Shown here piece by piece: positions 1 through 37,167 of a stretch of DNA of 37,167 nt. The DNA lies in assembly GCA_900314335.1 (NCBI GenBank), contig OMUV01000010.1, positions 1 to 37,167 on the forward strand. The letters run 5' to 3'. The DNA is from an uncultured Prevotellaceae bacterium. Its GTDB lineage: Bacteria > Bacteroidota > Bacteroidia > Bacteroidales > Bacteroidaceae. The notes beneath the pieces are model-generated. The model made no database searches and had not been told where the DNA came from. It was given only the letters and a program-made list of their open reading frames with translations. The number at the start of each line of letters is the position of its first letter. Positions within the stretch are counted from its first letter, which is position 1. A program made the position numbers and the translations under genes.

Positions 1-2
1 AC

Positions 3-71
3 GGCATGGTCATCACCTCTGCACTCAGAAGGTTTCTTGATGACAGAAAAGTCTATATAGTTTTAAATTAA
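3..71 (+). CDS. C-terminal end of an unidentified protein (cut by window start)
   Basis: The frame from base 3 is open to a TAA at 69-71 and gives about 22 residues ending in DDRKVYIVLN. It stops two bases before the ATG of the next small gene, the tight packing usual in phage operons. Frame 1 also stays open to base 60, but its translation looks less protein-like and leaves a larger gap. The upstream part is outside the window, so no function can be given. Confidence 0.45.
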   Translation, partial: GMVITSALRRFLDDRKVYIVLN

Positions 72-73
72 TC

Positions 74-244
74 ATGGAAAACAAGGAAAATAAAATTGCC
101 CCGCTGGAGCGCTTCATTCGCGCATTTGCAGACATAGACGTCACGACGCTTAGTGACACAGAACTCGTAGATTTCTACGCGTTTGCGAGCAATGGGAAAT
201 TAGACGCGATGCACGAGCTGTCGAAAAGACACATAGATATATAG
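74..244 (+). CDS. Small hypothetical protein (56 aa)
   Basis: ATG at 74 opens a 56-codon frame ending with TAG at 242-244. The product is charged and probably helical, with an N-terminal run ENKENK, a middle part containing SDTELVDFYAF and an end KRHIDI. No membrane segment, signal peptide or known motif is visible. It follows the previous reading frame by two bases and is followed by a short non-coding stretch with a terminator-like hairpin, so it is probably the last gene of an operon entering from the left. Proteins of this size are common in the early and middle operons of Bacteroidales phages. Function unknown. Confidence 0.6.
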   Translation: MENKENKIAPLERFIRAFADIDVTTLSDTELVDFYAFASNGKLDAMHELSKRHIDI

Positions 245-313
245 CGTTTAATGAAAATGCTAAACAAGAAAAGAAATCAATAGAGGTACTTGGCGGTACT
301 TACGCAAGAAAGG

Positions 314-347
314 GCTCAGAAGCAAATCTGAGCGCCTTTCTCTTTCA
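314..347 (+). terminator. Rho-independent terminator upstream of the resolvase gene
   Basis: GCTCAGA (314-320) pairs with TCTGAGC (327-333) around the loop AGCAAA and is followed by the pyrimidine-rich run GCCTTTCTCTTT. It lies between the 56-aa gene and the resolvase gene and would end transcription of the leftmost operon. Confidence 0.6.
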
Positions 348-377
348 ACATGATAAAGTAAAACAAAATAAAACGTT

Positions 378-929
378 ATGACGCAAAAAACGATAAAATT
401 ATCACTATCAGCAGAGAGCTATGACGTAGTAGTAGGCATTGACCCTGACAAATCTAAGTCAGGCGTGGCCTACCTGAGTGTCAAAGACAGACACTTGGAG
501 CTTGCAGCAACCTCATTCGTAGACACGCTTGATTATCTTGCTTATGTAAAGAGATCAGCAAACAAATACGACACCAAAGTTGTAGTAGTCATAGAGGGCG
601 GCTGGCTGAATAAGAGCTGCTGGCATGTAGCCCCGCAAGATACAAAGGCCGTGGCTGCAAAAAAAGGCTATGCAGTAGGGCAAAATCATCAGACAGGTAT
701 GTTCCTGCAAGAGTACTGCGAGAAGATAAGATTGCCATGCAAGGTAGTAAGACCACTTCACAAGTGCTGGCATGGAGAGGACAAGAAGATAACACATGAG
801 GAGTTAGTCAATATCACAGGCATACAGGCACGGCGCACAAACCAAGAGGAGCGTGACGCCGCCTTGCTGGCATGGGTTGAAGCCAAACTCCCGATATTTA
901 TCAAGCCGACAAGTGATAAGTATTTATGA
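378..929 (+). CDS. RuvC-like Holliday junction resolvase / RNase H-fold nuclease
   Basis: This 183-residue protein has the acidic pattern of RuvC-type resolvases. GIDPDKSKSG (D22) matches the first strand, VVVIEGG (E73) the second, and the C-terminal helix has EERDAALLA (E158, D160). The family cleaves branched DNA symmetrically using two metal ions. Phages use such enzymes to resolve recombination or replication intermediates before or during packaging, which suits a position shortly before the terminase genes. The length fits RuvC (about 150-190 aa). The ATG at 378 follows an A-rich leader without a strong Shine-Dalgarno, as is normal in Bacteroidetes. It is called from motifs only, and another RNase H-fold nuclease is possible. 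Confidence 0.75.
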   Translation: MTQKTIKLSLSAESYDVVVGIDPDKSKSGVAYLSVKDRHLELAATSFVDTLDYLAYVKRSANKYDTKVVVVIEGGWLNKSCWHVAPQDTKAVAAKKGYAVGQNHQTGMFLQEYCEKIRLPCKVVRPLHKCWHGEDKKITHEELVNITGIQARRTNQEERDAALLAWVEAKLPIFIKPTSDKYL

Positions 930-953
930 CATAATCATTTTATAACTATCTTT

Positions 954-1148
954 GCAATTGAGCTGCAGGGCGTGTCGCTCGAAGCCGACAACCTCCCGAA
1001 GATTGAGGGTGACGACAAGACCACCATGGAGCGAGTTATCATCGTGTACAAGCCCGAACAGGCGGCGACGATAGCCAAAATGCTTGGACTCGAGAAGATA
1101 GACAAGGTGGTGTACGACCTCGACGAGATAACAGGAGCAAAGGAATAA
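954..1148 (+). pseudogene. C-terminal remnant of a ParB-like phage protein
   Basis: This open stretch shares the frame of the resolvase gene but lies after its stop. It has no good start codon before an internal ATG at 1026. It translates to about 64 residues containing MERVIIVYKPEQAATIAKM and KVVYDLDEIT, which looks like genuine protein with good codon bias. I associate this segment with the C-terminal part of ParB-nuclease-domain proteins of Bacteroidales phages, but that link is from memory. The N-terminal domain is absent. The bases just upstream (TATCTTTG at 947-954) look like a Bacteroidetes -7 box, so the deletion junction is probably near 950-960. The stop overlaps the ATG of the next remnant (TAATG), preserving the original gene order. 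Confidence 0.45.
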
Positions 1149-1213
1149 TGTGCGGTGTTGTTGCATATTCAGGACCAGCTGGCGACAGGGGCGTGTTTCA
1201 GACGCTCGGCTGA
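1148..1213 (+). pseudogene. N-terminal remnant of a class II glutamine amidotransferase
   Basis: ATG at 1148 overlaps the previous stop. The first residues, MCGVVAYSGPAGDRGVF, match the start of class II glutamine amidotransferases, where Met is removed and Cys2 is the nucleophile (MCGIVxYxG pattern). After QTL the frame runs into TGA at 1211, so only 21 of the roughly 200 residues needed are present. The small terminase gene starts 58 bases later. The intact enzyme would have transferred amide nitrogen from glutamine to another substrate. Here it is certainly inactive. The name is fairly safe for so short a fragment because of the distinctive MCG start, but chance cannot be fully excluded. 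Confidence 0.5.
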
Positions 1214-1271
1214 TAAATTTTACAATACGGGCATTTGATTGCCTCTAACGCAATTTTTGAGGAAAATAACT

Positions 1272-1667
1272 ATGGCAAGAGGTGAAAATAAGGCGTTCAA
1301 GGAGAAACAGGGCCGCCTGAAGAATAACAGGGAAGAAGCACGGGCAATGGGACAGGTCGGCGGCGTGGCGAGCGGTGAGGCAAAGCGCCGCCGCAAGTCC
1401 TATCGTGAGCTTCTGATGATTAAAGACCAAGAGGTGGGCGGACACGATAAGGAGGGCAATGCCATCACGAAGCAGAGTCTTATGCTTGACAGCCTGATGC
1501 ACAAGGCCGCCGACGGCGACGTGAAAGCGATGGAGCTCGTGTTGCAGATAGCTGGCGAGGCGGGGCAGGTGTCCCAGCAGTCAGCTCAGGTCGTTAATAT
1601 CGGCTTCGCAAGCAAGGAAATGGCCGAGACGTTCACGAAGATCGTGGAGGCCAAAAAGGACAAATAA
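1272..1667 (+). CDS. Putative terminase small subunit
   Basis: The 131-residue product starts MARGENKAFKEKQ, and I chose ATG 1272 over an ATG 33 bases upstream because TGAGGA lies just before it. It is rich in Lys/Arg/Glu, with a basic segment AKRRRKSYREL around residues 36-47 that could bind DNA. A predicted helical part, GDVKAMELVLQIAGEAGQ, resembles the C-terminal half of small terminases that recognise phage DNA and form the ring feeding the large subunit. It sits 15 bases before the large terminase gene. The assignment rests on position and general composition; sequence similarity to named small terminases is weak to my eye. Confidence 0.65.
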   Translation: MARGENKAFKEKQGRLKNNREEARAMGQVGGVASGEAKRRRKSYRELLMIKDQEVGGHDKEGNAITKQSLMLDSLMHKAADGDVKAMELVLQIAGEAGQVSQQSAQVVNIGFASKEMAETFTKIVEAKKDK

Positions 1668-1682
1668 TCAACTGGAGGCAGC

Positions 1683-2867
1683 ATGATAATAGCTTATACA
1701 AAGGTGCTCGACGAGACCATGAAAGCGTATGCGGCAGGCCAGCGTCTTATCGCCAACCGTGGCGGAACTCGCTCAGGCAAGACGTACAGCATAATGACTT
1801 TCTTGGTCCTGCTCATGTTGTCCTCCAAACGCCCGCTTGCCATCGACGTTGTGTCCGAGAGCTTCCCTCATCTGAAGCGTGGCGCAATGCAGGACTTCGA
1901 CGATATCTGCACGGGCTACCAGCTCGTTGAGGACGTGAACTACAAGGTCAATCGAACCGACCATATATACACGTTCATGACGGGCTGCGTGCTCCGCTTC
2001 TTCTCGGCCGACGACTGGGGCAAGGTCAAGGGCTCACGGCGTGACATCCTTTTCATCAACGAGGCCAACCGCATACCGTGGGAGACCTACCGCCAGCTGG
2101 CCGTGCGTACCGCCGAGACCATCTTCATCGACTGGAACCCCGACAGTGAGTTTTGGTTTGAGGAGCAGGGCCTGAACCTCAGGGAGCGAACCACTGAGAT
2201 TATTTCAACCTACCTTGACAACCCGTTCCTCGGCGATGAGCAAATCAGGGAGATTGAGAGCCAGCATGCCGACGAGAACTGGTGGAAAGTGTATGGCTTG
2301 GGACAGGTGGGTCGTCCTCAGGGCCTGATATACAACAGGTGGGCGCAGTGCAGGGAGATATCAGACGGCTCACGCCTCATAGGGCGTGGGCTTGACTTCG
2401 GCTTCACGACCGACCCGACGGCCATCGTCGCCGTATATCAGCAGGGCGGTGAGCTGTTACTTGACGAGGAGTGTTATGCTACGGGCCTGACCAACGACCT
2501 GATAGCTGAGCGGCTGCGAGGGGTACAGGGGCCCGTCGTGGCCGATTCTGCTGAAATGAAGTCCATCACCGAAATCCATAACTTTGGGGTGAGGAATATC
2601 GAGCCCTCCCTGAAAGGGCCTGACAGCATTCGCAACGGCATTCAGATACTGCAGCGCTATAAGCTCAACGTCACTCAGAAATCGCTCAACCTGATAAAGG
2701 AGCTGCGCAACTACAAGTGGCAGGCGGACAGAATAACTGGAGAGAACAAGAATGTGCCTGTTGATAAGTTCAACCACGCACTCGACGCAGTGCGCTACGT
2801 TGCGCTAAACAAGCTGACGAAGCGCCTCTTGGGTACTGCCAAGGCACACGTGAATAGACTTGACTAA
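1683..2867 (+). CDS. terL: Terminase large subunit (ATPase-nuclease)
   Basis: This 394-residue packaging motor protein has a clear Walker A, GGTRSGKT (residues 27-34), and a Walker B, DILFINEA (121-128) with the catalytic Glu next to the Asp-equivalent. The C-terminal RNase H-fold nuclease shows RGLDFGFTTDP (D238), VVADSAE (D288) and FNHALDAVRY (D368), the three metal-binding acids of PBSX/Terminase_3-type enzymes. It pumps phage DNA through the portal into the prohead and cuts the concatemer. Its length is near the usual 400-450. It follows the putative small subunit directly. Unusually, the portal gene is not next but 12 kb downstream, after the tail genes and capsid. Confidence 0.93.
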   Translation: MIIAYTKVLDETMKAYAAGQRLIANRGGTRSGKTYSIMTFLVLLMLSSKRPLAIDVVSESFPHLKRGAMQDFDDICTGYQLVEDVNYKVNRTDHIYTFMTGCVLRFFSADDWGKVKGSRRDILFINEANRIPWETYRQLAVRTAETIFIDWNPDSEFWFEEQGLNLRERTTEIISTYLDNPFLGDEQIREIESQHADENWWKVYGLGQVGRPQGLIYNRWAQCREISDGSRLIGRGLDFGFTTDPTAIVAVYQQGGELLLDEECYATGLTNDLIAERLRGVQGPVVADSAEMKSITEIHNFGVRNIEPSLKGPDSIRNGIQILQRYKLNVTQKSLNLIKELRNYKWQADRITGENKNVPVDKFNHALDAVRYVALNKLTKRLLGTAKAHVNRLD

Positions 2868-2878
2868 GAGCAAATTTC

Positions 2879-3439
2879 ATGGAAATAACTACTAAGTTTC
2901 AATACTGGATAAATGTAGCGGTGCATACCTCGTACAAACTGGAGGAATACAGCCGCCCTGAATTCGTAGGCGCGTATGAAGTGCCCGACAATCTGAATGA
3001 GCTTACCATAGGGCAGATTATCAGCCTAAGCGGCATTAATGACAGCAAAGAGCCGTTCTATCGTATCTGTGACATCATACTGGGTATGAACAAGCATGAG
3101 GTAGATGAAGCGCGTGCCATTGACGTCGTCAGGTTCGTGGGCTGGGTATATGCCGAGGTCAAGAAGATAAACAAGCTGTTCGAGACGACCAACGTCAAGC
3201 CGACGCAGGAGGAGGTCAGGGCTGGTATCAAACAGCTCAATTTCGGCCTGTTCGGAATGCTCGACTGGTATGCCAAGCGGATGGGCTACACTAATCACGA
3301 TGACGTCCTCAATGTGGGGTGGATGCGCATTTACAAGTGCCTCGACATGGACGCTAAGACAACATTGTTTCAACGTAAAATGCAGGAGAATTTAGAAAAT
3401 GACTATCGAAGAAAAAATCGGGCAGTTAGCCGCAGATAA
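2879..3439 (+). CDS. Phage structural/assembly protein, possibly tail assembly chaperone
   Basis: The protein has 186 residues and is mostly helical, with motifs such as ELTIGQIISLSG and KQLNFGLFGMLDWYAKRMGYTN. It ends in a basic tail (DYRRKNRAVSRR). Proteins of this kind in Bacteroidales phages lie between terminase and tail genes, and its size and helical nature would fit a tail assembly chaperone, but I cannot name a family with certainty. It starts 11 bases after terL. The next gene begins inside its last 41 bases in another frame, with its own Shine-Dalgarno (CAGGAG), so coupled reinitiation is more likely than programmed frameshifting. Confidence 0.6.
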   Translation: MEITTKFQYWINVAVHTSYKLEEYSRPEFVGAYEVPDNLNELTIGQIISLSGINDSKEPFYRICDIILGMNKHEVDEARAIDVVRFVGWVYAEVKKINKLFETTNVKPTQEEVRAGIKQLNFGLFGMLDWYAKRMGYTNHDDVLNVGWMRIYKCLDMDAKTTLFQRKMQENLENDYRRKNRAVSRR

Positions 3440-3821
3440 GTTTAGTGATTTCAGCTATATGCTGGAGGACTGGTATGATGCAGATATGGCGGTGGAACGT
3501 CTCACTCTACCTGCTATCATATGTCTGTTACCCGTGAGCGGAAACATTGAGTACCGCAACGGGCGTAACTATGATACCGTGAACATCGCGCTGGCATTCA
3601 TCAAGGCCGTGCCCCGCAATGCCAACGGTGAGGACAACGACAAGGCTTTCAACGAGATGAAGGATGCTGGCAGGCGCTTCATCGCCGAGCTTAACAAAAG
3701 CGGCTTCTTTGAGCCAATAGGTGGGCTCATAAACTACTACACTATCTATGAGCAACTATCCTCTATCGTAACTGGAGTATATTTCGAGCTAACACTGACA
3801 GCAAAGTCGGGGAGGTGCTAA
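3399..3821 (+). CDS. Hypothetical tail/neck protein (140 aa)
   Basis: ATG 3399 is preceded by GCAGGAGAATTTAGAAA, a good ribosome binding site, and overlaps the upstream gene by 41 bases in the +1 frame. The product contains LEDWYDADMAVERLTLPAIICLLPVSG near its N-terminus and IYEQLSSIVTGVYFELTLTAKSG at its C-terminus. No signal peptide or enzyme motif is visible. It lies three bases before a gp10-like neck/tail-completion gene. Size and position fit a tail terminator or connector component, but no residue pattern proves it. Confidence 0.6.
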   Translation: MTIEEKIGQLAADKFSDFSYMLEDWYDADMAVERLTLPAIICLLPVSGNIEYRNGRNYDTVNIALAFIKAVPRNANGEDNDKAFNEMKDAGRRFIAELNKSGFFEPIGGLINYYTIYEQLSSIVTGVYFELTLTAKSGRC

Positions 3822-3824
3822 GCA

Positions 3825-4352
3825 ATGGCAACGGACTTTCAGAAAGATGCGGTATCAGTCCTGCTCAGGGAGGAACTGGAGACGCTAAAACAGCGGATAA
3901 TAACCAACATGCGCAATGCCAACGAGGTTGCTTCGGGTAGAACAATCAAGTCGATGCACGTCACGGCTGATATGACAGGAGGCACGCTATTCGGCCGCTC
4001 GCCTTTCGGCACGCTGGAGACTGGCAGAAAGGCTGGCAAAGTGCCATACGGCTTCCGTGACATCATCTATAGGTGGATGCAGGACAAAGGTATTCACGCA
4101 GCACCTAAGCCATACGTGAGGGGCGGACAGCATAAGTATGACCCACAGCAAAGGGGCGACCTTTCTATGGCTTCTGCAATAGCATATACAATCAGGACAA
4201 AAGGCTCTAAGCTATACCGCAACGGAGGCAGGGCTGACATCTATTCAAACGTAATACCCGACACAATCAAGCGTATAGGAGACCGCATAATGTCTCTCAT
4301 TCATACTTCAATTGACAGCATAAAGATTAACGGCAAGGAGGAAATTTCATGA
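3825..4352 (+). CDS. Putative HK97 gp10-like / tail completion protein
   Basis: The product has 175 residues. An N-terminal helix with LREELETLKQRIITNMRN is followed by GRTIKSMHV and GRSPFGTLETGRKAGKVP, then YGFRDIIYRWMQDKGI. It ends in a helical part with IKRIGDRIMSLIH. A helix, then T/S-I-K-S and a basic Gly-rich segment resembles the HK97 gp10-like and virion-morphogenesis families that join head and tail. It is the third small gene after terL and overlaps the next gene by four bases (ATGA), so the two are probably translationally coupled. The assignment is by resemblance and context. Confidence 0.5.
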   Translation: MATDFQKDAVSVLLREELETLKQRIITNMRNANEVASGRTIKSMHVTADMTGGTLFGRSPFGTLETGRKAGKVPYGFRDIIYRWMQDKGIHAAPKPYVRGGQHKYDPQQRGDLSMASAIAYTIRTKGSKLYRNGGRADIYSNVIPDTIKRIGDRIMSLIHTSIDSIKINGKEEIS

Positions 4353-5473
4353 GAACAGAGACACTAACAGGCAGCGTGCTGACATACCCCGACGAGATAG
4401 GCTTTGCGTTCAATCCGTGTCTATTCGTGGCCAAGAGCGGAAGCAAGACGGTGTCTTATATAAGCGTGCAGCTGAGTGATGGCACGACCGCACTAACAGG
4501 CTACAGTAACGCATTCGGAGGGACGGCCTACATTGACGTTCGCGAGTATGTGCAGTCTTTCTTTGATAACCTCACTGAGGTGCTGACATATGGGGACAAG
4601 GCTGTAAACAAATCAAGTTTGGGCAAGGAAATTACGGCGGCTGTTACTGTAGCCTACAGTGATGGCACGGCCGAGACTCGCACGGCTACAATCTTCTACG
4701 TTTGGGCGGCACTGGCTACTGGAGGGGCGGACGTATACAATGGCTTCCGCACACTGACATACTTCAAGGGCTATCCGTTTACTATGGGTGTCTATGCCGA
4801 GGATGCAGGCGCTCTGCTGTTCAAACGTGACGGCGTGGCTACAGACAACGTTGAGTTAAGCAGCAAGGGCGTCTATAATGTTGCTCTGCCCTCAGGGCTA
4901 AACCCCAAAAGATATATACTTGTATGCGACTGGGATGGCAAATTCGGGCAGACCACTTTTGACAATACCTTTGATATGACTTTCCGCTACACCACTGGCA
5001 GCAAGTACTCGGAGAAAATAAAAATCCTACTTGCCGATGAGGACTATGACGGCTCAGAAAGCGTTTATCTGCGCTGGCTGAACCGTCACGGCGTATATTG
5101 CTACTGGCTGTTTAAAAAGGGTGCTGAAAGCATTAAGACAGCTACTGACGGCGACTTCGTGCGCAACAACCTGCTCAGCTACGACCAAACATATGGCTAT
5201 CAAAATGGAAATGGCAGGCAGCAGGGCTACACGCGCCAAGACACCATACAGCTATGCGCCCCGCTGGTAGACAGCGACACATGGAGTTTCCTGTCTGACC
5301 TATTAACATCCCCGCTGGTAGATATGTTCTGCGGATGGGCTGATGACGCACATACCAACGCACACTGGCTATCCGTCAGCGTGGTGGCTGGTACATATAC
5401 TAAGGCCGTTGACGTGCTGCAAGACTTTGTCCTGCAAATCAACTTGTCTGAGACCATAATCCAAAAATTATGA
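4349..5473 (+). CDS. Putative tail structural protein (374 aa)
   Basis: This is a beta-rich protein with many Thr/Ser/Gly and aromatic residues (for example GYSNAFGGTAYIDVREYVQSFF and YLRWLNRHGVYCYWLF). There is no signal peptide, and the C-terminus contains FVLQINLSETIIQKL. It starts in an ATGA overlap with the gp10-like gene and ends four bases before the next large tail gene. Beta-rich proteins of 350-400 residues in this place, before a 670-residue partner and the tape measure, are typically distal-tail or baseplate components in Bacteroidales phages. I do not recognise a named family. Confidence 0.6.
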   Translation: MRTETLTGSVLTYPDEIGFAFNPCLFVAKSGSKTVSYISVQLSDGTTALTGYSNAFGGTAYIDVREYVQSFFDNLTEVLTYGDKAVNKSSLGKEITAAVTVAYSDGTAETRTATIFYVWAALATGGADVYNGFRTLTYFKGYPFTMGVYAEDAGALLFKRDGVATDNVELSSKGVYNVALPSGLNPKRYILVCDWDGKFGQTTFDNTFDMTFRYTTGSKYSEKIKILLADEDYDGSESVYLRWLNRHGVYCYWLFKKGAESIKTATDGDFVRNNLLSYDQTYGYQNGNGRQQGYTRQDTIQLCAPLVDSDTWSFLSDLLTSPLVDMFCGWADDAHTNAHWLSVSVVAGTYTKAVDVLQDFVLQINLSETIIQKL

Positions 5474-5476
5474 ACC

Positions 5477-7507
5477 ATGACGGATCAGAGACTATACATA
5501 GACGGCACACTGGTAGACATTGATGACGACACAAAAATCACGCTTGACATCAAAAGCAACCTGCTGCGAGATGTCAGCAAGATAGTATCAAATAGCACCT
5601 ACACCGTCAAACTGCCTAAGACTGTGCATAATCAAAGGATTATCGCGCATAGCGACAAGATATATGGAGGCGGAGATTACCCCTACGCGCTTCATACGGC
5701 CCGTTATTACAAGAACGGCGTTGAGATTATACATAACGGCAAGGCGGTGCTGCTCTCTGTAGGAGACAGTATCGAAATATCTATCATTTGGGGCGTCTTT
5801 GACAGGCTTTCGACGCTCATAAGCAATGGCACGCTGCTGAACCAACTGGAAAGCAGCGACAAGATACTATATAATGAAAGCAACGCCCCCGAAGACTACA
5901 GCAAAGCCGTTGACGAGAACTATTTCTACGCCCTTATAGACGTGTGGAAGCACGCCAATGCCGTTGATTATTCATGGAGGAGCAGCGCTGTTGTTACTTC
6001 GCCAAGCGAAGCGGGTATAAGGGCTGATGAAACAACAAGTACAAGTTACAGCTTTCGCAGCTATGTAGGGTCAGGCACAACAGATAAGCCGTATTCTCAC
6101 ATTCCGCCGTGCGTAAAGGCCACATTCATTTTGCAGCTCATAAAGGAACAACTTGGTGTTGACTTTCAGTTCGATACAGACGCTCTTGATTATATCAAGA
6201 CGCTAATAGTGCCGCTGATAAGCCGCAAGAGCAATTATCTTACGTATGACGAACAATTTACCGCCTCTTTGCCCGAAACCTCAATGACGGGCAAGGACTT
6301 GCAGCTGAAAGTAACTGTAGGCACTGCGTCTAATGTGTTTTCAAATGAAGCAGGCAGCACGGTCGATACTTTGACGGTGGCAATGGCTGCTAATGTGATA
6401 TTTGACGTCACGGCAAACTGGTCGTGGGATAATACCAACACGAAGCCTAAGAGCAGCGGAACATACACATATGCAGGCAGCACGTACACTTATGACAGCT
6501 ATTCGCACACGGACGTATATCTCAGACTGGTAGTAACATCAGGTAAGACTACCACTGAGTATGCCATAGGGCGTAAGGGCATGGCGAGAGATAATGTATC
6601 AGGCGGCTATAAAGGGGAGATAAAAAAGAAGATAACAGGCCACGGCAAGATAGCTCTTGCAAAGGGCGACACAGTGGCATTCTTTCTCTCTAATCATGGG
6701 GCGCTGGACGGCGTTAAGATGTATGGGGCTGACATCAAGGCAACAGTGTCTACAGACGAGAATGTCCCCGAAGGCGGTTATTTCCCAATTTGCTACAATC
6801 TTCCTAAGATAAAAGTCATTGACTTTGTTAAGTTCTTGGCTGCAATTACTGGTACTTTTCCTTTGCAGATCAGCGATGATGGCGTTGTCAAATTCGTGGC
6901 GTTTCAGACGGTGTGGAATAACATTGCCAATGCTGTAGACTGGTCGCGCAGGCTAATCCCAAACGAGGGCGCTAATAAGCCTAAAGACATGGAGTATAAG
7001 GTGGGTGACTGGTGTCAACACAACTGGTATCGCTGGAAAGAGGACGAGACTGTCAACGGCGATTATGATGCAGACCTGCTAATCAACAATAAGAATATTG
7101 AGGACACGCGGGATGTAATTACGTTTCCTTTTGCGGCCAGCGACTACAACAATGTGCCAATGTACACGAGCAACGCTTCATCCACTACATCGACAGAGCC
7201 GTCATATTCTGCCTGCAAGGACAGGATTTTGCGGCTAATCGATGATGGTAATGGCAAGGCAATGGGTATCTTTGACATCGACATGCAGGCTATAATCAGG
7301 GACAAGTACAGCACACTGACACAGGCCCTGAATAATGCCCGCGTTATAAAGGAGAATATTATCATCAGCAACATAGAGCTTTTGGACTTTGACGAGTGCA
7401 GGCCTGTATATTTTGCTCAGTACGGAGCTTATTTCGCAGTGACAGAGATTAAGGCTGGCAGCAATGGGACGGCAGAGGTTACAATGTTGCAACTTTACAC
7501 CGATTAA
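5477..7507 (+). CDS. Putative tail tip/baseplate protein (676 aa)
   Basis: The N-terminus reads LYIDGTLVDIDDDTKITLDIKSN, followed by a conserved-looking SNSTYTVKLPKTVHNQRII. The rest is beta-rich with repeated Ser/Thr/Tyr/Gly (YTYAGSTYTYDSYSHTDVY) and an acidic C-terminal part. No enzyme motif is seen. It lies between a 374-residue tail protein and the tape measure gene. The domain style (short strands, central Thr-rich module, DDGVVKFVAF) is compatible with a distal tail or tail-hub protein. It starts four bases after the previous stop and is followed by AAGGAGGGC before the tape measure. Function inferred from order only. Confidence 0.6.
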   Translation: MTDQRLYIDGTLVDIDDDTKITLDIKSNLLRDVSKIVSNSTYTVKLPKTVHNQRIIAHSDKIYGGGDYPYALHTARYYKNGVEIIHNGKAVLLSVGDSIEISIIWGVFDRLSTLISNGTLLNQLESSDKILYNESNAPEDYSKAVDENYFYALIDVWKHANAVDYSWRSSAVVTSPSEAGIRADETTSTSYSFRSYVGSGTTDKPYSHIPPCVKATFILQLIKEQLGVDFQFDTDALDYIKTLIVPLISRKSNYLTYDEQFTASLPETSMTGKDLQLKVTVGTASNVFSNEAGSTVDTLTVAMAANVIFDVTANWSWDNTNTKPKSSGTYTYAGSTYTYDSYSHTDVYLRLVVTSGKTTTEYAIGRKGMARDNVSGGYKGEIKKKITGHGKIALAKGDTVAFFLSNHGALDGVKMYGADIKATVSTDENVPEGGYFPICYNLPKIKVIDFVKFLAAITGTFPLQISDDGVVKFVAFQTVWNNIANAVDWSRRLIPNEGANKPKDMEYKVGDWCQHNWYRWKEDETVNGDYDADLLINNKNIEDTRDVITFPFAASDYNNVPMYTSNASSTTSTEPSYSACKDRILRLIDDGNGKAMGIFDIDMQAIIRDKYSTLTQALNNARVIKENIIISNIELLDFDECRPVYFAQYGAYFAVTEIKAGSNGTAEVTMLQLYTD

Positions 7508-7526
7508 GGATAAGGAGGGCTAACAT

Positions 7527-10500
7527 ATGGCTAACACGGAAGAAGAGAGGATACTGGATATAAAAGTCAGGTACGATGATGCTATCAAGGCCATTGCCAA
7601 CTACAAAGCCAAGATAGATACGCTCAAAGCGGCTGAGAAAGAGCTGGGCAAGGAGGTGCGTAACGGCCAAATCACGATGGGCGAATACAATAAGTCCATA
7701 GCCGCCAACGATGCAGTCATGACGCAGTACAAAGACAACATGAGAGTGCTGCGTAAGGAGCTGCAAAACAACATACGCCAAGAGCAGGAGATGGAGGGCT
7801 CATTGAAGCAGCTTAGGGCTGAGCTGAGCAATGCCACTAAGGCCTACGATGAGTTATCTCGCTCTGAGCGTAACGGTGCAAAAGGTAATGAGCTACAGCA
7901 GCACATCAAGGATATTACAAAGGAGCTGAAGGGCGCAGAGGAAGCCACAGACCGCTTTTATCGCAATGTAGGTAACTACAAAAACAGCATTGCAGAAGCC
8001 CTCACTGGTAACAGTCAGTTTGCTTCATCACTGCTTAAATTATCGCAGGATGGTGGCGGCGTACAGGGGCTTTTCTCCAACATCACGGGCAGCGTCAAAG
8101 CGTTTGGCACGGCGCTGATGGGGCTGCTGGCTAACCCTATATTTCTTGGTATTGCTGGTATAGCGGGCGCAGGAGCGGCGTTCAAGTGGTGGTATGGCTA
8201 CAATGACGGACTTATCAAGGCAAGCAAACTTACTTCAAGCTTCACTGGCACGCAGGGCGCCGAGATGAAGACTTTGAGAAGCGAGATACAGGCCGTGGCT
8301 GATACGTTCGGGCTTGACTTCTCCGAGACACTAAAGACCGCCAATGCACTTGTTCAGAATTACGGCTTGTCGTGGCAGGATGCCATCTCTAAAGTCAAGG
8401 ACGGCCTGTTGATGGGTGGTTCAATCTTGCCCGAATACTCGCAGTATATACAGCAGTATGCTGGTGCGTTTAAGGACCTAGGCATTAATGCTAATCAGCT
8501 GGTGGGCGTGATGACGCAAATCGGCAAGTCGGGTATTAACGCCAACACCGCCCTACAGTCAATCAACAGAGGCGGCTATAGTTTGCAGAAGATGTCGGCG
8601 ACACTCAAAAAGGATTTGGAGGCTGCTGGCATTGATGCGGATGATCTAAGCAAACGCATACAGTCAGGGCAGGTCACTACTATACAGGCTATGCAGGAGG
8701 TTACGCGGAAGCTGGAGAAACAGGGCGTAACATCAAAAAATACAGCTGTTGTCATGCAGGACTTGTTCGGCAAAGGAGCTATCAACCTCGGCTCTCAGTT
8801 CCTGAAAGTACTTAACAACATAGGCACTGGCATAGACCAAATCAAGAGCAAGGCAAGCGAGACACAGAAGCTGCGTGATGCTACTATTAAGAAACAATCT
8901 GAGCTTAACAACACCGTTGCGGCGATGTTTGACATGACAGGCGGCGGCTTTGAGAAGATGAAAGCTCAGATGAAATATGTAGCAGTTAATTCGCTGCTAT
9001 CTATTGCGAAGGCTGTTGTGCGTGTTATCAACTATTTCATCGACTGGTATAATGAAAGCACGCTTGTGCGTACGCTGGTACAGGGCATTGCAACAGACTT
9101 CAAACTGCTTTGGAACACTGTTAAGGTGGTGTTTAACCTGATTATTGATGCAGTCAAGGGCGTAGGCCGTCAGCTCAAAGGTATGGCTGACATTGTTGAG
9201 GGCATAGTGACTCTGTCGTTCGATAAAATCAAGCAGGGCTTCTCTGCAATAGGCAGTAATATAGGCAAGACCTTTAAGGAGGGGCTGGGCGATGTTAAGG
9301 CTTTTGTCACATCCTCGGCCAAGGACGTAGTGGACGGCATTAACAATGTCTTCGGTAAGAACAAAATCAAGCACATTGAGGTACCTGTAAGCGGAGAAAA
9401 CACGTCTCCGTTGGCTCTGACTGCCTCAAATGTCGGAGGTAGCACAACAGGTAGCAGCGAGGCTAAAAGTGGCTCTGAGGGCAAAAACAGTAAAAATAAC
9501 TCGGCAGCTAAGCAGGTTGAAGAGCAGGCTAAGGCTGAGCGCGAGGCTATGCAAAAGGCACAGGAGCTACTTATCAAGCTCATAGATGATAACTTTGAAC
9601 AGCGCCGAGCTGCTATCAACGCCAATTATGACAAGCAAATCAATGACATCAAGGAGAAAATCGACAAAGGCACAAATCTCACAGCCAACACTGTGCAGGC
9701 CTACTATTCACAGATAGGGTCACTGGAACAGTTACGCGATCGAGAGCTCACGGCCCTCAAAGAGGAGGAAATAAGGAAGCAGGTTGAACAGGAGAACCGC
9801 CGCATATCTTTACTGCTGGATGCGGCCAAGAAGGGCAGCGAGGATGAGAAAAATCTAAAACTCGAACAGCTTAAAAACCAAGAGCAACTTGACCTTGCGA
9901 GCGCCGAGAATGAAATACACAACAAAGAGCAGCTGGAAGAGATGAAGCTGGCTATACAGAAGTCGTATGCATCCAAGAGGGAGCAGGTAGAGATAGCTTC
10001 GCAAAAAGCCGCGCAGGAGGCGCAGTTGACAGCCATACAGGACGAGTATAGTCAGAAGATTAATGCAGCACGAGACAATGAGCTCACACAGTTGCAGCTA
10101 AAAATGGAGCAGCGCAAGGCCATATTAGACATGGCTCAGCAGCAGGAAGATGAGAGCATAGAAGCTTTCAACGCCCGCAAGCTACGACTGGAGGAAGACT
10201 ATCAATCATCATTACAGGCTGTGCAGGAGAAGCAGCTGGAGGTTGAGAAGGCAAAGGCAAGTGTAATTACGAGCCTGTTTAGTGGGCTGAGTGACGTGGC
10301 AGACGCATTTGGCGAGAACTCTAAGACACTGGCACGCGCAAGCAAGGTGCTGGCTTTGGGAGAAATTGCAGTAAGCAGCGGCGTGGCCGTGGCTCAAGGT
10401 ATAAAGCAGGCGCAGAGTGTTCCATTTCCTGAAAACATAGCCGCAATAGCTACGACCGTATCAACAATTCTGAGCGGTATTGCTTCTGCAATAAAGACTG

Positions 10501-10829
10501 TGAAATCCGCTAAGTTTGCGCGAGGTGGCTATGTTAGCGGTGCTGGTAGCGGCACTTCTGACAGCATACCTGCAAGGCTGAGCAATGGGGAGAGTGTCAT
10601 GACGGCTTCTGCTACGTCATTATTCGCCCCCGCGCTAAGTGCATTTAATCAGTTGGGCGGCGGCGTGCCTATCATAGTCAATAGCCCTCAGCAACAGCTT
10701 GGAGGGGAGTTTATAGCAGCCGCCGTAGCGCGTGGCATGCAGATGTCTCCGCGTCCTGTGGTGTCCGTAGAAGAGATAAGCGACACCAAGAAGCGCATTG
10801 AGACAATTGAAAATATATCTATGATATGA
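7527..10829 (+). CDS. Phage tail tape measure protein (1100 aa)
   Basis: It is the longest gene in the window. Charged coiled coil occupies residues about 1-150. A hydrophobic stretch around 190-225 (LMGLLANPIFLGIAGIAGAG) is followed by a tape-measure-like domain about 240-430 (TFGLDFSETLKTANALVQN, MTQIGKSGINANTALQ). A long second coiled coil covers about 660-930. The C-terminal part contains FARGGYVSGAGSGTSDSIPARLSNGES, the Gly-rich segment typical of tape measure ends. The protein sets tail length and is threaded through the tail tube; a siphovirus-like tail well over 100 nm is expected. A strong AAGGAGG precedes the ATG at 7527. Confidence 0.9.
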   Translation: MANTEEERILDIKVRYDDAIKAIANYKAKIDTLKAAEKELGKEVRNGQITMGEYNKSIAANDAVMTQYKDNMRVLRKELQNNIRQEQEMEGSLKQLRAELSNATKAYDELSRSERNGAKGNELQQHIKDITKELKGAEEATDRFYRNVGNYKNSIAEALTGNSQFASSLLKLSQDGGGVQGLFSNITGSVKAFGTALMGLLANPIFLGIAGIAGAGAAFKWWYGYNDGLIKASKLTSSFTGTQGAEMKTLRSEIQAVADTFGLDFSETLKTANALVQNYGLSWQDAISKVKDGLLMGGSILPEYSQYIQQYAGAFKDLGINANQLVGVMTQIGKSGINANTALQSINRGGYSLQKMSATLKKDLEAAGIDADDLSKRIQSGQVTTIQAMQEVTRKLEKQGVTSKNTAVVMQDLFGKGAINLGSQFLKVLNNIGTGIDQIKSKASETQKLRDATIKKQSELNNTVAAMFDMTGGGFEKMKAQMKYVAVNSLLSIAKAVVRVINYFIDWYNESTLVRTLVQGIATDFKLLWNTVKVVFNLIIDAVKGVGRQLKGMADIVEGIVTLSFDKIKQGFSAIGSNIGKTFKEGLGDVKAFVTSSAKDVVDGINNVFGKNKIKHIEVPVSGENTSPLALTASNVGGSTTGSSEAKSGSEGKNSKNNSAAKQVEEQAKAEREAMQKAQELLIKLIDDNFEQRRAAINANYDKQINDIKEKIDKGTNLTANTVQAYYSQIGSLEQLRDRELTALKEEEIRKQVEQENRRISLLLDAAKKGSEDEKNLKLEQLKNQEQLDLASAENEIHNKEQLEEMKLAIQKSYASKREQVEIASQKAAQEAQLTAIQDEYSQKINAARDNELTQLQLKMEQRKAILDMAQQQEDESIEAFNARKLRLEEDYQSSLQAVQEKQLEVEKAKASVITSLFSGLSDVADAFGENSKTLARASKVLALGEIAVSSGVAVAQGIKQAQSVPFPENIAAIATTVSTILSGIASAIKTVKSAKFARGGYVSGAGSGTSDSIPARLSNGESVMTASATSLFAPALSAFNQLGGGVPIIVNSPQQQLGGEFIAAAVARGMQMSPRPVVSVEEISDTKKRIETIENISMI

Positions 10830-11059
10830 CACACTACGAGCTACTAAAATCAGCGGCTACAATATGCAAGATACTGGCTTCGAACAAAGTCAAGACGGCT
10901 GATGTGTGCTTTGTGCCGCTGTATGAGGAGTATGAGCGTATGAAAGGCGAGGGGCACAAGATGACTTACATCGTGTTCTACCTTTCGGAAAAGTTTGACG
11001 TGAGCGAGGCCGCAGTGTATCGTATTATCAAAAGGATGAGTAGGGGGGTACATCTGTAA
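10826..11059 (+). CDS. Small helix-turn-helix-like protein at the end of the tail operon (77 aa)
   Basis: ATG 10826 overlaps the tape measure stop (ATGA). The product starts MTHYELLKSAATICKILASN and ends FDVSEAAVYRIIKRMSRGV. The second half (KMTYIVFYLSEKFDVSEAAVYRII) has the spacing of a helix-turn-helix of the phage Cro/transposase-N type. The same YELL...DV start is seen in a 32-residue ORF at 20030-20128, which looks like a truncated relative. The gene ends shortly before a large terminator hairpin. It could be a late regulator or a small structural protein. Confidence 0.65.
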   Translation: MTHYELLKSAATICKILASNKVKTADVCFVPLYEEYERMKGEGHKMTYIVFYLSEKFDVSEAAVYRIIKRMSRGVHL

Positions 11060-11082
11060 ATTGGCATTGAGGCTATAAGGGT

Positions 11083-11162
11083 GCCGTCTGAGCGCGTTTT
11101 GTTTTGCTGGTGGTTAGCTATAGGTATGGCAGCAAGATAAACGCTCAGACGGCTTTATTTTT
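11083..11162 (+). terminator. Large-loop terminator after the tail operon
   Basis: GCCGTCTGAGCG (11083-11094) is a perfect inverted match of CGCTCAGACGGC (11142-11153) and is followed by TTTATTTTT. The 12-bp stem closes a 47-base loop that contains no convincing gene. It ends the terminase/tail operon and separates it from the head operon. The unusually long loop could hold a second regulatory fold. Confidence 0.7.
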
Positions 11163-11241
11163 GATTTTGTCATTACATCAGGGTAAATTCTTTCGTGAAT
11201 TTACATTTGTTTACATTCGCGCTGTATATATTACTCATCAT

Positions 11242-11334
11242 CATTATCATTTACATTATCATTATCATATAGGGCCACTGGGTTATTTGGGTTTTTGGGT
11301 TTTTCGCGAAAACCCACTGGGTTATTTGGGTTTT
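11242..11334 (-). repeat. 93-bp perfect inverted copy of a segment of the replication gene
   Basis: Read on the minus strand this stretch equals 34474-34566 base for base (93 of 93). It carries two 21-bp direct repeats, the dyad GGGTTTTCGCGAAAAACCC, and the beginning of an AT-rich tract. Homology continues for seven more bases (11235-11241) if a 12-bp in-frame insertion at 34567-34578 in the gene copy is skipped. It lies outside any gene here, whereas the other copy is coding. See the matching entry at 34474. Confidence 0.97.
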
Positions 11335-11450
11335 GGTGACTACGCATGCAGACGACACTTCGGAAAAGTGAAGTGGAATATGTGTTTATGCTATAATCGC
11401 AATTTTCACAAATAGATATTTTTGCAGTGTAATAAACACCGCAAGAAAGC

Positions 11451-12707
11451 ATGGCTGTACTAAAAATTTACAATGACATAACGACTGAGGCAGACAAGAA
11501 AGCCGCTCAGTTTTGGGGAGACGTGGAGGGCGTATGTTTCAAAGACATTGACAGCTTCATTGAGTCAATGCCAAAGGCTGACAAGACCATTGACATACGG
11601 CTACATTGCGATGGCGGCTCATGCTTGGAGGGATGGGCTATCTATGACCGTCTGCGTGCTACTGGTTTCGAAATTTCCGCAACCGTGGAGGGCAACGCTG
11701 CAAGCATGGCTACAGTGATACTAATGGCAGCCCCTAAGGAGAGGCGGCGTGCCTACAGAAGCGCACAGATCTGCGTGCATAATCCGTGGATATGTCCGTG
11801 GGCGCTGGGGGACGCTGTTAATGCCGATGACCTGCAGAAGTATGCTGACGACCTGCGTAGGGAGCAGAACAAAATGGTTGACTTGTATGTAGACCGTTGT
11901 GGCTGTGACCGTGACGAGATACAAGCCCTCATGAATGAGGACAAGGATATTGACGTAGACGAAGCTCTATCGCTGGGTATCATCGGCGAGATTATAGAGC
12001 CCGCAAGCGCTAAGAAAAAGACTATTACTATTGGCTCAACTCATAATAACAAAAACTCAAAAGCAATGACAAAGACAAGCAAAGACAAAGACGGGAAAGT
12101 CGAAGTCAAGCAAAGCTGGCTTGATAAGGTGCTGGCTAAGTTCGGCAAAAAGTCAATTGAAGAGGTTACTTTCGGCATGGACTTAAATACAGCTGACGGG
12201 CAGACCCTTACTGTAGAACGTGACGAGGGAGAGCCCCAAGTGGGCGATACAGCTTCTCCCGATGGAGAATTCACAATGCCCGACGGCAAGACTATTGTCG
12301 TAAAGGACGGCGTGATAACCGAGATTAAGCCCGCAGAGCAGGGCTCTGATGATGACAACACCAACGAGCCTGCTAATGATGACCTTCAGAAGCAGGTGGA
12401 TGACCTTACTGCTGAGAACAACAAACTCAAAGATGAAGTTGCTGAGCTTCAGCAGAAACTCGCGGATGCGCAGAGCAAAAAGAAAGATGACCTGCGTATC
12501 CTCAATGCTGTTAAAATGGCTGGTGGCGAGCAGGCACTGGCAAAACTCGCTTCAACCTATAAGCCGTCAGGAAGAAAAGTGAGTGGCAAGAATGTGAGCG
12601 CCGCAAGCGGCGACAGAGAGGAGATTACCGCTATGAGAGCGGAGATAGAAGCAAGACGGGCTGGCACTTTTAAGCCCGCGGATAAGACGGCAAAAAGTAA
12701 CAAGTAA
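11451..12707 (+). CDS. ClpP-like head maturation protease with C-terminal scaffold region
   Basis: This 418-residue protein has an N-terminal ClpP/crotonase-fold protease. GNAASMATVILMAAP supplies the nucleophile S85, and ICVHNPW the histidine H110; the acid is probably an Asp near 161-170. Residues about 200-310 are polar and low in complexity, 311-345 form a coiled coil (LQKQVDDLTAENNKLKDEV), and the tail is basic. Such fusions cleave scaffold and capsid during prohead maturation, and the coiled part acts as scaffold. It lies 17 bases before the major capsid gene. Met205 follows an A-rich stretch and could serve as an internal start for free scaffold. Confidence 0.85.
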   Translation: MAVLKIYNDITTEADKKAAQFWGDVEGVCFKDIDSFIESMPKADKTIDIRLHCDGGSCLEGWAIYDRLRATGFEISATVEGNAASMATVILMAAPKERRRAYRSAQICVHNPWICPWALGDAVNADDLQKYADDLRREQNKMVDLYVDRCGCDRDEIQALMNEDKDIDVDEALSLGIIGEIIEPASAKKKTITIGSTHNNKNSKAMTKTSKDKDGKVEVKQSWLDKVLAKFGKKSIEEVTFGMDLNTADGQTLTVERDEGEPQVGDTASPDGEFTMPDGKTIVVKDGVITEIKPAEQGSDDDNTNEPANDDLQKQVDDLTAENNKLKDEVAELQQKLADAQSKKKDDLRILNAVKMAGGEQALAKLASTYKPSGRKVSGKNVSAASGDREEITAMRAEIEARRAGTFKPADKTAKSNK

Positions 12708-12724
12708 ATCAAAGGAACAATATT

Positions 12725-13783
12725 ATGAAGTTTTTTGAAAATCTGTCTGTCAACCCTAAAGACGTTACAGACCTGAAGGAGCTTATACCGCTCAGTATAG
12801 ATCAAGACGAAGATTTTCAGCGTTTCACCCGCCTGCGCAAGGTAAAGAACGGTGATCCGCTGGGCTACTTTGGCGACATGGACGATGTCGGCATTGCTGG
12901 CAGCGGCTGCGACCCCACCTATCAGGAGGTAGGTATTGCCAACTCTCAGAAGCGCTGGGTGCTGGGTGACTGGCAAGTGCCTATCAAAATCTGTTACGAG
13001 AGCTTGCAGGGCACTATTGCAGAGTATTGCCTGAAAGCTGGCACCGAGGTGGGCGACATCTCAACTACCGAGTTCATGACCTACATCCTGCGCCCCGCGC
13101 TGGAGCGTCAGTTGAAGCGTATGATTTGGCGTTTTGGCTGGTTCGGCGACACCGCTGCAAAGAACATCAAGGACGGCGGACAGCTTACTGCTGATGTAAA
13201 GACCGAGCTTTTCACTACAGCAGACGGTCTGTTCAAGCGTATCTTCGCGCAGTGCACCTCTAACTCTAAGCAGCTGACGACTATTGCAGCCAACAGCGAG
13301 GCCACATTCACGGCTCAGAGGACTACTATCCTCAAAGAGGGCGTGGCTACTGGTATCTTTGACAACATGCTCATGGATGCCGATAGCCGTATCTCAGCTG
13401 ATCCGAACGCTGTTATCCTCTGTACTAAGGGGCTGGCAGACGCTCTCGCGCTTGACGTTAAGCACGTCTACAAGGTTATCATGCCGTGGGAGACAATCTT
13501 CAACGGGCTTGATGTAGCTCAGTACAACGGCGTTACTATCGCTCGAATTTCTTTGTGGGATAGGTTCATCAATGCTTACGAGAGCACTGGCACGGCGCTT
13601 AACAAGCCGTATCGCGCTGTATACAGCAACATCGACAACCTGCTTGTCGGCACTAATGCAGACGGACTCATAAGTGATCTTGACATTTGGTTTGACCATA
13701 AGGAGCGCCGCAATTACATCTATTCTACTGGCAAGATAGGAACTCAGCTGCTGGAGGACGATATGTTCCAAGCTGCGTATTAA
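12725..13783 (+). CDS. Major capsid protein
   Basis: The 352-residue product follows the protease/scaffold gene, the usual place for the HK97-fold capsid protein. The N-terminus (MKFFENLSVNPKDVTDLKEL) is helical, as expected of an N-arm. The central part has long helical and strand segments with TEFMTYILRPALERQLKRM, and the C-terminal half includes ADPNAVILCTKGLADAL and KPYRAVYSNIDNLLVG. Composition is balanced and codons are well used, as for a highly expressed gene. There is no large cleaved domain, since scaffold is supplied by the upstream gene. Named from context, size and general style. Confidence 0.8.
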   Translation: MKFFENLSVNPKDVTDLKELIPLSIDQDEDFQRFTRLRKVKNGDPLGYFGDMDDVGIAGSGCDPTYQEVGIANSQKRWVLGDWQVPIKICYESLQGTIAEYCLKAGTEVGDISTTEFMTYILRPALERQLKRMIWRFGWFGDTAAKNIKDGGQLTADVKTELFTTADGLFKRIFAQCTSNSKQLTTIAANSEATFTAQRTTILKEGVATGIFDNMLMDADSRISADPNAVILCTKGLADALALDVKHVYKVIMPWETIFNGLDVAQYNGVTIARISLWDRFINAYESTGTALNKPYRAVYSNIDNLLVGTNADGLISDLDIWFDHKERRNYIYSTGKIGTQLLEDDMFQAAY

Positions 13784-13800
13784 TTTGGGAGGTATCAACT

Positions 13801-14412
13801 ATGGCAACTACAACTAAGAAGATTTGCGAGAGCATTATTTCGCAGGACATAAGTTTTGACTGCGATGACCTTTCTGTTCGCGGGCTTGAAGCCGACGGCC
13901 TAATCATTAATCGCAGCGACATTGATTTCAGTGCAACTGTGTTTGATGACACGCTGAAGAATGTTATCAAAACGCTTGTGTTGAAAACGGGCAAACGCGC
14001 TTATGACATTGTGCAGATGGGCAGCACTCCTTTTACTGGAGTGCAGTCCTCTCTCAATGTAGGGACATATCGCAACACATGGCAACATCAGATACCTATC
14101 GCAGTGCTGGCTAACAGCCCCGAAGTGGCTCAGAATATCATAGACGGGCTGGCAAATGGCACATTTGTCGTTATCCTTCGCAACGTCAACAAGGGAACGG
14201 ACGGCAAGGCAGAGTATCAGGTGTATGGCTATGCTCAGGGCCTGCGGGCCTCTGAGGGCACTAACGAGAAGTACAGCGAGGACACAGACGGCGGCTGGCT
14301 CATTACCCTTCAGGAGAGTGCAGCCCCGAAGTCTGCAATGTTCTACTTCAATACGGATAGCAAGACAACCGCTACTCAGTACGAAAGTCTGAAGACAGCA
14401 GCAACGGCATGA
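13801..14412 (+). CDS. Putative major tail tube protein
   Basis: The 203-residue protein has a strong ribosome site (GGGAGG) before ATG 13801, suggesting high expression. It is beta-rich (IDFSATVFDDTLKNVIKTLVL, GTFVVILRNVNKGTDGKAEYQVYGYAQGLRAS, GGWLITLQESAAPKSAMFYF). The pattern ending in 'L-R-A-S-E-G...D-T-D-G-G-W-x-I-T-L' resembles tail tube proteins, where a query of the main beta-sandwich ends with such strands. It follows the capsid gene and overlaps the next gene by four bases. A head decoration or completion protein is the main alternative. Confidence 0.5.
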   Translation: MATTTKKICESIISQDISFDCDDLSVRGLEADGLIINRSDIDFSATVFDDTLKNVIKTLVLKTGKRAYDIVQMGSTPFTGVQSSLNVGTYRNTWQHQIPIAVLANSPEVAQNIIDGLANGTFVVILRNVNKGTDGKAEYQVYGYAQGLRASEGTNEKYSEDTDGGWLITLQESAAPKSAMFYFNTDSKTTATQYESLKTAATA

Positions 14413-14888
14413 CGTACGAGCAAGCGTTATCTCTAAGCAATGATTTGAGAACGAGGTTTGATGCCCCGTTCTCAAGTCATGATAAGACGCAGATAGAAGC
14501 TCTGTACTACGAGGTACTGGCTAAGACATTTCGCCCTACATCGTGTCAGAACTGCTATCATGATGCCTTAATTGAAATCTGTCTATACCTACGAAACAAC
14601 AAGACAATGGCTAAGAAATGCAGCTACAGGCTTCGCGCTGGCTTCATCATTAATTGCCCCACATTTAGAAGCGGCAAGATTTTTACCAATGACAACCTTA
14701 CAGACGAGGTGGCGGCTGAGTATCTCAAGCAGTTCCCTGCAATGGCGGAGATGTTTCAGGCTATACCCGCAGGGCCCTCTGAGCAAAATAACGCTCAGAA
14801 TGCCCTCAGAGGCGCTGAAAATGTCGGAGCATATAAGGTTAAGCAAACGCGCAAAAACGTCGTCAGAAGCAAAATCGGCAAAAAATAA
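14409..14888 (+). CDS. Hypothetical head/tail accessory protein (159 aa)
   Basis: It starts in an ATGA overlap with the previous gene. A cysteine cluster SCQNCYHDALIEICLYLRNN (around residues 41-60) is followed by the basic RLRAGFIIN and by a short LEM/HeH-like segment KIFTNDNLTDEVAAEYLKQFP (about 93-113). The C-terminal 45 residues are polar and basic (VKQTRKNVVRSKIGKK). I know such a 'TNDNLTDEVAxxYL' motif from structural genes of Bacteroidales phages, but its function is not established. It lies six bases before the portal gene. Confidence 0.55.
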   Translation: MTYEQALSLSNDLRTRFDAPFSSHDKTQIEALYYEVLAKTFRPTSCQNCYHDALIEICLYLRNNKTMAKKCSYRLRAGFIINCPTFRSGKIFTNDNLTDEVAAEYLKQFPAMAEMFQAIPAGPSEQNNAQNALRGAENVGAYKVKQTRKNVVRSKIGKK

Positions 14889-14893
14889 CTACT

Positions 14894-16054
14894 ATGAACG
14901 TCAGGACTACTAAGAAGCCGAAGCCACGCATTGACATTGACTATGTGCAGCGGTTTAAGCTGCAATCGTACGGCAATGACAACCTTTATCCGCAGAACTT
15001 GCAGCGCATTGCGAATGCTTCAGGTACTGCTGAGCTTTGTTTGAACAGATACGCAAAGTTTATAGAAGGCTTCGGGTTTAGCAATGAGCAGCTGGCGCAG
15101 ACTGTCATTAATCACGCTGGCACTACGGCAGATGAGCTGTTGCATGACATAGCTTCTGACGTGGCCCGCTTCGGCGGCTTCGCATTGCACGTCAATTACA
15201 ATGTGCTTTGCCAAATAACAGAGGTGTATTTCGTGCCTTTTGAACAGTGTAGGCTTGAAGAGGAAGATGATGAGGGTAATGTTGCTCATATCGTCTTGCA
15301 CCCTGACTGGACTGGTAACAAGACCCGTTCGGGTAAAAAGCTGACTGTTTATGAGTGCTCCATAGAACGCATTAACGTCTTCAACCCCGACCCTTCTGTT
15401 GTAATGGCCGAGATACTGGACGTTGGAGGCATTGACAGCTACAAAGGACAGATACTTTGGTGCTCACTGGACGGAAAGTATCAATACCCAACGCCTATCT
15501 ATGACAGCGTGATAACCGAGATTTCAACCGATGAAGGACTGGGCAACATCAAGTATAGGAATGTGCGTAACAACTTCCTAATTGCTTGTATGCTTGTTGC
15601 GAAAAAAGGAGTCCCGCGCATGGACGAAAACGGCAACGAGGTAGAGCGTCAGATGATTTCAAGCGAAGATTTGGTAGCATTTCAAGGTGATGAAAAGGCG
15701 AGCAAAATCATGTACGTTGAGCTGGAGAACGATGAGGATGAGCCAAAAGTTGTTGAGTTCCCAACAAAGAACTACGACAAGGAGTTCAGCGTCACTGATG
15801 CGAGCGTCATAGAGCGCATATATTCGCAGTTCCATCAAGAGCTGTTTTACTCAATCCGAAAAGGAAAATTAGGTTTCAGCGGTCAGGTCATGCAGGATGC
15901 GTATCAATACTATGCTGGTGAGGTGACAAACGAGCAGAGGTTTATTGAACGTGCATTGACTGGGCTTTTCAAATACTGGAACGATGCTCTACTTCAATAT
16001 GCCGATTTCAGCATACAGCCATTAAAATACATATCAGCGGAACAAAATGGATGA
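14894..16054 (+). CDS. Phage portal protein (Bacteroidales type)
   Basis: The 386-residue product has the features of a portal: LQSYGNDNLYPQNLQRIANAS at the N-terminus, a region with RYAKFIEGFGF, then VARFGGFALHVNYN, an acidic wing domain and a helical stretch with FHQELFYSIRKGKLGFSGQVMQDA preceding the C-terminal YYAGEVTNEQRFIERALTGLF. The portal ring is the DNA entry channel of the head and the docking site of the terminase. It lies after capsid and tail-tube-like genes rather than directly after terL. It overlaps the next gene by eight bases. Confidence 0.75.
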   Translation: MNVRTTKKPKPRIDIDYVQRFKLQSYGNDNLYPQNLQRIANASGTAELCLNRYAKFIEGFGFSNEQLAQTVINHAGTTADELLHDIASDVARFGGFALHVNYNVLCQITEVYFVPFEQCRLEEEDDEGNVAHIVLHPDWTGNKTRSGKKLTVYECSIERINVFNPDPSVVMAEILDVGGIDSYKGQILWCSLDGKYQYPTPIYDSVITEISTDEGLGNIKYRNVRNNFLIACMLVAKKGVPRMDENGNEVERQMISSEDLVAFQGDEKASKIMYVELENDEDEPKVVEFPTKNYDKEFSVTDASVIERIYSQFHQELFYSIRKGKLGFSGQVMQDAYQYYAGEVTNEQRFIERALTGLFKYWNDALLQYADFSIQPLKYISAEQNG

Positions 16055-16556
16055 GAGATATTTAATTTCGTTTGCCGAGTTCCAACAGCTGGCACGGCCT
16101 ACAAGTGTTCATCTTGATGAGTCGGAAGTATATGCTTTCATACGCGAGGAGCAGGATGTGTATATTATACCTGCTATAGGGTATGAGCTTTTCAAGCAGC
16201 TGGCTGGCAGTGGTCTGACAGACGAGCAGACGATCATTCTCAACGGTGGGGAATGGACGGACACGAAGAAAAGTGTTCTACGCCTTTGCAAGGGCCTGAA
16301 AGCGGCTCTTGCTTATTTCGTCTATGCTAAGATGATGAAGAGTGACGGCACATTGCTGTCACGGGCTGGCAGCATGCGTCATGACGAACAGTATGCAAGC
16401 CACGTGGACGACACGAAGCTCAAACAATATAACGATGTTATGGGGGTGGCAGAAAGCTATCTCGAAAACACAATGGAATATATAAACTATTTAAACGATG
16501 ACAAGCTACAGCCAGTCCGTGGCACTCGCTGTCATATACATGCAATAGGAGATTAA
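16047..16556 (+). CDS. Putative head-tail connector/adaptor (169 aa)
   Basis: ATG 16047 overlaps the portal stop by eight bases. The protein is largely helical: ISFAEFQQLARPTS, DESEVYAFIREEQDVYIIPAIGYELFKQL, VLRLCKGLKAALAYFVYAKMM and a C-terminal AESYLENTMEYINYLNDDKL. The 'xLISFxEFxxL...I..A...D..Y...IG..L...L' pattern is what I associate with DUF6712-like head-tail connectors in Bacteroidetes phages. A position right after the portal fits an adaptor between portal and tail. Confidence 0.6.
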   Translation: MDERYLISFAEFQQLARPTSVHLDESEVYAFIREEQDVYIIPAIGYELFKQLAGSGLTDEQTIILNGGEWTDTKKSVLRLCKGLKAALAYFVYAKMMKSDGTLLSRAGSMRHDEQYASHVDDTKLKQYNDVMGVAESYLENTMEYINYLNDDKLQPVRGTRCHIHAIGD

Positions 16557-16558
16557 TC

Positions 16559-19096
16559 ATGTCAACAAAAGCGGAAGAATTGCGCATTTTGGCGCAAGAA
16601 ATAAAAAACGAAACAGAGGTCGGCGCAAATACAGCCGAGCGTGTTGGTACTGCATTTGAACAGGCTGCGAACGGACTTGCTGAATTATCGCAAAACGTCG
16701 GTGGAGTTTATGCAAAGATTAAAGCTATTGAAGATGCTGGATATATATTTGCAGGTGTAGCAACACCCGCAACAAATCCAGGTACACCTGATGGTCCTGT
16801 ATTCTACTTTGCATCTGAAAGCGGTACATATACTAATTTCAACGCTATAGAATTGCAAGACGGTCTATCAGTATTATCGTGGAATGGCTCTTGGAGTAGT
16901 CAGCAGATACTTAGTATTGATGATGAGCCTACTGCTGGAAGTGATAATCTTGTTAAGAGTGGAGGAGTATATTCTGCTATTGCTAAAATAAATACATTAA
17001 GTATTTTTGATGAGCTGTCCGAACTTGAAGGTAAGACAGATGAGCAGAAAGCGGTGATGATTCCAAATGGTAATGCAACGAAACAGATATGCGTATTGTT
17101 GCATGGAGAAGTGTTGAATGACTGGACATGGCGAAGTCCCACAGGTTTTGTTCGTAACACAGGAGTTTTTGTGGCCAACAATAGCAGGCATACTTCTAAT
17201 CCCACGAAAGTGTATAAAGGCGACATTATTACCGTAGTAGACGCCGTAAGCGGTGTGGCGATTATCAGCGAAACAGATTCCGAAGCATCGTCTTATACCC
17301 CGCTTGTTGTTTCTACAAGTACGGAAGAGATAACATACACCTATGTGGCCGACAGAGAGATGTATATTGCTGTAAGCGGTCTTAATACCAATACATGTAG
17401 TATTACACGAAAGGGAGATTTTGCAGAGAGGGATGATATTTTTGACAGCCTTTCTGAACTTGACAGCAAGTCAAAAATTGACAAGATGTCAATGATACCA
17501 TCTGCCAATATCATAGAGCACATGACGAAGAGAGATGTTGTGGGGATGGCGAACTTTGACTATTACGATTTGTCGTCAAGGTTTACAACATGGACCAGCC
17601 ACTTCATCAACCCAACAACGGGAGCGGCAACATCTAATACTCATTACATAGCATCCAATTACGTAGATATTACCGACATCATTGCGCTCGGCATGACGAT
17701 GAGGTTGTCGGTTATAGACACCGATTCGGGTGCGGCTAATATCGGCATAGCCTATTACAACGAGTTGCAGCAATATATCAGCGGCGTGGCTTACTTGCAT
17801 GGGCAAAGGACTATTAGACTTGCAGAACTAACCATCACCCCACCAAGCAATGCAACGTATATGCGCGTGACTTTTGTCCCCAATCAGACTTTTTATTGCT
17901 ATGGCGAGAATATTTACACAAAGACGATAAAAGGCATCGAAGGGAGTATCACCGAACAGAAAAAAGACGTTTTTGTGCGCAAGTTTGGTTTCGGGGGTAT
18001 TGAACTCAATTTAAGCGACTTTGTGGCAAGTGGTTTGACGATGGACGCAAGCATCGCGGCCATGTTGTCGTATAGTGCTAACTACTCTTATCGGATATTG
18101 CACTTTGATGTGGCCAATGTCACCATATCGCAGACCATCTTGTTGCCGAGTAACACGTTGATGCTCCTTGAAAATTGCACCATCAAGCAAGCGGATGAGA
18201 TGTGGGACAACGTGATAAGGAGTGCGAACATCGTGTGGCCGCAAGACACCCACGACATACCATCATCCGTTGAGCGGATGGAAAATATCGCGGTCATCGG
18301 AGACGGCAATTCCAAGATTGAGGGATGTGATGTCAATGCCACGGTTGATGGTCAAACGGCGATAGGCGATGACTTTGGGGCAAGGACTATCCAGATACTC
18401 ATGGGCAACGTGGACGGGGTGGAGATTGCCAACCTCGCTTTTACCAAGACGAGATGTTGGTGCATATCTTTTGAAATAACGCAGCATATATATTGCCATC
18501 ATCTCGATATTCGCAGTTCGGTTGTCAATGGTGACGGCATTGACTTCAGGTGCGGATGCAAGCATACGCTCGTCGAGGACATCTATGCTCAGACATACGA
18601 CGATGCAGTGGCATATACCCTCGGAAGTTCGGCTTTTGTTTATTCCGCAACCGCATATCCGATGGAGGCAACTCGCAGACTATGGCAAGCGATGTATGAC
18701 GACGATAACACATCGTTGATGGTTGAGGATTGCCGCTTATCGAGACTTGTCTATTTTTATTATGCCCCTCGCGGCAATGTTGTCCGCTATCTTGCAGTGG
18801 CGGAGAACCACATGAAGGATATGTCTATCAACGACCTTAAAGTTATATTAGGGACATCGAACAGCCACGATGTTGTCAAGATAGGTGATTCCGTGTATAG
18901 CAGTACCCAAGCAGACAGCGAAAGCCATATCCGCATCAACAATGTGGACTCTTATGGTGTATATGCAATAATAGGCGCATATAAGGGGTTGAAGGACGTC
19001 GCGCTCAACAATGCCCGTCAACATAGGATGGCGGGGGTGCTTGTGAGAGGTGACCAATCGTCTATTGTCGTTGTTACTAATTCGGTAGTGGAGTAA
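16559..19096 (+). CDS. Tail fibre / tailspike with right-handed beta-helix
   Basis: The protein has 845 residues. The N-terminus is a helical attachment module (AEELRILAQEIKNETEVGANTAERVG), then GVATPATNPGTPDGPVFYFA and DDEPTAGSDNLVKSGGVYSAI, segments repeated in many Bacteroidales phage fibres. The middle is beta-rich. Residues about 470-810 look like a pectate-lyase-type right-handed beta-helix (ENIAVIGDGNSKIEGCDVNA, SSVVNGDGIDFRCGCKHTLV). It probably binds or degrades capsular polysaccharide of the host. Adenine- and thymine-rich codons in the first third give way to a more GC-rich style in the helix, suggesting modular exchange. Confidence 0.75.
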   Translation: MSTKAEELRILAQEIKNETEVGANTAERVGTAFEQAANGLAELSQNVGGVYAKIKAIEDAGYIFAGVATPATNPGTPDGPVFYFASESGTYTNFNAIELQDGLSVLSWNGSWSSQQILSIDDEPTAGSDNLVKSGGVYSAIAKINTLSIFDELSELEGKTDEQKAVMIPNGNATKQICVLLHGEVLNDWTWRSPTGFVRNTGVFVANNSRHTSNPTKVYKGDIITVVDAVSGVAIISETDSEASSYTPLVVSTSTEEITYTYVADREMYIAVSGLNTNTCSITRKGDFAERDDIFDSLSELDSKSKIDKMSMIPSANIIEHMTKRDVVGMANFDYYDLSSRFTTWTSHFINPTTGAATSNTHYIASNYVDITDIIALGMTMRLSVIDTDSGAANIGIAYYNELQQYISGVAYLHGQRTIRLAELTITPPSNATYMRVTFVPNQTFYCYGENIYTKTIKGIEGSITEQKKDVFVRKFGFGGIELNLSDFVASGLTMDASIAAMLSYSANYSYRILHFDVANVTISQTILLPSNTLMLLENCTIKQADEMWDNVIRSANIVWPQDTHDIPSSVERMENIAVIGDGNSKIEGCDVNATVDGQTAIGDDFGARTIQILMGNVDGVEIANLAFTKTRCWCISFEITQHIYCHHLDIRSSVVNGDGIDFRCGCKHTLVEDIYAQTYDDAVAYTLGSSAFVYSATAYPMEATRRLWQAMYDDDNTSLMVEDCRLSRLVYFYYAPRGNVVRYLAVAENHMKDMSINDLKVILGTSNSHDVVKIGDSVYSSTQADSESHIRINNVDSYGVYAIIGAYKGLKDVALNNARQHRMAGVLVRGDQSSIVVVTNSVVE

Positions 19097-19109
19097 AACA
19101 AGGGACATT

Positions 19110-19184
19110 ATGCAACAGAACACGAAAGAATGGATTCAGTACGGCAGTGCGATAGGGAGTTGTGTTAGACATTTGCTACTAATA
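19110..19184 (+). pseudogene. Truncated small membrane-protein gene
   Basis: ATG 19110 starts MQQNTKEWIQYGSAIGS, the typical start of a small membrane protein found after fibre genes in Bacteroidales phages (from memory). After GSCVRHLLLIYL the frame ends in TAG, before a full transmembrane helix is completed. The coding look stops near 19163, where the base composition becomes AT-rich. I read it as the intact start of a gene cut by recombination. Confidence 0.35.
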
Positions 19185-19223
19185 TATCTTTAGAGTTAGA
19201 AAGACAATGTATAGGTATTGTGA

Positions 19224-19248
19224 GGGGGTGTGAAAGCACCCTTCATTT
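19224..19248 (+). terminator. Weak terminator-like hairpin after the fibre gene
   Basis: GGGTG (19226-19230) pairs with CACCC (19237-19241) around TGAAAG, extended by two G-T pairs, and is followed by TTCATTTTA. It is short and could end head/fibre operon transcription. Confidence 0.4.
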
Positions 19249-19336
19249 TACTCTAGATTAGTTTATAATGAATGTGCACCTATGGTGTGTTTTTATTTAT
19301 CATGTTGTCAACTTAAAAAATAAAAGATTAGGGTAA

Positions 19337-19516
19337 GTGTGTATATATAAAACTGATTATTTTTATGTGATACCTAATAGTGGCAAGGTGTTGAGTTCTA
19401 TTAGCGCAACTGCTGGAGGAAGTTCTCTAACTTTAACTGCTGATGGTGATAGATGTTATTATTTCGATATGCCAGCTGCTAATGTGACAATCACACCAGT
19501 TTGGGGTAATGCGTAA
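19337..19516 (+). pseudogene. C-terminal remnant of another fibre-type protein
   Basis: This frame follows a TAA at 19334 and can only start with GTG. It translates to 59 residues including YVIPNSGKVLSSISATAGG, SLTLTADGDRCYYFDMPAANVTITPVWGNA. The 'x-F-x-M-P-x-A-N-V-T-I-T-x-V' pattern is the last strand of beta-sandwich repeats common at the end of Bacteroidales surface and phage fibre proteins. With no start and no ribosome site it is best read as the leftover 3' end of a replaced fibre gene. Confidence 0.45.
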
Positions 19517-19580
19517 AATGTACAATGTACAATGATTTATATTGTTTACGTTCATCTAAACTTTAAGGACTATATACAAA

Positions 19581-19606
19581 AGGCAGTCACTTCGGTGGCT
19601 GTCTTT
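19581..19606 (+). terminator. Strong terminator with TTCG tetraloop
   Basis: AGGCAGTCAC (19581-19590) pairs with GTGGCTGTCT (19595-19604), allowing two G-T pairs, around the stable loop TTCG, followed by TTT. It ends the fibre-side transcription unit before the lysis genes. Confidence 0.75.
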
Positions 19607-19636
19607 ACAAAGATAAAAGATTAAATTATAAAGAGT

Positions 19637-19975
19637 ATGGAAGTAGTATTTGAAGTAATTAAACAGATTTCCATTGCAGTGGGAATCATCAGTGGCAGTT
19701 CAGTATTGACAGGCTTGGTGAATGCACTGGCCAATGTTCAGAACAAGACAGTGAAGCACATCATCTCATGGGCTATCCCTATTGTCACAGGTATCATCCT
19801 ATGTGCTACAGGTGTTCTTTCCTTTGGCTATGGTGGATGGGACTACCTGATGGCTGCGGCATCTGGAGCATTGGTTGGTGGAGCATCTAATGGTCTCTAT
19901 GACTGGCCTGCAATCTCCAACATCATTGGCAAGCTCTATGACCTCTTTGGGCATAAGATAGAGAAAAAGGAATAG
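19637..19975 (+). CDS. Small membrane protein, possible holin (112 aa)
   Basis: The protein has three hydrophobic segments: about 10-30 (ISIAVGIISGSSVLTGLV), 42-64 (IISWAIPIVTGIILCATGVLSF) and 68-86 (DYLMAAASGALVGGASNGL), then a charged end GHKIEKKE. The N-terminus is short and acidic. Size, three helices, charged tail and the position ahead of a holin and an amidase fit a holin or antiholin. It follows a strong terminator, so it must have its own promoter, which I did not find with confidence. Confidence 0.6.
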   Translation: MEVVFEVIKQISIAVGIISGSSVLTGLVNALANVQNKTVKHIISWAIPIVTGIILCATGVLSFGYGGWDYLMAAASGALVGGASNGLYDWPAISNIIGKLYDLFGHKIEKKE

Positions 19976-20029
19976 GCGATTAGTTATTTTTCATAGATTG
20001 TTTTGGTTTTAGTTATCTTTGTACCCAGT

Positions 20030-20128
20030 ATGAAGAAGTACGAATTACTAAGAATAAACAAGGATTTGCTAAAAGTAATGTCAGATAATGGCATTAAGGT
20101 TACAGATGTCTGGGAAAAATTTGTGTGA
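20030..20128 (+). CDS. Tiny protein (32 aa) related to the start of the 10826 gene
   Basis: ATG 20030 gives MKKYELLRINKDLLKVMSDNG and ends DVWEKFV. The YELL start and the I-K-V-T-D-V pattern match the first third of the 77-aa gene at 10826 (YELL...V-K-T-A-D-V), but the helix-turn-helix half is missing. A -7-like box TATCTTTG (20014-20021) lies just before it. It ends two bases before the holin gene. It is either a shortened paralogue or a short leader gene that drives expression of the lysis genes. Confidence 0.4.
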   Translation: MKKYELLRINKDLLKVMSDNGIKVTDVWEKFV

Positions 20129-20130
20129 TT

Positions 20131-20604
20131 ATGCTAGAACTCATTGAAGCCAAGAATATCGATGCCCTCATGTTTTTCATAGTTATTAGAGTTGGCATAA
20201 TCCTAGTTTGCTGGTTTTTCATGGTGGTTAGTAGTATTGTGGACTTCTGGAGTGGAACAACTACCGCAAAAGCATTAGGCCAAGCACTTATGTCGCATGG
20301 TTTTCGTAGAACTGTTACGAAGATAGGCGATTATGTAAGGCTAATGCTTTTTGCTCTTATGTTTGATATACTGGGAAGCTTGTTATCATTCTATATAGTA
20401 CCGTTTGCAACAATTCTATGCACTATAGCTGTAATCTATATTGAAGGTAAATCTGTTGTGGAAAACAGTAAACGCAAAAAGGCTCATGCCGCAGATGTAC
20501 CTGATATAGTGAAGAAAATTGTGCAAGCAGCCACTGCAGAGCAAGGCCACGAAATACTTAATGAGATAACAAAAATAATCGCCTTAAATGACAAAGAGAA
20601 ATGA
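20131..20604 (+). CDS. Phage holin (holin_4-like)
   Basis: I chose ATG 20131 over a GTG six bases upstream. The 157-residue protein has a hydrophobic segment at about 13-37 (IVIRVGIILVCWFFMVVSSIVDFW), a cytoplasmic loop SGTTTAKALGQALMSHGFRRTVTKIGDY, and two further helices about 68-115. The 'D-F-x-S-G-...-K-A...S.G.R.T..K...Y...' signature is typical of the phage_holin_4 family in Bacteroidetes and Firmicutes phages. It forms the hole that lets the amidase reach the wall and times lysis. The stop overlaps the amidase start (ATGA). Confidence 0.8.
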   Translation: MLELIEAKNIDALMFFIVIRVGIILVCWFFMVVSSIVDFWSGTTTAKALGQALMSHGFRRTVTKIGDYVRLMLFALMFDILGSLLSFYIVPFATILCTIAVIYIEGKSVVENSKRKKAHAADVPDIVKKIVQAATAEQGHEILNEITKIIALNDKEK

Positions 20605-21014
20605 GAAAAATCAATAAGCTTATAGTACATTGCTCTGCAACGCCTGAAGGTAGAGACGTTAAAACCGAAACCATCAAAGATTGGCACGTTAATGGCAATC
20701 ATTGGAAAGATATTGGTTATCACTATGTAATTGAGCTTGATGGCTCTATTCATAAAGGCAGAGACGAAAATGTAATCGGAGCTCACTGCTCAGGTCAAAA
20801 TGCTAATTCAATTGGCATTTGCTATGTTGGTGGAGTAGCTAAAGACAGTAAAACACCGAAAGATACGCGCACTGATGCTCAAAAGCAATCTTTGCTCAAA
20901 CTGCTCAAAGAACTTAAAGCAAAATATCCAAATGCAACCATACATGGGCACAGAGAATTTGCTGCAAAGGCTTGTCCCAGCTTTGATGCGACCAGCGAAT
21001 ACAAGTCCATTTAG
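20601..21014 (+). CDS. N-acetylmuramoyl-L-alanine amidase (endolysin)
   Basis: This 137-residue enzyme has the Amidase_2/T7-lysozyme fold. LIVHCSATPEGRD gives the zinc ligand H10, GYHYVIELDGSI the catalytic tyrosine Y40, IHGHREFAAKACPSFD the ligands H117 and C125 with catalytic K123, and GAHCSGQNANSIG lies in the core. It hydrolyses the bond between N-acetylmuramic acid and L-alanine in peptidoglycan. There is no signal peptide or wall-binding domain, so release depends on the holin. It overlaps the holin gene by four bases; length and motif order match a single-domain phage amidase. Confidence 0.93.
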   Translation: MRKINKLIVHCSATPEGRDVKTETIKDWHVNGNHWKDIGYHYVIELDGSIHKGRDENVIGAHCSGQNANSIGICYVGGVAKDSKTPKDTRTDAQKQSLLKLLKELKAKYPNATIHGHREFAAKACPSFDATSEYKSI

Positions 21015-21026
21015 CCGATAACTCCG

Positions 21027-21109
21027 AAATTCAACGCCTGTCGCCCGAATAGATCTCTGCTCTACCAATTACGCGAGCGGCTGTCGAAAGTCCGACAGGC
21101 GTGAAATTT
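21027..21109. repeat. Inverted repeat between endolysin and spanin-like genes
   Basis: The 17-base arm 21027-21043 and the complement of 21093-21109 agree at 15 positions, separated by 49 bases. A second small hairpin CTGTCG/CGACAG (21081-21086 and 21093-21098) competes with the right arm, so two folds are possible. It lacks a T tract, which argues against a simple terminator. Confidence 0.5.
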
Positions 21110-21131
21110 GAACAAAATAAGAGTATATTCA

Positions 21132-21641
21132 ATGAAAACAAGTTATTTATCAAGAATTTCCGCTGTGCTGGGCGTTCTGCTCTTGGCTGGGGTGTTGCTG
21201 GGGTGTGCCAGCCATCGCACGACACAGGGGCTGCAATCAAGAGAAGCGGTAAAAACACTGATTATCCGCGATACAGTACGCGACACACTGATAACCCGTG
21301 ACACGGTTTCACGGTTTCAAAACATCTACAGGCAAGACAGCACCGTAACGCGCATCAAGGGCGACACGGTGTTTGTTGACCGCTGGCATACCTACATCGA
21401 AAAGAACGACCAGCTACAGGCACACACCGCCAAACAGGCGAACCAAACTTTAAGGGACGTTTACTATGGCGACACCGTCCGCATCCCTGTTCCAGTAGAG
21501 CGCAAAGTCACACGCTGGGAGCGCACAAAGCAGAATGTCGGAGGCGCTGCGATCGGCATTGTGATGGCGGGCGCTGTCATCGCTCTCATATATCTATTCA
21601 AATACTTGCGTACTCGCGCAAGAAGTAGGCTGAGCAACTGA
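21132..21641 (+). CDS. Spanin-like lipoprotein with C-terminal membrane helix
   Basis: I start at ATG 21132, eight codons after a TTG start that precedes the signal peptide. The product has 169 residues with a lipoprotein signal (SAVLGVLLLAGVLLGCAS; lipobox VLLGC, Cys25), then repeated R-D-T-V/L segments (RDTVRDTLITRDTV), likely extended or coiled, and a C-terminal hydrophobic helix at about 137-158 before a basic end. A lipobox and a transmembrane helix in one protein resemble a unimolecular spanin bridging the two membranes. Its place after holin and amidase supports that. Called from topology and context. Confidence 0.6.
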   Translation: MKTSYLSRISAVLGVLLLAGVLLGCASHRTTQGLQSREAVKTLIIRDTVRDTLITRDTVSRFQNIYRQDSTVTRIKGDTVFVDRWHTYIEKNDQLQAHTAKQANQTLRDVYYGDTVRIPVPVERKVTRWERTKQNVGGAAIGIVMAGAVIALIYLFKYLRTRARSRLSN

Positions 21642-21676
21642 TTTCAAACAATTTTCATTCCATTTCCACACTTTTG

Positions 21677-21710
21677 CGGCTCATAGTAGTGATACTGTGA
21701 GCCGTTTTTT
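21677..21710 (+). terminator. Terminator after the lysis genes
   Basis: CGGCTCA (21677-21683) pairs with TGAGCCG (21698-21704), followed by TTTTTT. It closes the lysis operon. Confidence 0.85.
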
Positions 21711-21804
21711 GCTCATAATCAGCCAGTTGCACTCTTCTTGAACGTTAATAGACGTTAGAAAATAAAGAGGAATAGTTAATTAATAGTTAAATATGCTTTC
21801 AGGC

Positions 21805-21835
21805 TTTGCAGATTAAAAAAGTAGTACTACATTTG
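21805..21835 (+). promoter_or_regulatory. Bacteroidetes-type promoter for the ArdC operon
   Basis: TTTG (21805-21808), 19 bases, then TACATTTG (21828-21835) gives a perfect match to the Bacteroidetes consensus TTTG-N19-TAnnTTTG. Transcription should start near 21840-21843, so the operon beginning at 21865 has its own promoter, independent of the lysis genes ended by the terminator at 21677. Confidence 0.8.
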
Positions 21836-21864
21836 CAATGTGTTTAGGAGATAAACATAAAAAG

Positions 21865-22128
21865 ATGAGTAGAACTTTAACAACAACAACGATGAATAAG
21901 AAACTTAACTACAGCACCAAGATGATTAACGCTACCTTTAAAATTAAGGTATACGGCAAAGACGAGAACGGGAAGCGTATTAACAAACTTGTGGGAGTAG
22001 CAGGGTTAATAGCCCTGATAGGCGTTGACCTGATGAACAAGTTGCTGAAGCGCGCATTTGCCTGCATGCAGGATGCCTGCTACTGCAAGCTGCGCCGTGG
22101 TATAAAGGTGACGTTTTATAACTATTGA
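21865..22128 (+). CDS. Small basic phage protein (87 aa)
   Basis: The frame is open from 21838, but ATGs there would lie at the expected transcription start. ATG 21865 or 21892 is more likely. The product contains KLNYSTKMINATFKIKVYGKDENGKRINKLVGVAGLIALIGVDL and ends CKLRRGIKVTFYNY. It is basic, with a hydrophobic central helix too short for certain membrane insertion. I recall very similar small proteins next to ArdC genes in Bacteroidales phages and mobile elements; function unknown. It is first in the operon. Confidence 0.6.
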   Translation: MSRTLTTTTMNKKLNYSTKMINATFKIKVYGKDENGKRINKLVGVAGLIALIGVDLMNKLLKRAFACMQDACYCKLRRGIKVTFYNY

Positions 22129-22138
22129 TTGGCATACA

Positions 22139-22190
22139 AGACCGCAAGGTCTAAAAACTTGCAGGAGGGCGGAAACCTGAAGCGCACAAG
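22139..22190 (+). ncRNA. Possible structured RNA in the 22129-22218 gap
   Basis: AGACC-GCAA-GGTCT (22139-22152) is a perfect hairpin with a GNRA tetraloop. It is followed by a nested second stem, CTTG/CAAG (22158-22161 and 22187-22190) around CAGG/CCTG (22162-22165 and 22176-22179). It lies between two small genes of one operon and ends four bases before the leader motif described at 22194. It may only be a chance fold. Confidence 0.3.
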
Positions 22191-22218
22191 AGTTTAATTT
22201 TCAACAACAAAAAACATT

Positions 22219-22488
22219 ATGAAAAAAGACATGAGAATGCTGGCAGCAATGCTGGAGAAGAAACTGAGTAAAAACGCAGGGAGCAAGGGAACTTGCGAGG
22301 TGGTAACGTACATTGAGCCTGTATTTGGTGACGGTGATGGTAGTATTGAGGTCTCACCCTGCGGAGGCAAGCAGGAGATATATCACACCGCTGCGATTAT
22401 GGAGTTTATAAAGTTCTTCGAGCTTTACAGCTATGTGACAGTCAGGGTTGAGAATAATATGTTCAAACTAATTTGGCGTATATATTAA
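22219..22488 (+). CDS. Small hypothetical protein (89 aa)
   Basis: ATG 22219 follows the A-rich leader TTTTCAACAACAAAAAACATT, a form of the motif shared with three other genes. The product starts MKKDMRMLAAMLEKKLSKNAG and contains a GDGDGSIEVSPCGGKQEI segment and IMEFIKFFELYSYVTVRVENN. It is compact, mixed alpha/beta, with no membrane or signal segment. It lies directly upstream of the ArdC-like gene. Similar small proteins are seen next to ArdC in Bacteroidetes elements, but I do not know the function. Confidence 0.6.
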   Translation: MKKDMRMLAAMLEKKLSKNAGSKGTCEVVTYIEPVFGDGDGSIEVSPCGGKQEIYHTAAIMEFIKFFELYSYVTVRVENNMFKLIWRIY

Positions 22489-22502
22489 CCGAGCGGGCCT
22501 GA

Positions 22503-22549
22503 CACTGGCGAGGGGCAATTATACCGCCCTTTGCCAGTGACGGCCTTTG
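22503..22549 (+). terminator. Hairpin upstream of the ArdC gene
   Basis: CACTGGC (22503-22509) with AGGGGC-side bases pairs to GCCCT (22526-22530) and GCCAGTG (22533-22539), a long stem with a small bulge, followed by ACGGCCTTTG. It may be a weak terminator or a stability/attenuation element within the operon. Confidence 0.5.
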
Positions 22550-22584
22550 ATAATAACAAAACTACAATTAAATATAGCAGCATT

Positions 22585-23577
22585 ATGAATATGAATAACA
22601 ATAGAACAGAGAATGCAGTGAAGCAATACTGCGACACAATGATACACGTGATAGAAGGCCTCAAACAGGGCTGGCGCAGGACTTGGCTGACAACTGAGGG
22701 CGTTGGCAGGCCTATGAATATGAGCGGGCGGGAATACAGTCGATTGAATGAGTTCTACCTGCTTATGGTATGCGAGCAAATGGGCTACGATTACCCGATT
22801 TTCATGACGTTCAACCAGTGCAAGCAGAGTGGAGTGCATGTGAATAAAGGCGAGAAGTCTGTGGCAGTACTGTTTTGGTGCATGAGAGCTCATGAGAAGC
22901 GTGGTAAGAATGATATATCAATAGACAATTACCACCAGTTGCCTGATGCGGAGCGTGATAGGTTTGAGACCTACGCAGTGCTGCGCTGCTACAATGTATT
23001 TAACATTGCACAGACAAGCATGCAGGAGGATGCTCCTGAGCTATATGAAAAGCTGACAAGCAATTATAAAACGCCTGCTATAGCTGAAACCACAGATGGC
23101 ATGTACAGCAATGCGAAACTTGATAACCTTATAGCTGGCAAATGGATATGCAAGGTAATTGTACGCAAGCAGTCTAAGGCATTCTATAACCCTAAATCTG
23201 ATTCGATTTTGTTGCCCGAGAAAGAGCAGTACAACATGGGCGGCACTACCGAGCAGGTGTATGCAGGCGGGCAGGAATATTATAGCACGTTCCTCCACGA
23301 GGCTACGCATAGCACAGGCGCGGATACCCGCCTGAACCGCTTTGACAAGGGCAAAGAAGAGGGCAAGGCCTACGGGCGTGAAGAGCTTGTAGCTGAGCTG
23401 ACAGCAGCCCTGATAGGGCATGAGCTTGGCTTCAACACTTCAGTGGAAAAGAATAATGCAGCCTACCTGAGCGGCTGGCTGAAGGTGTGCAAGGAGCAGC
23501 CGAGGTTTTTAGTCAGTGTACTGGCAGACGTGAGCAAGGCGGCTGACATTATAGACAAAGCCATAGATGCGGCGTGA
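22585..23577 (+). CDS. ArdC-like antirestriction protein
   Basis: The 330-residue protein matches the two-part ArdC layout. Residues about 5-145 form the ssDNA-binding domain (GLKQGWRRTWLT, MTFNQCKQSGVHVNKGEKSVAVLFW, AVLRCYNVFNIAQT). The C-terminal half is a zincin-like metallopeptidase domain with YYSTFLHEATHSTGA (HEATH, 238-242) and the acidic helix REELVAELTAALIG supplying the third ligand. ArdC proteins on plasmids protect entering DNA from restriction and can aid ssDNA transfer. I chose ATG 22585 because the upstream in-frame residues overlap a hairpin. It lies 0.9 kb from a restriction-modification transposon. Confidence 0.85.
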   Translation: MNMNNNRTENAVKQYCDTMIHVIEGLKQGWRRTWLTTEGVGRPMNMSGREYSRLNEFYLLMVCEQMGYDYPIFMTFNQCKQSGVHVNKGEKSVAVLFWCMRAHEKRGKNDISIDNYHQLPDAERDRFETYAVLRCYNVFNIAQTSMQEDAPELYEKLTSNYKTPAIAETTDGMYSNAKLDNLIAGKWICKVIVRKQSKAFYNPKSDSILLPEKEQYNMGGTTEQVYAGGQEYYSTFLHEATHSTGADTRLNRFDKGKEEGKAYGREELVAELTAALIGHELGFNTSVEKNNAAYLSGWLKVCKEQPRFLVSVLADVSKAADIIDKAIDAA

Positions 23578-23590
23578 ACAATATCTAACA

Positions 23591-23624
23591 AGGGCGGTGA
23601 TAATTGCGCCACCGCCCTTTTTTA
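23591..23624 (+). terminator. Strong terminator after the ArdC gene
   Basis: AGGGCGGTG (23591-23599) pairs with CACCGCCCT (23610-23618), loop ATAATTGCGC, then TTTTT. It lies 15 bases before the next gene start, so the small genes downstream may depend on read-through. Confidence 0.85.
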
Positions 23625-23638
23625 AACTTAAAAGCAGT

Positions 23639-23839
23639 ATGAGCATTATTGTAAAATCAAACACACGGGCAAAGGAAACTCAAAAATTAGCAAATCACAT
23701 GAGGAGCTATCTATTCGAGCAAGAGTATGGAGAGTTGAGGGCTGCAAGCAAAGCAGACGTTGAAACTCTGAGAGAAGCCCTGCAAGTGTTACACAGCATC
23801 ATCAAATCAAAAACAAATAATCATGGCAAAGAAAATTAG
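23639..23839 (+). CDS. Small hypothetical protein (66 aa)
   Basis: ATG 23639 was chosen because the longer frame runs back through the terminator. The product, MSIIVKSNTRAKETQKLANH at the start, is helical and charged (YGELRAASKADVETLREALQVLH). It overlaps the DUF3846 gene by 17 bases, so translation is probably coupled. No function is apparent; genes of this size flank ArdC and DUF3846 in many Bacteroidetes elements. Confidence 0.6.
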   Translation: MSIIVKSNTRAKETQKLANHMRSYLFEQEYGELRAASKADVETLREALQVLHSIIKSKTNNHGKEN

Positions 23840-24101
23840 CTGGGAGGGCACGATAACTGACGTGCAGCCCATAAACGGCACAGACTTCTCGATAGATGAG
23901 TTGAGAGCTACAGTCGGAGGATATATAGAACTACTTAGACTCACTGACGGGCGGCTACTAATATTCAATGAGGAGGGGAAACTTCTACGTCTTGACTACA
24001 ACCATGTAGCCACTGAGTTCGCGCATGTTCAAGGTTTAATAGCGCCTGCCGACTTCATCGTAGGAAACGTGCTACTTTGCGATGCGAAGGAAGTCAAATA
24101 A
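23823..24101 (+). CDS. DUF3846-like protein
   Basis: The 92-residue product has the family pattern ELRATVGGYIELLRLTDGRLLIFNEEGKLLRLDYNHVATEFA followed by ADFIVGNVLLCDAKEV. DUF3846 proteins are short, with a GGY-I-E...DGR...NEEGKL...N..AT core and a final I-G/V...L; their role is unknown, and they often travel with ArdC-type genes. It overlaps the previous gene by 17 bases and is followed by a small gene two bases after its stop. Confidence 0.7.
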   Translation: MAKKISWEGTITDVQPINGTDFSIDELRATVGGYIELLRLTDGRLLIFNEEGKLLRLDYNHVATEFAHVQGLIAPADFIVGNVLLCDAKEVK

Positions 24102-24102
24102 T

Positions 24103-24279
24103 ATGGTACGGTACAAGTGCAGGACATCGAAGAATGGTGCTGGCAGGAGTCAAAAGCAGTATCATTTGTATGTAGATAATGACCTTACGTCAATAGTAGA
24201 CATGCAGCCTAACAAAAACAGATTTTTCAACAACGCTATAAGAGAGTACATCAGAAACCACTTGCATGGCAGAAAATAA
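24103..24279 (+). CDS. Small basic protein, possible ribbon-helix-helix (58 aa)
   Basis: I start at ATG 24103. The product (MVRYKCRTSKNGAGRSQKQY...) is strongly basic at the N-terminus and has YHLYVDNDLTSIVDMQPNKN followed by RFFNNAIREYIRNHLHGRK. A strand followed by two helices (x-R-F-F-N-N-A-I-R-E-Y-I) is the shape of ribbon-helix-helix DNA-binding proteins, but the motif is only partly convincing. It is the last gene before the candidate small RNA, whose promoter overlaps its end. Confidence 0.5.
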   Translation: MVRYKCRTSKNGAGRSQKQYHLYVDNDLTSIVDMQPNKNRFFNNAIREYIRNHLHGRK

Positions 24280-24292
24280 AGATGTAACTTTG
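24261..24292 (+). promoter_or_regulatory. Promoter-like sequence before the candidate small RNA
   Basis: CTTG (24261-24264), 20 bases, then TAACTTTG (24285-24292). The -7 box is a full match to TAnnTTTG and the -33 box matches three of four, with one base more than the usual spacing. Transcription should start near 24297-24300. Confidence 0.55.
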
Positions 24293-24296
24293 CAGC

Positions 24297-24356
24297 GTTG
24301 TTGAAGATTAACTACTAATCTTGAGCCTGATTGCCGAAAGGTGGTCAGGCTTTTCT
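24297..24356 (+). ncRNA. Candidate small RNA, complementary to a shared leader motif
   Basis: Between the promoter-like sequence and the next terminator there is no reading frame. The expected RNA of about 60 nt starts GTTGTTGAAGATTAA, exactly complementary to TTAATCTTCAACAAC found just upstream of the exonuclease gene (33040-33054) and, with 13-14 bases or one G-U pair, at 31270, 32068 and 22194. It can fold into AAGATTA/TAATCTT (24304-24310 and 24316-24322), leaving GTTGTTG free as a toehold, then a terminator stem GCCTGA/TCAGGC (24325-24330 and 24345-24350) with TTTT. Alternatively it is the leader of a lost gene, or an inverted copy of the motif. Confidence 0.4.
24323..24356 (+). terminator. 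Terminator of the ArdC/DUF3846 region
   Basis: GCCTGA (24325-24330) pairs with TCAGGC (24345-24350), loop TTGCCGAAAGGTGG, then TTTTCT. It ends the candidate small RNA and any read-through from the genes upstream. Confidence 0.75.
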
Positions 24357-24384
24357 ATTGCCAGCTGGCAGATCAGAGCATTTT

Positions 24385-24451
24385 GCGGTTAAAACGTTAA
24401 AGGATTAGGGGTAAGCGTTAAAGGATTAGGGGGTAAAACGTTAAATATTTA
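24385..24451 (+). repeat. Tandem CGTTAAAGGATTAGGGG repeats
   Basis: The unit CGTTAAAGGATTAGGGG(G)TAA occurs at 24395-24415 and 24416-24438. A third partial unit, CGTTAAAT, starts at 24439, and a degenerate GCGGTTAAAA at 24385. The 21-23-base period is close to two helical turns. The transposon inserted just behind the third partial unit. They may be binding sites for a regulator of the gene downstream. Confidence 0.65.
24444..24451. repeat. Target-site duplication, left copy
   Basis: AATATTTA directly precedes the left end of the transposon and is repeated exactly at 27778-27785. The length of 8 bp is that expected for IS1595-family insertion. Confidence 0.9.
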
Positions 24452-24481
24452 CGGAATTACCTACTTTAATCTTGCGTAATT
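24452..24481. repeat. Left inverted repeat of the IS1595-family transposon
   Basis: CGGAATTACCTACTTTAATC and on; matches the complement of 27748-27777 except at positions 9, 24 and 25. Confidence 0.9.
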
Positions 24482-24536
24482 ATATATCACAAAGATACGA
24501 TTTATTTGGATAACAGGGTATTTTGCCCTGCTATTT

Positions 24537-26780
24537 TTATAATAAATCTCTCATTCTGATTGCAAGATTTTGTTTTGCTTCCTCTAATTCTTTTTGTCGT
24601 TTGGCTACATCGTCATAACTCCTAACAATCTCGTTCTGTATGTCTATTGGGAAGTATTCTACATAATAATTCAATAAATCCCGCTTTGAAATTGTAAGTT
24701 TCGATGTCCCATCTGCTAATTCCCTTACTATTTGCTTTCTTATGGAATTAAGATATATGTTATAAAAGCATACATTTATTGGATATCCTGAATTGAACTT
24801 AGGTGTAAGCACCAAACACAAATTACTTGCGATAAATTTCCCATTTACATAGTGACTTCTTCCCAACGATCCTGAAGATTGAACAGCATAAACAATTGCT
24901 TCGCAATCCATATCGTAGGAACAATGACTTTTCCATTCTTCTGCTGCGGTAACAAAATCATACGGACCATCAATGTTTTTTTCACTTGCCAAAGTACCCT
25001 TTTTCGCATCGAACAGTTCGCCTAATTTTATAAGTCGGTTGCCGTTGATGGTATTTTTTCTCCTAATACCATAACAATTAAGAATATCACCATCGTATAA
25101 AACTCTCTTTTCGTAATCAGCATCTACTTCGCCATCTCCTGAATACTTAATACAGTCAATTACTTTGTTTCGTATTTCTTTCCACTTTCCATTTTTGTCA
25201 ATTCTTCCTTTATGTTGAACACTTACAAAACCGTCATCATCCATATTGTAGAAGATAACCTTATCGAGTTTGTTATGTGGGGTCTTTGTAAATCCAAAAA
25301 TTGAAGTATTAACCGTTCTTCTTTGTTCCGAGAACAGATTATTTGGCATTTTTATTACAAAATCCAACTTTGCGATATGTAGTATGTCGTCAGTTAAGCC
25401 TCCTATATTCCGATTAAGTGTAGGGGTGGGCATAATTACTATCAATGTTCCATTGGATTCAATATAATCCAATGCTTGCTTTACAAACAATATCGGAAGA
25501 TTGTTTTCGTAAGGGGGATTTATTATACATTTGTTAGGCTTTAATTTCTTTATGCCCTTATATATATCGCTTTCGGTATCCGTTAGGCAACTTCCAAATA
25601 TCAGATTTGTCCTACCATCACCGTGTAGAAACATATTAGAACAAGCTAATGCAAACAGAGTCGGGTCTATTTCAAAACCAATCAGCTTGTGTTCCTTTAT
25701 ACTTTTTATTGTATCAGAATTATTTTGCGCTTGAGCTATCATGGTTTCCATGGATTCCATAAGGAACCCACCGCTACCAGTGCAAGTATCCAAAACTACA
25801 TCGTCTAAATTTAATCGGGCCAAATCTACCATCAAATTTTTGATATGGTCAGGAGTCAGTATTATGTTCTTGTTATCAATTTTGCCGGCCTTTGATAGGA
25901 ATATTTTGTAAGCACGCCCCAAAATGTCTTGTTTCTCATCCATCCTGAATGGCTTGAAAATCTTATCTTCTATTTTAGAAATAATAGATTTATACTCTTG
26001 CAATGGGAAGTCTATATTTTTGATGAATGAAAACCTGTCTTTCCAATTATATTCTTTAGAAAGGTTATTGACCTTGTTTGATATTTGCCGTACTATTGCT
26101 TCTAATATTGCCAAATTTAGATTATGCGCTTCAATTAACTTATAGGCTGCACTCTCTTGTTCTTCTTTCGTTGGTTGTTGAATGGATTTATAGGTTTTTG
26201 AGAAAGTATCATCTTTCAATGCAATCATAAGTCCCGCAAAGAATAGACTTCGTTCCGTGTCTTTTATGTTATGGCTATGAAAATCCTTGTTAAGTTGTTT
26301 TAATGTTGATTTTAAGGATTCAGTAGAAATCGAATCTCCGAACTTTGTCTTTCGATACAACTTTACAATATCTTTTATTGGCAAAAGTTTCCCGTCAGTT
26401 TCAATTTTTGTATAGTTTTTGTCTTCAGTCAGCAGAAATAGCCCGGAACGATATGTGTTATTTGATTGACCGGATATTGGTATGGTAATTATGTCCTTGG
26501 AAATAGTATTATTGAGAGCGTAAAATTTAACTTCCTCACAAGCAGCATTAAAATCATCCGCTTTCGCCTCTACAATAATCACAAAATCCTCATCCGCATT
26601 ATCTCTAAAGAAATCGGGATAACCTTTATATCCCGTACCTTTTTTAGATTTGAACCCGTAATAGGACGGTATGGCTGATTTTTCTATGAATGCTCCATTT
26701 CCGTAAAACTCTCTAAATATGTTTTCAGTAACAGTCTCACTTTTGCCCCCTCTACCAATTTGTAAATTATTGTTATTCAT
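24537..26780 (-). CDS. Fused restriction-modification enzyme (nuclease-methylase-specificity)
   Basis: The 747-residue protein combines three parts. An N-terminal PD-(D/E)xK nuclease shows GYPDFF (D56) and VIIVEAKA (E71, K73). A central N6-adenine methylase has VLDTCTGSGGFL (329-340, SAM binding) and the catalytic NPPY (421-424), as in HsdM. A C-terminal target-recognition part begins near 583 (RLIKLGELFDAKKGT) and ends with a coiled coil (DDVAKRQKELEEAKQNL), like half an HsdS subunit. This order is that of Type IIG or single-chain Type I-like enzymes. All key residues are present, so it may be active. It starts four bases after the transposase stop. Confidence 0.85.
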   Translation of the reverse strand: MNNNNLQIGRGGKSETVTENIFREFYGNGAFIEKSAIPSYYGFKSKKGTGYKGYPDFFRDNADEDFVIIVEAKADDFNAACEEVKFYALNNTISKDIITIPISGQSNNTYRSGLFLLTEDKNYTKIETDGKLLPIKDIVKLYRKTKFGDSISTESLKSTLKQLNKDFHSHNIKDTERSLFFAGLMIALKDDTFSKTYKSIQQPTKEEQESAAYKLIEAHNLNLAILEAIVRQISNKVNNLSKEYNWKDRFSFIKNIDFPLQEYKSIISKIEDKIFKPFRMDEKQDILGRAYKIFLSKAGKIDNKNIILTPDHIKNLMVDLARLNLDDVVLDTCTGSGGFLMESMETMIAQAQNNSDTIKSIKEHKLIGFEIDPTLFALACSNMFLHGDGRTNLIFGSCLTDTESDIYKGIKKLKPNKCIINPPYENNLPILFVKQALDYIESNGTLIVIMPTPTLNRNIGGLTDDILHIAKLDFVIKMPNNLFSEQRRTVNTSIFGFTKTPHNKLDKVIFYNMDDDGFVSVQHKGRIDKNGKWKEIRNKVIDCIKYSGDGEVDADYEKRVLYDGDILNCYGIRRKNTINGNRLIKLGELFDAKKGTLASEKNIDGPYDFVTAAEEWKSHCSYDMDCEAIVYAVQSSGSLGRSHYVNGKFIASNLCLVLTPKFNSGYPINVCFYNIYLNSIRKQIVRELADGTSKLTISKRDLLNYYVEYFPIDIQNEIVRSYDDVAKRQKELEEAKQNLAIRMRDLL

Positions 26781-26784
26781 ACTA

Positions 26785-27705
26785 TTATGCTATTGCGAGT
26801 TCAACAAGTGAGGTAAAAGCCTCGTTATTATCCCTGTGGTTAAGACGGTAGCAGAACTCCGTCACATACTTCTGCATATACTTGACTGATACGTTATGGA
26901 ACACTCCATATACTCCTCGTTTGAGTATCGCCCAAAAGCTCTCTATACCGTTGGTATGGATTCCATCTCCGAGAGAGTATGTAACGGTATGGTCTATTTT
27001 AAGACGGATGAAGTTGCATTCATTCTCCTTATCAAGAATGTTGTACCCCGAAAACTGGTCTGTCATAATAGTATTGTTACCCTTGCACACTTTTTGGAGA
27101 ACGGCGAAAAGTTGTTTGCCACTCAACTGCTTGCCCTCATCATTGTAATTGGCGACAACAGCATGAACCTTTCCCGTATTGCGCTCCTTTACACCGATTA
27201 CAGGTGTTTTCGATGTTCCTCTACCTCTTTTCGGCTTGTTGTCCTCATCGTCTGAATGGTCGTTGTTCTTGCGAGGCTTGCCGCCTACATAGGTCTCGTC
27301 AATCTCCACAACGGCCTCGAATGTTTCCTTGTATTCCTCTTTCTCCATCGCTTTGCGTATCTGCTGGAGCATACGCCATGCAGACTGATAAGACCCCATA
27401 CCCAACTCCCTTTTCAACTGTAAAGCGGATATTCCCTTTCGGGAAACAAGAACAAGATTCATCGCATACAGCCACATACGCAAATCAAGATGCGTATTCT
27501 CGAATATCGTATCCTTTAATGCAGAAAACTCGCTCTTACAGTTATTGCAATACAGGAAACGATGATTGTACTTCTGATGGTATATACCTTTGTGTACGCT
27601 TCCGCATTTCGGGCAGACATATCCGTCCTTATACTTTGTCGCAACAATGAAATCTATCGCGCTGTTTTCGTTTGGGAATCGCTTTGTGAACTCAAAGTAT
27701 GTCAT
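26785..27705 (-). CDS. IS1595-family transposase (ISXO2-like)
   Basis: I start at the ATG at 27705; eight further codons with a TTG start reach 27729. The 306-residue protein has an N-terminal zinc ribbon (CPKC at 31-34, CNNC at 53-56), then VVEIDETYVGG (D136), MTDQFSGY (D216), and IHTNGIESFWAILKRGVYG (N252, K262), the D-D-N-K arrangement of ISXO2-like enzymes. A charged insert PRKNNDHSDDEDNKPKRG follows the first Asp, as is common. All catalytic residues are in place. It lies inside matching inverted repeats and is followed by the cargo gene. Confidence 0.93.
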   Translation of the reverse strand: MTYFEFTKRFPNENSAIDFIVATKYKDGYVCPKCGSVHKGIYHQKYNHRFLYCNNCKSEFSALKDTIFENTHLDLRMWLYAMNLVLVSRKGISALQLKRELGMGSYQSAWRMLQQIRKAMEKEEYKETFEAVVEIDETYVGGKPRKNNDHSDDEDNKPKRGRGTSKTPVIGVKERNTGKVHAVVANYNDEGKQLSGKQLFAVLQKVCKGNNTIMTDQFSGYNILDKENECNFIRLKIDHTVTYSLGDGIHTNGIESFWAILKRGVYGVFHNVSVKYMQKYVTEFCYRLNHRDNNEAFTSLVELAIA

Positions 27706-27747
27706 ATCTCTTTGCTTTTGATAATGCAAAGGTGCGACTTTATTTTG

Positions 27748-27777
27748 AATTAAACAAGATTAAAGTAGATAATTCCG
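27748..27777. repeat. Right inverted repeat of the IS1595-family transposon
   Basis: Its complement starts CGGAATTATCTACTTTAATC; 27 of 30 positions equal the left repeat. Confidence 0.9.
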
Positions 27778-27785
27778 AATATTTA
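27778..27785. repeat. Target-site duplication, right copy
   Basis: AATATTTA, identical to 24444-24451 at the other end of the transposon. Confidence 0.9.
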
Positions 27786-27792
27786 TATTGTC

Positions 27793-28115
27793 ATGCATTT
27801 TTTCTGCAAATAATTTTCGCGCTTAACGAGCTGCGCGGAAAGTTTAGCCCTGCGGAGTGGCTGTATATGGCAGACAGCTTCAATGGTACGTTAATCTCAG
27901 ACGACAGCGGTGTGCGTTATTCTACAGCCGCTCTGCTCTCGCACATAGAAGATAGTAACACGTATGACAAGCTCGGTAGCAAATACAAGGTAGATGTACA
28001 AGCCCTGATGCAGAAATGTGAGAAGTTGACGCATTCGCAGCTGGACGCCCTGTATTGCAGAATAGCACGATTTTGGGAAGGTGGCGTTGATGCACAACTT
28101 TGGGCTAATTTCTAA
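27793..28115 (+). CDS. Hypothetical phage protein, interrupted upstream by the transposon, start uncertain
   Basis: The coding part reads FALNELRGKFSPAEWLYMADSFNGTLI, then LLSHIEDSNTYDKLGSKYKVDVQALMQKCEKLTHSQLDALYCRIARFWEG, a helical pattern I associate with small conserved proteins of Bacteroidales phages. The frame has no good start outside the transposon: it opens inside it, and in the rebuilt target a TAA precedes it. ATG 27793 would be in frame, giving MHFFLQIIFALNE, if the T run at 27798-27803 had seven rather than six bases. ATG 27867 is an internal alternative. The insertion lies nine bases before ATG 27793 and separates the gene from upstream signals. Confidence 0.45.
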
Positions 28116-28136
28116 TCTGAGTAAATCCATTTAATT

Positions 28137-28174
28137 GAGGCCGCCCCGTGCAAAAAGCGAGACGGCCTTTTTTC
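28137..28174 (+). terminator. Terminator facing the integrase
   Basis: GAGGCCG (28137-28143) with CGGCCT (28163-28168) around a 19-base loop, followed by TTTTTT. It stops plus-strand transcription before it runs into the minus-strand integrase gene. Confidence 0.8.
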
Positions 28175-28294
28175 AGCCCCTCTGAGCGCATGGAATAGCT
28201 TTGCTGTATAACTTAACCCCAAAAATATTTGAGGCCGTCTGAGGCAAAATTCGTACAAAATAACTATTTGCAGTCTGCGGCGGTCTCTCTGTTG

Positions 28295-28311
28295 GGGTAC
28301 AAGTTGTACCC
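28295..28311. promoter_or_regulatory. Perfect palindrome at the end of the integrase gene
   Basis: GGGTACAA-G-TTGTACCC, two 8-bp arms around one central base, lies ten bases after the integrase stop. It could be a weak terminator stem for the integrase or a protein-binding site. No T tract follows on the minus strand, so protein binding seems as likely. Confidence 0.4.
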
Positions 28312-28321
28312 ATGTTATATA

Positions 28322-29479
28322 TCAGCGCTTATCATACAGCACATAGTCAATGACTTTCCTGTTTGCATCGTCTATCTTACGTCTGTCAAAGTTGATATAG
28401 ATGTCCGTGACCGTGCTGCCTCCATGTCCGAGGGCGGCTGATATAGTCTCCTTCGGAATGTCAAGCTCAGCCGCTATCGTGGCCCATGAATGCCGTGCCC
28501 AGTAGGTAGTGACTGAGGGCATGACCTTATGCAGATTGAGATTACAGCGGTTTGCGAAATGCCTGTAATCGCTGCAACGCTCTGCCACATTTAGCAGGGA
28601 GTGAGTGCCCTTATATCTGTTGATGATTTCCAACGCCTCAGGCTCAACCTTAATGCTGTAGAGTCTGCCAGTCTTCGCCCTCCTATATTCCACGCGATCA
28701 CCTGTCAGTACGGCCGTGGTACATAGGTCTACCATGTTGATACCTATGAGAAGGAACTGTAGCTTGAACACGTCTATGTACTTTTGCATGTATTCAGGTA
28801 CCTCAGCGCCGAACAACGTCCTCAGCTGGGTAACTGTAAGGTTGCGTTTTTCGGTAGCCTCAGAGCGTATTCTGAACCGCCTGAACGGGTATTGCGTGGT
28901 AATGTCATTGTCTATAGCATCATTGAATACAGCCCTGATGTTGCGCAAATGGATACTCCGCGAGTTGGCCGAGGGAGATGTCTTTGAGAGAAACGCTTCA
29001 AAGCGTGACAGCCAGTCACGGGTTATGTCATCAAAGTCAAGCTGGCTTGCATTGTCATCAAAAGCCTCTATCCTTTTCCACGTAGCTTCGTACAGCTCAC
29101 GCGTGCGCTGCTTTGCGTGTCGGGCTGAGAAGTGTGCGTACCAACTGGCAAAGTTGCGCTTATCATCATCGCCGTTAAGCAGCGTAAGGATACGGCGCTT
29201 CAATTCGGTTGCAGTCATACCGCGCAAAGAACCTTTCTCGGATAGTTTGATGATGCAGCTTTGCACGTCCGTATGACGGCGCAGAATGAATGAATTCAAG
29301 AAGGCTTTGTTAGGATGAGAGCAAATCTTTTGCTGCTTATCATCCCACTGATCTGAGTGAACCCACACGTTTAAGGGTATGCGGGCCGTGTTGTTATTGT
29401 GGCTAATCGTGATGTTTAGCGGATAGCTACCGTCATTGCGACGGCTGCGCTTGTCTATTGATATTTTGGTAGTGGTCAT
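28322..29479 (-). CDS. int: Tyrosine recombinase (phage integrase)
   Basis: The start MTTTKISIDKRSRRNDGSYP at 29479 fits the usual N-terminus of Bacteroidetes integrases, so I drop 22 upstream codons. An arm-binding domain (1-100) and a SAM-like core-binding domain (about 105-195) precede the catalytic domain, with K269 (RAKTGR), R329 (YWARHSWAT), H352 (LGHGG) and the nucleophile Y361 (TDIYINF). The first arginine of the R-K-H-R-H-Y set is missing (LIGINMVDL), and the first His of box II is Y326, which I have seen in related Bacteroidales integrases. It integrates and excises the phage at the tRNA-Ser site next to its start. Confidence 0.92.
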   Translation of the reverse strand: MTTTKISIDKRSRRNDGSYPLNITISHNNNTARIPLNVWVHSDQWDDKQQKICSHPNKAFLNSFILRRHTDVQSCIIKLSEKGSLRGMTATELKRRILTLLNGDDDKRNFASWYAHFSARHAKQRTRELYEATWKRIEAFDDNASQLDFDDITRDWLSRFEAFLSKTSPSANSRSIHLRNIRAVFNDAIDNDITTQYPFRRFRIRSEATEKRNLTVTQLRTLFGAEVPEYMQKYIDVFKLQFLLIGINMVDLCTTAVLTGDRVEYRRAKTGRLYSIKVEPEALEIINRYKGTHSLLNVAERCSDYRHFANRCNLNLHKVMPSVTTYWARHSWATIAAELDIPKETISAALGHGGSTVTDIYINFDRRKIDDANRKVIDYVLYDKR

Positions 29480-29556
29480 GATACTTGCACTGATTTTGCA
29501 CTGACTTTGCAGTGTATTACATCGAGAAACTATGCTTTGCAGCATTCTAAACCAAC

Positions 29557-29590
29557 AAAAAAGCCATTCAGCTTGTTTCAGCGAAATGGC
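29557..29590 (-). terminator. Terminator on the minus strand before the integrase
   Basis: Read on the minus strand, GCCATT (29590-29585) pairs with AATGGC (29568-29563), followed by six T (29562-29557). It lies between the repressor-side genes and the integrase, so the integrase probably needs its own promoter. Confidence 0.65.
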
Positions 29591-29620
29591 CTTTTACGTT
29601 GTCTTTTAGTGTTTTATGCG

Positions 29621-29681
29621 CGGAAAGACGGGGATTCGAACCCCGGAAGCGCTTTGGACGCTTACACGCTTTCCAGGCGTG
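29621..29681 (-). other. attP: 3' part of a tRNA-Ser(GGA) gene without D-arm
   Basis: On the minus strand the sequence gives an anticodon arm CACGC-CTGGAAA-GCGTG (anticodon GGA, serine), a long variable arm, a T arm GGGG-TTCGAAT-CCCC and the 3' acceptor strand TCTTTCC followed by G. The bases 5' of it (GGAGAGTG) look partly like an acceptor strand, but no D-arm fits: only 69 bases lie between them and the 3' end instead of about 88. Phages that integrate into tRNA genes carry the 3' part to restore the gene. It lies between integrase start and repressor end with phage genes on both sides, as attP does. Confidence 0.75.
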
Positions 29682-29698
29682 CACTCTCCGATTATAAT

Positions 29699-30037
29699 CT
29701 ATTTAACTACAGGCGTTTGCTGACACTCTTTTTTAGAGTTGCACTGATTTTGCATTATTTTGACCCTTTCTCCAGTCCATGATGGCTGATAAATATCGCC
29801 CTCTCCAGTCAAGAGCCAGTCCGCTGAGACCTTATAATCGCGGACAAGAAATGCAAGCCAACTGACTTGAAATATCCGTCTGTTCGGCTCATGTTCAAGA
29901 GTGACAAAGTTCCACCTGTTGATGCCATAACGCCGTGTGAAAGTCTGTTTGCCTCTAATCACTTTGTCGCTTATGAGGCGGTGTATTGCCACAAAGAAGC
30001 GAGAGACAATTTCCGAGTTTATATCAACGTCTGTCAT
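29699..30037 (-). CDS. Phage regulatory protein with repressor-like HTH region
   Basis: I start at the Met at 30037 (MTDVDINSEIVSRFFVAIHRLIS). The 112-residue product ends KVSADWLLTGEGDIYQPSWTG and further basic residues. The 'V-S-A-D-W-L-L-T-G-E-G-x-I-Y' end is typical of Bacteroidetes phage and ICE repressor-like proteins of the HTH type. The region RFFVAIHRLISDK...FTRRYGINRWNFVTLEH has the shape of a helix-turn-helix. It is transcribed toward the integrase and its stop lies ten bases from attP. It probably controls lysogeny or integration. Confidence 0.6.
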   Translation of the reverse strand: MTDVDINSEIVSRFFVAIHRLISDKVIRGKQTFTRRYGINRWNFVTLEHEPNRRIFQVSWLAFLVRDYKVSADWLLTGEGDIYQPSWTGERVKIMQNQCNSKKECQQTPVVK

Positions 30038-30038
30038 T

Positions 30039-30518
30039 CTAAAACAGTGATTTGCCGTTATTGTATAAATCATCATTCGACTCAGTCGGCTTGCCGTTCG
30101 GGTAAACCGAGACTCCTAATGCGTTAAGCAGTTTCCCTATAGTGTATCTATTGACATAAACCTCTCCTACTTGTCCTTCTCCTTTGACTACGTATGTCTT
30201 GCCTAACGAATACGCTGTGTTACCGTTGACAGTCTCAAGGTCTATGAGATACCCATCGCCCTTGTCGAATTTGTATAGGTACGAAAGACACTTTACAACA
30301 TCATCTTTGGATGCGAATGATAATTTGATAGACGTAATAATCTTATTATCCTCTTTGTGCAGCCACGCATTGTATGACTCCTTGTTGTTTGTGTAAGCCA
30401 CTTTCTCTATGTAGTCAGCTCCGAATTTCGCAATAACGGTTGTATGAGAAATAATAGTTTGCGCGTTTGCAAAGACAGCGGCAAGCAATACGACTAATGC
30501 GGAGATAATTCTTTTCAT
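30039..30518 (-). CDS. Secreted protein of unknown function in the lysogeny region
   Basis: The 159-residue product has a clear signal peptide (MKRIISALVVLLAAVFANAQ, cleavage likely after ANA). The mature part has no recognised fold: ISHTTVIAKFGADYIEKVAYTN, KIITSIKLSFASKDDVVKCLSYLYKFDKG, VNRYTIGKLLNALGVSVYPNGK. It is not in the lysis or structural modules but between two regulators on the minus strand, so it is probably expressed in the lysogen. Such added genes often change the host surface or exclude other phages. Function not known. Confidence 0.65.
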   Translation of the reverse strand: MKRIISALVVLLAAVFANAQTIISHTTVIAKFGADYIEKVAYTNNKESYNAWLHKEDNKIITSIKLSFASKDDVVKCLSYLYKFDKGDGYLIDLETVNGNTAYSLGKTYVVKGEGQVGEVYVNRYTIGKLLNALGVSVYPNGKPTESNDDLYNNGKSLF

Positions 30519-30521
30519 ATA

Positions 30522-30887
30522 TCATTTCCGATTTTCAAGTACACTGATCAGTCTGTCTATTTGCTCCTGTGCCTTTGTCAGCTGGCCTGAATAGCTGGCA
30601 AGCAACTCTATGTATTTGCTATCATTGCCTTCGGGTGTGTTGGTAATACTCCCGACCTTGCCGCCGAATGCAGCCCCGTAATTGTCATGCATGCTGCTGT
30701 TATAATGATAGAAGTCATTGTAAGACATACCAAGCCTGTCAACGCACTTTTCAATAAAACCAGACCGCACATCAGAGCCATTGAAAATGGAATTAAGAGC
30801 CTGACTGCTCATATTTAGCTTATTCGCAATTTCTGTCAGTGTCATTCCCGTTCGGAGTAGCACCATTTTAAAATCCTTTCCTGTCAT
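30522..30887 (-). CDS. XRE-type phage repressor (CI-like)
   Basis: The 121-residue protein starts MTGKDFKMVLLRTGMTLTEIANKLN, with the helix-turn-helix GMTLTEIANKLNMSSQALNSIFNGSD (residues about 14-39). The C-terminal 40 residues are helical (YSGQLTKAQEQIDRLISVLENRK) and may form a coiled coil for dimerisation. It is divergent from the early operon starting at 31035, with 147 bases between them holding the early promoter, the layout of a CI/Cro switch. No peptidase domain is visible, so induction is not by the usual self-cleavage. Confidence 0.8.
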   Translation of the reverse strand: MTGKDFKMVLLRTGMTLTEIANKLNMSSQALNSIFNGSDVRSGFIEKCVDRLGMSYNDFYHYNSSMHDNYGAAFGGKVGSITNTPEGNDSKYIELLASYSGQLTKAQEQIDRLISVLENRK

Positions 30888-30945
30888 GTTTCAAACAATT
30901 TTATTTCGTCAATAGTTAATAATATCTAAATAATAAACAATACTA

Positions 30946-30976
30946 TTTGTAGTTCAAATAAATCTCTTTAAATTTG
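30946..30976 (+). promoter_or_regulatory. Early rightward promoter
   Basis: TTTG (30946-30949), 19 bases, TAAATTTG (30969-30976): a full match to the Bacteroidetes promoter consensus. Expected start about 30982, so the early operon begins with a leader of about 50 bases that includes the palindrome. Confidence 0.8.
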
Positions 30977-31000
30977 CAATCGAATAGCAAAACGAATTGC

Positions 31001-31012
31001 GCAACATGTTGC
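31001..31012. promoter_or_regulatory. Candidate operator palindrome
   Basis: GCAACATGTTGC is a perfect 12-bp palindrome 24 bases downstream of the early promoter's -7 box. It may be the repressor operator; a second copy was not found in the same gap. Confidence 0.45.
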
Positions 31013-31034
31013 AAATATAACAATTTACGAGATT

Positions 31035-31262
31035 ATGGAACAGAAAAAAAACAAGGTAGTAATTGACCTGCGGACGCCTGCCGAGGTAAAGAGGGCAGAG
31101 CGAGACCGCGCATTGTGCGAGGAGTACAATGCACTTGTAAGGCAGCAGCCCACGGCCAAACCGTACAGACTGTTTGGAGCTCTTGCAAAGCGATACTCGC
31201 TGAGCGGATACGGCGTTGCAAAGATACTTCAGAAGCGTGGGGCTTACACGCCGAATGTTTAA
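31035..31262 (+). CDS. Small early protein with HTH-like end (75 aa)
   Basis: First gene after the early promoter. The N-terminal 40 residues are strongly charged (MEQKKNKVVIDLRTPAEVKRAERDR). The C-terminal part, KPYRLFGALAKRYSLSGYGVAKILQKRGAY, has the shape of a helix-turn-helix (ALAKRYSLSGYGVAKIL). Its position, divergent from the CI-like repressor, is that of a Cro or an early activator. A similar small protein is conserved at this place in Bacteroidales phages as far as I remember. Confidence 0.65.
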   Translation: MEQKKNKVVIDLRTPAEVKRAERDRALCEEYNALVRQQPTAKPYRLFGALAKRYSLSGYGVAKILQKRGAYTPNV

Positions 31263-31283
31263 CCGATTAAATCTTCAACAACA

Positions 31284-31499
31284 ATGAGAGAATTAAAAGA
31301 AATCGTTGCCCTGTTTGTAGAACAGAGCGGAGTGAGAAAGATGAGTACAAAGCAGCTGCTTGTAGTTATATACATGACTGCGAGTTTTGCCCTGTGTCTT
31401 ACATGTAATGTAGTTGCGACAATTGTAGGTATATGCAACCTGCTAAATTCCGAAAGGCTTGCACATAAGTACGGGCTTGATGACTTTGAGGAGGACTGA
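31284..31499 (+). CDS. Small membrane protein (71 aa)
   Basis: ATG 31284 lies one base after a leader motif (AATCTTCAACAAC). The product has an N-terminal charged part, a hydrophobic stretch at about 24-52 (LLVVIYMTASFALCLTCNVVATIVG) and an acidic tail HKYGLDDFEED. One or two membrane helices are likely. An early membrane protein next to the lysogeny switch could affect superinfection, but there is no direct evidence. Confidence 0.6.
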   Translation: MRELKEIVALFVEQSGVRKMSTKQLLVVIYMTASFALCLTCNVVATIVGICNLLNSERLAHKYGLDDFEED

Positions 31500-31502
31500 G
31501 CC

Positions 31503-31703
31503 ATGATGACAGAGACAGAGCCGAAAGTAACAGAAACAGGACGCTACGGCGTTATGGCTGCGAGCCGTGCGCTGGGCATACACTATACCACGCTGGAGCG
31601 CTGGGAGCGTGACAACATTATCCGAGCTGAGTATAGGAGAGCAGACCACCGCAAGGTATTTTGCGGGCACGAGATAAAGAGAGTTTGGAGGGCGCAGCTA
31701 TGA
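31503..31703 (+). CDS. MerR-like / excisionase-type HTH protein (66 aa)
   Basis: The 66-residue product contains GRYGVMAASRALGIHYTTLERWERDN followed by IIRAEYRRADHRKVFCGHEIKRVW. This is the MerR/excisionase-type winged helix-turn-helix (A-S-R-A-L-G-I-H-Y-T-T-L-E-R-W plus a wing with R-R). The Tyr/Arg-rich wing and small size suit an excisionase or early regulator. It overlaps the next gene by four bases (ATGA). Confidence 0.75.
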   Translation: MMTETEPKVTETGRYGVMAASRALGIHYTTLERWERDNIIRAEYRRADHRKVFCGHEIKRVWRAQL

Positions 31704-32071
31704 TAGAGTTTTCTGACTACGACTATAGCGAGATAGCAGGCATGATAGCAGACAGCTTGCACGATACCTTTGCCATTGACTACGATTTTGAGGACGGCAG
31801 CTCAGTAACGATAAAGGGCTGTGCCACATGGGACAGCTATCAGGAGACTGACGCAGTCTGCGGATATGGCAACGGCACTGGTGCGTGGGTGAATTACGAC
31901 TTATGCCTGACGGCTGAGGTTGACTTTGCTTATGATGCCGAGGGCAAGATAATGCAGTCTAAAGATACTGACTTCGACTGCGACAAGCTGTATGATGCAT
32001 TGCATGATGAGCTCGATATACTCCCAATGAGGTATGTTCCCCGAAATGTATTACGTGATATAAATCTTTAA
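31700..32071 (+). CDS. Very acidic hypothetical protein (123 aa)
   Basis: I start at ATG 31700, which overlaps the previous stop. The protein starts MIEFSDYDYSEIAGMIADS and has about 27 Asp/Glu against about 7 Lys/Arg. A central part GYGNGTGAWVNYDLCLTAEVDFAYDAEGKI is beta-rich. Related small proteins occur in Bacteroidetes mobile elements as far as I recall, without known function. Strongly acidic early phage proteins are sometimes DNA mimics, but nothing in this sequence proves that. Confidence 0.6.
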   Translation: MIEFSDYDYSEIAGMIADSLHDTFAIDYDFEDGSSVTIKGCATWDSYQETDAVCGYGNGTGAWVNYDLCLTAEVDFAYDAEGKIMQSKDTDFDCDKLYDALHDELDILPMRYVPRNVLRDINL

Positions 32072-32092
32072 TCTTCAACAAAATCAACAATT

Positions 32093-32995
32093 ATGGAAAC
32101 AGAAAAACAAATCGTAGAGGTTGAGCAGCCTGAGATGCTGGCTGCTATTAACAAGAGTGAAGTCGATATGCAGGTAGCTACAGCACATCAGTACCCGCGT
32201 AACGTGCATGCAGCGCTGAACAACATTGAAACACTTGCAACGTCCGATATGGACACCGCCAACGAGTGCTTCTATGTACTGCGCCGCCGCAACGCGGATG
32301 GCAGCACGCAGATGATAGAGGGCCTGAGCGTCAGGATGGCAGAGATAATAGCAAGCTGCTGGGGCAACATGATGGTTGCGACACGTATCATCGGCAATGA
32401 TGGCAAGGTGATTACCGCGCAAGCGGTGTGCATAGACTTAGAGACCAATCTGCGCGTAAGCGTAGAGGTGAAGCGTCGTATTACCAACAAGTACGGCAAG
32501 ACGTTCTCCGAGGATATGCAGGTCGTGACTGGCAATGCAGCCAGTGCTATTGCTTTCCGCAATGCAGTGCTGAAAGTTGTGCCTAAGGCCGTGACAAAAA
32601 AGATTATTAACCACATCAAAGAGGTTAGTTTGGGACAATCTTTAGACATGGAGAAGAGTCGCAACAATCTCGTAGCTTACTTTGCGAAGCTCGGTGTAGA
32701 CAAAGATACATTGCTTGAATACCTGCAAGTCGACAACGTGGACGACATCGACAAAGATATGGTGTTAGAGCTGCGTGGTCTCGCTAACGCTATTAAGGAG
32801 GGCACGACTACCGTGCAGGAGACCTTTATCCAGCCACTGGTCGAGAAGCGCACTGCTGAGGCTGCAAAGAAAGCCGCTGAGGAGGCGAAAGAGAAGGCAG
32901 CTAAGGCAATGGCACGGCAGGGCGGTAAAAAGCCATCAGAGGCCGCAGAAAGTAAGTCAGAACAGGACAATACAAAAGCAGTAGATAACAAGTAA
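32093..32995 (+). CDS. Putative single-strand annealing / recombination protein (300 aa)
   Basis: The N-terminal 200 residues contain MIEGLSVRMAEIIASCWGNMMVATRIIGNDGKVITAQAVCIDLETN, VSVEVKRRITNKYGKTFSEDMQVVTGNAASAIAFRNAVLKVVP, a strongly conserved-looking block I have seen in phage recombination operons. The last 60 residues are Ala/Lys/Glu-rich and flexible. It lies directly before a YqaJ exonuclease gene, the pairing typical of RecT/Redbeta-like annealing proteins with their nuclease, so it is probably the annealase. Its leader (32068-32081) carries the shared motif TTAATCTTCAACAA. Confidence 0.65.
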   Translation: METEKQIVEVEQPEMLAAINKSEVDMQVATAHQYPRNVHAALNNIETLATSDMDTANECFYVLRRRNADGSTQMIEGLSVRMAEIIASCWGNMMVATRIIGNDGKVITAQAVCIDLETNLRVSVEVKRRITNKYGKTFSEDMQVVTGNAASAIAFRNAVLKVVPKAVTKKIINHIKEVSLGQSLDMEKSRNNLVAYFAKLGVDKDTLLEYLQVDNVDDIDKDMVLELRGLANAIKEGTTTVQETFIQPLVEKRTAEAAKKAAEEAKEKAAKAMARQGGKKPSEAAESKSEQDNTKAVDNK

Positions 32996-33002
32996 CGTAA
33001 AC

Positions 33003-33035
33003 GCCCCTCACGGCGGACATACCGCCGTGAGGGGC
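33003..33035 (+). terminator. Long GC-rich hairpin between recombination genes
   Basis: GCCCCTCACGGCGG (33003-33016) and CCGCCGTGAGGGGC (33022-33035) form a perfect 14-bp stem with the loop ACATA, followed by TTAATTAAT. The T tract is weak. It lies between the annealing and exonuclease genes and directly before the leader motif, so it may act as an attenuator or protect transcript ends. Confidence 0.7.
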
Positions 33036-33068
33036 TTAATTAATCTTCAACAACAAGAGACAAAAATT

Positions 33069-34037
33069 ATGAGTTGCACAATCATTAGACCGCAAGACCG
33101 CTACGAGTGGTTAAAGCTGAGGGGCTACGGAATAGGCTCCTCAGAGGTAGGCACAATATTAGGGCTTAACCCATTTGAGACGCCCTATCAATTGTGGCGC
33201 AGAAAAAAGGGCATGGACGCCCCGAAAGAGGAAAACTTTGCAATGCGCGCAGGCCACTACTTGGAGGACGCCGTGAGCCGCTTCTACAGTGATGCCACTG
33301 GTCGCAAGATAATCAAGCGCAGTGCAGGCGACTGGCTGATAGTAGACAACGATAAGCAGTACCTACGCGTATCACCTGACCGCATTTTTTGGATAGACCC
33401 CGAAGGCAAGCACAATGCTGCTAATAAAGGGATTTGCGAGTGCAAGACAACGCAGCTGGATGTAGACGAGGACGACCTGCCTAAGCACTGGTTCTGCCAG
33501 TTACAGTACCAGCTGGGAGTATCTGAGATGAGCTATGGAGCACTGGCATGGCTGACGCAGGGCCGCAAGTTTGGCTACAAGGATATAGAGTTTGACAAGG
33601 ACTTCTACGAGTGGATGGTAGCTGAGGTAACTGACTTTTGGAACACCTACATCATAGGCGACAAAGAACCGCTTGCAGAAACGGTGTCTGATGTGCTTTT
33701 GAAGAGCCCGCGACACATAGCAGGCAAAGTAGTAAAGGGTGGCTCAGAAGTGCTGGCAGTGTACAATAAGTTGAAAGCAGTCAACGAGCAGTATGCGACC
33801 CTCAAGGAGCAGAAAGACGAGCTTGAAGGCGAGATGAAAATGGCTATAGGTGACGCTGAGGCTATTGTTACCGATGACCCGTTCAGCGAGGATGGGGAGA
33901 TGACGCTTGCAACGTGGAAAGCCCCGAAGCCGTCCATTAAGTTTGACGACAAGAAATTCAAGGAAGACCATGAAGAGCTCTATGATGCTTATTGCCACGA
34001 GGTACAAGGAGCAAGGCGCTTCCTGCTTAAACAATGA
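33069..34037 (+). CDS. YqaJ-like viral recombinase exonuclease
   Basis: The 322-residue product has the lambda-exonuclease/YqaJ fold. GYGIGSSEVGTILGLNPFETPYQLW (residues 20-43) contains the G-I-G-S-S-E motif; E66 (GHYLEDAV) and D104 (VSPDR) together with E124-x-K126 (CECKTT) form the PD-(D/E)xK site. It digests one strand from DNA ends to give single-strand overhangs for the annealing protein upstream. The C-terminal third (EQYATLKEQKDELEGEMKMAI) is a coiled coil. I start at ATG 33069 after the leader motif. It overlaps the next gene by four bases. Confidence 0.88.
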   Translation: MSCTIIRPQDRYEWLKLRGYGIGSSEVGTILGLNPFETPYQLWRRKKGMDAPKEENFAMRAGHYLEDAVSRFYSDATGRKIIKRSAGDWLIVDNDKQYLRVSPDRIFWIDPEGKHNAANKGICECKTTQLDVDEDDLPKHWFCQLQYQLGVSEMSYGALAWLTQGRKFGYKDIEFDKDFYEWMVAEVTDFWNTYIIGDKEPLAETVSDVLLKSPRHIAGKVVKGGSEVLAVYNKLKAVNEQYATLKEQKDELEGEMKMAIGDAEAIVTDDPFSEDGEMTLATWKAPKPSIKFDDKKFKEDHEELYDAYCHEVQGARRFLLKQ

Positions 34038-34234
34038 AAGCAATGTATACGATTAGCAACAGTCAGTTTAACCTGATACTTGAAGCGCTGCAAGACTATG
34101 CGTCTACGAAGCAGCCTATCAACCTGCGTGACGAGAACCGCGTGCAGCTTGTGACAAAACTGTTGAAACAGATGCGCAGGAAGCAGCCATTTAACAAACG
34201 TGATCTAAAGAAATTAGAGTATGCAACGAGATAG
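34034..34234 (+). CDS. Small hypothetical early protein (66 aa)
   Basis: ATGA overlap with the exonuclease and a 14-base overlap with the replication gene make it part of the operon. The product, MKAMYTISNSQFNLILEALQ at the start, is helical and basic, with KQPINLRDENRVQLVTKLLKQMRRKQPFNKRDLKKLEYATR. No known motif. It may bind DNA or a partner of the recombination genes. Confidence 0.6.
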   Translation: MKAMYTISNSQFNLILEALQDYASTKQPINLRDENRVQLVTKLLKQMRRKQPFNKRDLKKLEYATR

Positions 34235-34856
34235 CTTTATCTTCTACAGAGACTGGGCCGATGCTATTAGCCCTCTCAGCCCCTCTGAGCGCCTTTCAGT
34301 CTATGATGCGATAATAGCCTACTCCTTTGAGGGAAAGGCGCCTGGCGGCCTTTCTGACGTTGTTGCAATGGCAATGAGGTTTATCCTGTTGCAACTGCAA
34401 CGCGACGCAGACAAGTACAGCCGTATCTGCGAGAGAAATCAAAATAATGGGGCAAAAGGAGGTCGCCCGAAGAAAAACCCAAATAACCCAGTGGGTTTTC
34501 GCGAAAAACCCAAAAACCCAAATAACCCAGTGGCCCTATATGATAATGATAATGTAAATGATAATGGTAATGTTAATGATGATGATATAATAGACACAAC
34601 AAGCCACGACCAAGAATATATTGATGAGCTCATACAGGATACCTACTGGCAAGATGTGATGTGTATGAAGCTACATATCTCCAAAGATGAGCTTGCAGCG
34701 AGCCTCAGGGAATTCAAGGAAAATGTAGGGCTTGATAAGTCTAATCATAAAGACCGAGCAGACTTTCGAAACCACGTGCGCAACTGGCTTGCAAAACGCA
34801 AGGAAATGAAAGCAACAGCGGTTAATACCAACTCAGTAAATGATATATGGAAATGA
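34221..34856 (+). CDS. DUF6291-like replication protein (DnaD/helicase-loading type)
   Basis: The N-terminus matches DUF6291-type phage proteins (FIFYRDWADAISPLSPSERLSVYDAIIAYSF, then VAMAMRFILLQLQRDADKYSRICERN and GAKGGRPKK). A low-complexity linker follows (NPNNPVGFREKPKNPNNP, then YDNDNVNDNGNVNDDD). The C-terminal domain (VMCMKLHISKDELAASLREFKENV, FRNHVRNWLAKRKE) resembles the domain that binds helicase or ssDNA in such proteins. The AAA+ loader follows with a 10-base overlap. The linker DNA carries repeats and an AT-rich tract, like the origin within lambda O, and is copied in inverted form at 11242-11334. Confidence 0.75.
   Translation: MQRDSFIFYRDWADAISPLSPSERLSVYDAIIAYSFEGKAPGGLSDVVAMAMRFILLQLQRDADKYSRICERNQNNGAKGGRPKKNPNNPVGFREKPKNPNNPVALYDNDNVNDNGNVNDDDIIDTTSHDQEYIDELIQDTYWQDVMCMKLHISKDELAASLREFKENVGLDKSNHKDRADFRNHVRNWLAKRKEMKATAVNTNSVNDIWK
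34474..34566 (+). repeat. Origin-like segment inside the replication gene, duplicated at 11242-11334
   Basis: This segment encodes the NPNNP...DNDNVND linker. It has two identical 21-bp repeats (34474-34494 and 34513-34533, core AAAACCCAAATAACCCAGTGG), 39 bases apart, a dyad GGGTTTTCGCGAAAAACCC between them, and AT-rich DNA behind them (34534-34600). Iterons plus an AT-rich side inside the initiator gene are the layout of the lambda origin. The full 93 bases recur in inverted orientation in a non-coding gap 23 kb away. A 12-bp in-frame insertion at 34567-34578 separates a further seven matching bases. Confidence 0.85.
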
Positions 34857-35554
34857 ATGATATTAGCAAAATTGTAAAAGTGATAAACATGTACGGCGCA
34901 AGCCAAATCAAAAGACTGAAATATAACTACACGTTACCTGCGGTTATGAATGCTGTTGTGCGGATAGGCAAGTCACGATACAGCGGATTCGTTATTGACG
35001 AGGACAACCGCTTTGCTTATGAGAATGCTGTAAAATGGCTGATGGGCGACCCTACGATGCAGGCTATCAACTGCGTCACTGGCGAGGTTACTCAAGGCAG
35101 GCTTGATGCTGGGCTCTATATAGCTGGCAACACGGGCACGGGCAAAACGTGGCTGCTTAATATCCTCAGCACGCTTTCTTCGGTGTGCGGTATTGAGTAT
35201 TTCGATGGATGCGAGAAGGCAAAATTGCGCTGGGAAAACTACAGATGCGATGAGATGTGCGCCTACTATGCCCTGAATGGCGGGTATCTCAAATACACGA
35301 AGAGCAAGATAGTATGCTTCCACGATTTGGGAAGCGAGCCGACTGAGAGCTGTTATATGGGTAATAAGTGTAATGTGCTGCGCCGAGTGCTTGAAAGCAG
35401 GGGTGATAACTACACTGCCATTACCCACTTTAGCAGCAATTATCCTATTAATCACGAGATAATCAAGCAGCATTACGGTGATCGCGCATATAGCAGACTG
35501 CTGGGCATGTGCAACTATCTGACGATGCGAGGCGCTGACAGACGCATAAGATAA
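34847..35554 (+). CDS. DnaC-like AAA+ helicase loader
   Basis: The 235-residue protein has Walker A GNTGTGKT (94-101), Walker B IVCFHDLG (155-162; the acid pair is H-D rather than D-E/D), and a sensor-1 like THFSSNYP (193-200). It is the AAA+ core of DnaC/IstB-type loaders that place the replicative helicase on the origin. It overlaps the DUF6291-like gene, with which it probably works. The small size and absence of a nuclease or ring-helicase domain argue against a full helicase. The final part, CNYLTMRGADRRIR, is basic. Confidence 0.85.
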   Translation: MEMNDISKIVKVINMYGASQIKRLKYNYTLPAVMNAVVRIGKSRYSGFVIDEDNRFAYENAVKWLMGDPTMQAINCVTGEVTQGRLDAGLYIAGNTGTGKTWLLNILSTLSSVCGIEYFDGCEKAKLRWENYRCDEMCAYYALNGGYLKYTKSKIVCFHDLGSEPTESCYMGNKCNVLRRVLESRGDNYTAITHFSSNYPINHEIIKQHYGDRAYSRLLGMCNYLTMRGADRRIR

Positions 35555-35576
35555 GTAACAACTAAAAGCAAAGACT

Positions 35577-35825
35577 ATGTATAACATTAGATTTTTCCGC
35601 CCGTCAATACGACTAACTGAGGGCTTTGAGGCTATAAACAGCGCTTCTGAGCGCATTGAGGGCAGCGATAGTAAAAACATTTATGGCATGCGCGTGCAGG
35701 TTAAAGTCTACGGCTGTTGGCTGACTATTTGGAAGCAGCAGTGCGCCCCTGAGGACGGCGATGCGAGGACAACGATAAAGAAGCGCGCAGAAGACGTAAT
35801 GAGGGCGCTGGAGTTTTGCCGATAA
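35577..35825 (+). CDS. Small hypothetical protein (82 aa)
   Basis: ATG 35577 follows AAGCAAAGACT. The product starts MYNIRFFRPSIRLTEGFEAI and contains YGMRVQVKVYGCWLTIWKQQCAPED, with a helical end TTIKKRAEDVMRALEFCR. No known motif, signal or membrane segment. It follows the loader gene by 22 bases and precedes the PAPS-reductase-like fragment by four bases. Confidence 0.55.
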   Translation: MYNIRFFRPSIRLTEGFEAINSASERIEGSDSKNIYGMRVQVKVYGCWLTIWKQQCAPEDGDARTTIKKRAEDVMRALEFCR

Positions 35826-35829
35826 TGCA

Positions 35830-36078
35830 ATGAATAAGGAGCTTGAAAAGAAGGTAGAACAGGCAGTGAAGTTGTTGCAAGTCTGCTACAAGGCTGCTGG
35901 TGAGCCATTGGAGGTGGCGTACAGTGGACGGGAAGATATTCGTGCGCTGCAACGGTACGGCTATAGCAGGTGTGAGGATGTGTGCAGTGCGGAAGGCATT
36001 GCGGGAATGCTCGCACAATGTAGAAGAGCAGCACTATTGTACGCCAAAGGAGAAGATAAAAAGAAAACTAATAATTAA
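35830..36078 (+). pseudogene. N-terminal fragment of a PAPS-reductase-like protein, decayed
   Basis: The first 33 residues, ELEKKVEQAVKLLQVCYKAAGEPLEVAYSG, look like the start of phage proteins of the PAPS reductase/DndC-like family, where the next residues should be the PP-loop S-G-G-K-D-S. Here the frame reads YSGREDIRALQRYGYSRCED and the typical continuation (L-A-K-x-A-G-...-A-I-Y-K-N-T-T) is missing. Another frame from 35900 stays open to 36097, suggesting frameshift or deletion. A full enzyme has over 200 residues. It may also be a functional small gene, so confidence is moderate. Confidence 0.45.
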
Positions 36079-36089
36079 CGACTTACAAT

Positions 36090-36362
36090 ATGAATAAAGC
36101 TATCAATACAATTCATTTAGTCCTTCGCTACAAGTGGTATGACATGATAGCCAGTGGAGAGAAGACGGAGGAATATCGGAATATTCAGACGTGGAAGAAT
36201 CGGTTTGGAGATAACATCAAATACGTTACTTTCCACAGGGGTTATAGTGCAGTAACCATGACATACAGAATCAAGAGCGTTTCAGTCGGAATAGGGAAAA
36301 CCGCATGGGGCGCACTTGAAGACAAAGAAGTATTAATCATAAAATTAGGAGACAGAATATGA
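36090..36362 (+). CDS. ASCH/PUA-like domain protein (90 aa)
   Basis: The product has the ASCH signature near the start: HLVLRYKWYDMIASGEKTEEYR, with G-E-K-x-x-E-x-R as in the family, then VTFHRGYSAVTMTYRIKSVSVGIG and a short end EVLIIKLGDRI. ASCH domains are RNA- or nucleotide-binding beta-barrels. In Bacteroidales phages they occur in early operons. The stop overlaps the start of the hexapeptide-repeat gene (ATGA). Confidence 0.75.
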   Translation: MNKAINTIHLVLRYKWYDMIASGEKTEEYRNIQTWKNRFGDNIKYVTFHRGYSAVTMTYRIKSVSVGIGKTAWGALEDKEVLIIKLGDRI

Positions 36363-37167
36363 ACAAATACAGATTAAGAACGGACCTTACGAAGGTATGG
36401 GGCGACAGGACGCTCCGAGCTATTGAGGCATTGACGGACTTCGGCGACGTGAAGAAAGGCGACATCGGCGGTTACGTCGAAAAAGAAGAAAACCTAAGTC
36501 AAATTGATGATTCATGGATTTACGGTAACGCCAGAGTCTACGGTAACGCCAGAGTCCACGGTGACGCCATAGTCTCCGGTAACGCCATAGTCTACGGTAG
36601 CGCCAGGGTCTACGACGAGGCCACGGTCGGCGGTAGCGCCAAGGTGTACGGCGAGGCCATGGTCGGCGGTAGAGCCAGGGTCTACGACGAGGCCATGGTC
36701 GGCGGTAGCGCCATAGTCTACGGTAGCGCCAGGGTCTACGACGAGGCCACGGTCGGCGATAGAGCCAGGGTCTACGACGAGGCCATGGTCGGCGGTAGAG
36801 CCAAGGTCTTCGATAGTGCTTGCATATTCGGTAGCGCCATAGTCTACGGTAGCGCCAGGGTCTACGACGAGGCCACGGTCGGCGATAGAGCCAGGGTCTA
36901 CGACGAGGCCATGGTCGGCGGTAGAGCCAAGGTCTTCGATAGTGCTTGCATATTCGGTAGCGCCATAGTCTACGGTAGCGCCAGGGTCTACGGTGGAGCC
37001 AAGGTGTGCGGCGAGGCAGAGGTCAACGGCAAGGCAGAGGTCTGCGGTGGTGCTGTAATCAGACGTCTGCAAGATTATTATGTGTCGCGGAACACGTGGT
37101 CGAGCGGCAGATACTTCACGTACACACGGTCGAACAGGATGTGGAGAGTAGGATGTTTCTTAGGCAC
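36359..37167 (+). CDS. Hexapeptide-repeat left-handed beta-helix protein (cut by window end)
   Basis: It overlaps the ASCH gene by four bases and is open to the window end (269 codons plus two bases). The N-terminal part KYRLRTDLTKVWGDRTLRAIEALTDFGDVKKGDIGGYVEKEENLSQ is the cap typical of YdcK-like phage proteins. Then come hexapeptide units such as YGNARV, YGDAMV-like, GGSAKV and YDEATV, the left-handed beta-helix pattern. A 42-residue block (seven hexapeptides) is tandemly repeated, twice in full and once in part. The end, SNRMWRVGCFLG, looks like the beginning of the usual C-terminal cap. Function is unknown; it may be structural or a surface-active protein. Confidence 0.8.
   Translation, partial: MNKYRLRTDLTKVWGDRTLRAIEALTDFGDVKKGDIGGYVEKEENLSQIDDSWIYGNARVYGNARVHGDAIVSGNAIVYGSARVYDEATVGGSAKVYGEAMVGGRARVYDEAMVGGSAIVYGSARVYDEATVGDRARVYDEAMVGGRAKVFDSACIFGSAIVYGSARVYDEATVGDRARVYDEAMVGGRAKVFDSACIFGSAIVYGSARVYGGAKVCGEAEVNGKAEVCGGAVIRRLQDYYVSRNTWSSGRYFTYTRSNRMWRVGCFLG
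36704..36991 (+). repeat. 126-bp in-frame tandem repeat
   Basis: 36704-36829 and 36830-36955 are identical over 126 bases, and 36956-36991 repeats the first 36 again. The period is 42 codons, seven beta-helix rungs. Perfect identity at DNA level shows a recent expansion. Confidence 0.95.

Follow-up and report, generated by a model that had tools for sequence, protein, structure and literature searches.

An origin-like block in the linker of a phage DUF6291 gene and its exact inverted copy in the late region, a candidate second initiator site

The stretch of DNA analysed here, hereafter the window, is a whole contig of 37,167 bp (C82) from a 2.74-Mb assembly in 219 contigs, and an identical 37,167-bp record is found in IMG/VR. 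With genes for a terminase, a Clp-type head protease, an amidase, an integrase, a YqaJ exonuclease and a DnaC-like helicase loader, it represents a phage of a gut-type bacterium. No terminal overlap was found at the contig ends, and the distance between copy and source is given along the linear contig. GC skew was uninformative for the window because most genes share one strand, and no close DNA relatives were found for its first 25 kb. Imperfect inverted repeats of 40 bp (24442-24481 and 27748-27787, 83%) surround genes for an IS1595-type transposase and an N6 DNA methylase, and the segment 24442-27787 looks like a transposon with the methylase as a passenger, inserted in the phage. Near the other end of the contig, a gene that runs off its edge (36359-37165) contains about two dozen 18-bp tandem repeats with a regular VYGNARV-like hexapeptide pattern and is related to phage families of unknown function. 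The features that bear on the origin-like block and its copy are listed in Table 1.

Table 1. Positions of the origin-like block, its copy and neighbouring features in the window.
Feature	Position	Strand	Evidence
Long hairpin followed by a T-rich tail, upstream of the copy	11083..11153	+	z -6.5, DNA parameters
Two more AATGTAAA motifs outside the identical block, oriented like the copy	11200..11217	-	motif scan
Exact inverted copy of the origin-like block, in a non-coding gap	11242..11334	-	repeat search and alignment
Palindrome of the copy	11311..11323	.	only other occurrence in the window besides the source
TAnnTTTG, possible head-operon promoter	11417..11424	+	weak pattern only
Clp-type head protease gene, downstream of the copy	11451..12707	+	Pfam E 8e-25
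YqaJ-type recombination exonuclease	33027..34037	+	Pfam E 2.9e-19
Gene with DUF6291 (N-terminal) and DUF7833 (C-terminal), origin-like block in its linker	34221..34856	+	Pfam E 1.6e-25 and 1.9e-9
Origin-like module with AACCCA iterons, palindrome and AT-rich repeat tract (the exact copy covers 34474-34566)	34474..34583	+	motif analysis
13-bp palindrome AACCCAGTGGGTT	34485..34497	.	motif analysis
TGATAATG / AATGTAAA repeat tract, possible unwinding element	34540..34583	+	motif enrichment, AT content
DnaC-like helicase loader	34847..35554	+	PHROG 50 and 3277

The DUF6291 gene, designated below by its start as the 34221 gene, falls into PHROGs of unknown function and adjoins the helicase loader gene. 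Its relatives in reference phages adjoin a gene for a DnaB-like or other DNA helicase, a primase/helicase or a lambda-P-like product. Based on these neighbours and on the conserved DNA sites described below, the 34221 product is a putative replication initiator. DUF6291 is a family without a described function, and no mention of it was found in the literature searched. The structure model of the 34221 protein (mean pLDDT 77) has a well-predicted N-terminal helical domain and a linker mostly of low confidence. Foldseek returned no match to this model at E 0.001 or better, comparison of the model with 61 chains gave no Z of 5 or more, and no close relative of DUF6291 was found among solved structures. 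Because the model matches no known fold, DNA binding by the initiator is a property that we infer. The linker peptide gave no match when searched against phages.

Direct repeats, a dyad and an AT-rich side had been described for the source segment in the linker, and all are present, the AT content reaching 72% in the best 100 bp of the repeat-tract region. In such linkers the repeat-tract motifs are enriched 28- to 112-fold, and iteron and repeat motifs are about 10 to more than 100 times as dense there as elsewhere in the same loci. The 13-bp palindrome AACCCANTGGGTT occurs 35 times in non-redundant DUF6291 genes, usually followed by TGATAATG-, AATGTAAA- or GATANTGATA-type repeats, and is read in frames 0, 1 and 2 in 18, 16 and 1 cases, as NPVG-like, KPSG/KPTG-like and TQWV-like peptides, respectively. 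A wider set comprised 141 sites with palindrome and iterons in viral contigs, 110 of which were assigned by a simple rule to GGRP-type linker genes, with frame counts of 49, 56 and 5. The 31 sites outside this assignment were not counted; some are terminator-like (L489 and L534) and others may be genes missed by the rule. Since selection on the protein would be expected to hold a single frame, the occurrence of the palindrome in three frames suggests that the DNA itself is selected. Among whole viral records the palindrome was present in 15 of 24, and only once in 13 of these 15; the palindromes at both contig ends of one record (G472) probably represent a single site in a circular genome. In GGRP-type linkers of other phage genes (L308, L324, L354, L356, L361 and others), the same palindrome and iterons were also observed, again in three frames, an indication that one origin motif is common to several initiator families. 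An origin-like segment of lambda-like layout in the linker of a replication gene had been predicted, and the frame-independent palindrome, the motif enrichment and the helicase or loader neighbours strongly support this view. Three sequence features of a lambda-type embedded origin were found, namely iterons and an AT-rich tract inside a coding sequence, DNA that is conserved irrespective of the protein it encodes, and a helicase loader or helicase encoded alongside. Judged from these sequence features, the linker is very probably a replication origin within the initiator gene.

The minus strand of 11242-11334 is identical to the plus strand of 34474-34566 over 93 bp with zero mismatches, exactly as the original prediction had it. 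The repeat search drew slightly longer arms (11236-11334 and 34474-34572; 99 nt, 98%), separated by 23,139 nt, and a gapped alignment gave 93 identical bases, a 9-nt gap in the copy and weak homology over about 10-20 bases further. The gain of a 12-bp codon repeat previously ascribed to the gene was right in direction, the gene being the longer of the two, but not in size, which is better drawn as a 9-bp gap. By chance, the longest inverted match expected in a window of the same size is about 15 nt, and the best local score in Markov-simulated genomes was 16, against 95 observed. Across all 2.74 Mb of the assembly, the element was found at these two places only. From the first iteron the copied block extends to a point within the repeat tract, and the chance that both ends of a random segment fall so close to the limits of the module is about 0.0007.

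The copy lies in the late region, in a gap of 391 bp between tail and head genes, with the hairpin and its T-rich tail on one side and the Clp protease gene on the other. The DNA of this gap gave no match in the phage collection. Beyond the two sites and the two motifs flanking the copy, no AATGTAAA motif was found elsewhere in the window, a post hoc observation. The hairpin is terminator-like and may act as a terminator; it is unusually long for one and lies downstream of the tape-measure gene and a small ORF. The transcription signals around the copy comprise this strong hairpin upstream and a weak promoter-like pattern downstream, TAnnTTTG, which resembles the -7 box of Bacteroidota promoters and has 28 matches on the plus strand of the window. 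A search of the gap for sigma-70-type promoters gave none. An open minus-strand frame passing through the copy (11234-11467) gave a weak match to the DUF6291 profile (E 1e-5). A gene remnant or duplicated gene was considered and is unlikely, as homology ends within the linker on both sides and the weak profile match fits linker-only content, not a gene copy.

The closest relative of the structural module, G031, has the same genes around a gap of about 145 bp that contains neither iterons nor the copy; its tape-measure gene and small ORF are followed contiguously, in the same order as in the window, by the Clp protease and capsid genes. Iteron clusters outside the gene were then sought in 223 related loci (3.5 Mb), most of which span just 10 kb on each side of the gene, so that distant second sites may be missed. 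Besides the window, a clear non-coding cluster away from the gene was found only in L283. It lies about 8.5 kb away from the DUF6291 gene of that locus, flanked by an endolysin-like gene on one side and, on the other, by a gene taken from its sequence to encode a recombinase. Most AAACCTAA units are kept there and the intervening bases differ. The two L283 segments (1428-1516 and 10001-10741) belong to a prophage on a contig labelled Tenericutes, and the diverged second cluster has AT-rich repeats of its own. Hits directly downstream of the assigned gene end in L144, L213, L276 and L298 were taken as in-gene clusters with a mis-set frame, and a candidate in Vibrio phage 1.265.O, a loose match inside a coding gene, was judged to be due to chance. 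No convincing second site was found in 11 reference phages. In L147, a second 22-bp match that includes the palindrome lies about 600 bp upstream of the gene, and further BLAST matches to the linker were obtained in L148, L227, L237, L254, L287 and L299. The original prediction named lack of the copy in related phages as a result that would speak against it, and nearly all relatives are without the copy; it is lineage-specific, which weakens the case for a function without removing it.

Of the roles first suggested for the copy, that of a second origin or a site bound by the initiator ranks highest, having a precise precedent in the Bacillus phage SPP1 and one independent parallel in L283; the function itself is proposed by analogy. 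We hold with moderate confidence, at about an even chance, that the copy is a second initiator-binding, origin-like site that would work like the SPP1 oriR, the gene-borne module being the origin. Binding, firing and fork stalling are inferred steps of this reading. The initiator would bind the AACCCA iterons and the palindrome at 34474-34583, the AT-rich repeat tract would melt, and the DnaC-like protein would load the helicase. The gene-borne origin would fire first, after which the initiator would occupy 11242-11334, and this site would either fire late or block the oncoming fork; such a block could lead to recombination-dependent concatemer synthesis. The reading is supported by the three frames of the palindrome, the motif enrichment in linkers and the helicase or loader neighbours, by the match between block limits and module, by the two extra AATGTAAA motifs flanking the copy, and by the independent non-coding cluster in L283 and the SPP1 anatomy. 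Against it, a second site is missing from the nearest relative by structural module and from almost all DUF6291 phages, and the perfect identity would equally be expected of a very recent functionless duplication. In lambda, ectopic plasmid-borne copies of the origin interfere with normal initiation (PMC4488673), and a second copy may therefore be costly. A broader and doubtful extension is that some DUF6291 phages run two initiator sites per genome, one in the gene and one in the late region, that are kept identical by gene conversion; the inverted site, as a late origin or a programmed barrier to forks, would then govern the change to concatemer replication.

The main rival is a recent duplication without function, given the perfect match and the lack of the copy in almost all relatives. 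A template switch or annealing near the origin would have put the inverted block into the late-region gap, where it would have been tolerated and not yet have diverged; the phage has a gene for a YqaJ-type exonuclease, and such events may plausibly cluster at origins. This explanation is possible, though in our view on the unlikely side: it sits poorly with a block that spans the first iteron into the repeat tract, with similar motifs in the flanking gap beyond the identical block, and with L283, which retains most units of a diverged second site. Alternatively, the copy could be a regulatory site at which the initiator controls the head operon, or which soaks up initiator and so limits initiation, with neither firing nor a fork stop. 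Its position between the terminator-like hairpin and the first head-module gene, with TAnnTTTG downstream, agrees with such control, and the effect of plasmid-borne extra origins on lambda (PMC4488673) with titration. A purely regulatory role nevertheless appears quite unlikely: the copy includes the repeat tract, for which mere binding would have no use, the promoter match is a weak pattern, and in related head modules the same position is used with no copy present.

No supporting evidence was obtained for an antisense RNA source or a 23-kb inversion, both of which had been put forward earlier, and each is highly improbable. Inverted orientation and 93-bp identity would in principle permit recombination between the copies, but an inversion would break the initiator gene at the linker and part the two domains of its product, the gene order on either side of the copy is as in G031, and neither a recombinase nor a site for one was found at the copy. 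Transcription of the plus strand through the copy would give RNA complementary to the initiator mRNA, so that late read-through transcripts would be antisense to the 34221 gene; against this, the terminator-like hairpin lies directly upstream, the gap has neither a sigma-70-type promoter nor an Rfam match, and the block falls on a DNA module that is conserved among relatives. Least credible of all is an assembly artefact, for which the 219 contigs of the assembly could be invoked, since the flank has related motifs of its own and the contiguous genes of G031, in the same order on both sides of the copy, make a false join unlikely.

A palindrome that ignores the reading frame provides a sequence signature for the likely origin of the widespread DUF6291 initiator family, and could be used to find origins in metagenomic phages. 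If the copy is a second initiator site, the need for such a site becomes testable in a second system besides SPP1. The best supported of the several explanations is that two initiator sites, one of them within the initiator gene, as known from SPP1, occur here with an undescribed initiator family. In lambdoid phages, iterons and an AT-rich tract lie in the middle of gene O, with the loader gene downstream (PMC7466680). The window shares this embedded layout and downstream loader gene, whereas lambdoid phages have one origin and another iteron sequence, and the likeness is one of layout. The inhibition described in lambda also involved extra copies on a host plasmid, while in the window the copy is part of the phage itself. 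The SPP1 initiator gp38 binds two sites, oriL in its own gene 38 and oriR in a late segment with transcription signals on both sides; stalling of forks at oriR has been proposed as the trigger for the change to concatemer replication (PMC6316719, PMC3485210). The window likewise has a probable origin in the initiator gene and a second site of the same layout that is non-coding, distant (23 kb) and in the late region; both systems have direct repeats and an AT-rich region at the two sites and a helicase loader beside the initiator. In contrast to SPP1, the host belongs to a different phylum and the two sites are identical and inverted; the likeness drawn here is one of layout.
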